Source: Porphyromonadaceae bacterium
GTDB taxonomy: Bacteria; Bacteroidota; Bacteroidia; Bacteroidales; UBA12481
DNA length: 44,082 nucleotides
Assembly: GCA_007280905.1 (NCBI GenBank)
Contig: QYQM01000019.1
Location: 1-44,082, forward strand
Direction of reading: 5' to 3'
The notes beneath the pieces were generated by a model that searched no databases, had not been told where the DNA came from, and was given only the letters and a program-made list of their open reading frames with translations. A program made the position numbers and the translations under genes. Positions 1 through 44,082 of the stretch are shown in pieces. How positions within the stretch are numbered: position 1 is the first letter of the stretch; the number at the start of each line of letters is the position of its first letter.

Positions 1-1
1 G

Positions 2-760
2 AGAAAAAGAATTGTTGCCGGTAACTGGAAAATGAATACCGATGTTGCAGCCGGAGTAAAACTTGCAATTGAATTGATGCAGCTCCTGATTGAAAAGCCT
101 GCTCCTGAGAATGTTGGCGTTGCAATTGCCCCGCCCTTTACGCATTTAAGCGAAGTGAATAAGGTTATCGATCCGGCTAAAATTTGTTTAGCCGCCCAAA
201 ACTGCGCTTCGGAATCCAACGGTGCTTACACCGGTGAAGTTGCTGTTGGGATGCTTAGATCGGTTGGTGTGATGGCCATAATAATCGGGCATTCCGAAAG
301 GCGTGCTTATTTTAAGGAAGATCATGCAACGCTGGCTAAAAAGGTTGATCTGACCATCAAAAACCAGTTGCGGCCGATTTTCTGCTGCGGAGAGGTTCTG
401 GATGAAAGAAATGCAGGGATTCAAAATAACATAGTTGAAAACCAGTTAATGGAGAGCCTGTTCCACCTGAACAATGAAGATTTTTTAAGGGTAAGTATCG
501 CCTATGAACCGGTTTGGGCCATTGGTACCGGTGTGGTTGCCACTCCTGACCAGGCTCAGGAAATGCACAAGTTTATCCGTTCACTGGTAGCAGCCCGTTA
601 TGGTGCTGAGATTGCTGAACAACTGACCATTTTGTACGGAGGAAGTTGCAAATCATCCAATGCCGTTGAGATATTCTCCAAACCTGATGTTGACGGAGGA
701 TTAATAGGGGGCGCAGCCCTTGATGCAGCTGAATTTCATCGTATCGTGCAGTCATTCTGA
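2..760 (+). CDS. tpiA: Triosephosphate isomerase, 5' end cut by the window
   Basis: This enzyme interconverts glyceraldehyde-3-phosphate and dihydroxyacetone phosphate in cytosolic glycolysis and gluconeogenesis. The reading frame is open from base 2 and begins RKRIVAGNWKMN, the usual TIM N-terminus, so only the start codon and perhaps one residue are missing. The ATG at base 32 lies inside this motif and is not the true start. The catalytic residues are visible: Lys in GNWKMN, His in IIGHSERR, and Glu in AYEPVWAIGTG. The phosphate-binding segments LYGGS and GLIGGAAL follow near the C-terminus. Length is normal for the family, at about 253 residues. The next gene starts 3 bases after the stop codon, which suggests cotranscription. 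Identity is certain from motifs; partiality is due to the window edge. Confidence 0.97.
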   Translation, partial: RKRIVAGNWKMNTDVAAGVKLAIELMQLLIEKPAPENVGVAIAPPFTHLSEVNKVIDPAKICLAAQNCASESNGAYTGEVAVGMLRSVGVMAIIIGHSERRAYFKEDHATLAKKVDLTIKNQLRPIFCCGEVLDERNAGIQNNIVENQLMESLFHLNNEDFLRVSIAYEPVWAIGTGVVATPDQAQEMHKFIRSLVAARYGAEIAEQLTILYGGSCKSSNAVEIFSKPDVDGGLIGGAALDAAEFHRIVQSF

Positions 761-762
761 AA

Positions 763-3700
763 ATGAAGATATCCGGCATTCTGCTTTTTCTCCTAACGGG
801 ATGCCTGATCCATGTGCTGGGCCAGGAAACATTACGTTTCCATCCTGATCCTGCTTTGTTTATTCAGGAAGCCCGTGATTTTTTCGGTAGCCGGCAGCCG
901 GAAGATACACGGGCTATTTTATTGAAATTCGAAACTGCACAAAAGAATGGCCAGCTCGAGAAAAACCACTGGATCGATCTTGCCCGGAAAGCAAATATTC
1001 TCGATAAACTAGGTGCACAGCCATATCCTGATTTCTATAATTTGCTTGAAGCTTTTCTGGAGGTTTCCACCCATACAAAAAACAGGGCGGACTTTCTGCA
1101 ATGGTCGCAATACCTGGATAAGTTGCTCCTGCAGAACCAGAAAAGCCTCATCCAGGCAAAATCATTTCTGGAATTCACGCTGGACTTTTCGCAAAACGGA
1201 ATCCTATTCAAATCAAGCGCCTTTCAATGGAGAGTCGGGCCTGGCCTGAACCAATGCGGAATGGATTCTGCTTTTTATGTTACCATAAATCCCTCCAACC
1301 TGGTTGCCAGCGGCAGTGGAGACAGTACTGTTATATTCTCCACCCGCGGACGTTTCTATCCGGAAACAAATCTGTTTTATGGCGATGGCGGTCAGATTAC
1401 CTGGGAAAGGCTTAATATTCCGGCCGGGCAGGTTTACGTGAAGCTCAACCATTATAAATTGGACCTTTCAAAATCGGCTTATGCGATAGATTCTGTCAAT
1501 CTGGTTGACAAACGCTATTTCACTGAACCGCTGATCGGCCTGATTGAGAACAAAATTCACCCTGGTGTGGCCCCTGAAGTAGCTGGCTATCCCAGATTCA
1601 CCTCGTATGAGCTGCGGAACAGAATTAAGAACATCTATCCGGGTATGGATTATGAAGGGGGTTTTTCCTTGCAAGGGTTAAAAGTTTTAGGCACCGGTCT
1701 TCCATCCCAAAAAAGTGTTCTTTCGGTTTTTAATAACCAAAAGCTATTATTACGATTAGCCTCTACCTATTTTTCCTTCCGGCCTGATCAGGCGCGTGGA
1801 ATTAACACTGAAGCAAGTATTTACCTTGAAACAGATTCCATTTATCATCCTGGGCTATTATTCCAGTATAATGGAAAACAAAAGGAAATATCTCTGATAC
1901 GTGATGGCCAGGGTCTCTCCCCATCCCGCTTTTTGAATACCTATCATGACTTCGATCTGAACGTTGAAATGATAAGGTGGCGTACCGGAGATAATTCTAT
2001 GACCATGACAGGGTTACCCGGAACCACCGAAAACAGGGCATCTTTTGAATCTGCTGACTTTTTTAATATTGACCGGTATAATGAGATACTGATTGCCGAC
2101 AAAATGCACCCGGTAGCGGCAGTGAAACAATGCGCTGATTATTACTATTCCCGAACCTATACCCTTGGCGAACTGGCCAAGTTTATGGAAAAGCCGCAGC
2201 ATCTCGTCGAAGAAATGTTGCTGCGCCTTTCTTTTTTGGGATTTGTCAGGTATAATTCGGAAACCATGATGGTTGAAGTGCAGGAACGTGCTTATGACTT
2301 TCTGAAAAAAAACGCAGGCCTCCAGGATTATGATGTGATCCGGTTCGAATCTGTTCATCAACAACCTCAGGCCAATGCCATTCTAAACCTGGTCGATAAT
2401 CATCTGAAAGTTTTTTGGATCAGATCGATTGAACTCAGCCAAACACGCAGGGTCACCATTTTCCCTGCTAATCAGACCATTGAAATTCTGAAAGGCAGGG
2501 ACATTCTGTTTGATGGCGAAGTCCAGGGAGGCCTGATCCATTTTTTTAGCCAGCAATTCCGCTTTCATTACGATGATTTTTCAATAAGGTTGGGCAAGGT
2601 TGATCAAATCAGGATGCAGGTTTACGAGAAGCTGGCAAAGAAAAACGAGGTGCCATTGCTGGCTAACGTAACTTCAGTGATCGAAAACACCAGGGGTGTA
2701 CTAAAGATCGACGAGCCAACTAATAAATCGGGATTAAAAGTGCAGGAATTTCCGGAATACCCTATTCTGCAGACTGATACCAACGCGTATGTGTATTATG
2801 ATCAAAAGGAAATTCTGAATGGAGTGTATCCACGTAAAACATTCAATTTCAACATATCGCCATTTACCCTGAAGGGTTTAAATGGGTATAGTTTCAGTGA
2901 TTCGCTAATCTTCCCCGGACTGTTTATCACGGCTGATATTTTCCCGCCCCTGGAATTGGCATTACGGCATCAAACCGATCATTCTCTTGGTTTTGAAACG
3001 CTTAAAACCCCTGAGGAAGGTTATCCTGTTTATAAGGGTAAAGGTCAATTTTTCAATAGTATAGCGATGAGCAAAGCCGGACTTAAAGGATCCGGCAGAC
3101 TCGAATATCTCAATTCAACCCTGATTTCAGATGATTTCCTCTTTCTCCCTGATCGGGTGAACACCATGGCTACATTATTTGCTGTAAACAAGGATACCAC
3201 CGCTGCCGGTAATCCGAAAACGAACGGTCAACAGATGTCGGTAAAATGGTATCCCGGGAGTGATAAACTGGTTGCGCAAGGTACCAGGGAGCCACTCAGC
3301 ATGTACGGCAATGGGAAGTTCGACGGCGAGTTATCCCTTGAACCCGGGGCTTTGACCGGAAAAGGCACCATCCGTTTTAACGGCTATTCAATAACATCCA
3401 ATAAATTCAAGTTCTTTCAGGACAGTTATGAATCCCTGGATGGAGTCCTCAGAATCTTTCGGGATTCTACGGCTCAAAAGGCCGATCCAACCCTGGTAAA
3501 TGATTCCAGTAACTTGTTGGTGGCCAGTCAGTTTAATGGATTGGTGGATGTTGGAAACCAAAAAGCGCGATTTGAGCCGGCAGGAAAAGACTCACGTGTT
3601 GAGTTTACACAAAATCGCTTTGAAGGCAAGCCCACTGTGTTTAACTGGGATATTGCAAACGGGCAATTGAACCTTGAGGAAGTGAAATTCAGAATGGCCC

Positions 3701-5214
3701 GGAATCCTTCTGATTCGCTCAATTTCAGATCCGGAATAGCCGATTTTGCAGTAAAAGATCAGTCCATTTTTGCTCATAGCGTTGATTATATCGATGTTGC
3801 AGATGTCCGTGTATTTCCGGCAGACCGGAGCCTGGTGATCAGACAAGATGCAAAAATTGATTCCCTTATGCAGGCAACCATCGTTAGCAGGGACACCACA
3901 CTGGTTCACCGGATAACCAATGCCACCGTGACGATCATTGATCAAAAAAAATATAACGCAAAAGGCTTTTACCAATACCGGGATGTTGCCGGGCGTGATT
4001 TCTTCATCGCCTTCTCAGATATCCAGCCCGACAAAAACGGGATATCTTTTGGGAAAGGAATGATCCCGGTGGAAAATAATTTCAGCCTGAGCCCCGCATT
4101 TAAATATTATGGTTCCGTAGAATGGAACAATAATGAGCGGTTTCTGCTCTTTGACGGACAAACCCAACTCAGCCATGCATGCCCTAACATTACCCTGCAA
4201 TGGATCCGGTTTACCAGCCGGATTTATCCCGGTTCCGTTTCCATTCCGATTGATTCGATCACTACCAACGATCAGAATGAACGATTATTCAAAGGCTTTT
4301 TCCTTTCCAATCAGCCCGTTGAACTTTATTCCACTTTTGTTGGCCCGCATACGCGCTATAGCGATCAACCCCTGATATCTGCTTATGGGTGGTTGTGGTA
4401 TGATGAACCCAAAGGTCAGTACAAGCTGGCCTCTGCAGAGAAAAAAGCTGATCCTGAAGCTGATGGCCCCATGTTATCCCTTGATGCGGATGGATGCCTT
4501 ACAGAAGCGAAGGGGCCCCTGACGCTTGGTGTTGATCTTGGCCAGGTGAAGCTAAACGGAGCTGGCAGGTTGATCCATGATCTCAGGAAAGACAGCGTGA
4601 GGGGGTCGGTTATTCTAACCTTGGATTTCTTTTTTGACCCGAAAATTCTGGATTTCATGACCAAGTCGATCAACAATGCTGCCGGACTTGAACCGGTCAA
4701 CTATAGTGACCCGGCCTTCCGGGATGCCTTTAAAGATCTTCTTGGCAGAACAAAGGGAAAAGAATTGCTTGATCAGATCAGTCTGATTGGAAAGTGGAGA
4801 AAGATACCTGATGAATTGCTTCACACCATGGTTTTTACTGATGTCCGTTTCAAATGGAACCCGGAAACAGGTTCCTATCAATCCACCGGAAAGATCGGGA
4901 TCGGTAATATAATGGGCGAACCGATTAATAAGAAAGTGAATGGTTTCATAGAGATCATGCACCGGAGAGGAGGCGACGCCTTAACTTTATATATTGAGAT
5001 CGACCGGCAGAACTATTTCTTTCTCACCTATTCCCGCGGCGTGATGCAATGTGTTGCCGGACCAGGCTTTGAAAAATTCAATACCATGATCCGAGGCTCA
5101 AGTGAAGCTAACCGAAGACAAAAGACTGCCCCGGGCGAAGCTGAATATCAATACTATATAGGAACATACGCACAGGTGTCGGAGTTTTTGCGGAGATTCA
5201 ATGTAGAGCGGTAA
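763..5214 (+). CDS. Very large exported protein of unknown function
   Basis: I do not recognise a characterised family for this 1483-residue protein. The N-terminus has a signal peptide: a short basic start, a hydrophobic core ending near LIHVLGQ, then polar sequence. An LTGC stretch at residues 11-14 is lipobox-like, so lipoprotein processing is possible. Residues 30-130 look helical; most of the rest alternates short beta-like segments. Around residues 470-520 is a helical stretch resembling a small winged-helix fold. Two segments near residues 765-795 and 855-885 resemble each other, with a GxG followed by beta strands and an aromatic-rich end; this recalls the repetitive beta folds of envelope proteins such as AsmA or OstA types, but that is only an impression. 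It starts 3 bases after tpiA and its last 17 bases overlap a convergent gene. Export is likely; function is unknown. Confidence 0.85.
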   Translation: MKISGILLFLLTGCLIHVLGQETLRFHPDPALFIQEARDFFGSRQPEDTRAILLKFETAQKNGQLEKNHWIDLARKANILDKLGAQPYPDFYNLLEAFLEVSTHTKNRADFLQWSQYLDKLLLQNQKSLIQAKSFLEFTLDFSQNGILFKSSAFQWRVGPGLNQCGMDSAFYVTINPSNLVASGSGDSTVIFSTRGRFYPETNLFYGDGGQITWERLNIPAGQVYVKLNHYKLDLSKSAYAIDSVNLVDKRYFTEPLIGLIENKIHPGVAPEVAGYPRFTSYELRNRIKNIYPGMDYEGGFSLQGLKVLGTGLPSQKSVLSVFNNQKLLLRLASTYFSFRPDQARGINTEASIYLETDSIYHPGLLFQYNGKQKEISLIRDGQGLSPSRFLNTYHDFDLNVEMIRWRTGDNSMTMTGLPGTTENRASFESADFFNIDRYNEILIADKMHPVAAVKQCADYYYSRTYTLGELAKFMEKPQHLVEEMLLRLSFLGFVRYNSETMMVEVQERAYDFLKKNAGLQDYDVIRFESVHQQPQANAILNLVDNHLKVFWIRSIELSQTRRVTIFPANQTIEILKGRDILFDGEVQGGLIHFFSQQFRFHYDDFSIRLGKVDQIRMQVYEKLAKKNEVPLLANVTSVIENTRGVLKIDEPTNKSGLKVQEFPEYPILQTDTNAYVYYDQKEILNGVYPRKTFNFNISPFTLKGLNGYSFSDSLIFPGLFITADIFPPLELALRHQTDHSLGFETLKTPEEGYPVYKGKGQFFNSIAMSKAGLKGSGRLEYLNSTLISDDFLFLPDRVNTMATLFAVNKDTTAAGNPKTNGQQMSVKWYPGSDKLVAQGTREPLSMYGNGKFDGELSLEPGALTGKGTIRFNGYSITSNKFKFFQDSYESLDGVLRIFRDSTAQKADPTLVNDSSNLLVASQFNGLVDVGNQKARFEPAGKDSRVEFTQNRFEGKPTVFNWDIANGQLNLEEVKFRMARNPSDSLNFRSGIADFAVKDQSIFAHSVDYIDVADVRVFPADRSLVIRQDAKIDSLMQATIVSRDTTLVHRITNATVTIIDQKKYNAKGFYQYRDVAGRDFFIAFSDIQPDKNGISFGKGMIPVENNFSLSPAFKYYGSVEWNNNERFLLFDGQTQLSHACPNITLQWIRFTSRIYPGSVSIPIDSITTNDQNERLFKGFFLSNQPVELYSTFVGPHTRYSDQPLISAYGWLWYDEPKGQYKLASAEKKADPEADGPMLSLDADGCLTEAKGPLTLGVDLGQVKLNGAGRLIHDLRKDSVRGSVILTLDFFFDPKILDFMTKSINNAAGLEPVNYSDPAFRDAFKDLLGRTKGKELLDQISLIGKWRKIPDELLHTMVFTDVRFKWNPETGSYQSTGKIGIGNIMGEPINKKVNGFIEIMHRRGGDALTLYIEIDRQNYFFLTYSRGVMQCVAGPGFEKFNTMIRGSSEANRRQKTAPGEAEYQYYIGTYAQVSEFLRRFNVER

Positions 5215-5710
5215 CGACGTTCCTGTTCGTTTCCCAGAGGTCGAAATTCTCAATGCGATCACCGTTTATCTCGAAGCGCACCGCCGTCCTGACTTGGTGT
5301 ATTCCATAATGGCCTGCCGCACCCGGGTTGATGTGGAGCATTTGACGGCCAGGGTCGTTCTTAATTTTCAGGATATGTGAATGGCCACAGATGAATAACT
5401 TAGGTTTAAACTGATTGAGCCGCTTCACAACCTCGTTCAGATAATGTCCTGAATAGAATCCGATGTGCGTAATCATCACTTTAACTTCCTCAACGGTAAA
5501 CTCCAGAAATTCCGGCAGTTCCCTTCTAACCTCCCATCCGTCGATATTGCCGTACACTCCCCTGAAAACCCGGCCTTCGGCTAAAACATCCATCACTCTC
5601 GTATCACCAAGATCTCCGGCATGCCAGATTTCATCGCAATCCTTGAAAAAATCCAGTACTGGTTGGTCAATTTGGCCATGAGTATCTGATAAAACTCCAA
5701 TTCTGATCAT
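5198..5710 (-). CDS. YfcE/MJ0936-type metallophosphoesterase
   Basis: A 170-residue cytosolic calcineurin-like phosphoesterase of the small YfcE/MJ0936 class, which hydrolyse phosphodiester bonds with a two-metal centre. The metal-binding motifs occur in order: GVLSDTHG (Asp9, His11), WHAGDLGD, GNIDG, an ITHIGF histidine, and ICGHSH. An upstream in-frame ATG at 5767 would add 19 residues with no family resemblance. I chose the ATG at 5710 because the fold begins immediately with MIRIGVLSDTHG. The 3' end overlaps the convergent large exported-protein gene by 17 bases. The physiological substrate cannot be read from sequence. Family assignment is strong. Confidence 0.93.
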   Translation of the reverse strand: MIRIGVLSDTHGQIDQPVLDFFKDCDEIWHAGDLGDTRVMDVLAEGRVFRGVYGNIDGWEVRRELPEFLEFTVEEVKVMITHIGFYSGHYLNEVVKRLNQFKPKLFICGHSHILKIKNDPGRQMLHINPGAAGHYGIHQVRTAVRFEINGDRIENFDLWETNRNVVTALH

Positions 5711-5714
5711 GCAG

Positions 5715-5722
5715 CAAATATA
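5715..5722 (-). promoter_or_regulatory. Candidate Bacteroidota -7 box for the phosphoesterase gene
   Basis: On the minus strand the bases read TATATTTG, matching the Bacteroidota sigma-A -7 consensus TAnnTTTG. It ends only 4 bases before the chosen ATG at 5710, so a transcript starting from it would have almost no leader. No clear TTTG -33 box was found at the usual distance. This is a motif match only. Confidence 0.3.
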
Positions 5723-5772
5723 ATCAGTTGCGGAATTTTTACATTTACGGAAATAATTCAAATCCATTACTG

Positions 5773-5874
5773 ATGAAAAAGCTTATTACCTTGATTATGA
5801 CCATTATCATGATTGCCGGCATCCAGACAGTCAATGCACAGGAAGCCAAATCTCAGGACTCCGGCTGCTCTTAA
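5773..5874 (+). CDS. 33-residue exported peptide, unknown function
   Basis: A short open reading frame with the shape of an exported protein: MKK start, a hydrophobic core of about 14 residues (LITLIMTIIMIAGI), then TVNAQ, a typical Bacteroidota signal-peptidase site, followed by only about 10 polar residues (EAKSQDSGCS) before TAA. It lies 62 bases from the divergent phosphoesterase start and 21 bases upstream of rsmE. It could be a genuine small secreted peptide with one cysteine, the stub of a longer exported protein that lost its body, or a leader cistron for rsmE. No family is recognised. The signal-peptide grammar supports translation, but the small size keeps confidence moderate. Confidence 0.5.
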   Translation: MKKLITLIMTIIMIAGIQTVNAQEAKSQDSGCS

Positions 5875-5895
5875 CCCCAAGAACATTAAATAGGT

Positions 5896-6606
5896 ATGCA
5901 CCTGTTTTATGCACCGGGATTAACGGATGAGCAAACCTTTACGCTTAGTCCTGATGAATCGCACCATGCGGTCAGGGTTCTGAGATTAAATCCGGCTAAT
6001 GAAATTATTCTGGTCAACGGTCTGGGCGGTTGGTATCATTCAATGATCACCCACCCCGACCCGAAAGCCTGCACGGTAGAAATCATCAGGCATTCCCTTG
6101 ATATCGGGAAACCTGCTTATCATCTTCATATCGCCATCGCTCCTACCAAGCAGATCGATCGTTATGAGTGGTTTCTTGAAAAAACCACCGAGATCGGAAT
6201 CAGCGAAATTACACCCATAATCTGCGAACACTCTGAGCGAAAGGATGTTAAAAACGATCGGCAAATGCGTATCGTTATTGCGGCCATGAAACAATCACTC
6301 AAGGCTTTTCATCCGCTCATACACGAACAGGTATCGTTCAATAACTTCATGAAGAACATCATCCCCGGTGCTAAAACAATTGCCCACTGCCAGTCTGGAA
6401 ATAAACTTTGGCTGAACGAAATTATACATCCAAACGAACCGGTTACCATTCTGATCGGTCCCGAAGGTGACTTCAGTGATGCGGAGATCGCTGCTGCAAC
6501 TGAAAATGGTTACCTGCCAATAACTTTGGGCAGCAGCCGTCTGCGCACCGAAACTGCAGGGGTGGTAGCCTGCCATACCATTTCTTGGCTTTGCAGAGAG
6601 TTTTAA
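5896..6606 (+). CDS. rsmE: 16S rRNA (uracil-1498-N3)-methyltransferase
   Basis: RsmE methylates N3 of U1498 in 16S rRNA, in the decoding region of the small subunit, using S-adenosylmethionine. The 236-residue length fits the family. The N-terminal PUA-like domain carries SHHAVRVLRL near residues 22-31, and the C-terminal SPOUT methyltransferase domain shows the family signatures IGPEGDFSDAEI and LGSSRLRTETAGVVA, which form the trefoil knot and cofactor site. The segment APTKQIDRYEWFLEKTTEIG is also typical. The ATG at 5896 gives the expected N-terminus. It is probably a single-gene unit or cotranscribed with the small exported peptide upstream. Confidence 0.96.
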   Translation: MHLFYAPGLTDEQTFTLSPDESHHAVRVLRLNPANEIILVNGLGGWYHSMITHPDPKACTVEIIRHSLDIGKPAYHLHIAIAPTKQIDRYEWFLEKTTEIGISEITPIICEHSERKDVKNDRQMRIVIAAMKQSLKAFHPLIHEQVSFNNFMKNIIPGAKTIAHCQSGNKLWLNEIIHPNEPVTILIGPEGDFSDAEIAAATENGYLPITLGSSRLRTETAGVVACHTISWLCREF

Positions 6607-6677
6607 GATTTTTTCTCCACGGATTTTTTTGTTATCTTGTAAGAGGTTGGTAACACAGCAAATAATCTGAAAGGCTT

Positions 6678-7148
6678 ATGTTAGGAAGAACAAGAAATAA
6701 GCGGCAGCTTGATATTTTCGAGGTTCCGATCGAACGGTTTATTAATCGGAATCACGAATTTGCCATCGGAGCAGATCACATTGACTGGGAATCCCTTGAA
6801 GAACATTTCAGACCATTTTACTCCCCCAGGGGACGTCCTTCGATTCCGCCCCGTAAAATCATCGGCATGATCCTCTTAAAAGAGCGATTCAGTCTGAGTG
6901 ATGAAAAAGTATTAAAGATCTGGCCGGAAAATCCGTACTGGCAGTATTTCTGCGGCGAAGTCCATTTCCGGACCGAGAAACCCTTCACAACCAGCGAACT
7001 CACAAGCTTTCGGCGCAGGATAGGACCAGCGGGCATTGAAATGATCAGGAATATCACGATAAAGGAATTCGGTAATCCAGACGGAAAGAAGTACAAATCC
7101 TACTCGGATAGACGGAAACGAAACTTTTGGAAGCGCATAATAGGTTAA
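6678..7148 (+). pseudogene. IS5/IS1182-type transposase, N-terminal remnant
   Basis: The 156-residue frame resembles the N-terminal DUF772-type domain of IS5/IS1182 family transposases: an R-rich start, the segment GRPSIPPRKIIGMILLKERFSLSDE, and later FTTSELTSFRRRIG. Full transposases of this group continue for several hundred residues with a DDE catalytic domain. Here the frame stops after a lysine/arginine-rich tail and no DDE region follows, because the next gene begins within 40 bases. No terminal inverted repeats were found around it. It is best read as a decayed insertion-sequence fragment. Domestication as a DNA-binding protein is possible but unsupported. Confidence 0.75.
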
Positions 7149-7186
7149 GAACGTTAAGAGAGTTAAGAGCGTAAAGAAAGGGAAGA

Positions 7187-8692
7187 ATGGCACGTTTGTG
7201 GTTATATTTCCTTCTCAGTGTGATGCCCGTATCGGGTATAAATCAGGTATCTATGCAATCGAACAAAAAAGATAGGCAGCCTGCGGTAGCTGGATCATTT
7301 TATCCATCTGATGCTGCCGGGTTAAAGAAAATGATTTCCGGTTTCATGGCATCCGCAAAGCCAGATCAAACAACCGGGCTGGTAAGGGCAATTGTGGTTC
7401 CCCATGCAGGCTATGTTTTTTCGGGAGGGGTGGCCGCATCCGGCTATAATCAACTGAACCCGGATCAGGTTTACAAAAGGGTTTTTATCCTGGCCTCATC
7501 GCACCGCTTCAGTTTTGGAAAGGCGTCGGTTTACACACAAGGTGATTATATTACCCCGTTAGGCCGTGTACCGGTTGATACCGAAATTGCAAATGAACTG
7601 ATCAGAAATTCCGAGGCATTCACCGATTATCCCGAGGCTCATATCACCGAACATAGCATTGAAGTGCAGCTGCCGTTTTTACAAACCCGGCTGAAATACC
7701 CGTTCAAGATCGTTCCCATTGTTTTGGGAACCCAGGTGCCGGCAGTTTGTGAACATATTGCTGATGCCCTTAAACCTTATTTTAACAGCGAAAACCTGTT
7801 TGTGATCAGTGCTGATTTTTCGCATTATCCTGCTTATGAAGATGCTGTGAAGGTTGACGACATCACGGCAAAAGCCTTCTGCACCAATTCACCTACCGAG
7901 TTTATTAATGCCATCCGCAACAATGATAAACTCCGGATACCCGAACTGGCTACCAGCATGTGCGCCTGGCCCTCCGGACTCACCTTGCTTTATCTTACTC
8001 AGGGAAACAACACCCTGTTGTTCAATAAGATTGATTACAAAAACTCGGGCGACATCAAACCGTATGGCGATAAAGCCAGTGTGGTTGGTTACCATGCTAT
8101 TTGTATCTCTGAGTCAAAGACATCAGGTTTCGAATTAACCGATGCAGATAAGCACGAATTGATGCGTATTGCCCGGAGCACGTTAGATTCCTATATAAGA
8201 AACCGAACAATACCTCCATTAAATTCAACCGGATACAGTGAAAATCTCAAAATGAAGGCAGGTGCCTTCGTAACTTTAACAATCGATGGCAACCTTCGGG
8301 GGTGTATCGGGTCATTTGAACCTGATATCCCGCTTTACAAGGTTATCCAGGAGATGGCTATAGCTGCTTCCACTCAGGACAACCGGTTTCAGCCCGTAAA
8401 AGTTCAGGAGATCGAGTCTATCCATGTTGAAATATCGGTTTTAACCCCGATGCATAAGATAAAGAATATCAGTGAAATCCAATTGGGCAAAAATGGAATC
8501 TATATAAAAAAAGGGGTTCAGGGCGGAACATTTTTACCGCAGGTAGCTACCGATACCGGCTGGACACTGGATGAATTTCTGGGCCACTGTGCGCGGGACA
8601 AGGCCGGGATCGGCTGGACCGGCTGGAAGGATGCTGATATCTATATATATGAGGCTCTTATCTTTGAGGAGGATATCCCAAAGAAAAAATGA
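7187..8692 (+). CDS. AmmeMemoRadiSam proteins B and A fused (MEMO-AMMECR1)
   Basis: This 501-residue protein joins two domains of the AmmeMemoRadiSam set, whose biochemical role is not established. Residues about 30-305 are MEMO-like, related to extradiol dioxygenases, with the conserved His73 (VPHAGYVFSG), His106 (SSHRFSF), His213 (DFSHYP) and Cys259 (TSMCAWPSG). Residues about 320-495 are AMMECR1-like, with the signature LRGCIGSFEP at 370-379. The first 20 residues are hydrophobic (WLYFLLSVMPVSG), which could be a signal peptide; an internal ATG at 7253 would give a cytosolic protein starting MQSNKKDRQPAVAGSFYP. The stop codon overlaps the next start (ATGA), so the pair is probably translationally coupled. 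Domain calls are strong; the start and localisation are uncertain. Confidence 0.93.
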   Translation: MARLWLYFLLSVMPVSGINQVSMQSNKKDRQPAVAGSFYPSDAAGLKKMISGFMASAKPDQTTGLVRAIVVPHAGYVFSGGVAASGYNQLNPDQVYKRVFILASSHRFSFGKASVYTQGDYITPLGRVPVDTEIANELIRNSEAFTDYPEAHITEHSIEVQLPFLQTRLKYPFKIVPIVLGTQVPAVCEHIADALKPYFNSENLFVISADFSHYPAYEDAVKVDDITAKAFCTNSPTEFINAIRNNDKLRIPELATSMCAWPSGLTLLYLTQGNNTLLFNKIDYKNSGDIKPYGDKASVVGYHAICISESKTSGFELTDADKHELMRIARSTLDSYIRNRTIPPLNSTGYSENLKMKAGAFVTLTIDGNLRGCIGSFEPDIPLYKVIQEMAIAASTQDNRFQPVKVQEIESIHVEISVLTPMHKIKNISEIQLGKNGIYIKKGVQGGTFLPQVATDTGWTLDEFLGHCARDKAGIGWTGWKDADIYIYEALIFEEDIPKKK

Positions 8693-11070
8693 ATGCGCCT
8701 TATTTACTGATTCCAATCGAACTGATATTGCTGATCCTTTATGGTATCAGCCTGCTATTCAGCCGGTTGGACATAATAAGCAAATCCATCCACCGGAAAA
8801 TATGGAATTATAGTCTCCTGGCCACTTTTCTCGTAGCTGCCATTCTCGGAACCCTGATGGCTGTGCAAATCAATTATAAGATGGAGGTTCCCTGGACTGA
8901 AAAAGTTCTTAAATGGCACGTCAATTTTGGCATTGCTTTATCACTTATCGGGGTATTTCATCTGCTGTGGAATTGGCGGTATTATTTTCCGGTAAAATCG
9001 GCAGGTCGCAAAAGAGGGAGGACTCAAAGATCCTTCCCTTCAGGCGTATCCGCGGGGAAAATATTCCGGACGGGAGTACCCGCGGGTCCTCCCCTACTAT
9101 TTTTAATTGGGTTTTGCGGCATTGCTTTTCAAACATTTATGATCAGGGAATTACTCGCATTGTTCCAGGGAAACGAACTTATGTTATCACTGATCCTATT
9201 TCTGTGGTTACTGATCACCGGAACCGGAGCCCTAACCGGCAATCGTGCCGGGGCTATTATCAGCACAGAACCCCGGGAGAACCGGCGTAAATCTTTTCTT
9301 CTCGTTCTCACCCTTATCATTCTTCCATTCTTCTCGATTCCGTTAATGTATTATTGCAAAAGCCTGTTTTTTGCTCCCGGGATCGAAGCGGGTCCGGTGG
9401 CTTTTACGGGCTTTCTGCTTTTGATCCTGGCCCCTTTCTGCTTCCTGAATGGTTTCGCCTTTACTTTCATTACCAGATTATTACAGTCCTCAGGGCTGAA
9501 CATCAGAAAAGCCTATGCCTGGGAGAGTATGGGGGGTGCTACCGCAGGACTTATTTGCACACTTGCAATCCTGACCGGTATTCTGACACCACCTGCCGGC
9601 CGATGGATTGAGAAGTTATTTCATCCCAATGAAGAGATAATTGCCACCAGATCGGGCTCATCCGGCCGATTGACAATCACCAGGAGCGGCGATCAGGTGA
9701 ATATTTTCGAAAATGGCATTCTCTCCCAATCTTCAGGAAACACCCTGGTATGTGAGGAGATGGCCCATTTTGCCATGATACAGAATCCGAACCCCCGAAA
9801 TGTTCTGGTTATCGGAGGATTGCTTTCGGGTATCCATCAGGAATTGGCTAAATATCCCTGCAATCGCATTGATTTGGCGGAGCCGGATCCGCAAATTTTC
9901 AGGTTGGCCAAACGTCTTAACCTGATTCAGGAATCGATCCCGCCCTTTCGATATATCAGAAAAACACTATCAGCCTGGATCAATCATTCAGATATTCAAT
10001 ATGATATCATCCTTGTGATGCTTCCCGGCCCGCAAAATCTGAGTTTGAACCGGTTCTATACCGCTGAATTCTTCCATCGCCTGAAAAACTGCCTGGCTCC
10101 GGGCGGGATAGTCTCAGTAATGCTGCCTGGAACAGCTAATTACGTTTCAGGAGAAGCCATCGCCGCTATCGGTCCGGTTATCAATGCCATGCGGACATCC
10201 TTCAGCCGGTCCCTCCTTTTTCCCGGCGAGAACAATTACCTGATTGGAGGAAGTACCCTACTCAGCACGGATATTTTATCAGAATTGAAATCCAGAAACA
10301 TTCAGACACTTTATGTTTCCGATGGTTATTTTGATGAAGATCTGTTAAAAGCCCGAATGGAAGAGATCAACCGGGTTATGGGATCAGAACCTGCTATTAA
10401 TACCGATCTTAAACCCAGAGCCTATTTCGGGCAGATCGCCTGGTGGCTGGGGCATTTTCCGGTGCGGATATTATGGCCGCTGGTTGCGATTCTGGCTATG
10501 CTTGTGGTCAGCGGCCTGGTTTCCGGCCGCTCCGCATTCAGCGGCATGTTTATTATGGGTGCCGGTGCTTCGGGGATAGAGATCATTCTGCTTTTTCTTA
10601 TCCAGATTACAGTTGGGTCACTTTATCTGTTCACCGGGCTCCTGCTGGCTTCCTTTATGGCAGGCCTCGCCCTTGGCAGCATCCGAACATTCAGCGGCAT
10701 ACCCGGCAAACTTGCCTCAAGCAGCACCTTTATCCTCCTGGCATTCACGATGGTCACTGCATTGTTAGCAGGACTTGCAATCTGGATGACCAAATCAGGC
10801 AATCTAATCCTGATCAAAACAGCATTGATTATAATACTAACCTTTGTCTCAGCCCTGCTCACGGGACTTTTTTTCGCCTATCTCACGAGTATCCTGCCCG
10901 ATCCAAGATCGAACGGACAGCTATATGTTTATGATCTGATGGGTGCTGCGTTCGGCGCACTGGTGTATCCGATGGTAGTTATACCGATATTTGGCCTTCT
11001 GCCGGCTATCGGTATCATTTCCGGTTCAGGAATATTAATTTTGGTCTTGTTAAAATCCGGACTGAAATGA
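8689..11070 (+). CDS. Polytopic membrane protein with degenerate spermidine-synthase-like domain
   Basis: A 793-residue membrane protein. Three hydrophobic helices lie within residues 1-100, then a basic loop, five or so helices at about 125-300, a soluble domain at about 310-570, and a second helix bundle to the end. The soluble domain resembles the spermidine synthase Rossmann fold: a nucleotide-loop region IGGLLSG, an acidic strand end AEPDP, and YDIILVMLPGPQ followed by FYTAEFFHRLK. Active aminopropyltransferases have a GGGDG-type loop and an Asp after the YDvIivD strand; both are altered here, so polyamine synthesis is doubtful. It sits between the MEMO-AMMECR1 fusion (4-base overlap) and the radical SAM gene, so it probably works with them. 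Architecture is clear; the reaction is unknown. Confidence 0.88.
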   Translation: MNAPYLLIPIELILLILYGISLLFSRLDIISKSIHRKIWNYSLLATFLVAAILGTLMAVQINYKMEVPWTEKVLKWHVNFGIALSLIGVFHLLWNWRYYFPVKSAGRKRGRTQRSFPSGVSAGKIFRTGVPAGPPLLFLIGFCGIAFQTFMIRELLALFQGNELMLSLILFLWLLITGTGALTGNRAGAIISTEPRENRRKSFLLVLTLIILPFFSIPLMYYCKSLFFAPGIEAGPVAFTGFLLLILAPFCFLNGFAFTFITRLLQSSGLNIRKAYAWESMGGATAGLICTLAILTGILTPPAGRWIEKLFHPNEEIIATRSGSSGRLTITRSGDQVNIFENGILSQSSGNTLVCEEMAHFAMIQNPNPRNVLVIGGLLSGIHQELAKYPCNRIDLAEPDPQIFRLAKRLNLIQESIPPFRYIRKTLSAWINHSDIQYDIILVMLPGPQNLSLNRFYTAEFFHRLKNCLAPGGIVSVMLPGTANYVSGEAIAAIGPVINAMRTSFSRSLLFPGENNYLIGGSTLLSTDILSELKSRNIQTLYVSDGYFDEDLLKARMEEINRVMGSEPAINTDLKPRAYFGQIAWWLGHFPVRILWPLVAILAMLVVSGLVSGRSAFSGMFIMGAGASGIEIILLFLIQITVGSLYLFTGLLLASFMAGLALGSIRTFSGIPGKLASSSTFILLAFTMVTALLAGLAIWMTKSGNLILIKTALIIILTFVSALLTGLFFAYLTSILPDPRSNGQLYVYDLMGAAFGALVYPMVVIPIFGLLPAIGIISGSGILILVLLKSGLK

Positions 11071-11085
11071 CGTGCGGGATGTCAG

Positions 11086-12213
11086 ATGAATAAAAGAGAA
11101 TTTTTAAAAAATGCAGCTACGGCAGGAATTTCGACCTGTTTGTACGGCATATATGGTTTTGGAAATAAAACATTAAACACGATGAATGAGCAAAATAATA
11201 CGAAGCCTGGTGAACTTGAAGCCAGACATTACATTGAAACACCAAGAGGGATAAAATGCCTGATTTGTCCGAATGAATGTACCCTCAAGGAGGGGGAACT
11301 GAGTGTTTGCCATAACCGGATCGCACGCGATGGCAAGCTTTATACCATGTCATACGGAAATCCCTGTGCGATCCATATGGATCCTGTTGAGAAAAAACCA
11401 TTGCTTCATTTTCTGCCGGGATCGCTAACCTTTAGTATAGCGACTGCCGGGTGCAACTTTGCCTGCCTCAACTGTCAGAACTGGGAGATTAGCCAAACCA
11501 GCCCAACCCAAACCCGCAACTTCGATGCAAATCCCGAGACGGTTGTTAACCAGGCTATCCGGGAACAATGTAAATCGATAGCCTATACCTATTCCGAGCC
11601 CATTACTTTTTTCGAATATATGATCGATACGGCAACACTGGCCAAAAGTCGGGGGGTAAAGAATATCATGGTTTCAAATGGTTATATTAATCAGGAGCCT
11701 CTGCTTGAATTATGCAAAGTAATTGACGCTGCGAATATTGATCTGAAGACTTTTGATCCGGTGACTCATTTAAAGCTAACGGCCGGTAATCTGAAACCCG
11801 TGCTCGAAACGCTGAAAACGTTTAAAGACCAGGGAGTCTGGCTTGAGATCACCAATCTGCTCATTCCCGACTGGACAGACAATTTCGACCAGATAACCAA
11901 AATGTGCGATTGGTTGGCAAAGGAAGGATTTACAGATTATCCGCTGCATTTCAGCCGGTTTCATCCACAGCACAAACTAACCCGTTTGCCCGCAACACCG
12001 CTCCAGGCACTCACGCGTGCCAAGGATATTGCCTTGAAAGCAGGACTGAAATTTGTGTACATCGGTAATGTACCGGGCATTGGCGGCGAGGATACCTATT
12101 GTCCGAATTGTAAAGTCCTTTTAGTCAAGCGCAAAGGATTTGAAATCGAACAAAACCTGATTGCCGGCAATCGATGCCCCAAGTGCCAGACCACAGTGGC
12201 AGGGAGGTGGTGA
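11086..12213 (+). CDS. amrS: AmmeMemoRadiSam system radical SAM enzyme
   Basis: A radical SAM protein of the AmmeMemoRadiSam type, related to pyruvate formate-lyase activating enzymes. The cluster-binding motif is C123-X3-C127-X2-C130 in GCNFACLNCQNW. Four further cysteines precede it (CLICPNEC and SVC, residues 58-75), and two CxxC pairs lie at the C-terminus (CPNC, CPKC), as usual for this group. The N-terminus, MNKREFLKNAATAGIS, resembles a twin-arginine signal with KR instead of RR, followed by a weakly hydrophobic stretch, so the enzyme may be exported or carry a vestigial leader. It follows the membrane protein by 15 bases, consistent with one operon. The substrate is unknown. Confidence 0.93.
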   Translation: MNKREFLKNAATAGISTCLYGIYGFGNKTLNTMNEQNNTKPGELEARHYIETPRGIKCLICPNECTLKEGELSVCHNRIARDGKLYTMSYGNPCAIHMDPVEKKPLLHFLPGSLTFSIATAGCNFACLNCQNWEISQTSPTQTRNFDANPETVVNQAIREQCKSIAYTYSEPITFFEYMIDTATLAKSRGVKNIMVSNGYINQEPLLELCKVIDAANIDLKTFDPVTHLKLTAGNLKPVLETLKTFKDQGVWLEITNLLIPDWTDNFDQITKMCDWLAKEGFTDYPLHFSRFHPQHKLTRLPATPLQALTRAKDIALKAGLKFVYIGNVPGIGGEDTYCPNCKVLLVKRKGFEIEQNLIAGNRCPKCQTTVAGRW

Positions 12214-12405
12214 GAGGCTGTCGGTTGCAGGTTGCAGGTTGTTAGGTTGTTGTGATTGTTATGATGGTTGTGGTGGTTGTGATGGTTGTGATGGTTGTGG
12301 GTTGTGAGTTGTCGGTTATCGGTTAGGTCGCAACTTGCATCTTGCAACAATCATAACAATCATAACAATCATAACAACCATAACTCACAACCGACAACCG
12401 GCATT
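12214..12405. repeat. Strand-asymmetric simple-repeat spacer with inverted halves
   Basis: The left half (about 12219-12335) is almost free of A+C runs and consists of short GTTGTGATG/GGTTGT-like units. The right half (about 12340-12400) consists of complementary AACAATCAT units. Outer words match as inverted copies: GTTGTGAGTT with AACTCACAAC, and GTCGGTT with AACCGAC. Folded RNA or single-stranded DNA could form an imperfect long hairpin. It fills the gap between amrS and nuoA and could weaken read-through, but there is no classic terminator U-tract. The minus-strand frame across it, rich in His and Asn, is an artefact of the repeat. Confidence 0.75.
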
Positions 12406-12531
12406 GACATAAATCACTTATTTAACGATGTACATCAGTTTTTCCATGACAAATGATATCCGAAGGTATTTCTATATCTACATCCATATATATCGGAAAA
12501 TTCTACTTTTGCCTGATAATTTTCTAACACT
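12406..12531 (+). promoter_or_regulatory. Probable nuo operon promoter region
   Basis: This AT-rich spacer precedes nuoA. TACTTTTG at 12504-12511 matches the Bacteroidota -7 consensus TAnnTTTG, and its end is 20 bases from the nuoA ATG at 12532. No convincing TTTG -33 box was located. There is no Shine-Dalgarno sequence before nuoA, which is common in this phylum. Position and motif support a promoter here; the exact start is not visible. Confidence 0.42.
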
Positions 12532-12885
12532 ATGAGCAGCGAATCCCTGGTTCTTTTCTTTATTGTTGGTGTTGTTCTTGTTGGAGGAGCAGTTTTGTTC
12601 TCCACTTTCGTAGCACCGCGCATCAGCAAATCACCCGTTAAATTCGAACCCTATGAATGCGGTATCCCTGCCGAAGGGAATGCCTGGATCCAGTTTAACG
12701 TCGGGTACTATCTCTTTGCGATTGTATACCTGATATTTGACGTGGAAACAGTGTTTGTTTTCCCCTGGGGTGTGGTAATGAGAGAAATCGGCTTAAGGGC
12801 TTTTGTCGAGATCGTGATTTTCTTCCTGATCCTTGGCTTGGGCCTGTTGTATGCCTGGAAAAAAGATGCTTTGAAATGGGTTTAA
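12532..12885 (+). CDS. nuoA: NADH-quinone oxidoreductase subunit A
   Basis: NuoA is a small membrane subunit of complex I next to the quinone site. The 117-residue protein has three hydrophobic helices (about residues 7-27, 60-82, 88-110) and the family signature [11 protein letters not shown] in the first loop, followed by [18 protein letters not shown]. It is the first gene of the 11-gene nuo operon, with a promoter-like box just upstream. Its last 10 bases overlap the start of nuoB, so the two are probably coupled. Confidence 0.96.
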
Positions 12886-13436
12886 AAATCAAATCCATGA
12901 AATATGAGGATTTCCAGGATAATGATACCCTGGAGATCTTCAAACAATCAGGAGGCAATATCCTGATGACCACGATTGATGACATCGTCAACTGGGGACG
13001 TTCAAACTCCATATGGCCGCTGACTTTTGCCACGAGCTGCTGCGGAATCGAAATGATGGCTGCCGGTGCTCCGCGACACGACTTCTCCCGTTTCGGGATG
13101 GAAGTATACCGGGCTACCCCTCGCCAGGCCGATGTGATTGTTGTGGCCGGAACCATTGTGCACAAAATGGCGCCGGTTTTGAAACGCCTTTACGATCAGA
13201 TGGCCGATCCGAAATATGTTATAGCCATGGGTGCCTGCGCCTGCTCGGGCGGACCCTTCTATTATAATACCTATTCGGTGGTACGCGGTGTTGATCATGT
13301 GATCCCCGTGGATGTATATGTCCCAGGCTGCCCTCCCCGTCCGGAAGCTTTGCTTTATGGAGTTTTGCAACTGCAGCGCAAAATGAAAACCGATACCATG
13401 AGGAGTCCGCGCGATCCGATGGAGAACTATATTTAA
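12876..13436 (+). CDS. nuoB: NADH-quinone oxidoreductase subunit B
   Basis: NuoB carries the N2 [4Fe-4S] cluster, the last electron carrier before quinone, in the peripheral arm. The ligands are visible: tandem Cys55-Cys56 in SCCGIEMMA, Cys121 in GACACSGG, and Cys152 in [11 protein letters not shown]. Length is 186 residues. The start at 12876 overlaps nuoA by 10 bases; an internal ATG at 12897 would remove seven residues and is also plausible, since the family N-terminus is variable. Confidence 0.97.
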
Positions 13437-13446
13437 TCAGCCGGAT

Positions 13447-13902
13447 ATGGAAAAAGAGCAATTAGGACAAGTCCTTTCAGAATTGTTTCCTTCTTTGGAA
13501 ATCAATACCTCCCAGGATCCGGTCCGGGTTAAAGCGGATACCGGATCTATTCATAGCCTGGCCATGACACTCCGCGATGACAGCCGGTTTCAGTTTGATT
13601 ACCTGTTTAATATGTACGGGATTGACCGCGAGGACCGGTTTACCCTCGTTTATTACCTGGAATCTACCATTTTTAGGCATATCGTTGCCATCGAAACAGA
13701 CCTTGCCGATCATGATAATCCGGTAGTTGAGTCTATCAGTGACCTCTGGAAAACAGCAGAATTTCAGGAACGCGAAATCTATGACCTGATGGGGGTCAGT
13801 TTTACCAACCATCCCGATCCCAGGCGATTGTTTTTAGAAGATGGCTGGGCTTTCCCGCTTAGAAAAGATTACAAGGACGATATAAACTTTATCGAACGTT
13901 AG
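13447..13902 (+). CDS. nuoC: NADH-quinone oxidoreductase subunit C
   Basis: NuoC is a cofactor-free hydrophilic subunit of the complex I peripheral arm. The 151-residue protein shows the family segment near its C-terminus: TAEFQEREIYDLMGVSFTNHPDPRRLFLEDGW, ending with FPLRKDY. Many bacteria, including Bacteroides, have nuoC fused to nuoD; here they are separate genes 3 bases apart. It starts 10 bases after nuoB. Confidence 0.95.
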   Translation: MEKEQLGQVLSELFPSLEINTSQDPVRVKADTGSIHSLAMTLRDDSRFQFDYLFNMYGIDREDRFTLVYYLESTIFRHIVAIETDLADHDNPVVESISDLWKTAEFQEREIYDLMGVSFTNHPDPRRLFLEDGWAFPLRKDYKDDINFIER

Positions 13903-13905
13903 CCC

Positions 13906-15036
13906 ATGCAGGAAGTTGAATTGCAAGATATTCTGACCGCCAGAGAAGACGGTGACTATATCATCAATATCGGGCCGCAGCACCCTTCTACGCACGGCGT
14001 ACTCCGGTTTGTCGTATCGCTTAAGGGAGAAATGCTGGAATATGTGATTCCGCACTGTGGCTATATCCACCGCGGCATCGAGAAAATGTGCGAACGGCTC
14101 ACCTATCCCCAGATCATCCACCTTACCGACCGAATGGATTATTTGTCAGCCCACATGAACAACGAAGCGGTATCCCTGCTGGTTGAGAAGGCAACCGGTG
14201 TTGAAGTTCCCGAGCGCGTAAAATATATCCGAACCATTTTATCTGAACTCCAGCGTATTCAGTCACATCAGCTTTGGTGGGCCGCATTCGGAATGGATAT
14301 GGGAGGATTAACCTGCTTTTTCTACGGTTTGCGCGACAGGGAAAAGATTCTGGATATTTTCGAAGAATCCTTCGGTTCCAGACTGCTTCACAGCTATATA
14401 TGCCCCGGCGGAGTAATGAACGATATTCATCCGAACTTTCAGAAAAGGACAAAAGAATTCATTAAATACTTCAGGAAAAAACTTCCCGAATATGATGAGC
14501 TGCTTACGGGCAATATCATTTTTGAGATGAGGACAAAAGGGATGGGAGTGTTATCCAAAGGAGAAGCAATCAGTTATGGTTTGACCGGCCCTCCCGGACG
14601 AGCTTCGAATTTTGCCTGCGATATCCGTAAATTGTATCCATACAGTGCCTATGACAAAGTGGAATTCAAAGAAATTCTCTACACCGAAGGCGATACCTGG
14701 GCAAGATATAAAGTTCGTATGGCTGAGATGTGGGAGTCAATGAAAATCATTGAACAACTGATAGATAATATACCTGAAGGTGATTTTACCATCAAAATGA
14801 AACCGGTGATAAGACTTCCTGAAGGCGAGTACTCGCAACGGGTTGAAACTGCAAGGGGTGAACTGGGAGTGTACGTGGTTAGTAAAGGTGAAAAAACTCC
14901 ATACCGGATGCATTTCCGTACGCCAAACTTCTCCAACCTGTTTGTAATGAACCGGCTGGCAGCCGGCAATAAGATTGCTGACCTGATTGCCATCAGCGGA
15001 TCCCTCGATCTCGTTATTCCTGATATTGACCGATAG
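13906..15036 (+). CDS. nuoD: NADH-quinone oxidoreductase subunit D
   Basis: NuoD (49 kDa-type subunit) forms the quinone-binding cavity together with NuoB and derives from the hydrogenase large subunit. The family motif [13 protein letters not shown] lies at about residues 24-36, with the quinone-site His of that segment present. [12 protein letters not shown] and [13 protein letters not shown] follow. Length is 376 residues, normal for an unfused NuoD. The C-terminus ends [13 protein letters not shown], near the canonical DPVLGDVDR. It follows nuoC by 3 bases. Confidence 0.97.
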
Positions 15037-15059
15037 TTCAACCGAATACAACCATAAAG

Positions 15060-16151
15060 ATGCCGTTTAATATTTACGACTTCTCAGGCACCACAAAGGC
15101 CATCGACCAATTCCTGTATGCTAAGATGCCTCCAACCTGGGCATTTATTACAGAATTAGCCATTGTGGGATTAATTATACTGCTTTTCTATGCAGTCATT
15201 GGGCTGTACCTCGTTTATCTCGAACGCAAGGTATGCGCTTTTATGCAGAACCGGGTCGGGCCCAACCGGGTCGGCAAGTGGGGACTGTTTCAAACCATTG
15301 CCGACCTCATCAAGTTGCTGATGAAAGAATTGATCACCATCAGGAAAGCGGATAAACTTCTGTTTAACATCGCTCCATTTATTGTGATCATTGCTTCCTT
15401 TATGGCTATTGCTGCCATCCCGTTTGCCAAAGGATTACACGCCGTTGATTTTAACATCGGCGTTTTTTATATGATGGCTGTTTCATCCATTGGGGTAATC
15501 GGAATTCTGCTGGCCGGATGGTCGAGCAACAGTAAATACTCCCTGATCGGGGCAATGCGAAGCGGAGCACAGGTTGTCAGTTATGAGTTGTCGGTTGGCC
15601 TCGCGTTATTGTCGGTTGTTATTTTTAGCGGATCGATGCAACTGTCAACGATTATAGAAAGCCAGGCTAATGGATGGTGGATCTTTAAAGGACACATTCC
15701 TGCAATCATCTCCTTCGTTATTTTCCTGATTGCCAGTACTGCTGAGATCAACCGCGGTCCGTTTGACCTTGCTGAAGCTGAATCTGAATTAACAGCCGGT
15801 TTCCATACCGAATATTCCGGCATCCGTTTCGCCTTCTTTTTCCTGGGCGAATACATGAATATGTTTATCGTTGCATCACTGGCTGCCACTGTGTTTCTCG
15901 GTGGCTGGATGCCGCTCCATATCGGCAATCTGCAAGGGTTTAATCATGTAATGGACTTTATTCCACCGATCTTCTGGTATTTCGGGAAAACAATCTTCAT
16001 CATGTACCTGATTATGTGGTTCAAATGGACGTTCCCAAGGTTAAGGATCGACCAGTTGCTGACACTGGAGTGGAAATATTTACTTCCTATCAACCTGGTG
16101 AACATTCTGATCATCTCTTTCATCGTCCTCATGGGATGGTACATTAAATAA
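15060..16151 (+). CDS. nuoH: NADH-quinone oxidoreductase subunit H
   Basis: NuoH is the membrane subunit that connects the quinone cavity with the proton-pumping arm. The 363-residue protein has about eight hydrophobic segments and the characteristic motifs [20 protein letters not shown] (first cytosolic loop) and the acidic stretch [24 protein letters not shown]-like sequence, here starting INRGPFDL. It follows nuoD by 23 bases. Confidence 0.97.
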
Positions 16152-16156
16152 CGACT

Positions 16157-16693
16157 ATGAATTCAGTAGGCAAATACTTCAGCGATATTTTCTATGGGCT
16201 AAAATCCCTCTGGAAAGGACTTATGGTTACCGGATACTACTTTGTACATCCGAAACAGATTGTAACTCAGCAATATCCGGAAAATCGCAAAGAACTGAAA
16301 ATGTTCGACCGGTTTAAGGGCGAGTTGATCCTTGCGCATGATGAAAATAATTTTCACCATTGCAACGGATGCGGTATCTGCCAGTTAAATTGTCCAAACG
16401 GTTCCATCGAAATCATTGCCGATTCGGTTCCCAACGAGGATGGCAAAGCTGAACGCATTATCGATAAGCATATTTATCATCTGTCGATGTGCACCTTTTG
16501 CGCTTTGTGCGTTAAAAGCTGTCCGAGCAATGCACTTGCCTTTTCACAGGAATTTGAGCATGCTGTTTTTGATCGTAACAAGCTCACCAAAGTATTGAAT
16601 CAACCCGGATCACGGATTAAAAAAGAGCCTAAAGAGCCGAAAGCACCTAAACCGCCCACCGATACTGTTCCGAAGTCTAACCCAGCTAACTAA
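16157..16693 (+). CDS. nuoI: NADH-quinone oxidoreductase subunit I
   Basis: NuoI carries two [4Fe-4S] clusters (N6a and N6b) that pass electrons towards NuoB. Both motifs are intact: C69-X2-C72-X2-C75-X3-C79 and C112-X2-C115-X2-C118-X3-C122, each followed by Pro. The C-terminal tail of about 25 residues is rich in Lys and Pro (KKEPKEPKAPKPP), beyond the usual fold and probably disordered. In the absence of nuoEFG this subunit is a plausible docking point for the electron donor. It is 5 bases from nuoH. Confidence 0.96.
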   Translation: MNSVGKYFSDIFYGLKSLWKGLMVTGYYFVHPKQIVTQQYPENRKELKMFDRFKGELILAHDENNFHHCNGCGICQLNCPNGSIEIIADSVPNEDGKAERIIDKHIYHLSMCTFCALCVKSCPSNALAFSQEFEHAVFDRNKLTKVLNQPGSRIKKEPKEPKAPKPPTDTVPKSNPAN

Positions 16694-16699
16694 ACCGAT

Positions 16700-17206
16700 A
16701 TGGCACTGAATGTCTTAATGTTTTATCTTCTTTCTGCCGTTATTGTGATCTGTTCGGTACTGACTATAACAACCACACGGATCCTTCGGGCGGCTTTTTA
16801 CCTCCTTTGTGTATTGGTAGCTACAGCAGGGTACTACTTCATGGTTAATTATCAGTTTATGGCAGGGGTTCAGCTGGTGCTTTATGCCGGAGGGATCGTT
16901 GTTCTGATCATTTTCTCGATTCTGCTCACCAGCCATATCAGTCATAAATTTGCCAAACCTGAAGCTATGAGGCTGGTTATGGGCATCCTGGTGGGATTAT
17001 CGGGATTCGCTCTTTCAACAATCGCCATCCTTAAGTTTACCTTTACTCCCTCAAACGCACCTGCCATGAAAGTGGATATGCAGGCTATCGGAACACAATT
17101 GCTGGGTACCGGTAAAAATGGATACGCCCTGCCTTTTGAGGTGATCAGTATCCTGCTCCTCGCCGCGATGATCGGCGCCATCATCATCGCTAAAAAAGGC
17201 AAATAA
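16700..17206 (+). CDS. nuoJ: NADH-quinone oxidoreductase subunit J
   Basis: NuoJ is a membrane-arm subunit of complex I next to NuoK. The 168-residue protein has five hydrophobic helices. Typical features are TRILRAAFYLLCVLVATAGYYF near residues 27-48 and VQLVLYAGGIVVLIIFSILL, the latter containing the pi-bulge helix seen in this subunit. It lies between nuoI (6 bases) and nuoK (28 bases), the standard order. Confidence 0.95.
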   Translation: MALNVLMFYLLSAVIVICSVLTITTTRILRAAFYLLCVLVATAGYYFMVNYQFMAGVQLVLYAGGIVVLIIFSILLTSHISHKFAKPEAMRLVMGILVGLSGFALSTIAILKFTFTPSNAPAMKVDMQAIGTQLLGTGKNGYALPFEVISILLLAAMIGAIIIAKKGK

Positions 17207-17234
17207 ATAAACCCTAAACTCTAAACAACCATAT

Positions 17235-17552
17235 ATGTTACAAGGAATCCCCATAACCCACGTGCTGATTGTCAGCTCATTTATGTTTTTTACAGGTGTT
17301 TGCGGTTTTATCATCCGGCGTAACATGATCACGATTCTCATGTCAATAGAGCTGATCCTGAACGCTGTCAATATTAACCTGGTCGTTTTCAATAAATACC
17401 TGTTTCCTGATCAGCTTCAGGGGCATTTTTTCGCCCTGTTTGTAGTCGGGATCGCTGCCGCTGAAGCATCAGTTGCAATTGCCCTTATTATCAATATATA
17501 CAGGCGATTGAACTCGATCAGCGTCGATAAAGTCAATGAAATGAAGTATTAA
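17235..17552 (+). CDS. nuoK: NADH-quinone oxidoreductase subunit K
   Basis: NuoK is a small three-helix subunit of the proton-pumping arm. The 105-residue protein has the family segments GFIIRRNMITILMSIELILNAVNIN, with the conserved membrane glutamate of the second helix, and FVVGIAAAEASVAIALIINIYR, with the third-helix glutamate. The 28-base gap before it contains AAACCCTAAACTCTAAAC-like short repeats and no Shine-Dalgarno site. Confidence 0.96.
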   Translation: MLQGIPITHVLIVSSFMFFTGVCGFIIRRNMITILMSIELILNAVNINLVVFNKYLFPDQLQGHFFALFVVGIAAAEASVAIALIINIYRRLNSISVDKVNEMKY

Positions 17553-17570
17553 TCCAACCATTTGGCTGTT

Positions 17571-19484
17571 ATGAATTATTCATTAACCATATTGATCCTC
17601 CTGATTCCTTTCGCAACATTCCTGTTCAACGGGCTTGTCGGAATGAAGTTTAAGCCCATTGTATCCGGTTTAATTGGTACGATAGGACTTGGAGTGATCA
17701 CACTTCTGGCTTATCTCACTGCCTGGCAGTATTTCTTTGTCGATGGAATGGTCGGCGGTTCATTCCCGAAAGTTATCGCGATGTCGATGGAATGGCTTCG
17801 GTTGACCGATGCATTAAGGATCCAGATCGGTATTCTGCTCGACCCGATTTCGGTGATGATGCTGGTGGTGATTACCACGGTGTCCTTCATGGTTCACATT
17901 TACAGCCTGGGTTATATGAAAGGCGAAAAAGGATTCGAACGGTTCTTTTCGTTCTTATCACTCTTTTCTTTCTCCATGCTCGGGTTGGTTATAGCCACCA
18001 ATATCTTCCAGATGTACATTTTCTGGGAACTGGTTGGGGTATCCTCTTTTCTGCTGATCGGATTCTATTATTCGAAAGATTCGGCTGTTGCTGCATCGAA
18101 AAAGGCATTTATCGTAACCCGGTTTGCTGACCTTGGCTTCCTGATTGGGATACTCCTTTTGTCATATTTCACCCAGACATTTGATTTTAAAGTACTTACA
18201 GGCACCGATCAGAGCATCTTTGCCCAAACAGCCGGTGTTAGTTTCCTGGGCATGTCGGTCATGACCTGGGCCGCACTGCTCATATTTATGGGCGGAGCCG
18301 GAAAATCCGCCATGTTTCCGTTACATATCTGGTTGCCCGATGCCATGGAAGGCCCGACACCTGTGTCCGCCCTTATCCATGCTGCAACGATGGTTGTAGC
18401 CGGTGTATTTCTGGTTGCCCGGATGTTTCCGGTATTCTACTTCCAGGCCCCGGATGCTTTGACAGTCATCTCCTATGTGGGAGGATTTACCTCCCTGTTT
18501 GCGGCGGCAATTGCCTGTACCCAGTATGATATCAAGCGGGTACTGGCCTTCTCTACCCTGTCGCAAATCGGTTACATGATGCTGGCGCTCGGCGTTTCGG
18601 GTTATGGCGGTCATGAAGGCGTTGGTTACATGGCCTCCATGTTCCATCTCTTCAACCATGCCATGTTTAAAGCATTACTCTTCCTGGGTGCCGGATCGAT
18701 CATCCACGCTGTTCACAGCAATGTGATGCAGGATATGGGTGGCTTAAGGAAATACCTGCCAATTACCCATATCACCTTCCTGATTGCCTGTCTGACTATT
18801 GCCGGAGTTCCATTCCTATCCGCGTTCTTCAGTAAAGATGAAATTCTGGTAGCAGCATACGAACACAATAAGTTGCTGTTTGCAGTCGAATTCCTGGTAG
18901 CCGGATTAACCGCTTTCTATATGTTCCGGCTCTATTTCAACATTTTCTGGGGCAAGGAGACGCATTATCATCACACACCGCACGAGTCTCCTAAAACGAT
19001 GACCATTCCGTTAATGATTCTCGCACTCGGTTCGGTCTTTGCAGGCTATATTCCTTTCAGCAAATTGGTTACATCGGATTCGATGCCATTTGAATCCCAC
19101 ATGGATTTTGGAATTGCGATTCCATCGGTTCTGATCGGGTTGACCGGTATTCTTATCGCCTGGATTTTATATAAGAAAGAATCAAAGATACCTGAACGGA
19201 TTTCGAAATCCCTCGGTGGTTTTTACCAGGCGGTATACCATAAATTCTATATCGATGAGGTGTATATGTTTATTACCAAGAAGATCATTTTCAATTGCAT
19301 AGCACGACCGGTTGCCTGGTTCGACAGGCACATTGTTGACGGAACCATGAATGGCATCGGCTGGATCACTGTTACCAGTTCAAGAAACATCAAAGGTATG
19401 CAATCAGGGAACCTGCCTCAATATGGTATGGTTTTCGTACTTTCTGCGATCATCCTGGTACTTATATTTTCTTTTCTAATCTGA
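17571..19484 (+). CDS. nuoL: NADH-quinone oxidoreductase subunit L
   Basis: NuoL is the distal antiporter-like proton-pumping subunit with a long lateral helix. I chose the ATG at 17571 (637 residues, MNYSLTIL); the frame can be extended 9 bases to a TTG, which is less likely. Key features are the FWELVGVSSFLLIGFYYSKDSA-like segment with the conserved membrane Glu, the GKSAMFPLHIWLPDAMEGPTPVSALIHAATMV stretch with its conserved Lys and His residues, and HLFNHAMFKALLFLGAGS. The C-terminal amphipathic and final transmembrane helices are present. It starts 18 bases after nuoK. Confidence 0.96.
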   Translation: MNYSLTILILLIPFATFLFNGLVGMKFKPIVSGLIGTIGLGVITLLAYLTAWQYFFVDGMVGGSFPKVIAMSMEWLRLTDALRIQIGILLDPISVMMLVVITTVSFMVHIYSLGYMKGEKGFERFFSFLSLFSFSMLGLVIATNIFQMYIFWELVGVSSFLLIGFYYSKDSAVAASKKAFIVTRFADLGFLIGILLLSYFTQTFDFKVLTGTDQSIFAQTAGVSFLGMSVMTWAALLIFMGGAGKSAMFPLHIWLPDAMEGPTPVSALIHAATMVVAGVFLVARMFPVFYFQAPDALTVISYVGGFTSLFAAAIACTQYDIKRVLAFSTLSQIGYMMLALGVSGYGGHEGVGYMASMFHLFNHAMFKALLFLGAGSIIHAVHSNVMQDMGGLRKYLPITHITFLIACLTIAGVPFLSAFFSKDEILVAAYEHNKLLFAVEFLVAGLTAFYMFRLYFNIFWGKETHYHHTPHESPKTMTIPLMILALGSVFAGYIPFSKLVTSDSMPFESHMDFGIAIPSVLIGLTGILIAWILYKKESKIPERISKSLGGFYQAVYHKFYIDEVYMFITKKIIFNCIARPVAWFDRHIVDGTMNGIGWITVTSSRNIKGMQSGNLPQYGMVFVLSAIILVLIFSFLI

Positions 19485-19517
19485 TCATTGAGGTTTAATC
19501 TGAAATAGAAACCGATT

Positions 19518-21014
19518 ATGAATATTCTGAACCTGCTTATTATTATTCCAGTACTGACGGTTATTGGCATCGTTTTTACCAAAGACTTTAAGGGCGCAAG
19601 GGTGGCTGCTGCGGTTGGCATGACGCTTCAGCTGATTACTGCGGTGATTCTTGTAATCAGCTTCTTTGCACAACGCAAAGCCGGCATAACAGGGGAGTTT
19701 CTCTTCCTGAGTGATTTTACCTGGTTTAAAACCCTTAATATTCACTATTCCGTAGGCGTCGACGGCATTGCTGTTTGGATGCTCTTGCTTGCATCAATAG
19801 TTGTTTTTGCCGGCATTTTCGCCTCCTGGCAGGTTGAATATCTTGCCCGCGAATTTTTTATCTCCCTGATATTGCTGGCAACCGGAGTTTTCGGGTTCTT
19901 TATTTCACTCGATCTCTTTACGATGTTCCTCTTCTATGAACTCGCTGTGATCCCGATGTATCTGCTTATCGGCATCTGGGGCAGCGGGCCGAAGGAATAT
20001 TCTGCCATGAAGCTGACGCTTATGCTGATGGGAGGTTCCGCACTTTTAGTAGTAGGATTATTAGGTCTTTACTTCTACTCTTCCGCAGCCGGGCCTGTCA
20101 CTTTTAACCTGCTCGAGTTATCGAAAATATCTTTCCCGTTAGCGATGCAGCGATTCTTCTTTCCATTCCTGTTCGTGGGCTTTGGAATCCTGGGAGCCTT
20201 GTTCCCGTTGCATACCTGGTCGCCGGACGGCCACTCCTCGGCACCTACGGCTGTTTCCATGCTTCATGCCGGCGTTCTGATGAAGCTTGGAGGATATGGC
20301 TGTATGCGGGTTGCCATGTTCCTGCTGCCTGAAGCCGCGCAGGAGATGTCGTGGATATTCCTGATACTAGCTACAATCAGCATTGTTTACGGGGCTTTCG
20401 GAGCCATCTGGCAAAAAGACCTCAAGTATATCAACGCTTATTCTTCTGTGAGTCATTGCGGGCTTGTTCTCTTTGCCCTGTTGATGATGAATAGAACATC
20501 CATGAACGGAGCTGTCATTCAGATGATTTCACATGGCTTAATGACGGCCCTCTTCTTTGCCCTGATCGGGATGATTTACGGAAGAACACACACCCGGAAT
20601 ATCGATCAGATGGGCGGACTAATGAATGTTATACCTTTCCTTAGTGTTGCTTATGTTATTGCAGGTCTGGCATCCCTTGGTCTTCCGGGATTAAGCGGTT
20701 TTGTTGCCGAAATGACCATTTTTATCGGTTCATTCCAGCATCCGGATACTTTCCACCGGGTTGCAACCATTATTGCCACAACATCCATTGTCGTTACTGC
20801 TGTATATATCCTACGGGTTGTCGGAAAACTGCTGCTCGGCCAGATCAGGGAAAAAGAATACCTCGAATTCCCCGATGCAAAATGGTATGAGCGAATCAGC
20901 GTAGTCGTTCTGATACTGCCGATCGCAATAATCGGTTTTTACCCATCCTATCTGTCCAGCACACTTTTGGATGCGCTCAATCCTATTATCGAACGGTTAA
21001 CAGCCATGCTATAA
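19518..21014 (+). CDS. nuoM: NADH-quinone oxidoreductase subunit M
   Basis: NuoM is the middle antiporter-like proton-pumping subunit. The 498-residue protein has about 14 hydrophobic helices. Family motifs include VGVDGIAVWMLLL near residue 80, FLFYELAVIPMYLLIGIWG with the conserved Glu, and FGILGALFPLHTWSPDGHSSAPTAVSMLHAGVLMKLGGYG. In this last segment the central Lys and the PLHTW motif are recognisable, with a glycine-rich replacement at FGILGA where many homologues have a Lys. It follows nuoL by 33 bases. Confidence 0.96.
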   Translation: MNILNLLIIIPVLTVIGIVFTKDFKGARVAAAVGMTLQLITAVILVISFFAQRKAGITGEFLFLSDFTWFKTLNIHYSVGVDGIAVWMLLLASIVVFAGIFASWQVEYLAREFFISLILLATGVFGFFISLDLFTMFLFYELAVIPMYLLIGIWGSGPKEYSAMKLTLMLMGGSALLVVGLLGLYFYSSAAGPVTFNLLELSKISFPLAMQRFFFPFLFVGFGILGALFPLHTWSPDGHSSAPTAVSMLHAGVLMKLGGYGCMRVAMFLLPEAAQEMSWIFLILATISIVYGAFGAIWQKDLKYINAYSSVSHCGLVLFALLMMNRTSMNGAVIQMISHGLMTALFFALIGMIYGRTHTRNIDQMGGLMNVIPFLSVAYVIAGLASLGLPGLSGFVAEMTIFIGSFQHPDTFHRVATIIATTSIVVTAVYILRVVGKLLLGQIREKEYLEFPDAKWYERISVVVLILPIAIIGFYPSYLSSTLLDALNPIIERLTAML

Positions 21015-21026
21015 AATATTAAAGAG

Positions 21027-22451
21027 ATGGACATTGCTTCTTTCAACCTCATGCGAAACGAACTGATCCTGGTTGGGATCGTCCTGATTTTGCTTATAGC
21101 GGAAATCTTTACCAAAAATGAAAATAAGCACAAACTTATTTCTATGGGTACCATCCTGTTTGGGGTGGCTACCCTGATCAACTTTCTGCCCTTACCGGAA
21201 GGGCAGTTATTTGGCGGCAGTTTCCAAACCACCCGGATCACCGTGTTTATGAAAAGTATTCTGAATATGGGGGGTTTTATTGTTTTTCTTCAGTCGTTCA
21301 CCTGGCTCAAACGGGAAGAAAACAACGGAAAGATCGGTGAATTTTTCATCCTGATCATTTCCACGCTGATTGGTATGAATTTTATGATTTCCTCAGGAGA
21401 TTTCCTGATGATGTATATTGGTCTGGAATTGGCAACCATTCCTATGGCCGCCTTAGCCGCCTATGAAAAATTCAGCGAAAAATCTGCTGAAGCAGGTATT
21501 AAGCTGATTCTGACTTCAGCTCTTTCGTCGGGGATTTTACTGTATGGCTTATCCTTCATTTACGGGACAACCGGATCGATCTATTTTGCGGATGTCGTTT
21601 CCAATGTCGGCAATAATTCATTGCAAACCTTTGGTTTTGTGTTCTTTGTAGCCGGCATGGCCTTTAAGATATCCCTCGTTCCATTCCATCTGTGGACAGC
21701 CGACGTTTACGAAGGCGCACCGGTGAACGTTACCGCCTATCTTTCGGTGGTATCAAAAGGTGCAGCGGTATTTATATTCATGATCATCCTCTATCGGGTA
21801 TTCAGTTCAATCACTGCTGTTTGGGAACCATTGCTCTATACGCTGGCGGTAGCCACCATGACCATCGGTAACTTGTTTGCCCTCCGGCAGGAGAACCTGA
21901 AACGATTCATGGCCTTTTCCTCAATTGCCCAGGCCGGTTTTATCCTGCTGGGTATTATGCAGGGCGGTCAATTGGGTATGACGACTGTGGTTTATTTCAT
22001 GCTGATCTATGTATTTACCAACCTGGCCGCATTCGGTGTTATTTCAGCCATTTCAGAACAGACCGGCAAGGAAAACATTTCAGACTACACCAGCCTGTAC
22101 AAAACCAATCCGAAGCTGAGCCTGATATTGCTGCTGTCGATGTTTTCCCTGGCAGGAATTCCACCGGTTGCAGGATTCTTTGGTAAATTCTTCCTGTTCA
22201 CGGCTGCCGGGGCCAAGGGCTATTATATACTGGTTCTGATTGCTGTATTGAATGCAACCGTATCACTGTATTATTATCTGCGGGTAGTGAAGGCCATGTT
22301 GATCGACAAATCCGACAATCCGATTGCTACTTTCAAAACCCCATGGCCCATGCGTATCAGCCTGTTGATCTGCGTTGCCGGTATTTTCTTTATCGGATTT
22401 GCCAGCTTCATCTATCAATACATTTCCAATATCAGTTTCGGAATTAATTAG
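21027..22451 (+). CDS. nuoN: NADH-quinone oxidoreductase subunit N
   Basis: NuoN is the third antiporter-like proton-pumping subunit, nearest the quinone module. The 474-residue protein is polytopic, with the conserved ISSGDFLMMYIGLELATIPMAALAA segment (membrane Glu) and GMAFKISLVPFHLWTADVYEGAPVNVTAYLS (Lys and HLW motif). It is the last nuo gene; there is no nuoE, nuoF or nuoG before nuoA or after nuoN. The start is 12 bases after nuoM. A small unrelated gene begins 8 bases downstream, so the transcript may continue. Confidence 0.96.
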   Translation: MDIASFNLMRNELILVGIVLILLIAEIFTKNENKHKLISMGTILFGVATLINFLPLPEGQLFGGSFQTTRITVFMKSILNMGGFIVFLQSFTWLKREENNGKIGEFFILIISTLIGMNFMISSGDFLMMYIGLELATIPMAALAAYEKFSEKSAEAGIKLILTSALSSGILLYGLSFIYGTTGSIYFADVVSNVGNNSLQTFGFVFFVAGMAFKISLVPFHLWTADVYEGAPVNVTAYLSVVSKGAAVFIFMIILYRVFSSITAVWEPLLYTLAVATMTIGNLFALRQENLKRFMAFSSIAQAGFILLGIMQGGQLGMTTVVYFMLIYVFTNLAAFGVISAISEQTGKENISDYTSLYKTNPKLSLILLLSMFSLAGIPPVAGFFGKFFLFTAAGAKGYYILVLIAVLNATVSLYYYLRVVKAMLIDKSDNPIATFKTPWPMRISLLICVAGIFFIGFASFIYQYISNISFGIN

Positions 22452-22459
22452 TTACCATC

Positions 22460-22777
22460 ATGGCTCTTAATCAGGGAAAACATATTATTGAAGTAATCGA
22501 CGGGAAACGCTGCACCTTAGTGGAATCTGGCATTTCACGCAATCGTAAGGAATTTTTGCAGACGATCCTTGAATTTAACGGCTACGAGGTTAAAACAGCT
22601 GTTGATGAAGAGGGTACCTGGAAAATTGGTGTGACGGACCTTGTTTTCCACGCCGTGGTGGATATATATAAAAGAAGTTTATTAAGTCCTAACGGGCATA
22701 GGATAACCCCGGCATACTGGCTGCAACTAACTGATCATCAGTCAGAAGCAGAGGTTAATTATTGGACACAGAAATAG
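22460..22777 (+). CDS. Conserved-looking small protein, unknown function
   Basis: I do not recognise this 105-residue protein. It is soluble, with no signal peptide or membrane segment and a mixed alpha/beta composition. The N-terminal part reads IIEVIDGKRCTLVESGIS, followed by a helix-like segment (RKEFLQTILEFNGYEV) and an aspartate/glutamate-rich strand pair (KTAVDEEGTWKIGVTDLVFH). The start is 8 bases after nuoN and the stop 13 bases before the PLP-enzyme gene, so it may be carried on either transcript. The intact frame and tight spacing make a real gene likely; function is open. Confidence 0.75.
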   Translation: MALNQGKHIIEVIDGKRCTLVESGISRNRKEFLQTILEFNGYEVKTAVDEEGTWKIGVTDLVFHAVVDIYKRSLLSPNGHRITPAYWLQLTDHQSEAEVNYWTQK

Positions 22778-22790
22778 TAAGAATTCACTT

Positions 22791-23972
22791 ATGAAAACCA
22801 CCGACAAGGGATTCAACACCAAGCTGATTCATGCAGGAGCATTTGAAGATGAATATGGCAGCGTTTCGGTTCCCATCTATCAAACATCTACTTTCAAGTT
22901 TAAAAATGCACAGGAAGGTGCTGATTGTTTTTCCGGCAAGAGTGGCGGGTTCATTTATACCCGCATAGGTAATCCAACCATACGGGCATTTGAGAAAAAA
23001 ATTGCCGAACTCGAAAACGGATATGAAGGAATCGCCACAAGTTCTGGTATGGGAGCCATTACCAGTGTTTACATGGCCTTATTGGGTGCCGGCAGCCATA
23101 TCATTAGCTCAGAAGCAGTGTATGGTCCGGCAAGAGGCGTTCTTGAGCAGGATTTTTCCCGTTTCAATGTGGAGGCAAGTTTTGTGAACACCTCTGATAT
23201 TGAAAAGGTTCGCGCTTCCGTCAAGCCCAACACCAAAGTTCTATACATTGAAACCCCGGCGAATCCGACCATGGATATTACTGATATTGCGGCCTGTTCG
23301 AGAATTGCCAGGGAATGCAATCTGATCCTTGTTGTCGACAACACTTTCTCTTCTCCTTATTTGCAGAAGCCACTTGATTTTGGAGCTGATGTGGTGCTTC
23401 ATTCCGTTACTAAATTTATCAATGGCCATGCGGATATCGTAGGGGGTGTTATTGTAACGAAAGATCCCGGGATTTATAAAAGAATCCGCCATTCCATGGT
23501 ATATATGGGATGCAACATGGACCCTACCCAGGCTTTCATGGTACTTAGAGGGGTAAAGACTTTGGCCATCCGCATTGAACGGGCACAGGAGAATGCCATT
23601 AAAGTGGCTTTCTATTTACAATCTCATCCAAAAGTGGCCTGGATTAAATATCCTGGTTTGGAATCCCATCCCCAATCTCAACTTGCAAAGACTCAGATGA
23701 AAGGACCAGGCTCGATGATGAGTTTTGGGCTCACCGGCGGATTTAATGCAGGAAAGAGGCTGATGGATAATGTCCACCTGGCTACCCTCGCAGTATCCCT
23801 GGGAGGAGTAGAAACCCTGATTCAGCATCCCGCGTCAATGACGCACGCTGCTGTAAGCAAAGAGAGCAAGCTGGCTGCCGGCATTTCGGATGATTTGGTA
23901 CGTTTCTCTGTAGGTATCGAAGATGCTGAGGATATAATCAGCGATCTGAGGGATGCACTCGAGAATGCGTAA
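22791..23972 (+). CDS. Cys/Met-metabolism PLP enzyme, methionine gamma-lyase-like
   Basis: A cytosolic type-I PLP enzyme of the transsulfuration family (methionine gamma-lyase, cystathionine gamma-synthase/lyase, O-acetylhomoserine sulfhydrylase). The PLP-binding Lys208 is in SVTKFINGHADIVGG. The phosphate-contacting segment is FIYTRIGNPT, and the pyridine-binding Asp is in LVVDNTFSSPYLQKP. The 393-residue length is typical. The cysteine that many methionine gamma-lyases have after LYG is absent here (AVYGPARG), so elimination specificity is not assured. It converges with the rhodanese-like gene, with only 2 bases between stops. If it is a lyase, it would release methanethiol or hydrogen sulfide beside the sulfur genes. 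Confidence 0.9.
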   Translation: MKTTDKGFNTKLIHAGAFEDEYGSVSVPIYQTSTFKFKNAQEGADCFSGKSGGFIYTRIGNPTIRAFEKKIAELENGYEGIATSSGMGAITSVYMALLGAGSHIISSEAVYGPARGVLEQDFSRFNVEASFVNTSDIEKVRASVKPNTKVLYIETPANPTMDITDIAACSRIARECNLILVVDNTFSSPYLQKPLDFGADVVLHSVTKFINGHADIVGGVIVTKDPGIYKRIRHSMVYMGCNMDPTQAFMVLRGVKTLAIRIERAQENAIKVAFYLQSHPKVAWIKYPGLESHPQSQLAKTQMKGPGSMMSFGLTGGFNAGKRLMDNVHLATLAVSLGGVETLIQHPASMTHAAVSKESKLAAGISDDLVRFSVGIEDAEDIISDLRDALENA

Positions 23973-23974
23973 AA

Positions 23975-24601
23975 TCAACAACCTCCCGAAGCCTTCTTCT
24001 TACCCGGTTTCTTAATTAAAGCAGGTTTGGCACCGCGGCCCTGATCAGCAGGAGCTGCCAGCTGAATGGCTCCCCCACCCCCTAAAGCGGATCCTGCTGC
24101 CTGCCGGAAATCATACCGGGCCAGTTCCTCATTCGGAGCCGTTGAGGCCGGTTTCTGAGGATTCATGATGGTTTCAACCCAATAATTCAAGCCACCTTCC
24201 AGCACAAACAAATTATTATAACCAAGCTGTCTGGTGATCATCCAGGCTTCGTTAGCCTCAATGCTGCCGTTGCTGTAAAAAATATTCATCTTGACATCCT
24301 GATCAAGAATATCTTTCCACTTATCATTCAGCAGGTCGGTGAGTGGGATGTTGATCGCACCGGGCAGACTGAATTTCTCGAAATCATCCTGATCCCGCAC
24401 ATCGATCAATTGAACGGAAGGATCTTTATTGATCAGTTTATCAGCCAGTTCATCAGGACTGAAAAACTGCTGGCGTCCTTTTGCCTCTTCCAGCAACTGG
24501 CTGACTGTCAGTTTATACGGATGAGTGGTATTCTGCGGAACTGCGGCAATAATCAGGCCGAGCCCAACGATACTGATGGATAATATAACTCTTGCTTGCA
24601 T
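23975..24601 (-). CDS. Exported rhodanese-fold protein with Cys only at the C-terminus
   Basis: A 208-residue protein with an N-terminal hydrophobic signal or anchor (about residues 4-22) and a rhodanese domain at about 47-145: VQLIDVRDQDDFEKFSLPGAINIPL, then the active-site loop region NIFYSNGSIEANEAW, then VLEGGLNYW. In active rhodaneses the loop begins with the sulfur-carrying Cys; here that position is Ser110. The long C-terminal tail (about 150-208) is Gly/Ala/Lys-rich and ends in GGC, and Cys208 is the only cysteine in the protein. It is the last gene of the minus-strand run after the two YeeE/YedE genes, 11 bases from the nearer one. Probable role: periplasmic sulfur binding or handling; catalysis by the classic route is unlikely. 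Confidence 0.87.
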   Translation of the reverse strand: MQARVILSISIVGLGLIIAAVPQNTTHPYKLTVSQLLEEAKGRQQFFSPDELADKLINKDPSVQLIDVRDQDDFEKFSLPGAINIPLTDLLNDKWKDILDQDVKMNIFYSNGSIEANEAWMITRQLGYNNLFVLEGGLNYWVETIMNPQKPASTAPNEELARYDFRQAAGSALGGGGAIQLAAPADQGRGAKPALIKKPGKKKASGGC

Positions 24602-24612
24602 TTCTTTTTGAT

Positions 24613-25230
24613 TTAATATTCTTCACGCGGAAATTTCTTCTCAGCCCATTCGGCAACATAAAACATCCCGATAGCCGCCAGAATTATACCAAGCGCTGCG
24701 AGGCCGTCGGAAAGGCCGAGCGACTCGCTTAGTTTGGGAGATCCTTTAAAGGCAGCCATGTAGAGATTATCCCAGAGGGGATATCCTTCGGAGAATATAA
24801 TCACTCCGATAAACAGCCCTCCGATAAAAACCATTGCATCTATTTTCCCGATGGATGCGCCCGCAAAGCTGGTTCCAGGGCAAAATCCGCCGATAATAAA
24901 TCCGGCGCCCATCACAACCCCGCCAATTATGGCAGATGAAAGGTAGGTTGGGTTGACGTATACCAGATCCAGATCGAGCCATCCAAACAGGCTCAGAAAC
25001 AGCATCCCAAGCATTGCAGTGATAGCGGCTGTGAAAAACACTTTTAAAACAACCATATCATACCCGTAAAAAACACCAGCCAATTTCCGGCTGGAAGAGA
25101 ATCCGCTGCTTTCCAATACAAAACCAAATCCAATACCTATGATGAAAGCCAGTAATAAATTTGTATTCTCAGATATTATTCCATTAACAACTAACGGTCC
25201 CATAATCAATCTTTTTAAGGTTAAATCCAA
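24613..25230 (-). CDS. YeeE/YedE family sulfur transporter half, second
   Basis: A polytopic membrane protein of the YeeE/YedE (DUF395) family, some members of which import thiosulfate or other sulfur species. Hydrophobic helices cover most of its 205 residues. The family cysteine motif is visible in IGGFCPGTSFAGASIGK near the middle, preceded by VLESSGFSSSRKLAG. At about 205 residues it is half the size of YeeE, and it is paired with another half gene upstream, like the PmpA/PmpB pairs. Its start overlaps the upstream gene by 10 bases; an in-frame ATG at 25203 would shorten it by nine residues. Substrate is inferred from context only. Confidence 0.88.
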   Translation of the reverse strand: MDLTLKRLIMGPLVVNGIISENTNLLLAFIIGIGFGFVLESSGFSSSRKLAGVFYGYDMVVLKVFFTAAITAMLGMLFLSLFGWLDLDLVYVNPTYLSSAIIGGVVMGAGFIIGGFCPGTSFAGASIGKIDAMVFIGGLFIGVIIFSEGYPLWDNLYMAAFKGSPKLSESLGLSDGLAALGIILAAIGMFYVAEWAEKKFPREEY

Positions 25231-25751
25231 TTCTTTCTAAAAAAATAAGCCAGGGCAAAGGCAGTTCCGAAAATGGCAGCCATGGTTATAAAACCACCGA
25301 GTGATAAAACGGCCATCCCACTCAAAGCCGACCCGCTTGTACATCCACGGCCGAGCTGGGAACCAAATCCAAATAGTACCCCGCCTGTACCAGCCATAAT
25401 CAATCGCTTGCGGGAGGTGATCTTCGGACTGTGTTCGACTTTGAGTTTCAATCTTCCCCAAAGGCTGCCCGACAGGAAACCTCCGACAAGTACTCCGGTC
25501 ATTTCGAATACCAGCCAGTTCTTCAATGGGTTTGGATGCTGTTTTATCGATTCAGCATAAAAAGCATTCTTTTCAAGGTGTGCTGGAGCAATTACCTTAT
25601 TAGCTGCAACAACCACACTTTTAACAGCACCGCTGGCGCCGAGACCGCGGCCGGCAATATAATTTGCCGCAATTAATACAAGGCCAAGCAAGACTCCCCC
25701 CAGATAGGGGTTCAGATATCTTCGAGACCGGTCTTTCAATTCTTTCTCCAT
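25221..25751 (-). CDS. YeeE/YedE family sulfur transporter half, first
   Basis: A 176-residue membrane protein of the YeeE/YedE family, partner of the overlapping downstream gene. A short cytosolic basic start is followed by helices at about residues 17-35, 80-97, and two in the C-terminal half. The conserved cysteine motif is SQLGRGCTSGSALSGMAVLSLGG near residues 130-152, where the Cys is thought to relay sulfur in thiosulfate-importing members. The region between the first two helices is longer and polar. The gene follows a perfect hairpin that separates it from the Psr-type genes, but the shared strand and theme suggest a common function. Confidence 0.88.
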   Translation of the reverse strand: MEKELKDRSRRYLNPYLGGVLLGLVLIAANYIAGRGLGASGAVKSVVVAANKVIAPAHLEKNAFYAESIKQHPNPLKNWLVFEMTGVLVGGFLSGSLWGRLKLKVEHSPKITSRKRLIMAGTGGVLFGFGSQLGRGCTSGSALSGMAVLSLGGFITMAAIFGTAFALAYFFRKNWI

Positions 25752-25798
25752 GGTTATATTGGTTCATTATGTTAATTACGTTCATTCATTGCGACTAC

Positions 25799-25852
25799 GT
25801 AGAGACGCATAATTGCGTCTATGCAGCATGAGACGCAATTATGCGTCTCTAC
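25799..25852. repeat. Perfect 22-bp inverted repeat with 10-base loop
   Basis: Bases 25799-25820 and 25831-25852 are exact reverse complements, separated by ATGCAGCATG. Each arm contains AGACGCATAATTGCGTCT-like sequence that is itself nearly palindromic, so alternative folds exist. It lies between the stop of the NrfD-type gene and the start of the first YeeE/YedE gene on the minus strand. It may act as a transcript-end or RNA-stabilising hairpin, or be a copy of a dispersed palindromic repeat. No U-tract follows on the minus strand. The symmetry is seen directly; the role is inference. Confidence 0.85.
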
Positions 25853-25856
25853 AATG

Positions 25857-26798
25857 TTAATAGAGCCATCGGCTCATCTGGCCGGCATAGGCTAAAATAA
25901 AACGAAGCATGATCCCGCCAAAAAGTACAAGAATGGCCGGTATATAAACCGGGATTCTGAATTTGATCAATTCAAGCGCCTCAAGAACAGCAGGAAAGAT
26001 CAGCCCCATTGCCACCACCAACATCCAGAAAGGAGCGGTATAAGGACCACCGAGAAAAAGGTTGGCAGCATCGATCTGCACCTGCGTACTTGCCAGGAAT
26101 CCCATGAACATATGCACAATCAGGAAAAGTTCAATTGCAATCAGCAGAAGATCTATCCGGGCAAATGTTTTACGTTCCTCATGGTTTTTGGAGAACAAGA
26201 TAGCCGTTGCTGTACCTGTAGAAAGCCCGGAAACCAGAAAAAGGGGTCCTAAAATAGAAGTATTCCATAAGGGCCGGGCATTAAAAGCTGAAAAAAGTAT
26301 TCCGGTATAGACACCGAGTATGACAGAGTAAATTGCCATCAGCCAAGCTATTACTTTCTTATATTTCTGAAAAAATGTTTCAATATCCTTTAGCCACTGA
26401 TACTTCCAGTCCCACTTCGGAAAGACTTCTTTAATATGAAGTGCTGCCCAGATAAAGGAAAGGGGCGTAATAATCATTAAAGTCCAGGCACCCCACGACA
26501 TGGGTGATTGCAAACGGATCACCGTGTATAGGTGCCAGAAATATGCTTTATGTTTAAGATCCAGAAAAAGTGCAAACAGACCGATAATCAGTATAATAGG
26601 AACGATCATTGGTGCAATTTTAACGGCAGCCCGGTACTCATTTTCCTTGCCCCTGAGATAAAATAAGGCAGCAAAAAATAGGATTCCGGCCGCCAATCCG
26701 CCCAGGAAAAGGTATAGGGGGATTTGCCAATGCCAGATATTCAGATGCGGGTCAATGAAGGGGTTCATCCTGCCGCTGACAATAAGTTCTTCTCTCAT
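25857..26798 (-). CDS. psrC: NrfD/PsrC-type membrane subunit of molybdoenzyme
   Basis: A 313-residue polytopic membrane protein of the NrfD/PsrC family, which anchors a periplasmic molybdoenzyme and exchanges electrons with the quinone pool. It has about eight to nine hydrophobic helices, beginning IPLYLFLGGLAAGILFFAALFYLRG and including SPMSWGAWTLMIITPLSF, both typical of the family. The order on the minus strand is catalytic subunit, iron-sulfur subunit, then this gene, which starts 13 bases after the previous stop. The gene symbol is by analogy with polysulfide reductase; substrate is not proven. Confidence 0.87.
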   Translation of the reverse strand: MREELIVSGRMNPFIDPHLNIWHWQIPLYLFLGGLAAGILFFAALFYLRGKENEYRAAVKIAPMIVPIILIIGLFALFLDLKHKAYFWHLYTVIRLQSPMSWGAWTLMIITPLSFIWAALHIKEVFPKWDWKYQWLKDIETFFQKYKKVIAWLMAIYSVILGVYTGILFSAFNARPLWNTSILGPLFLVSGLSTGTATAILFSKNHEERKTFARIDLLLIAIELFLIVHMFMGFLASTQVQIDAANLFLGGPYTAPFWMLVVAMGLIFPAVLEALELIKFRIPVYIPAILVLFGGIMLRFILAYAGQMSRWLY

Positions 26799-26811
26799 AA
26801 CAGGTTACAGT

Positions 26812-27345
26812 TTAGATTAAGAAATATAGCTGAGGTTTGGTACCGGCTTCGGGTATGAGTGTTTTGTATTTCCGGTTTTTCAGCATAATGGATACCGGAC
26901 TCTTGGGATCATTAAGATCGCCGAAATACATACACTTGGTTGGACAGGTGGCCACGCATGATGGTAATAATCCTTTCTCAACACGATGCAAACAAAAGGT
27001 GCATTTATCCACGTAACCGTCCGGATGTGCATACCGTGCGTCATAGGGACAGGAAGCTATACAGGCGCCGCAACCGATGCATTTGTTATGGGTAACCACT
27101 ACAATACCTCCCTTGTCATAGTGACTGGCACCGGTGGGACAGCAACGAACGCAAGGCGAATTATCGCAATGATTGCAGCGTTCAGAGCGCAGTTCAAGTT
27201 CAAGGGTAGGATAAGTTCCATCGGTAACCTCCACGACCCAATCGCGGCAAAAGCCTATAGGAACGCTGTTCTCGGTTTGGCAGGCAACCACACAATCGCT
27301 GCAACCGACACACTTCCTGGTATCAACGGCCATGGCATATCTCAT
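26812..27345 (-). CDS. psrB: Four-cluster ferredoxin subunit (PsrB-type)
   Basis: A 177-residue electron-transfer subunit with four cysteine groups for [4Fe-4S] clusters: CVGCSDCVVACQ near residue 12, CNHCDNSPCVRCCP, CIGCGACIASCPYDARY, and CTFCLHRVEKGLLPSCVATCP. It would shuttle electrons between the membrane anchor and the molybdenum subunit. It has no signal of its own, as expected for a subunit exported with its Tat-bearing partner. Its ATG overlaps the stop of the catalytic gene (bases 27342-27345), and a strong AGGAGGT site lies 6 bases upstream within that gene, favouring coupled translation. Confidence 0.93.
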   Translation of the reverse strand: MRYAMAVDTRKCVGCSDCVVACQTENSVPIGFCRDWVVEVTDGTYPTLELELRSERCNHCDNSPCVRCCPTGASHYDKGGIVVVTHNKCIGCGACIASCPYDARYAHPDGYVDKCTFCLHRVEKGLLPSCVATCPTKCMYFGDLNDPKSPVSIMLKNRKYKTLIPEAGTKPQLYFLI

Positions 27346-29570
27346 GATTTAACCTCCTCTGATTCAGTAATGAAAGTGACGAAATTGCCGCGCATTCCGG
27401 TCCCGCCCATGAGCGGATCAACCAGCACTTTGGTTATCAGGTTTGTATCGCTGGCTCCCTTTCCATAGCAACGCTTGAGGCGTTTCTGATCATGTCCGAA
27501 GCCATGGACCATATATACCGAATCCCAGCGGATTCTTTCGGTAATCCTCACTTTGATTGGAAATTCCGACCGTTTACCGTCCTGATTTCTTAAATGAATA
27601 TACTGATCATTTGTCAAACCCCACTCCTGCGCAACCTTTGGATTAACCCATACTGAATTTTCATCCATCAGGTCGGTGAGATTAGGATTATTGGAAGTTC
27701 TGCTGAACGTGTGCATCGGAGCCCTGCCGTAATTCAGGCGGTAATAACCGGCCGGTGGCTCCTCATGAGCGGTGTATTTCGGCAATGGGTCAAATCCTTC
27801 TTGCTCGAAAGCGGTGGCGTATAATTCGATTTTCCCGGAATTGGTACCAAACTCAACCTCCTCATCAGGAGCGAAATAGAGGTCATCTGCCGTACGCTCA
27901 AAAGTCTTCACCCCGATTCTTTGCATTTCTTCCAGGCTGGTGCCCAACTGTTTAAGCTGCCAATCCAGGAGGTCCTCAATTTTTTCGTAAGGGAAAAAGG
28001 CTTCCAGTCCCATTTTTTTTGCGAGCTCCCGTGCCATCCAATAAGCAGGTTTCGTATTGTACTTAGGCTTTAAAGCCGGCATCCGGAGCGCGATTTGCGG
28101 TTTCCTGTGCGGACTGACCCGGATCTCATCATATCTTTCGATGTATGTGCATTCTGGTAAAACCACATCAGCATAACCAGTTATCTCCATCGGCATGGTG
28201 TCAATTACCACCAAAAGGTCAAGAGCTTCGATGGCCTTAATAGTATTGTCCTGATTGGGCAGGGTTTCGATCAAATTGGTTCCGTTAACGATCCAGGCTT
28301 TGAAATTGCATCCGCGGCTGGGATCGGGAATTGTAGCATCACAAACTCCATTTGCAAGTACTGAATCGGAAAGACGATACAGGTCGGGAAATTCAGTCCG
28401 CCAGGTTCTTTTTGGAGTTGGGAAGGCAGGATGAGGCACCTCTGGCACTGAGGCGGTTTCAGGTTTAAAAAAACCTCCGCGCCTTCCCCAGGATCCTAAC
28501 AACGCGTTCAGGATAGCAACCGCTCGAAGCCGTTGGGTATCATCACCATACCAGGTTACATGACGACCAGGATGAACAATAACCGCCGGAGAAGCATGCC
28601 CCATTTCACGAGCCATCTGCCGGATGACTTCAGGCGGTATGGTTGTAATGCCATAGGCCCATTCAGGAGTCATTCCCTTTACATGGGCTTGCAACAAATC
28701 CAATCCCATTGTATATTTCTCAACATATGCCTTATCATACAATTCCTCCTCCAGGATTACATGAATCCAAGCCAGCAGCAAGGCCAGATCAGTTGCGGGC
28801 TTAATCGGCAGCCAATATTTAGATTTGCTGGCAGCCGTGGAATAGCGCGGATCAACAGTGATAATGATGGCACCTTTATCAATAGCAACGGACATCTCCT
28901 GAACCTGGCCGTTATGCATGTTTTCGCCAATATGGCTTCCGATCAAAACCAGGCATTTTGTATCACGGATATCGGTACGTTCCGGACTTTCGACGCCTTC
29001 CCCGAAAGTATTCTGAAAAGCCACTTCCCTTGGACCCCGGCATTGCGCATAGGACGGTGCTGCAATATGTGGGGAGCCAAATGCTTTTAACAGTGTTGAA
29101 AAGTATTTTCCGCCCGACCCATGCGTAAATAATGCGGTGCATTCCGGGCCATGCTCCCTGGAGATTTTCTTTAACTTGTCAGCAATATAGGTAAAGGCTT
29201 CATCCCAGGTAGCTTCTCTGAAAACCTGCTTGCCTCTGTCCTGAGTCCGGATAAGGGGAGTTTTTAGCCGGTCTTCATCGTTGTACATCCCCACCCCGCC
29301 GGTGCCTCTCGGACAGAACCGGCCATTACAATGAAGGTCCTCATCATTTCCAATGATTTTCCAGAGATCCCCCTTATCGTTTTTGTAGACCCATCCGGCG
29401 CATTTCCAGAAACAGATCTCGCAATAGGTAGGAGTCCTGCGCATCCCTTCGAAAATGAATCGTTCAGGATCAACCAACTCTTTGGCAAAGTTCCTGACCA
29501 GTGGCCAGGCCACTGCCGTTCCTCCAGCCCCCAGTGCAGAAATCCTGATAAAATCCCGTCTCGTTGCCAT
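27342..29570 (-). CDS. psrA: Molybdopterin oxidoreductase, PsrA/PhsA-type catalytic subunit
   Basis: A 742-residue catalytic subunit of the complex iron-sulfur molybdoenzyme family. It starts with a twin-arginine signal (MATRRDFIRISALGAGG), implying export in folded form. The N-terminal [4Fe-4S] motif is C50-X2-C53-X3-C57-X28-C86. Cys177, in SYAQCRGPRE, aligns with the molybdenum-ligating Cys of polysulfide and thiosulfate reductases, which separates it from the Ser-ligated Dms type further on. Later segments TVDPRYS and ASDTNLIT fit the bis-MGD binding domains. Neighbouring YeeE/YedE and rhodanese-like genes favour a sulfur substrate such as polysulfide, thiosulfate or tetrathionate; arsenate and others are not excluded. 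Confidence 0.88.
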   Translation of the reverse strand: MATRRDFIRISALGAGGTAVAWPLVRNFAKELVDPERFIFEGMRRTPTYCEICFWKCAGWVYKNDKGDLWKIIGNDEDLHCNGRFCPRGTGGVGMYNDEDRLKTPLIRTQDRGKQVFREATWDEAFTYIADKLKKISREHGPECTALFTHGSGGKYFSTLLKAFGSPHIAAPSYAQCRGPREVAFQNTFGEGVESPERTDIRDTKCLVLIGSHIGENMHNGQVQEMSVAIDKGAIIITVDPRYSTAASKSKYWLPIKPATDLALLLAWIHVILEEELYDKAYVEKYTMGLDLLQAHVKGMTPEWAYGITTIPPEVIRQMAREMGHASPAVIVHPGRHVTWYGDDTQRLRAVAILNALLGSWGRRGGFFKPETASVPEVPHPAFPTPKRTWRTEFPDLYRLSDSVLANGVCDATIPDPSRGCNFKAWIVNGTNLIETLPNQDNTIKAIEALDLLVVIDTMPMEITGYADVVLPECTYIERYDEIRVSPHRKPQIALRMPALKPKYNTKPAYWMARELAKKMGLEAFFPYEKIEDLLDWQLKQLGTSLEEMQRIGVKTFERTADDLYFAPDEEVEFGTNSGKIELYATAFEQEGFDPLPKYTAHEEPPAGYYRLNYGRAPMHTFSRTSNNPNLTDLMDENSVWVNPKVAQEWGLTNDQYIHLRNQDGKRSEFPIKVRITERIRWDSVYMVHGFGHDQKRLKRCYGKGASDTNLITKVLVDPLMGGTGMRGNFVTFITESEEVKS
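27352..27358 (-). promoter_or_regulatory. Strong Shine-Dalgarno site for the PsrB-type gene
   Basis: On the minus strand the sequence is AGGAGGT, 6 bases before the ATG at 27345. It lies in the last codons of the catalytic gene (encoding Glu-Glu-Val-Lys). Such complete sites are rare in this window, and this one supports translation of the overlapping downstream gene. Confidence 0.7.
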
Positions 29571-29700
29571 ATATATGGATATATAGATATTTAACTTATT
29601 CTATGTGTAAAATTAAACAATATTCTGATTAGTGATAATAAATTAACAGAAAAAATTTGCACTATTATCGTGTATTTTTGACAATTACTTTTAAGAACTA
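29571..29700. promoter_or_regulatory. Divergent promoter region between psrA and lipA
   Basis: A 130-base AT-rich spacer between divergent genes. On the plus strand TATTTTTG at 29673-29680 matches the Bacteroidota -7 box TAnnTTTG and is 20 bases from the lipA ATG; a TTTG at 29656-29659 is closer than the usual -33 spacing. For the minus strand I see only a weak TAATTTTA near 29610-29620. The -7 box for lipA is plausible; no operator is recognisable. Confidence 0.4.
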
Positions 29701-30588
29701 ATGGAAGAACCGAAAAAAGGCAGATTGCCCGACTGGTTAAAACTTAAATCGCGGCTGGATCAGGATGAAACCCATCAAAACGTACGCAGGATTGTTAAAG
29801 AAAACAACCTCAATACTATTTGTATATCAGGTAATTGTCCGAATATAGGCGAATGCTGGAGGGCCGGTACTGCCACCTTTATGATTCTTGGAAACATCTG
29901 TACCCGCGCCTGTAAATTTTGCGGCGTGGCAACAGGTAAACCCCTCCTACCCGATCCGGGCGAACCCGCCAGGATTGCTGATTCGATAAAAAAGATGGGC
30001 GTTAAACATGCAGTGATCACCTCAGTCGACCGCGACGACCTGCCCGACCGTGGTGCGGGTTTCTGGGCTCAAACCATCCGAACCATCCGGGAGGTCAATC
30101 CCACGGTTACCATGGAGACACTCATCCCGGATTTTGATGGCAAACCCGAATTGATAAACCTGGTGATCGATGCCGCTCCGGATGTTATTTCGCACAATCT
30201 GGAAACTGTTCGCAGGTTAACCCCGGATATCCGGACAAAAGCCCGTTATGACACCAGTTTATCCGTGATCCGGCAGATAGCTGATTCGGGAATCGTTTCA
30301 AAATCGGGTATCATGCTGGGTTTGGGCGAAACCCCTGAAGAGGTGGTGGAAACGATGGATGATCTTTTGAAAGCAGGATGCCAGGTGATGACTATCGGCC
30401 AGTATCTGCAACCTACGCGCGATCATCTTGCAGTAAACGAATGGGTTACCCCCGAGCAATATCAAAAATATGAAGATATTGGCTTGAAAAAAGGTTTTCG
30501 CTTTGTAGAAAGCCATCCATTGGTAAGATCCTCCTATCACGCAGAAAAACACATTACCTCAAAAAATGATACCAAAGATCATTTATGA
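29701..30588 (+). CDS. lipA: Lipoyl synthase
   Basis: LipA is a radical SAM enzyme that inserts two sulfur atoms into protein-bound octanoyl groups to form lipoate, used by 2-oxoacid dehydrogenases and the glycine cleavage system. Both clusters are marked: the auxiliary motif Cys41-X4-Cys46-X5-Cys52 in CISGNCPNIGEC, and the radical SAM motif Cys67-X3-Cys71-X2-Cys74 in CTRACKFC. The C-terminal RSSYHAE contains the conserved serine that ligates the auxiliary cluster. Length is 295 residues. The end overlaps the start of lipB by 23 bases. Confidence 0.97.
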   Translation: MEEPKKGRLPDWLKLKSRLDQDETHQNVRRIVKENNLNTICISGNCPNIGECWRAGTATFMILGNICTRACKFCGVATGKPLLPDPGEPARIADSIKKMGVKHAVITSVDRDDLPDRGAGFWAQTIRTIREVNPTVTMETLIPDFDGKPELINLVIDAAPDVISHNLETVRRLTPDIRTKARYDTSLSVIRQIADSGIVSKSGIMLGLGETPEEVVETMDDLLKAGCQVMTIGQYLQPTRDHLAVNEWVTPEQYQKYEDIGLKKGFRFVESHPLVRSSYHAEKHITSKNDTKDHL

Positions 30589-31279
30589 AGATCTGGGTTT
30601 ACTGGATTATAAGAAGGTTTGGGATTACCAGGTCACCCTGTTCAACGAACGGGTAAACCAAAAACTCATCAACCGGAATCTCCCGCCCGATCAGCAAATC
30701 ATTCCTGATAACCGGTTGCTGTTTGTGGAACATCCTCATGTTTATACGTTGGGAAAATCAGGCAATCAGAATAATCTACTGATCGACAGCAGCTTCCTGA
30801 ATAAGATTCAGGCAACTTATTATCATATCGACCGGGGCGGAGACATCACCTATCATGGACCGGGGCAGATTGTCGGATATCCTATTTTTGATCTCGGGCA
30901 ATTTGGCATGCATATCAAACAGTATGTATTTTCATTGGAGCAATCTATCATCAATACTTTGGCGGAATTTGGGATAACCGGTTCACGCCTGGCTGGTGCC
31001 ACTGGAGTTTGGCTGGATCCGGAAACTCCAAAAGCAAGGAAGATATCCGCCATCGGGGTTAAAGCCAGCCGGCAGGTAACCATGCACGGCTTTGCATTCA
31101 ATGTCAATACCGATCTTACCTATTTTAATTATATCAATCCGTGCGGATTCCAGGATAAAGGAGTTACTTCACTCTCAAAAGAGCTTAATGCCAAACAGGA
31201 CATGACCAAGGTGAAAATGATTTTAACACAAAACATCATCAGTCTGTTTTCAAATTCCACGGCCAAAATGTACTTTTAA
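30566..31279 (+). CDS. lipB: Lipoyl(octanoyl) transferase
   Basis: LipB transfers octanoate from acyl carrier protein to lipoyl domains, the step before LipA. The 237-residue protein has the signatures RGGDITYHGPGQIVGYPI, the catalytic Lys166 in AIGVKASRQVTMHGFAFNVN, and the catalytic Cys193 in NPCGFQDKGVTSL. The first 20 residues precede the core and the frame begins inside the lipA coding region, a 23-base overlap that suggests coupling. Confidence 0.96.
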   Translation: MIPKIIYEDLGLLDYKKVWDYQVTLFNERVNQKLINRNLPPDQQIIPDNRLLFVEHPHVYTLGKSGNQNNLLIDSSFLNKIQATYYHIDRGGDITYHGPGQIVGYPIFDLGQFGMHIKQYVFSLEQSIINTLAEFGITGSRLAGATGVWLDPETPKARKISAIGVKASRQVTMHGFAFNVNTDLTYFNYINPCGFQDKGVTSLSKELNAKQDMTKVKMILTQNIISLFSNSTAKMYF

Positions 31280-31303
31280 ACCTGAAACTAAACCAGCCAA
31301 CGG

Positions 31304-33682
31304 ATGGGTAAACAAAACCGCAGAGATTTTATCAGGACGAGTGCCGTTGCCGGTGGGATTGCTTTATCATCTCCCATCTGGTTCCCTGAATCATTGGGAT
31401 TCAATCCGGGTCAGGCGGTTTCACCGGGGCTTGCACAAAACGGTTGGATCAAGGTTGGGTGTCCTGCTCATAATTGCGGTGGCCGATGTCTGCTAAAAGT
31501 ATTGATTAAAGATGGCATTATCACACGGATAGAAACGGACGACCGGCCGGTAGACACTCCTGCGGATCCCCAATTGAGAGCCTGCATCCGCGGACGATCT
31601 TACCGAAGGCGCCAGTATCATCCCGATCGGTTAAAGTACCCATTGGTCAGAACAGGCAAGCGGGGCGAAGGAAAATTCCGTCAGGCATCCTGGGATGAGG
31701 CACTGGAAATCATGTCGGTTGAAATGCTTCGAATCCGCAAAAAATATGGCAATCAATCCATGTTTGTTCCCTATGGAACTGGCAGTTACAGCCATCTGAA
31801 TGGTCGCTGGCCGGCTGAGAGATTAATGAATCTTGTTGGAGGAGCATTGGAATATTACAATTCCTATTCCTGGGCCTGTATTTCCAAAGCAACGTCAACG
31901 GTCTACGGAACCGGTATCACCGGAAACCAGCGTCAGGATTGGCTCAGTTCAAAATACATCCTGATGTGGGGTTGGAATCCGGCCGAAATGCGTGATGGTA
32001 CTAACTCCGATTACTTTATTAAAAAAGCACGCGAAAATGGCGCCCGAGTGGTCTGTATTGATCCTCGGATGACGTTCTCGGCGGTTTCACTGGCAGATGA
32101 GTGGATTTCAATCCGTCCGGGTACCGACACAGCCATGATGAGTGCCATGGTGTATGTGATGGTCAGGGAAAATCTGCATGATTCTGAATTTATAAGGACT
32201 CATTGCATTGGCTTCGATTCAACCCAGATGCCCAAAGGTCTGGAAAATGAAGAATCCTATCTGGATTATTTGCTTGGAACCCGCGACGGTCAGCCGAAAA
32301 GTCCGCAATGGGCCGCTCCCATAACAGGAGTGCCTTCAGATACCATTACCCGTATTGCCCGTGAATATGCCCAAACCAAGCCTGCAATGCTCTATCAGGG
32401 TTATGGAATGCAGCGCAGGGCTTATGGCGAACAACCCGTCAGGGGAGGATGCGTGCTTGCCGCTGTTACCGGCAATGTGGGAATCCATGGGGGATGGGCT
32501 TCCGGAATTGCCTTACAACCAGGTGGAGGACCGTTATGGAGCATTTTCCCAACCGGGACCAATCCGGTCAAAGCAAAGATTCCAACTTTTCTTTGGACTG
32601 AGGCCATAACCCGGGGCACCAGCCTCTCGGCAAAAGAGGGACTTACCGGTGTCGAAAAATTGGATTCGAATATAAAGTTCATCTGGTCAGTGGCTTCCAA
32701 TATTCTGGCCAACCAACATGGAAATATCAATCGTGCAGGGCGTATACTGGAAGATGAAAACCTGGTGGAATATATTGTTGTCCAGGATCAGTTCATGACT
32801 GCCTCTGCCCGGTATGCCGACCTGGTACTTCCCGTCTGCACCCATTTTGAAACCTGGGGACTTGAGGATGGGTGGAAATACGGTGAAGAAGTTATCCTGA
32901 TGCCTCAAGTGGTAGAACCCTCTTATCAAACCAAGTCGGATTATCGCATTTGTGCGGAACTTGCCGCTAAACTGGGTGTTTACGAATCTTTTACAGAAGG
33001 GCTTGACGAAAAAGGCTGGACCAGGCGTTTATGGGATCAGTACCGGGAAACCCGTTTTCCTAATTTGCCTCCCTTTGATCAATTTGTTGAATCCAATCAG
33101 GGTGTTTATAGCGTTCCGGTTCATAATCCCCAAATTTCACTTGAAGAATTCCGGAGAGATCCGGAAACTCATCCCCTGCAAACCCCTGGCGGTAAGATTG
33201 AGATATTCTCGGAAACCCTTTTCAATCTTGGCAGGAAGGATGAAATTCCGGCCGTTCCGAAATATATTCAGGAATGGGAATCGCCTTTCGGACCGGAAGC
33301 CGGATCTTATCCGCTTCAGGCGATCGGTCCCCACTATATGGCCCGTGTTCATTCCACCCACGATAATGTCGATTGGTTAAAAGAAGCATTTCCCCAAAGA
33401 GTATTTATCAATCCTATTGATGCAAAAAGCCGCAATTTATCAGATGGGGAAAGAGTTTTGGTTTTTAACGACCGCGGAAAAATAAGTCTTCCCTGCCGGA
33501 TAACCCCCCGCATTATGCCAGGAGTTGTGGCAGTACCGCAGGGCGCCTGGTCAATGCCCGGACCTGATGGCACAGATATCAACGGAAACATCAATGCCTT
33601 ATCTTCTGAAAGATGGACTCCATTAGCCTTTGGTAATGCACAGCATACAATCATGGTTGCAATAAAAAAAATTAAGCCATGA
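31304..33682 (+). CDS. dmsA: DMSO reductase-family catalytic subunit
   Basis: A 792-residue molybdopterin enzyme closely resembling DmsA, which reduces dimethyl sulfoxide and other S- or N-oxides in anaerobic respiration. A twin-arginine signal is present (NRRDFIRTSAVAGG). The FS0 cluster motif is C53-X4-C58-X3-C62-X31-C94; the first spacing is one residue longer than the X3 of E. coli DmsA. ACIRGRSYRRRQYHPDRLKYP around residue 93 is a hallmark of DmsA. Ser189, in NSYSWACISK, aligns with the serine ligand of molybdenum in DmsA. The dmsB gene overlaps the end by 4 bases. Exact substrate is not certain. Confidence 0.9.
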   Translation: MGKQNRRDFIRTSAVAGGIALSSPIWFPESLGFNPGQAVSPGLAQNGWIKVGCPAHNCGGRCLLKVLIKDGIITRIETDDRPVDTPADPQLRACIRGRSYRRRQYHPDRLKYPLVRTGKRGEGKFRQASWDEALEIMSVEMLRIRKKYGNQSMFVPYGTGSYSHLNGRWPAERLMNLVGGALEYYNSYSWACISKATSTVYGTGITGNQRQDWLSSKYILMWGWNPAEMRDGTNSDYFIKKARENGARVVCIDPRMTFSAVSLADEWISIRPGTDTAMMSAMVYVMVRENLHDSEFIRTHCIGFDSTQMPKGLENEESYLDYLLGTRDGQPKSPQWAAPITGVPSDTITRIAREYAQTKPAMLYQGYGMQRRAYGEQPVRGGCVLAAVTGNVGIHGGWASGIALQPGGGPLWSIFPTGTNPVKAKIPTFLWTEAITRGTSLSAKEGLTGVEKLDSNIKFIWSVASNILANQHGNINRAGRILEDENLVEYIVVQDQFMTASARYADLVLPVCTHFETWGLEDGWKYGEEVILMPQVVEPSYQTKSDYRICAELAAKLGVYESFTEGLDEKGWTRRLWDQYRETRFPNLPPFDQFVESNQGVYSVPVHNPQISLEEFRRDPETHPLQTPGGKIEIFSETLFNLGRKDEIPAVPKYIQEWESPFGPEAGSYPLQAIGPHYMARVHSTHDNVDWLKEAFPQRVFINPIDAKSRNLSDGERVLVFNDRGKISLPCRITPRIMPGVVAVPQGAWSMPGPDGTDINGNINALSSERWTPLAFGNAQHTIMVAIKKIKP

Positions 33683-34308
33683 GCACTTTCGGATTCTATT
33701 TCGACTCCTCAGCCTGTTCCGGATGCAAAACCTGCCAGGTAGCCTGTAAGGATAAAAATGACCTGCAGGCAGGAATTCGTTTTCGCAGAGTTTACGAAGT
33801 TGCCGGTGCAAACTGGAACAAAACGGATGAAGGTGCCTGGGAACACGATATCGTGGCCTACAATTTATCCATTGCCTGCAACCATTGCGAGAACCCTTCA
33901 TGTGTAAAAGCCTGTCCAACTACGGCCATGCACAGCGAGCTTGATGGCATTATTCAAATCGATCCCAAAAAATGCGTTGGATGCCGTTATTGCCAATGGG
34001 CTTGTCCTTACGGATCTCCTCAGTATAACCGTCAGAAAGGGATCATGCAGAAATGTGATTTCTGCAGGGACTATATCCTTGATGGCAAACAGCCTGTGTG
34101 TGTAACTTCTTGTCCGATGAGGGCACTCGAGTTTGGACCCATCAGTCAATTAATCGAAAAATACGGTGATAACCGGTCAGTATTTCCTTTACCGGATCCC
34201 TCAATTACTAAACCGGCCCTTTTTATCAAACCGCATCCTGGTGCAGCAAGAGCCAGTGAACTAGGAGGATCGATCATTAACCGGGAGGAGGTAAAAGATG
34301 AGCAATAG
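33679..34308 (+). CDS. dmsB: DMSO reductase iron-sulfur subunit
   Basis: A 209-residue electron-transfer subunit with four [4Fe-4S] groups: CSGCKTCQVACKDKND near residue 14, CNHCENPSCVKACPTTAMH, CVGCRYCQWACPYGSPQ, and CDFCRDYILDGKQPVCVTSCP. The start FGFYFDSSACSGCKTCQVACKDKNDL is typical of DmsB. The ATG overlaps the dmsA stop (ATGA), and the last codons carry a Shine-Dalgarno site for dmsC. Confidence 0.95.
   Translation: MSTFGFYFDSSACSGCKTCQVACKDKNDLQAGIRFRRVYEVAGANWNKTDEGAWEHDIVAYNLSIACNHCENPSCVKACPTTAMHSELDGIIQIDPKKCVGCRYCQWACPYGSPQYNRQKGIMQKCDFCRDYILDGKQPVCVTSCPMRALEFGPISQLIEKYGDNRSVFPLPDPSITKPALFIKPHPGAARASELGGSIINREEVKDEQ
34286..34292 (+). promoter_or_regulatory. Strong Shine-Dalgarno site for dmsC
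   Basis: AGGAGGT lies 5 bases before the dmsC ATG at 34298, inside the end of dmsB. It decides the dmsC start and parallels the site before the PsrB-type gene. Both sites are encoded in a terminal Glu-Glu-Val-Lys. Confidence 0.7.
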
Positions 34309-35167
34309 TGATTGGCCATTAATGGTTTTCACCTTATCAATGCAATTCTCCGTTGGAGTGGTTCTACTGTATGATCTTTTCCTCCTGTTTCCCATAGCGC
34401 TAAAAAAAGAAAAGCTTCCGCTCCGTTTTCAGATGATTTTGCTGGTTGCATTGGTTGCTGCACTTACCGGGGTTGTTTTTTCTCTCCTGCATCCGGGCAA
34501 TCCGGTCAATGCCATGAAAACATTATCCAATCTGAATAATTCATGGTTAAGCAGGGAAATCCTGTTTTTTATAAGCTATTCAGGCATGCTGCTCATTGTC
34601 ACCGGTTTACAATTCAGATTTCCATCAGCGGTCCGCTCATATAAATGGCTTCTGGATCTTACTTGCTTAACCGGATTAGTTTTGGTTTATGTGATGAGCA
34701 GAATTTACTGGTTACCCTCGATGCCAGCCTGGGATTCTATATTCACCCCAATCAGCTTTTACCTGGCGATGTTCCTTTCCGGCAGTTGCTTTTTACTACT
34801 TTTTCAGCTAAACAGCGGATCCTGGACCAGCCAGAAAGGATTAGCAGTCCTGATCATCGCCATTCCGGTAATCCAAGTTGCGCTTTTACCGGTTTATATG
34901 TCCTGGTTGGAAGAAGCCGGCGATTCGGCCCGGCAAAGTGTCAGTCTGCTGTTAAATCAGTATTTGCCCGCCTTTTATCTTCGTCTCGGATTCGAGATCC
35001 TAACCATAGCATTTGGGTTTTGGGCATTTTTTTCCATACGATCCGACACCCTTAAGAGGCGTAACTTATTCATACCGGCCCTGTTAGCCTTTATAACAAT
35101 GGTTGGAGCCCTGGTTATCGACCGTTTCTTGTTTTATCAGCAAATTGTACCGATTGGAAACCTGTAA
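34298..35167 (+). CDS. dmsC: DMSO reductase membrane anchor subunit
   Basis: A 289-residue polytopic membrane protein with about eight helices, of the DmsC anchor family, which oxidises quinol and feeds DmsB. It begins WPLMVFTLSMQFSVGVVLLYDL, typical of the first helix, and includes SLLHPGNPVNAMKTLSNLNNSWLSREIL, a conserved DmsC loop with the quinol-site His-Pro and Ser-Trp-Leu-Ser-Arg-Glu. The start overlaps dmsB by 11 bases and is preceded by AGGAGGT. Confidence 0.92.
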   Translation: MSNSDWPLMVFTLSMQFSVGVVLLYDLFLLFPIALKKEKLPLRFQMILLVALVAALTGVVFSLLHPGNPVNAMKTLSNLNNSWLSREILFFISYSGMLLIVTGLQFRFPSAVRSYKWLLDLTCLTGLVLVYVMSRIYWLPSMPAWDSIFTPISFYLAMFLSGSCFLLLFQLNSGSWTSQKGLAVLIIAIPVIQVALLPVYMSWLEEAGDSARQSVSLLLNQYLPAFYLRLGFEILTIAFGFWAFFSIRSDTLKRRNLFIPALLAFITMVGALVIDRFLFYQQIVPIGNL

Positions 35168-35183
35168 CCTGATTAAATAATAA

Positions 35184-35775
35184 TAAACCATTAATAGTCA
35201 TCCATCGACGAAAATCCCGCTACTCGATCTTGTTGTGATCCTGGTTTACCTGATTGGTATTCTGGTTGTTGGTATCTGGATTGTCAGAAAGCAAAAAATG
35301 ACAACCGTTTCCTATTTCCTTGCAAACAGATCCCTCAACCGGGCCGTCATTGGTGCCTCCATAATGGCAATACTGGCAGTTACAGCTCTGCCTGGCCATT
35401 GCCTGGTCGCCGATGATCGAAAGGTTCCGGAGTATTTTTGAAGCTATCAACACCATCCTTTCTGTCCTTGCGCCTCCAATCGCAGTGGTTTTCCTGATCG
35501 ATTTTCCGGCTTTCGGCCATGTGAAAGTTATTACCCAAACCCTGGGAATTCCCTATATGATGCAGGGTTGGTGGCTTTTTGTCTTCCTAAGTTCTCTGTT
35601 TGTAGTGGTCAGTTTGTTAACACCAAAACCCGATTATGAAAAAATCAAGGCCTATACGTTAGATAAACCCTTGAACTTCCTGTTGAAAGGGAAAGTTACC
35701 GGAATCGGTGATCCGAGGATTTTGTCATTAATTTTGGTTGTTATTATGATTATTTTTTATTCGATATTCAGCTGA
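35184..35775 (+). pseudogene. Sodium/solute symporter gene with internal deletions
   Basis: Two fragments of a solute:sodium symporter (SSS) lie in different frames. The first, from about 35190 to 35370, reads KIPLLDLVVILVYLIGILVVGIWIVRK and continues YFLANRSLNRAVIGAS, the normal N-terminal helix and loop, but has no good start codon. The second, from about 35380 to 35775, reads LAIAWSPMIERFRSIFEAIN and APPIAVVFL, which is the tenth-helix region, then the C-terminal membrane segments. Several hundred residues between them are missing, and a further deletion seems to lie after VVFLIDFPAF. Decay is clear; the solute is unknown. It directly follows dmsC by 16 bases. Confidence 0.85.
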
Positions 35776-35795
35776 TAGACGAATGACAGTTTATT

Positions 35796-36956
35796 TTAAA
35801 GCCTCGTTCCCAATATAGCAGGAACATCATCAATAGTAACATCGCGCGCTCTGCCCAACATGGTTGCTCCATGGCTGTTGAGTTGGTTAACCACTTTATC
35901 AATGGCTTCGGATCCGATTCCATATTCCGACAATTTCGTGTTCACGCCGAGGCAGCGGAAGAACTGTTCGGTATACTTAATGGTTTCGAGGATCGCCGCC
36001 TGATGGTCAAAACTGGTTATTCCCCAGATCCGTTCGCCGTATTGCAGCAATTTTTCTTTTCGTTTCTCCCGGAGAAGAGTCAGGACACCGGGTAATACAA
36101 TAGCCAGTGAAACAGCATGATCAAATCCATACAAGGCCGTAAGTTCATGCCCGATAGTATGGGTACTCCAATCATTGATAACACCCATTGAAATGGACGT
36201 ATTCAATGCATTGGTGGCCGCCCACATGAAGTTGGCCCTGTCATTATAATCCGGCTCCGGATCGGCAAACACTTTTGATCCGGTATCTTTCAGAATCAAC
36301 AGCAGGCTTTCGGCAAAACGGTCCTGCACTTCAGCCCGGGACGGGTAGGTCAGATATTGTTCGAGAACGTGGATAAATGCATCAATAACCCCGTTTGCAA
36401 TCTGATTCTTTGGCAAGGAATAGGTGACTTCAGGATCGAGTACTGAGAACCGCGGCATCAGCAAAGAGGATCCGAAAGCAAGTTTATGATTTACTGAAAT
36501 CCTGGATATAACAGAATTACCATTCATCTCGGTGCCGGTAGCCGGTAATGTCAAAACCGTTCCGATCGGCAATGCTTCCTTCACTTCTGGTTGCAGGCTT
36601 AATAAATCCCAGGGTTCGTCACCCTTATAACAAGCAGCTGCAGCTAAAAATTTTGATCCGTCAATCACCGAACCGCCACCGACAGCCAGGATAAACCCGA
36701 TATTTTTTCCCCTGATTATCCCCAGTGCGGGCATCAGTTGTTCATAGGACGGATTGGGCTGAACGCCAGAAAATTCATAATATTCAGTGGCACCTAACGC
36801 CTTAACAACCTGATCATAAACACCATTCTTTTTGATACTCCCGCCGCCATAAACAAACAGAACGGGCACACCAGCCGGCAAATGATTGCTGATCTTGGAT
36901 ATGGTCCCTTTTCCAAACAGAATCCGCACAGGATTATAGAATTCAAAATTCTTCAT
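35796..36956 (-). CDS. Iron-containing alcohol dehydrogenase (butanol dehydrogenase/YqhD type)
   Basis: A 386-residue group III alcohol dehydrogenase, which reduces aldehydes to alcohols with NAD(P)H. The family N-terminus FEFYNPVRILFGKGTI is present, followed by the nucleotide-binding GGGSVIDGSKFLAAA and the Fe2+ ligands in the C-terminal half: Asp in ANGVIDAFIHVLEQYLTYP with its His, then His in THTIGHELTALYGFDHAVSLAIV. No signal peptide. It stands alone on the minus strand and faces the pseudogene convergently. Overall sequence suggests NADPH-dependent YqhD/BdhA types, but coenzyme and substrate cannot be fixed. Confidence 0.92.
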   Translation of the reverse strand: MKNFEFYNPVRILFGKGTISKISNHLPAGVPVLFVYGGGSIKKNGVYDQVVKALGATEYYEFSGVQPNPSYEQLMPALGIIRGKNIGFILAVGGGSVIDGSKFLAAAACYKGDEPWDLLSLQPEVKEALPIGTVLTLPATGTEMNGNSVISRISVNHKLAFGSSLLMPRFSVLDPEVTYSLPKNQIANGVIDAFIHVLEQYLTYPSRAEVQDRFAESLLLILKDTGSKVFADPEPDYNDRANFMWAATNALNTSISMGVINDWSTHTIGHELTALYGFDHAVSLAIVLPGVLTLLREKRKEKLLQYGERIWGITSFDHQAAILETIKYTEQFFRCLGVNTKLSEYGIGSEAIDKVVNQLNSHGATMLGRARDVTIDDVPAILGTRL

Positions 36957-37476
36957 AAGTCAAGTATTTATCTTATTATCAATTTCAAGAGTAACCAAAA
37001 GTAGGGGTTTTTGTTAAATTTATTCTGGCAGATTTCGTACAGCGTGACGGGGTTGGGGTGGGACAAAATTCCACAATCGCTTCTGTGACCAGTGTGCCCA
37101 ATTATCAATTGCCACTACCTTTAGGTAGTGGATAACATTGATTAACAATTATTTATGGGCTTTAGCCCAACTTCTTGATTGCTGATATAAAATTTAATCA
37201 ATGTTGTGAGAAAATGGGCCTAAAGGCCATAATACTCTGAGGATCAATTCAATCCACTACCTAAAGGTAGTGGCAATTAATAAGAGAATCCATTTTGTCT
37301 CTCTGGAATGATAAAGCTATTGGAATTTTGTCCCAGCCCCATGACACTTCTCCGAGGGAAACTCAGTGCCTACTGCCGACTGCCGACTGCTTAAAAATTA
37401 ATCCCCAGCTTTTTACAAGAATCATCAGCATCTAACTTAGCTTTCGTATTTTTAAGGCAAAATCAACTCTAAAGAA
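36957..37476. other. 520-base intergenic spacer holding repeats
   Basis: No gene was found here. The left 98 bases are plain AT-rich upstream sequence of the alcohol dehydrogenase. Bases 37055-37340 form a nested palindromic element described separately. At 37373-37390 CTGCCGA occurs twice followed by CTGC. The last 40 bases before the DUF1080 gene contain TATTTTTA at 37447-37454, one mismatch from the -7 consensus, 22 bases before the ATG. Confidence 0.6.
37055..37340. repeat. Nested palindromic element (possible MITE or REP-type)
   Basis: Outer arms 37055-37073 and 37321-37340 are near-perfect inverted copies with core TGGAATTTTGTCCCA. Inside, 37107-37133 and 37252-37278 are perfect 27-base inverted copies, and each is itself a hairpin around CCACTACC/GGTAGTGG. 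Continuing inwards, AACATTGATTAA (37134-37145) pairs with TTAATCAATGTT (37194-37205). Two small hairpins, GGGCTTTAGCCC (37157-37168) and GGCCTAAAGGCC (37217-37228), lie between. No transposase is encoded. The design fits a non-autonomous mobile element or a REP-like unit; whether other copies exist cannot be seen here. Confidence 0.75.
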
Positions 37477-38844
37477 ATGATTAAGAAATCTGTACTCATG
37501 ATCAGTCTGGTAATTATGGGATTGACCCTATCCCTTTCCGGACAGGAAAACTGGACCTACCTCTTTAACGGGAAAAACCTTAAAGGGTGGAAACAACTTA
37601 ACGGTCAGGCGAAATATGAAGTGAAGGATGGCACCATAACCGGATCAACCGTTCTCTCCTCGCCCAACAGTTTTCTTTGTACTACCGCTTTTTACTCTGA
37701 TTTTATTCTGGAGTTTGATGTTTTGGTTGATCCGCAGCTGAATTCCGGCGTACAGATCAGGAGCCACAGCTATAAAGAATACCAGAATGGCCGGGTTCAT
37801 GGTTACCAGATTGAGATTGATCCTTCAGATCGAGGTTGGAGCGCCGGTGTATATGACGAGGCCCGTCGGGCATGGTTATATCCGTTGGGCGATAACCCTG
37901 CCGCACAAAAAGCCTTTAAACAAAACAGTTGGAATCAATATCATGTGGAGGCAATCGGTCACTCCATCCGGTCCTGGATCAACGGAGTTCCCGCTTCAAA
38001 CCTCATCGACGACATGGACTCAAGCGGATTCATTGGCTTGCAGGTTCATAGCATCGGGACAGATCCCAAAAAGGCCGGCATAATGGTTCAGTGGAAGAAT
38101 ATCCGGATTATGACGAAAGATCTGGCGAAACATACCTGGACGATGCCGGCAACAGTAACTGAGATCTCAGCAATATCAAATACTTTGACCAACCAGGAAT
38201 TAAAAAGTGGCTGGAGACTATTATGGGATGGGAAAACTACGGAAGGCTGGCGCGGGGCAGATAAGGAAGCTTTCCCTTCCCAGGGCTGGGAAATTAAAGA
38301 CGGCATGCTGAACGTGCTTGCAGGTGGCGGAGCTGAAAGCCGGAATGGCGGCGATATCATCACAGTGAAAAAATATCGTGATTTCGAGCTGACCCTCGAC
38401 TTCAAACTCACAAAAGGCGCCAACAGCGGCATTAAATTTTATGTTGTTGAAGGATTAAATAGCGGAACCGGATCGGCAATCGGCCTGGAATACCAACTCC
38501 TCGACGATGAAAACCATCCGGATGCCAAGCTCGGTGTTGTTGGAAACAGGACCATCGGTTCACTCTATGATCTCATCCCGGCGTTACCAGAAAAGGTAGT
38601 TAATCCGGTTGGTGAATGGAACAATGCCCGTATCGTTGCAAAAAACAACCATATCGAGCATTGGCTGAATGGCAAAAAGGTTGTGGAGTTCGATCGTGGA
38701 ACACAGATATACCGGGCACTCGTGCAAAAAAGCAAATATGCAGCTTACGCCAATTTCGGTGAAGCTCCTGAAGGACACATCCTTTTGCAGGATCACGGAA
38801 ACCGCGTCAGTTTCAGGAATATTAAAATCAGAGAAATTAAATAG
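37477..38844 (+). CDS. Exported protein with two DUF1080 domains
   Basis: A 455-residue exported protein with a signal peptide ending SLSGQE near residue 22. It has two DUF1080 (3-keto-disaccharide hydrolase-type) domains in tandem. The first (about 25-205) starts WTYLFNGKNLKGWKQLNG and contains NSGVQIRSHSYKEYQNGRVHGYQIEID; the second (about 245-455) starts WRLLWDGKTTEGWRG and contains NSGIKFYVVEG and IGLEYQLLDDENHPDA. The shared pattern of LFxGKxLxGW, NSGI and GxEYQ shows duplication. Such proteins fold like concanavalin lectins and act on sugars or keto-sugars outside the cytosol. It precedes a GH20 lipoprotein by 21 bases, pointing to glycan breakdown. Confidence 0.9.
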   Translation: MIKKSVLMISLVIMGLTLSLSGQENWTYLFNGKNLKGWKQLNGQAKYEVKDGTITGSTVLSSPNSFLCTTAFYSDFILEFDVLVDPQLNSGVQIRSHSYKEYQNGRVHGYQIEIDPSDRGWSAGVYDEARRAWLYPLGDNPAAQKAFKQNSWNQYHVEAIGHSIRSWINGVPASNLIDDMDSSGFIGLQVHSIGTDPKKAGIMVQWKNIRIMTKDLAKHTWTMPATVTEISAISNTLTNQELKSGWRLLWDGKTTEGWRGADKEAFPSQGWEIKDGMLNVLAGGGAESRNGGDIITVKKYRDFELTLDFKLTKGANSGIKFYVVEGLNSGTGSAIGLEYQLLDDENHPDAKLGVVGNRTIGSLYDLIPALPEKVVNPVGEWNNARIVAKNNHIEHWLNGKKVVEFDRGTQIYRALVQKSKYAAYANFGEAPEGHILLQDHGNRVSFRNIKIREIK

Positions 38845-38865
38845 CCGAATCAAACCGAACCCAAT

Positions 38866-40527
38866 ATGAATCACAAAAGTGCAGCATTTGTCACGGCAAT
38901 TGCTATGATGTTCAACCTGTTATCCTGTCAGAAGGAAAAAGATCCCGTAATCTCCATCATTCCTCAACCATTAAATGTGACCCAGACAACCGGGATATTT
39001 AAATTGACTCCGAACGTCAAAATTGTGGTTAAGGATGAGCCTGGTCCATCAGATCAGGCAGCATTTCTGAAAAGCAGGATTCAGTCAGCAACAGGCTTTG
39101 ATCCCCAGATAGTTAAAAAATCATCAGGTAAAAGGATCAGCCTCCAAATTGAATCGGGTTTAGAAGGAACCCTCGGCACTGAAGGTTACTCGCTCTCGGT
39201 ATCAAAAAGGGAAGTTAAAATTTTGGCAGCCACCCCGGCAGGTGTCTTTTACGGCATTCAGACCCTTTTACAGCTACTGCCTCCTGATATCTTTGCGAAT
39301 AAAGTAATTGAAGGAATCAAGTGGAACATACCCTTAGTTCAGATTACGGACAAACCGAGATTTGTTTGGCGGGGATTTCTGCTCGATGTTTCAAGGCATT
39401 TTTTCCCAGCCTCCTATATGTATGATGTTCTGGATTATATGGCCATGCATAAACTGAACCGGTTTCAGATGCATCTGACCGATGACCAGGGCTGGAGAGT
39501 TGAGATCAAAAAATATCCAAAGCTTACTGAAGTTGGCGCCTGGAGGGTGAATCGTGAAGATCAGCACTGGAATTCGCGTGAGGTTCAAAAGCCAGGAGAA
39601 AAAGCCACTTACGGCGGATTTTACACCCAGGATGATATCCGTAAATTCGTTGCTTATGCCGCTCAACGGAATATTGTGATCATCCCCGAAATCGAAATGC
39701 CGGCCCATACCACCGCTGCACTTGCTTCATACCCTGAGTATTCGTGCACGGGCAGCCCGTTAACGGTTCTTCCTGGTGGCATCTGGCCCTGCAACAATAT
39801 TTACTGTGCCGGCAAAGAGGAAACCTTTACCTTTCTTCAGGATGTTTTAACGGAAGTAATCGCCCTGTTTCCTTCAAAATATATCCATATTGGCGGCGAC
39901 GAAGCCGATAAATCCCAATGGACAAAATGTCCGCTTTGTCAGAAGAGAATTAAGGCTGAAGGATTGAAAAATGAGAAAGAGCTTCAAAGTTATTTTATCA
40001 GGCGTATTGAAAAATTCCTGAACTCCCAGGGCCGTCAGCTGATTGGATGGGACGAGATCCTGGAAGGCGGACTGGCCCCGAACGCCGCTGTGATGTCGTG
40101 GCGCGGAACACAGGGGGGAATTGATGCTGCAAAAGCCGGTCATCCCGTGGTAATGACCCCGACATCACATTGTTATTTCGATTATTACCAGGGCAATCCG
40201 GATTCGGAGCCTCTGGCCATCGGAGGATATCTGCCGTTGGAAAAAGTATATTCCTTTGATCCGGTCCCGCAGGGCTTATCTGCTGATGAAGCTAAAATGA
40301 TCCTCGGCGCCCAGGCCAATCTTTGGACAGAATATGTTGCCGATACCTCGCATGCAAATTATATGACATTCCCGAGATTAACCGCATTGTCGGAAGTCTG
40401 CTGGACATCTCCCGGACAAAAAAATTATGATGATTTTTCCCTCCGTCTCACCCGGCAGCTCCAGCGTTTTGACGCCATGGAAATAAAATATTCAAAGGCT
40501 TCAGAACAGAAAATCATATTAAAATAA
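38866..40527 (+). CDS. GH20 beta-N-acetylhexosaminidase lipoprotein
   Basis: A 553-residue glycoside hydrolase family 20 enzyme that removes terminal N-acetylglucosamine or N-acetylgalactosamine residues. The signal peptide ends in the lipobox NLLSC at residues 17-21, so it is probably lipid-anchored in the outer membrane or periplasm. The N-terminal GH20b domain (about 30-160) is followed by the catalytic barrel from about 165, starting RGFLLDVSRHFFP. The catalytic pair is Asp345-Glu346 in HIGGDEADKSQW, with the assisting Asp on the strand before the Glu. ILGAQANLWTEY and FPRLTALSEVCW are typical C-terminal motifs. It probably works with the DUF1080 protein upstream. Confidence 0.95.
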   Translation: MNHKSAAFVTAIAMMFNLLSCQKEKDPVISIIPQPLNVTQTTGIFKLTPNVKIVVKDEPGPSDQAAFLKSRIQSATGFDPQIVKKSSGKRISLQIESGLEGTLGTEGYSLSVSKREVKILAATPAGVFYGIQTLLQLLPPDIFANKVIEGIKWNIPLVQITDKPRFVWRGFLLDVSRHFFPASYMYDVLDYMAMHKLNRFQMHLTDDQGWRVEIKKYPKLTEVGAWRVNREDQHWNSREVQKPGEKATYGGFYTQDDIRKFVAYAAQRNIVIIPEIEMPAHTTAALASYPEYSCTGSPLTVLPGGIWPCNNIYCAGKEETFTFLQDVLTEVIALFPSKYIHIGGDEADKSQWTKCPLCQKRIKAEGLKNEKELQSYFIRRIEKFLNSQGRQLIGWDEILEGGLAPNAAVMSWRGTQGGIDAAKAGHPVVMTPTSHCYFDYYQGNPDSEPLAIGGYLPLEKVYSFDPVPQGLSADEAKMILGAQANLWTEYVADTSHANYMTFPRLTALSEVCWTSPGQKNYDDFSLRLTRQLQRFDAMEIKYSKASEQKIILK

Positions 40528-40579
40528 TTTCAAGTTACCTTATGCGATAGTATTCAGGGTAAGATAACTGCCTCATATA

Positions 40580-41716
40580 ATGCGAAATAGTCAAAATAGA
40601 TCTAAGCAAAAAATTGAAGAGCTCGAGTATATTATCAGTAATATACCCGACCTCGTTATCCGGATTAACTTAAAAGGCCAAATCACATTTATCAATGCCG
40701 CATCCATTTTGTTTTTCAATAAATCGCCGGATCTGTTAATAGGACAAAATTTAGAAAAGCTGGTCACGGATGAAGGCATGGCTCCACTTGATCCAAGTTT
40801 AGTTCAACGGATTTTCGAAACCCGTCAGGCAGAAATCATTGAAGGAGAGCTTTATTCGCCTTCCGGTGTGTGCCGGAATATTGAGATCAGGATATTGCCT
40901 GAGCCACATGGACTAAGCAATGAACGGCATTTGGTTTTACTGATCCGGGATATCACGCTCAAGAAGGAGACCGAGCGAATAATGATACAGGCTAAACGGA
41001 AAGCCGAGGAGAGCGATTTACTCAAATCTGCCTTCCTGGCTAACATGTCGCATGAGATAAGAACCCCTCTCAATGCCATCGTAGGCTTCTCCCAGATAAT
41101 TCTGGACGATGATATCACACGTCAGGAACAGGAGCGTTTTTATGGGTACATCAACCAAAACAGCAATCAGCTCATCAGTCTGGTAAATGATATCATCGAT
41201 CTATCCAAACTCGAAAGCAATCAGCTGGTTATCAAGGAATCAGCCGCTAACTTGAACCAAATTGTTGAAGAAATGAAGTTAATGGCTGAAAATGAGACGA
41301 AAACAAGAGAAAAGGGGCATATCCTGATATTCCTTGACAAAAAGGTTCCTGATGAAGACGAATTGATTATGGTTGATCACTATCGACTGAAGCAGATCTT
41401 AACCAACCTGCTGATTAATGCCATAAAGTTTACACCCAAAGGATATATTCAGTTCGGATACCGGCTGAAAGAAAATAATACCATCCTCTTCTTTGTCAGG
41501 GATACAGGTATAGGGATTCCTAAAAACAAACAAGGAGAGGTTTTTCAATACTTCCATCAACTCGAGAATACACTCAACCGGGCCAATACCGGAACCGGCT
41601 TAGGACTGGCCATCTGCAAAAGGCTGGTCGAGCTGATGAAAGGAACCATCTGGCTCCAATCGGAACCAGGAAAGGGAACCAGTTTTTTCTTTTCTATTCC
41701 CTATCGAAAAGCTTAG
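40580..41716 (+). CDS. PAS-domain histidine kinase
   Basis: A 378-residue sensor kinase without membrane helices. Order: a short coiled start, a PAS domain at about residues 15-130 (IIEGELYSPSG within), the HisKA domain with phospho-acceptor His158 in MSHEIRTPLNAIVGFSQ, and the HATPase domain with N-box NLLINAIKFTP, G1 box RDTGIGIPKNKQGEVFQYF and G2 GTGLGLAICKRLVELMKG. No receiver domain and no adjacent response regulator. The 3' end overlaps the convergent deoxyhypusine-synthase-like gene by 23 bases. The signal and partner are not evident. A weak inverted repeat (40534-40542 with 40560-40568) lies between the GH20 gene and this start. Confidence 0.93.
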   Translation: MRNSQNRSKQKIEELEYIISNIPDLVIRINLKGQITFINAASILFFNKSPDLLIGQNLEKLVTDEGMAPLDPSLVQRIFETRQAEIIEGELYSPSGVCRNIEIRILPEPHGLSNERHLVLLIRDITLKKETERIMIQAKRKAEESDLLKSAFLANMSHEIRTPLNAIVGFSQIILDDDITRQEQERFYGYINQNSNQLISLVNDIIDLSKLESNQLVIKESAANLNQIVEEMKLMAENETKTREKGHILIFLDKKVPDEDELIMVDHYRLKQILTNLLINAIKFTPKGYIQFGYRLKENNTILFFVRDTGIGIPKNKQGEVFQYFHQLENTLNRANTGTGLGLAICKRLVELMKGTIWLQSEPGKGTSFFFSIPYRKA

Positions 41717-42719
41717 CCCAGTTCCTGGGTAACCGGTTTTTCCAGTCTCCATTATGCCATATATAGCTAACAATCAGCGGGAGTACGGTGGTTGCTTCGG
41801 CGTAAACCATCTGTTCAAAAATCGTTTCCACCTTGCCCCATGAACTGGCTTCTTTAAGGGTGGATGACGAACAGGCACCATCTCGTACATCAGCAACAGT
41901 AATCTGGACAGCATACCGATGCATCGGTACCTCTTTGCCCAGAATTTCGGCACAAATGACAGTATCCTGAGCGAAATTCTTGGGAACTCCTCCACCGATC
42001 ATAAATAATCCGGAAGTTGCGGCTTCCATTTTAATCATGGTCAGCTCCAGGAAATCCCTGACACTATCAATGGATAGATGCTTATCCGGCCTTTCCCATT
42101 GATGCTTAACCAGACCAAATCCGGCACTGCTGTCGGAAAAAGCCGGGCAGAAAATCGGTACACCCATCTCGTAAGCCGTCTGAATCAGTGAACTCTTTTT
42201 AACCGAGTTTTTGGTCAGATATTTCCCCAGCTCCCAGATAAACTCACGTGATGAATAGGGGCGGGGCTCCAGGTTATCAGCCACTTCCTTAATGGCCGAA
42301 TCGCAATTCTGGAGCTCTTCTTCATCAATAAAGGTATCATAAATACGATCGATATACTGGCTTCTCAGCTCACTGTCAAGAATATCCATGCGGCCACGAT
42401 AATGCTTAAACCCGATGGCCTCAAAAAAATCCATATCGATGATGGAAGCTCCGGTGGCCACAATCACGTCGACCATTTTATTCCTGACCATATCAACATA
42501 AACCTGCATGCACCCGCCGGCACTTGTACTACCTGCCAGGGTCAGCATAACGGTACAATCTTTATCATTCACCATTTGCATCAGGATATCGGTTGCATTG
42601 GCCGTATCGCGCGACGAAAACGACATTTTGCGCATGGCATCAATAATCGGTGTGGAATCAAATGAAGTAATATCGATATGCTCAATAACTTCTTTCAAGA
42701 GGTCTTTCTTTTTGCTCAT
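41694..42719 (-). CDS. Deoxyhypusine synthase-like protein
   Basis: A 341-residue homologue of deoxyhypusine synthase, an NAD-dependent enzyme that transfers the aminobutyl group of spermidine to a protein lysine in eukaryotes and archaea. Bacteria lack that target; bacterial homologues are thought to act in polyamine metabolism, for example forming homospermidine. Motifs visible are LAGSTSAGGCMQVYVDMV and VDVIVATGASIIDMDFFEA near residues 60-100, PIFCPAFSDSSAGFG, and Lys296 in SSWGKVETIFEQ, equivalent to the catalytic lysine of the human enzyme. It starts 2 bases after the agmatinase-family stop, so the two form an operon. Confidence 0.9.
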   Translation of the reverse strand: MSKKKDLLKEVIEHIDITSFDSTPIIDAMRKMSFSSRDTANATDILMQMVNDKDCTVMLTLAGSTSAGGCMQVYVDMVRNKMVDVIVATGASIIDMDFFEAIGFKHYRGRMDILDSELRSQYIDRIYDTFIDEEELQNCDSAIKEVADNLEPRPYSSREFIWELGKYLTKNSVKKSSLIQTAYEMGVPIFCPAFSDSSAGFGLVKHQWERPDKHLSIDSVRDFLELTMIKMEAATSGLFMIGGGVPKNFAQDTVICAEILGKEVPMHRYAVQITVADVRDGACSSSTLKEASSWGKVETIFEQMVYAEATTVLPLIVSYIWHNGDWKNRLPRNWAKLFDRE

Positions 42720-42721
42720 AA

Positions 42722-43570
42722 TTACTTAGATATCAGGCTGATTAATTGATAAATCAATTTTGATGCTAAAAAATCTGAAGATTTCTCGTTGGAATCAGGG
42801 CACAATTCAACCACATCCAACGCAATGATCTGATGACGCCTGATGACATAATCGAGGAACCGGTACACCTCGTAGTAAAGAAGCCCGCCCGGCTCCGGAG
42901 TCCCTGTTGAAGGCAATACCGAAGGATCGAATACATCAAGATCGATTGTAATGTAAACCGGTCCTGTAAGCAGACGGTCGGCCGATTCATACCAATCATT
43001 TTTACCGGCTATATCGTATGCGTAAAAAATCCGTCCAGACTGCAGGAAGGGCAATTCATCCGTGCACATGGATCGAATCCCAACCTGAACAATATCAGCT
43101 ACTTCAGCAGCACGCGCCATGATACTGGCATGGCTTAACGGGCTCCCCTCATATTCCGGACGAAGGTCGGTATGGGCATCCAACTGCAAAACCGTGATAT
43201 TACCATATCGGGCAGCACAAGCGCGGATTGCACCGATACTTACGGAATGATTACCACCGATAATCACCGGAAATTTCTGATCGTTGAGGATACTGGCTAC
43301 GCTAACCTGCACCTCTTCCACCATGATTTCAGGATCTCCGGTTAATCCTACTGGATCAGCGGTATGAATCCCTTCCAGATATACCTCCCGATTAGTTTGA
43401 ATATCATATAGTTCCATATTTGCCGATGCTTCCAGAATGGCATCCGGACCGCGATCGGCCCCACGGATCCAGGTGCTGGTTGCATCATAAGGGACTGGAA
43501 GGATAACCACCGGTGCCGGTCCGTATGATGAGTATTTTTCTTCAATTCCGCCGAAATTCATGATAGACAT
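42722..43570 (-). CDS. speB: Agmatinase-family ureohydrolase
   Basis: A 282-residue enzyme of the arginase/agmatinase family, which binds two manganese ions and hydrolyses a guanidino group, for agmatine to putrescine and urea. The metal ligands are in GGNHSVSIGA (His), LDAHTDLRPEYEGSPLSHA (Asp, His, Asp) and TIDLDVFDPSVLPSTGTPEPGG (two Asp), all conserved. The last motif, with SxGTPEPGG, fits agmatinase better than arginase. It is the first gene of a two-gene operon with the deoxyhypusine-synthase-like gene. Substrate is inferred from family and context. Confidence 0.9.
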   Translation of the reverse strand: MSIMNFGGIEEKYSSYGPAPVVILPVPYDATSTWIRGADRGPDAILEASANMELYDIQTNREVYLEGIHTADPVGLTGDPEIMVEEVQVSVASILNDQKFPVIIGGNHSVSIGAIRACAARYGNITVLQLDAHTDLRPEYEGSPLSHASIMARAAEVADIVQVGIRSMCTDELPFLQSGRIFYAYDIAGKNDWYESADRLLTGPVYITIDLDVFDPSVLPSTGTPEPGGLLYYEVYRFLDYVIRRHQIIALDVVELCPDSNEKSSDFLASKLIYQLISLISK

Positions 43571-43684
43571 TGATTGGTATCATTTCTTTTACTGATGGGC
43601 TGCTAAGATATTGCAAAATTGAATTATCACCGGTATTCCCGTATTTTTTCGCAAATTGATCCCGGAAATAAAGTCCCCGGTTTT

Positions 43685-44015
43685 ATGGATATTCTAAACA
43701 AAATCAAACAGATCCAGTCTCTTTCGGAAATCGGTATCCACTATTCAAAAAACGATTTCGAACTCATGCGCAACCAGGAGATTTCCGATTTGTGTTTCTC
43801 AGTTCTATCACAGATTACGGACATTCCCGAACAGGATCTGAAAGTAAAAATCATTGAATCTGATAGTCGGTTCTGACCCAATGGAAACATCTGATTATGG
43901 ATTTTTCGGTTTGGACAAGCTGCCGCCGCTGTCAACGCCAAGAAACACCCTCGGAGAAATGCATAAGCTATTTGATTACCATAACGGCACCCTCACAGAA
44001 CCGATGTTTGACTAA
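43685..44015 (+). pseudogene. Nudix hydrolase gene with the Nudix box deleted
   Basis: The first fragment (from ATG 43685, stop at 43876) encodes DILNKIKQIQSLSEIGIHYS, the N-terminal helical domain of two-domain Nudix hydrolases. In a different frame, about 43860-44015, the sequence VGSDPMETSDYGFFGLDKLP and then PLSTPRNTLGEMHKLFDYH matches the C-terminal end of the same proteins. The roughly 100-residue core with the Nudix motif (GX5EX7REUXEEXGU) is missing between them, and the fragments differ by one frame. So the gene is internally deleted and frameshifted. A TTG extension to 43619 has no family resemblance. Confidence 0.78.
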
Positions 44016-44053
44016 CAAAAGGTGGGGTGAGCTGAGTATTTAGCAGATGCTCT

Positions 44054-44082
44054 CACACCCACACCCACACCCACACCCACAC
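44054..44082. repeat. Tandem hexamer array at the window edge
   Basis: The unit ACACCC is repeated more than four times and runs off the end of the window. It may be a longer array cut here because assembly could not resolve it. Whether it is a natural microsatellite or an assembly artefact cannot be told from this end. Confidence 0.75.

Follow-up and report, generated by a model that had tools for sequence, protein, structure and literature searches.

The window analysed here is a stretch of 44,082 bases (positions 1-44,082, forward strand) of contig QYQM01000019.1 in assembly GCA_007280905.1, from a Porphyromonadaceae bacterium, and it contains a compact cluster of three genes, all on the plus strand. 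The first gene (7187..8692) encodes a MEMO-AMMECR1 fusion of 501 aa that matches PF01875, PF01871, TIGR04336 (233 bits, cut-off 26) and TIGR04335 (161 bits, cut-off 99) above the respective cut-offs. In this protein, a signal-like N-terminus (7187-7250; MARLWLYFLLSVMPVSGINQV) is followed by the MEMO domain (7277-8098; PF01875, E 1.2e-55) and, C-terminal to it, the AMMECR1 domain (8165-8662; PF01871, E 2.6e-49). The second gene (8689..11070), which overlaps the first by 4 bases (ATGA), encodes a membrane protein of 793 aa composed of a three-helix N-terminal extension with conserved His residues (8689..9018), an N-terminal MFS-like half (9085..9588), a spermidine-synthase-like domain predicted to be extracytoplasmic (9622..10458) and a C-terminal MFS-like half with one preceding helix (10471..11067). 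The third gene, separated from the second by 15 bases, encodes AmrS (11086..12213; 375 aa), the AmmeMemoRadiSam radical SAM enzyme (TIGR04337, 359 bits, cut-off 220), with a Tat-like leader (11086..11175; MNKREFLKNAATAGISTCLYGIYGFG), an intact CX3CX2C motif (11452-11475) and additional C-terminal CxxC pairs. The ORF coordinates and the Pfam and TIGR matches thus confirm the three overlapping or closely spaced genes of the original prediction, which had missed the export leaders on the first and third proteins, the MFS-like repeat and the N-terminal His helices. All three genes recur in the same setting in a second species (L240) of this genus, and their arrangement is also found in a distant member of the phylum (L064), in which the membrane protein is approximately 31% identical.

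Downstream of the cluster, the complex I (nuo) operon begins, and the intervening positions 12214-12410 hold a repetitive GTTGT-rich stretch followed by what appears by eye to be its rough complement, possibly forming a long hairpin. Directly upstream of the MEMO-AMMECR1 gene lies an ORF of 156 aa with a DUF772 (transposase N-terminal) domain (6678-7148), whose counterpart in the second species (L240, 10202-10672) is of equal length, shares 73% identity and overlaps the MEMO-AMMECR1 start there by 4 bases; this ORF is possibly domesticated. Further upstream, positions 763-5214 encode a protein of 1483 aa whose N-terminus is signal-like and for which Pfam gave no match.

The membrane gene had been proposed as a true fourth component of the AmmeMemoRadiSam set, with a survey of its proximity to amrS as the suggested check. 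In a sample of 296 genomes spread over the phylum, seven genomes, including that of the window, carry a full-length relative, and all seven copies adjoin amrS or lie within approximately 1.7 kb of it (in G097, amrS is cut by a contig end). Among 149 evenly sampled genomes of the window's order, 29 of the 37 copies of the membrane gene, some of which are split by contig ends, are located within approximately 4 kb of amrS. An AmrS scoring above the cut-off is encoded in 36 of the 37 genomes with the membrane gene versus 37 of the 112 others, and the co-occurrence across the 149 genomes (Fisher p = 5e-13) excludes a chance association. Six of the eight copies positioned away from amrS lie beside a MEMO-AMMECR1 gene; seven of these eight genomes have amrS elsewhere, and all seven encode an AmrS with a Tat-like leader. 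In 149 genomes, again evenly sampled, of the class to which G120 belongs, 19 of 22 copies are found beside amrS, while one more (G519) abuts an AMMECR1 gene.

A scan of genome contigs yielded 80 loci, out of at least 550 relatives, and extended the linkage to Bacteroidota, Ignavibacteria, Planctomycetes, Verrucomicrobia, Deltaproteobacteria, Omnitrophota, Chloroflexi, Acidobacteria and archaeal-titled MAGs, the titles of MAGs possibly reflecting binning errors. At least one partner, amrS or MEMO-AMMECR1, is present near the membrane gene in 68 of the 80 loci, and in 33 of the 37 loci for which 5 kb of sequence is available on both sides; the median gap between the membrane gene and amrS is 51 bases. 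No partner was seen within the DNA covered in 12 loci, eight of which are cut by contig ends. The gene order and strand of the cluster vary between loci, which favours functional linkage over inherited order. The membrane gene is therefore not confined to the neighbourhood of amrS in this genome and its close relatives; it is a recurring partner in many bacterial phyla, and its status as a genuine fourth component is supported.

Clustering of the neighbours of 85 loci and of part of the window revealed no further widely conserved component, and the largest neighbour cluster (nine loci) comprises kinase- and response-regulator-like proteins. Tandem amrS genes occur beside the membrane gene at L241 (G333:C75), L242 (G440:C48) and L265 (G308:C110); in G308, a leaderless and a Tat-type amrS are adjacent. 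Two genomes (G430 and G365) encode a leader-bearing AmrS and yield no membrane-gene match, so the membrane protein is either dispensable or replaceable. In a member of the same family (L239, G430:C53), a MEMO-AMMECR1 gene and a Tat-type amrS, with no membrane gene, adjoin an operon for a Tat-type molybdopterin oxidoreductase and NrfD, along with sulphur-transport genes.

The AlphaFold model of the window's membrane protein (mean pLDDT 84.7) has its best PDB matches among spermidine synthases (1uir and others). The two membrane halves of the protein share homology (hhalign, 98%), and the model of the C-terminal half of a relative (pLDDT 93.5), the counterpart of that half in the window, shows one leading helix followed by six more. 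The listed fold matches of this half are nearly all MFS transporters, although no match reaches significance (best E 0.03), and a Pfam search of the membrane protein returned no match to an MFS family. Taken together, hhalign, the helices and the loop charges indicate two homologous six-helix halves with both termini inside, as in the MFS, and the protein looks like two MFS-like halves built around a spermidine-synthase-like domain. The window copy does not contain the canonical helix 6-7 segment (profile gap at 173-213, shared with G317), and since two helices are lost, the topology would be kept. In a canonical member, the average K+R content of the short loops sums to approximately 19.7 for the loops assigned as inside and to 1.7 for those assigned as outside, one spurious hydrophobic peak within the soluble domain having been ignored. 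This distribution places the soluble domain outside, so that it is predicted to face the exterior of the cytoplasmic membrane. In the window and in a subset of Bacteroidales, three extra helices precede the core, and an alignment of the extended copies reveals the conserved His motifs HRKxWN, WHVxFG and FHxxW. These helices match DUF4405 weakly in Pfam (E 0.0046, below the cut-off), and the extension may possibly be a haem b domain that serves electron input.

The soluble domain, matched by PF01564 (Spermine_synth; E 2.6e-12) at residues 355-476, lies between the hydrophobic halves. Its active-site columns were assigned by alignment with SpeE, and the Glu, Asp and acid residues are named by their roles in that enzyme. 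In the 85 copies listed, the position of the amine-binding acid of the GGGDG/GGGEG motif is occupied by V, I, L, M, A, F or W; among 86 copies, the column of the catalytic Asp holds D 33 times, N 33 times and A 13 times. Given the loss of the amine-binding acid and, mostly, of the catalytic Asp, the domain is likely no aminopropyltransferase, and the proposal that it might lend the set a spermidine-synthase-type amine chemistry is not supported. The ribose-contacting Glu is kept in 82 of 86 copies and the adenine-contacting Asp in 85 of 86, and on these residues the domain probably binds an adenosyl compound in most species, while aminopropyl transfer is unlikely. The window copy has L379 at the position of the amine-binding acid and M444 at that of the catalytic Asp, and thus does not have an aminopropyltransferase site. 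The adenine-contacting Asp is missing from this copy as well, and its glycine loop is partly lost; these alterations, found in both species of the genus, count against tight nucleoside binding there. Between the two species, the membrane protein is 50% identical, MEMO-AMMECR1 68% and AmrS 80%, with dN/dS saturated for all three genes.

The AmrS proteins encoded near the membrane gene differ from the others at their N-termini. Under a rule devised for this analysis, which requires a twin basic motif and, after it, a hydrophobic stretch free of charged residues, a Tat-like leader is present in 63 of the 65 linked AmrS sequences scored (one further sequence was left out) versus none of 63 unlinked ones. 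These counts were obtained with a wider cysteine motif and a slightly relaxed leader rule; the first count, under a slightly stricter rule that 0.6% of shuffled leaders passed, extended into the protein body where the narrower cysteine motif went unrecognised and gave 53/66 and 5/63. Of the two leader-negative linked sequences, one (L127) is a second AmrS, leaderless, from a locus where a Tat-type copy is also encoded, and the other (L078; MNDRTPLNKREFLKLCLLGGCSLAL) has a similar leader by eye. A median of 76.5 residues precedes the first cysteine motif in linked AmrS compared with 20 in unlinked AmrS, the leader lengths being upper bounds because they derive from the longest ORFs. The unlinked set represents the phylum sample and the linked set is taxonomically wider; in the unrooted AmrS tree, used because midpoint rooting was uninformative, 65 of 66 linked sequences fall on one side of a split, with no more than one or two unlinked ones among them (local support 0.84 to 0.965). 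The leader contrast is therefore partly one of clade. The best natural control is provided by two genomes of the window's order (G318 and G324), in which a fused MEMO-AMMECR1 gene lies beside an amrS whose product falls in the same score range, with no membrane gene, and neither protein carries a leader; a third genome (G431) is similar with respect to MEMO-AMMECR1, its AmrS start being uncertain.

The window's AmrS leader contains KREFLK, with KR rather than RR, followed by a weakly hydrophobic stretch; KR is the Bacteroidales form, whereas RR prevails in most other phyla. The sequence features of a Tat substrate are nevertheless all found, namely the twin basic motif, the hydrophobic stretch and a tatC gene in the genome (G000:C135). 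At four archaeal-titled loci (L079, L081, L089 and L132), tatC lies within a few kb of the cluster. Five linked AmrS proteins from two phyla (L136, L137, L149, L067 and L068) carry a CxxCH motif after the Tat-like leader and before the radical SAM core. Motifs of this kind hold c-type haem, whose attachment takes place outside the cytoplasm, and the one in AmrS is possibly such a site, though it could be another metal site.

The MEMO-AMMECR1 proteins follow the same trend. A signal-like stretch, either a Sec or a lipoprotein leader, is present in 46 of 51 linked MEMO proteins versus none of 17 unlinked ones, and 25 of these 46 contain a lipobox-like motif. The membrane location that had been suggested for the set is thus supported more strongly than proposed, as every component looks exported. 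Human MEMO1 binds iron via H49, H81 and C244 (PMC11081632). In the window protein, H73, H106, H213 and C259 occupy conserved columns and, judging by motif, may be the equivalents of the iron ligands of human MEMO1.

The linkage, the leaders restricted to linked proteins, the tatC genes, the loop charges, the MFS-like repeat, the kept adenosine contacts and the CxxCH motifs support an extracytoplasmic AmmeMemoRadiSam set of four domains with a dedicated membrane partner, to which a probability of roughly 0.7 is assigned. AmrS would be exported folded via Tat and the MEMO-AMMECR1 fusion via Sec, often becoming lipid-anchored, while the MFS-like transporter core would hold a nucleoside-binding, spermidine-synthase-like domain on the outside of the cytoplasmic membrane, where the catalytic domains would meet. 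The membrane protein might deliver or hold SAM, a small-molecule substrate or a product outside; AmrS would cleave SAM there and generate a radical on either MEMO-AMMECR1 or its substrate, and the MEMO metal site would perform a coupled step. The actual localisation, the transported molecule and the reaction are in each case what we infer from these features. SAM is attractive as the cargo, since a radical SAM enzyme that is exported would depend on it and the adenosine-contacting residues are kept; even so, its supply by the membrane protein is a tentative suggestion, and transport of a substrate or product instead is about equally likely. Similarly speculative is the fullest version of the scheme, in which radical SAM catalysis would proceed outside the cytoplasm in many phyla, with the MFS/spermidine-synthase-like subunit exporting or presenting SAM and haem motifs of AmrS or the membrane protein providing electron input. 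An argument against an exported set is the dependence of radical SAM enzymes on SAM and a strong reductant, neither of which is known outside the cytoplasm; it is joined by the KR leaders, the two genomes with a leader-bearing AmrS and no membrane gene, the window's lost Asp and glycine loop and the weak MFS fold matches.

Alternatively, the leaders could be only membrane anchors, with the set working on the cytoplasmic face of the membrane and having ordinary access to SAM and reductant, given that SAM and low-potential electrons are cytoplasmic and that KR-type motifs are weaker Tat signals. However, the lipobox-like motifs of MEMO-AMMECR1, loop charges that place the soluble domain outside, RR-type leaders in most other phyla, tatC neighbours and CxxCH motifs on AmrS all speak against this explanation, which is considered rather improbable. 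The set could also be exported with the spermidine-synthase-like domain being an active enzyme that transfers aminopropyl, methyl or similar groups to a small amine or to the product of AmrS. The fold, the kept adenosine-contacting residues and the catalytic Asp of 33 of the 86 copies are compatible with such activity, but none of the 85 copies listed has the amine-binding acid, 46 of 86 have N or A in place of the catalytic Asp, and the window's copy departs even further, making a transferase improbable. That the membrane gene is merely an unrelated neighbour, linked by chance or inherited order, could draw on the 12 loci with no partner in the DNA covered, yet eight of these are truncated by contig ends, and the surveys, with their co-occurrence statistics and shuffled linkage across many phyla, refute it; its probability is practically negligible. 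The exported set with a dedicated membrane partner is thus the preferred interpretation.

Conservation of MEMO and AMMECR1 extends from archaea to humans, and no reaction is established for either or for the AmmeMemoRadiSam family. Burroughs et al. reportedly extended the known gene contexts of Memo in 2019. Memo-AMMECR1-radical SAM systems were described in that work, as cited in PMC7159879. A review that cites it makes, in the passages found, no mention of such a membrane partner, although the membrane gene may have been mentioned in the 2019 paper itself. The lists and passages searched for exported radical SAM enzymes contained no report of one. A role in defence was also considered and set aside, as only marginal viperin and mad2 matches were obtained, which are explained by the shared radical SAM and Rossmann folds. 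With MEMO, AMMECR1, AmrS and a transporter-like protein brought into one compartment by a widespread set, the search can concentrate on extracytoplasmic substrates that face the membrane, and single genes become available for deletion and assay. If the interpretation is correct, an exported AmrS, very unusual for a radical SAM enzyme, would overturn the view that such chemistry occurs only in the cytoplasm, and SAM and an electron source would have to be present outside it.

Compared with known systems, the cluster is closest to AmmeMemoRadiSam (TIGR04335, TIGR04336 and TIGR04337), all three protein types of which score over the curated cut-offs, but it differs in the fused MEMO and AMMECR1 with a signal-like leader, in the Tat-like AmrS leader and in the linked membrane partner; unlinked AmrS proteins of the same phylum have neither the leader nor the membrane-partner features. 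Human MEMO1 and AMMECR1 have homologous domains but are separate proteins and are not known to be exported. SpeE (TIGR00417; PDB 1uir, 3anx and 1inl) shares the fold of the soluble domain (target TM-score 0.66-0.69), whereas the window protein, which scores 43 bits on TIGR00417 (cut-off 249.55), is membrane-embedded, with its domain predicted outside and the amine-binding acid and, mostly, the catalytic Asp lost. MFS-like helices are likewise combined with a spermidine-synthase-like domain in NF037959 (fused MFS/spermidine synthase) and NF002956 (PRK03612, membrane polyamine aminopropyltransferase), which are matched at E <= 1e-5 by 38 and 45 of 45 relatives, respectively; for the window protein, NF002956 gives 69 bits (cut-off 472) and NF037959 no match at 1e-5. 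From both of these families, the membrane partner is distinguished by the two six-helix halves that flank its domain, by the loss of the aminopropyl site and by a gene that travels with amrS.
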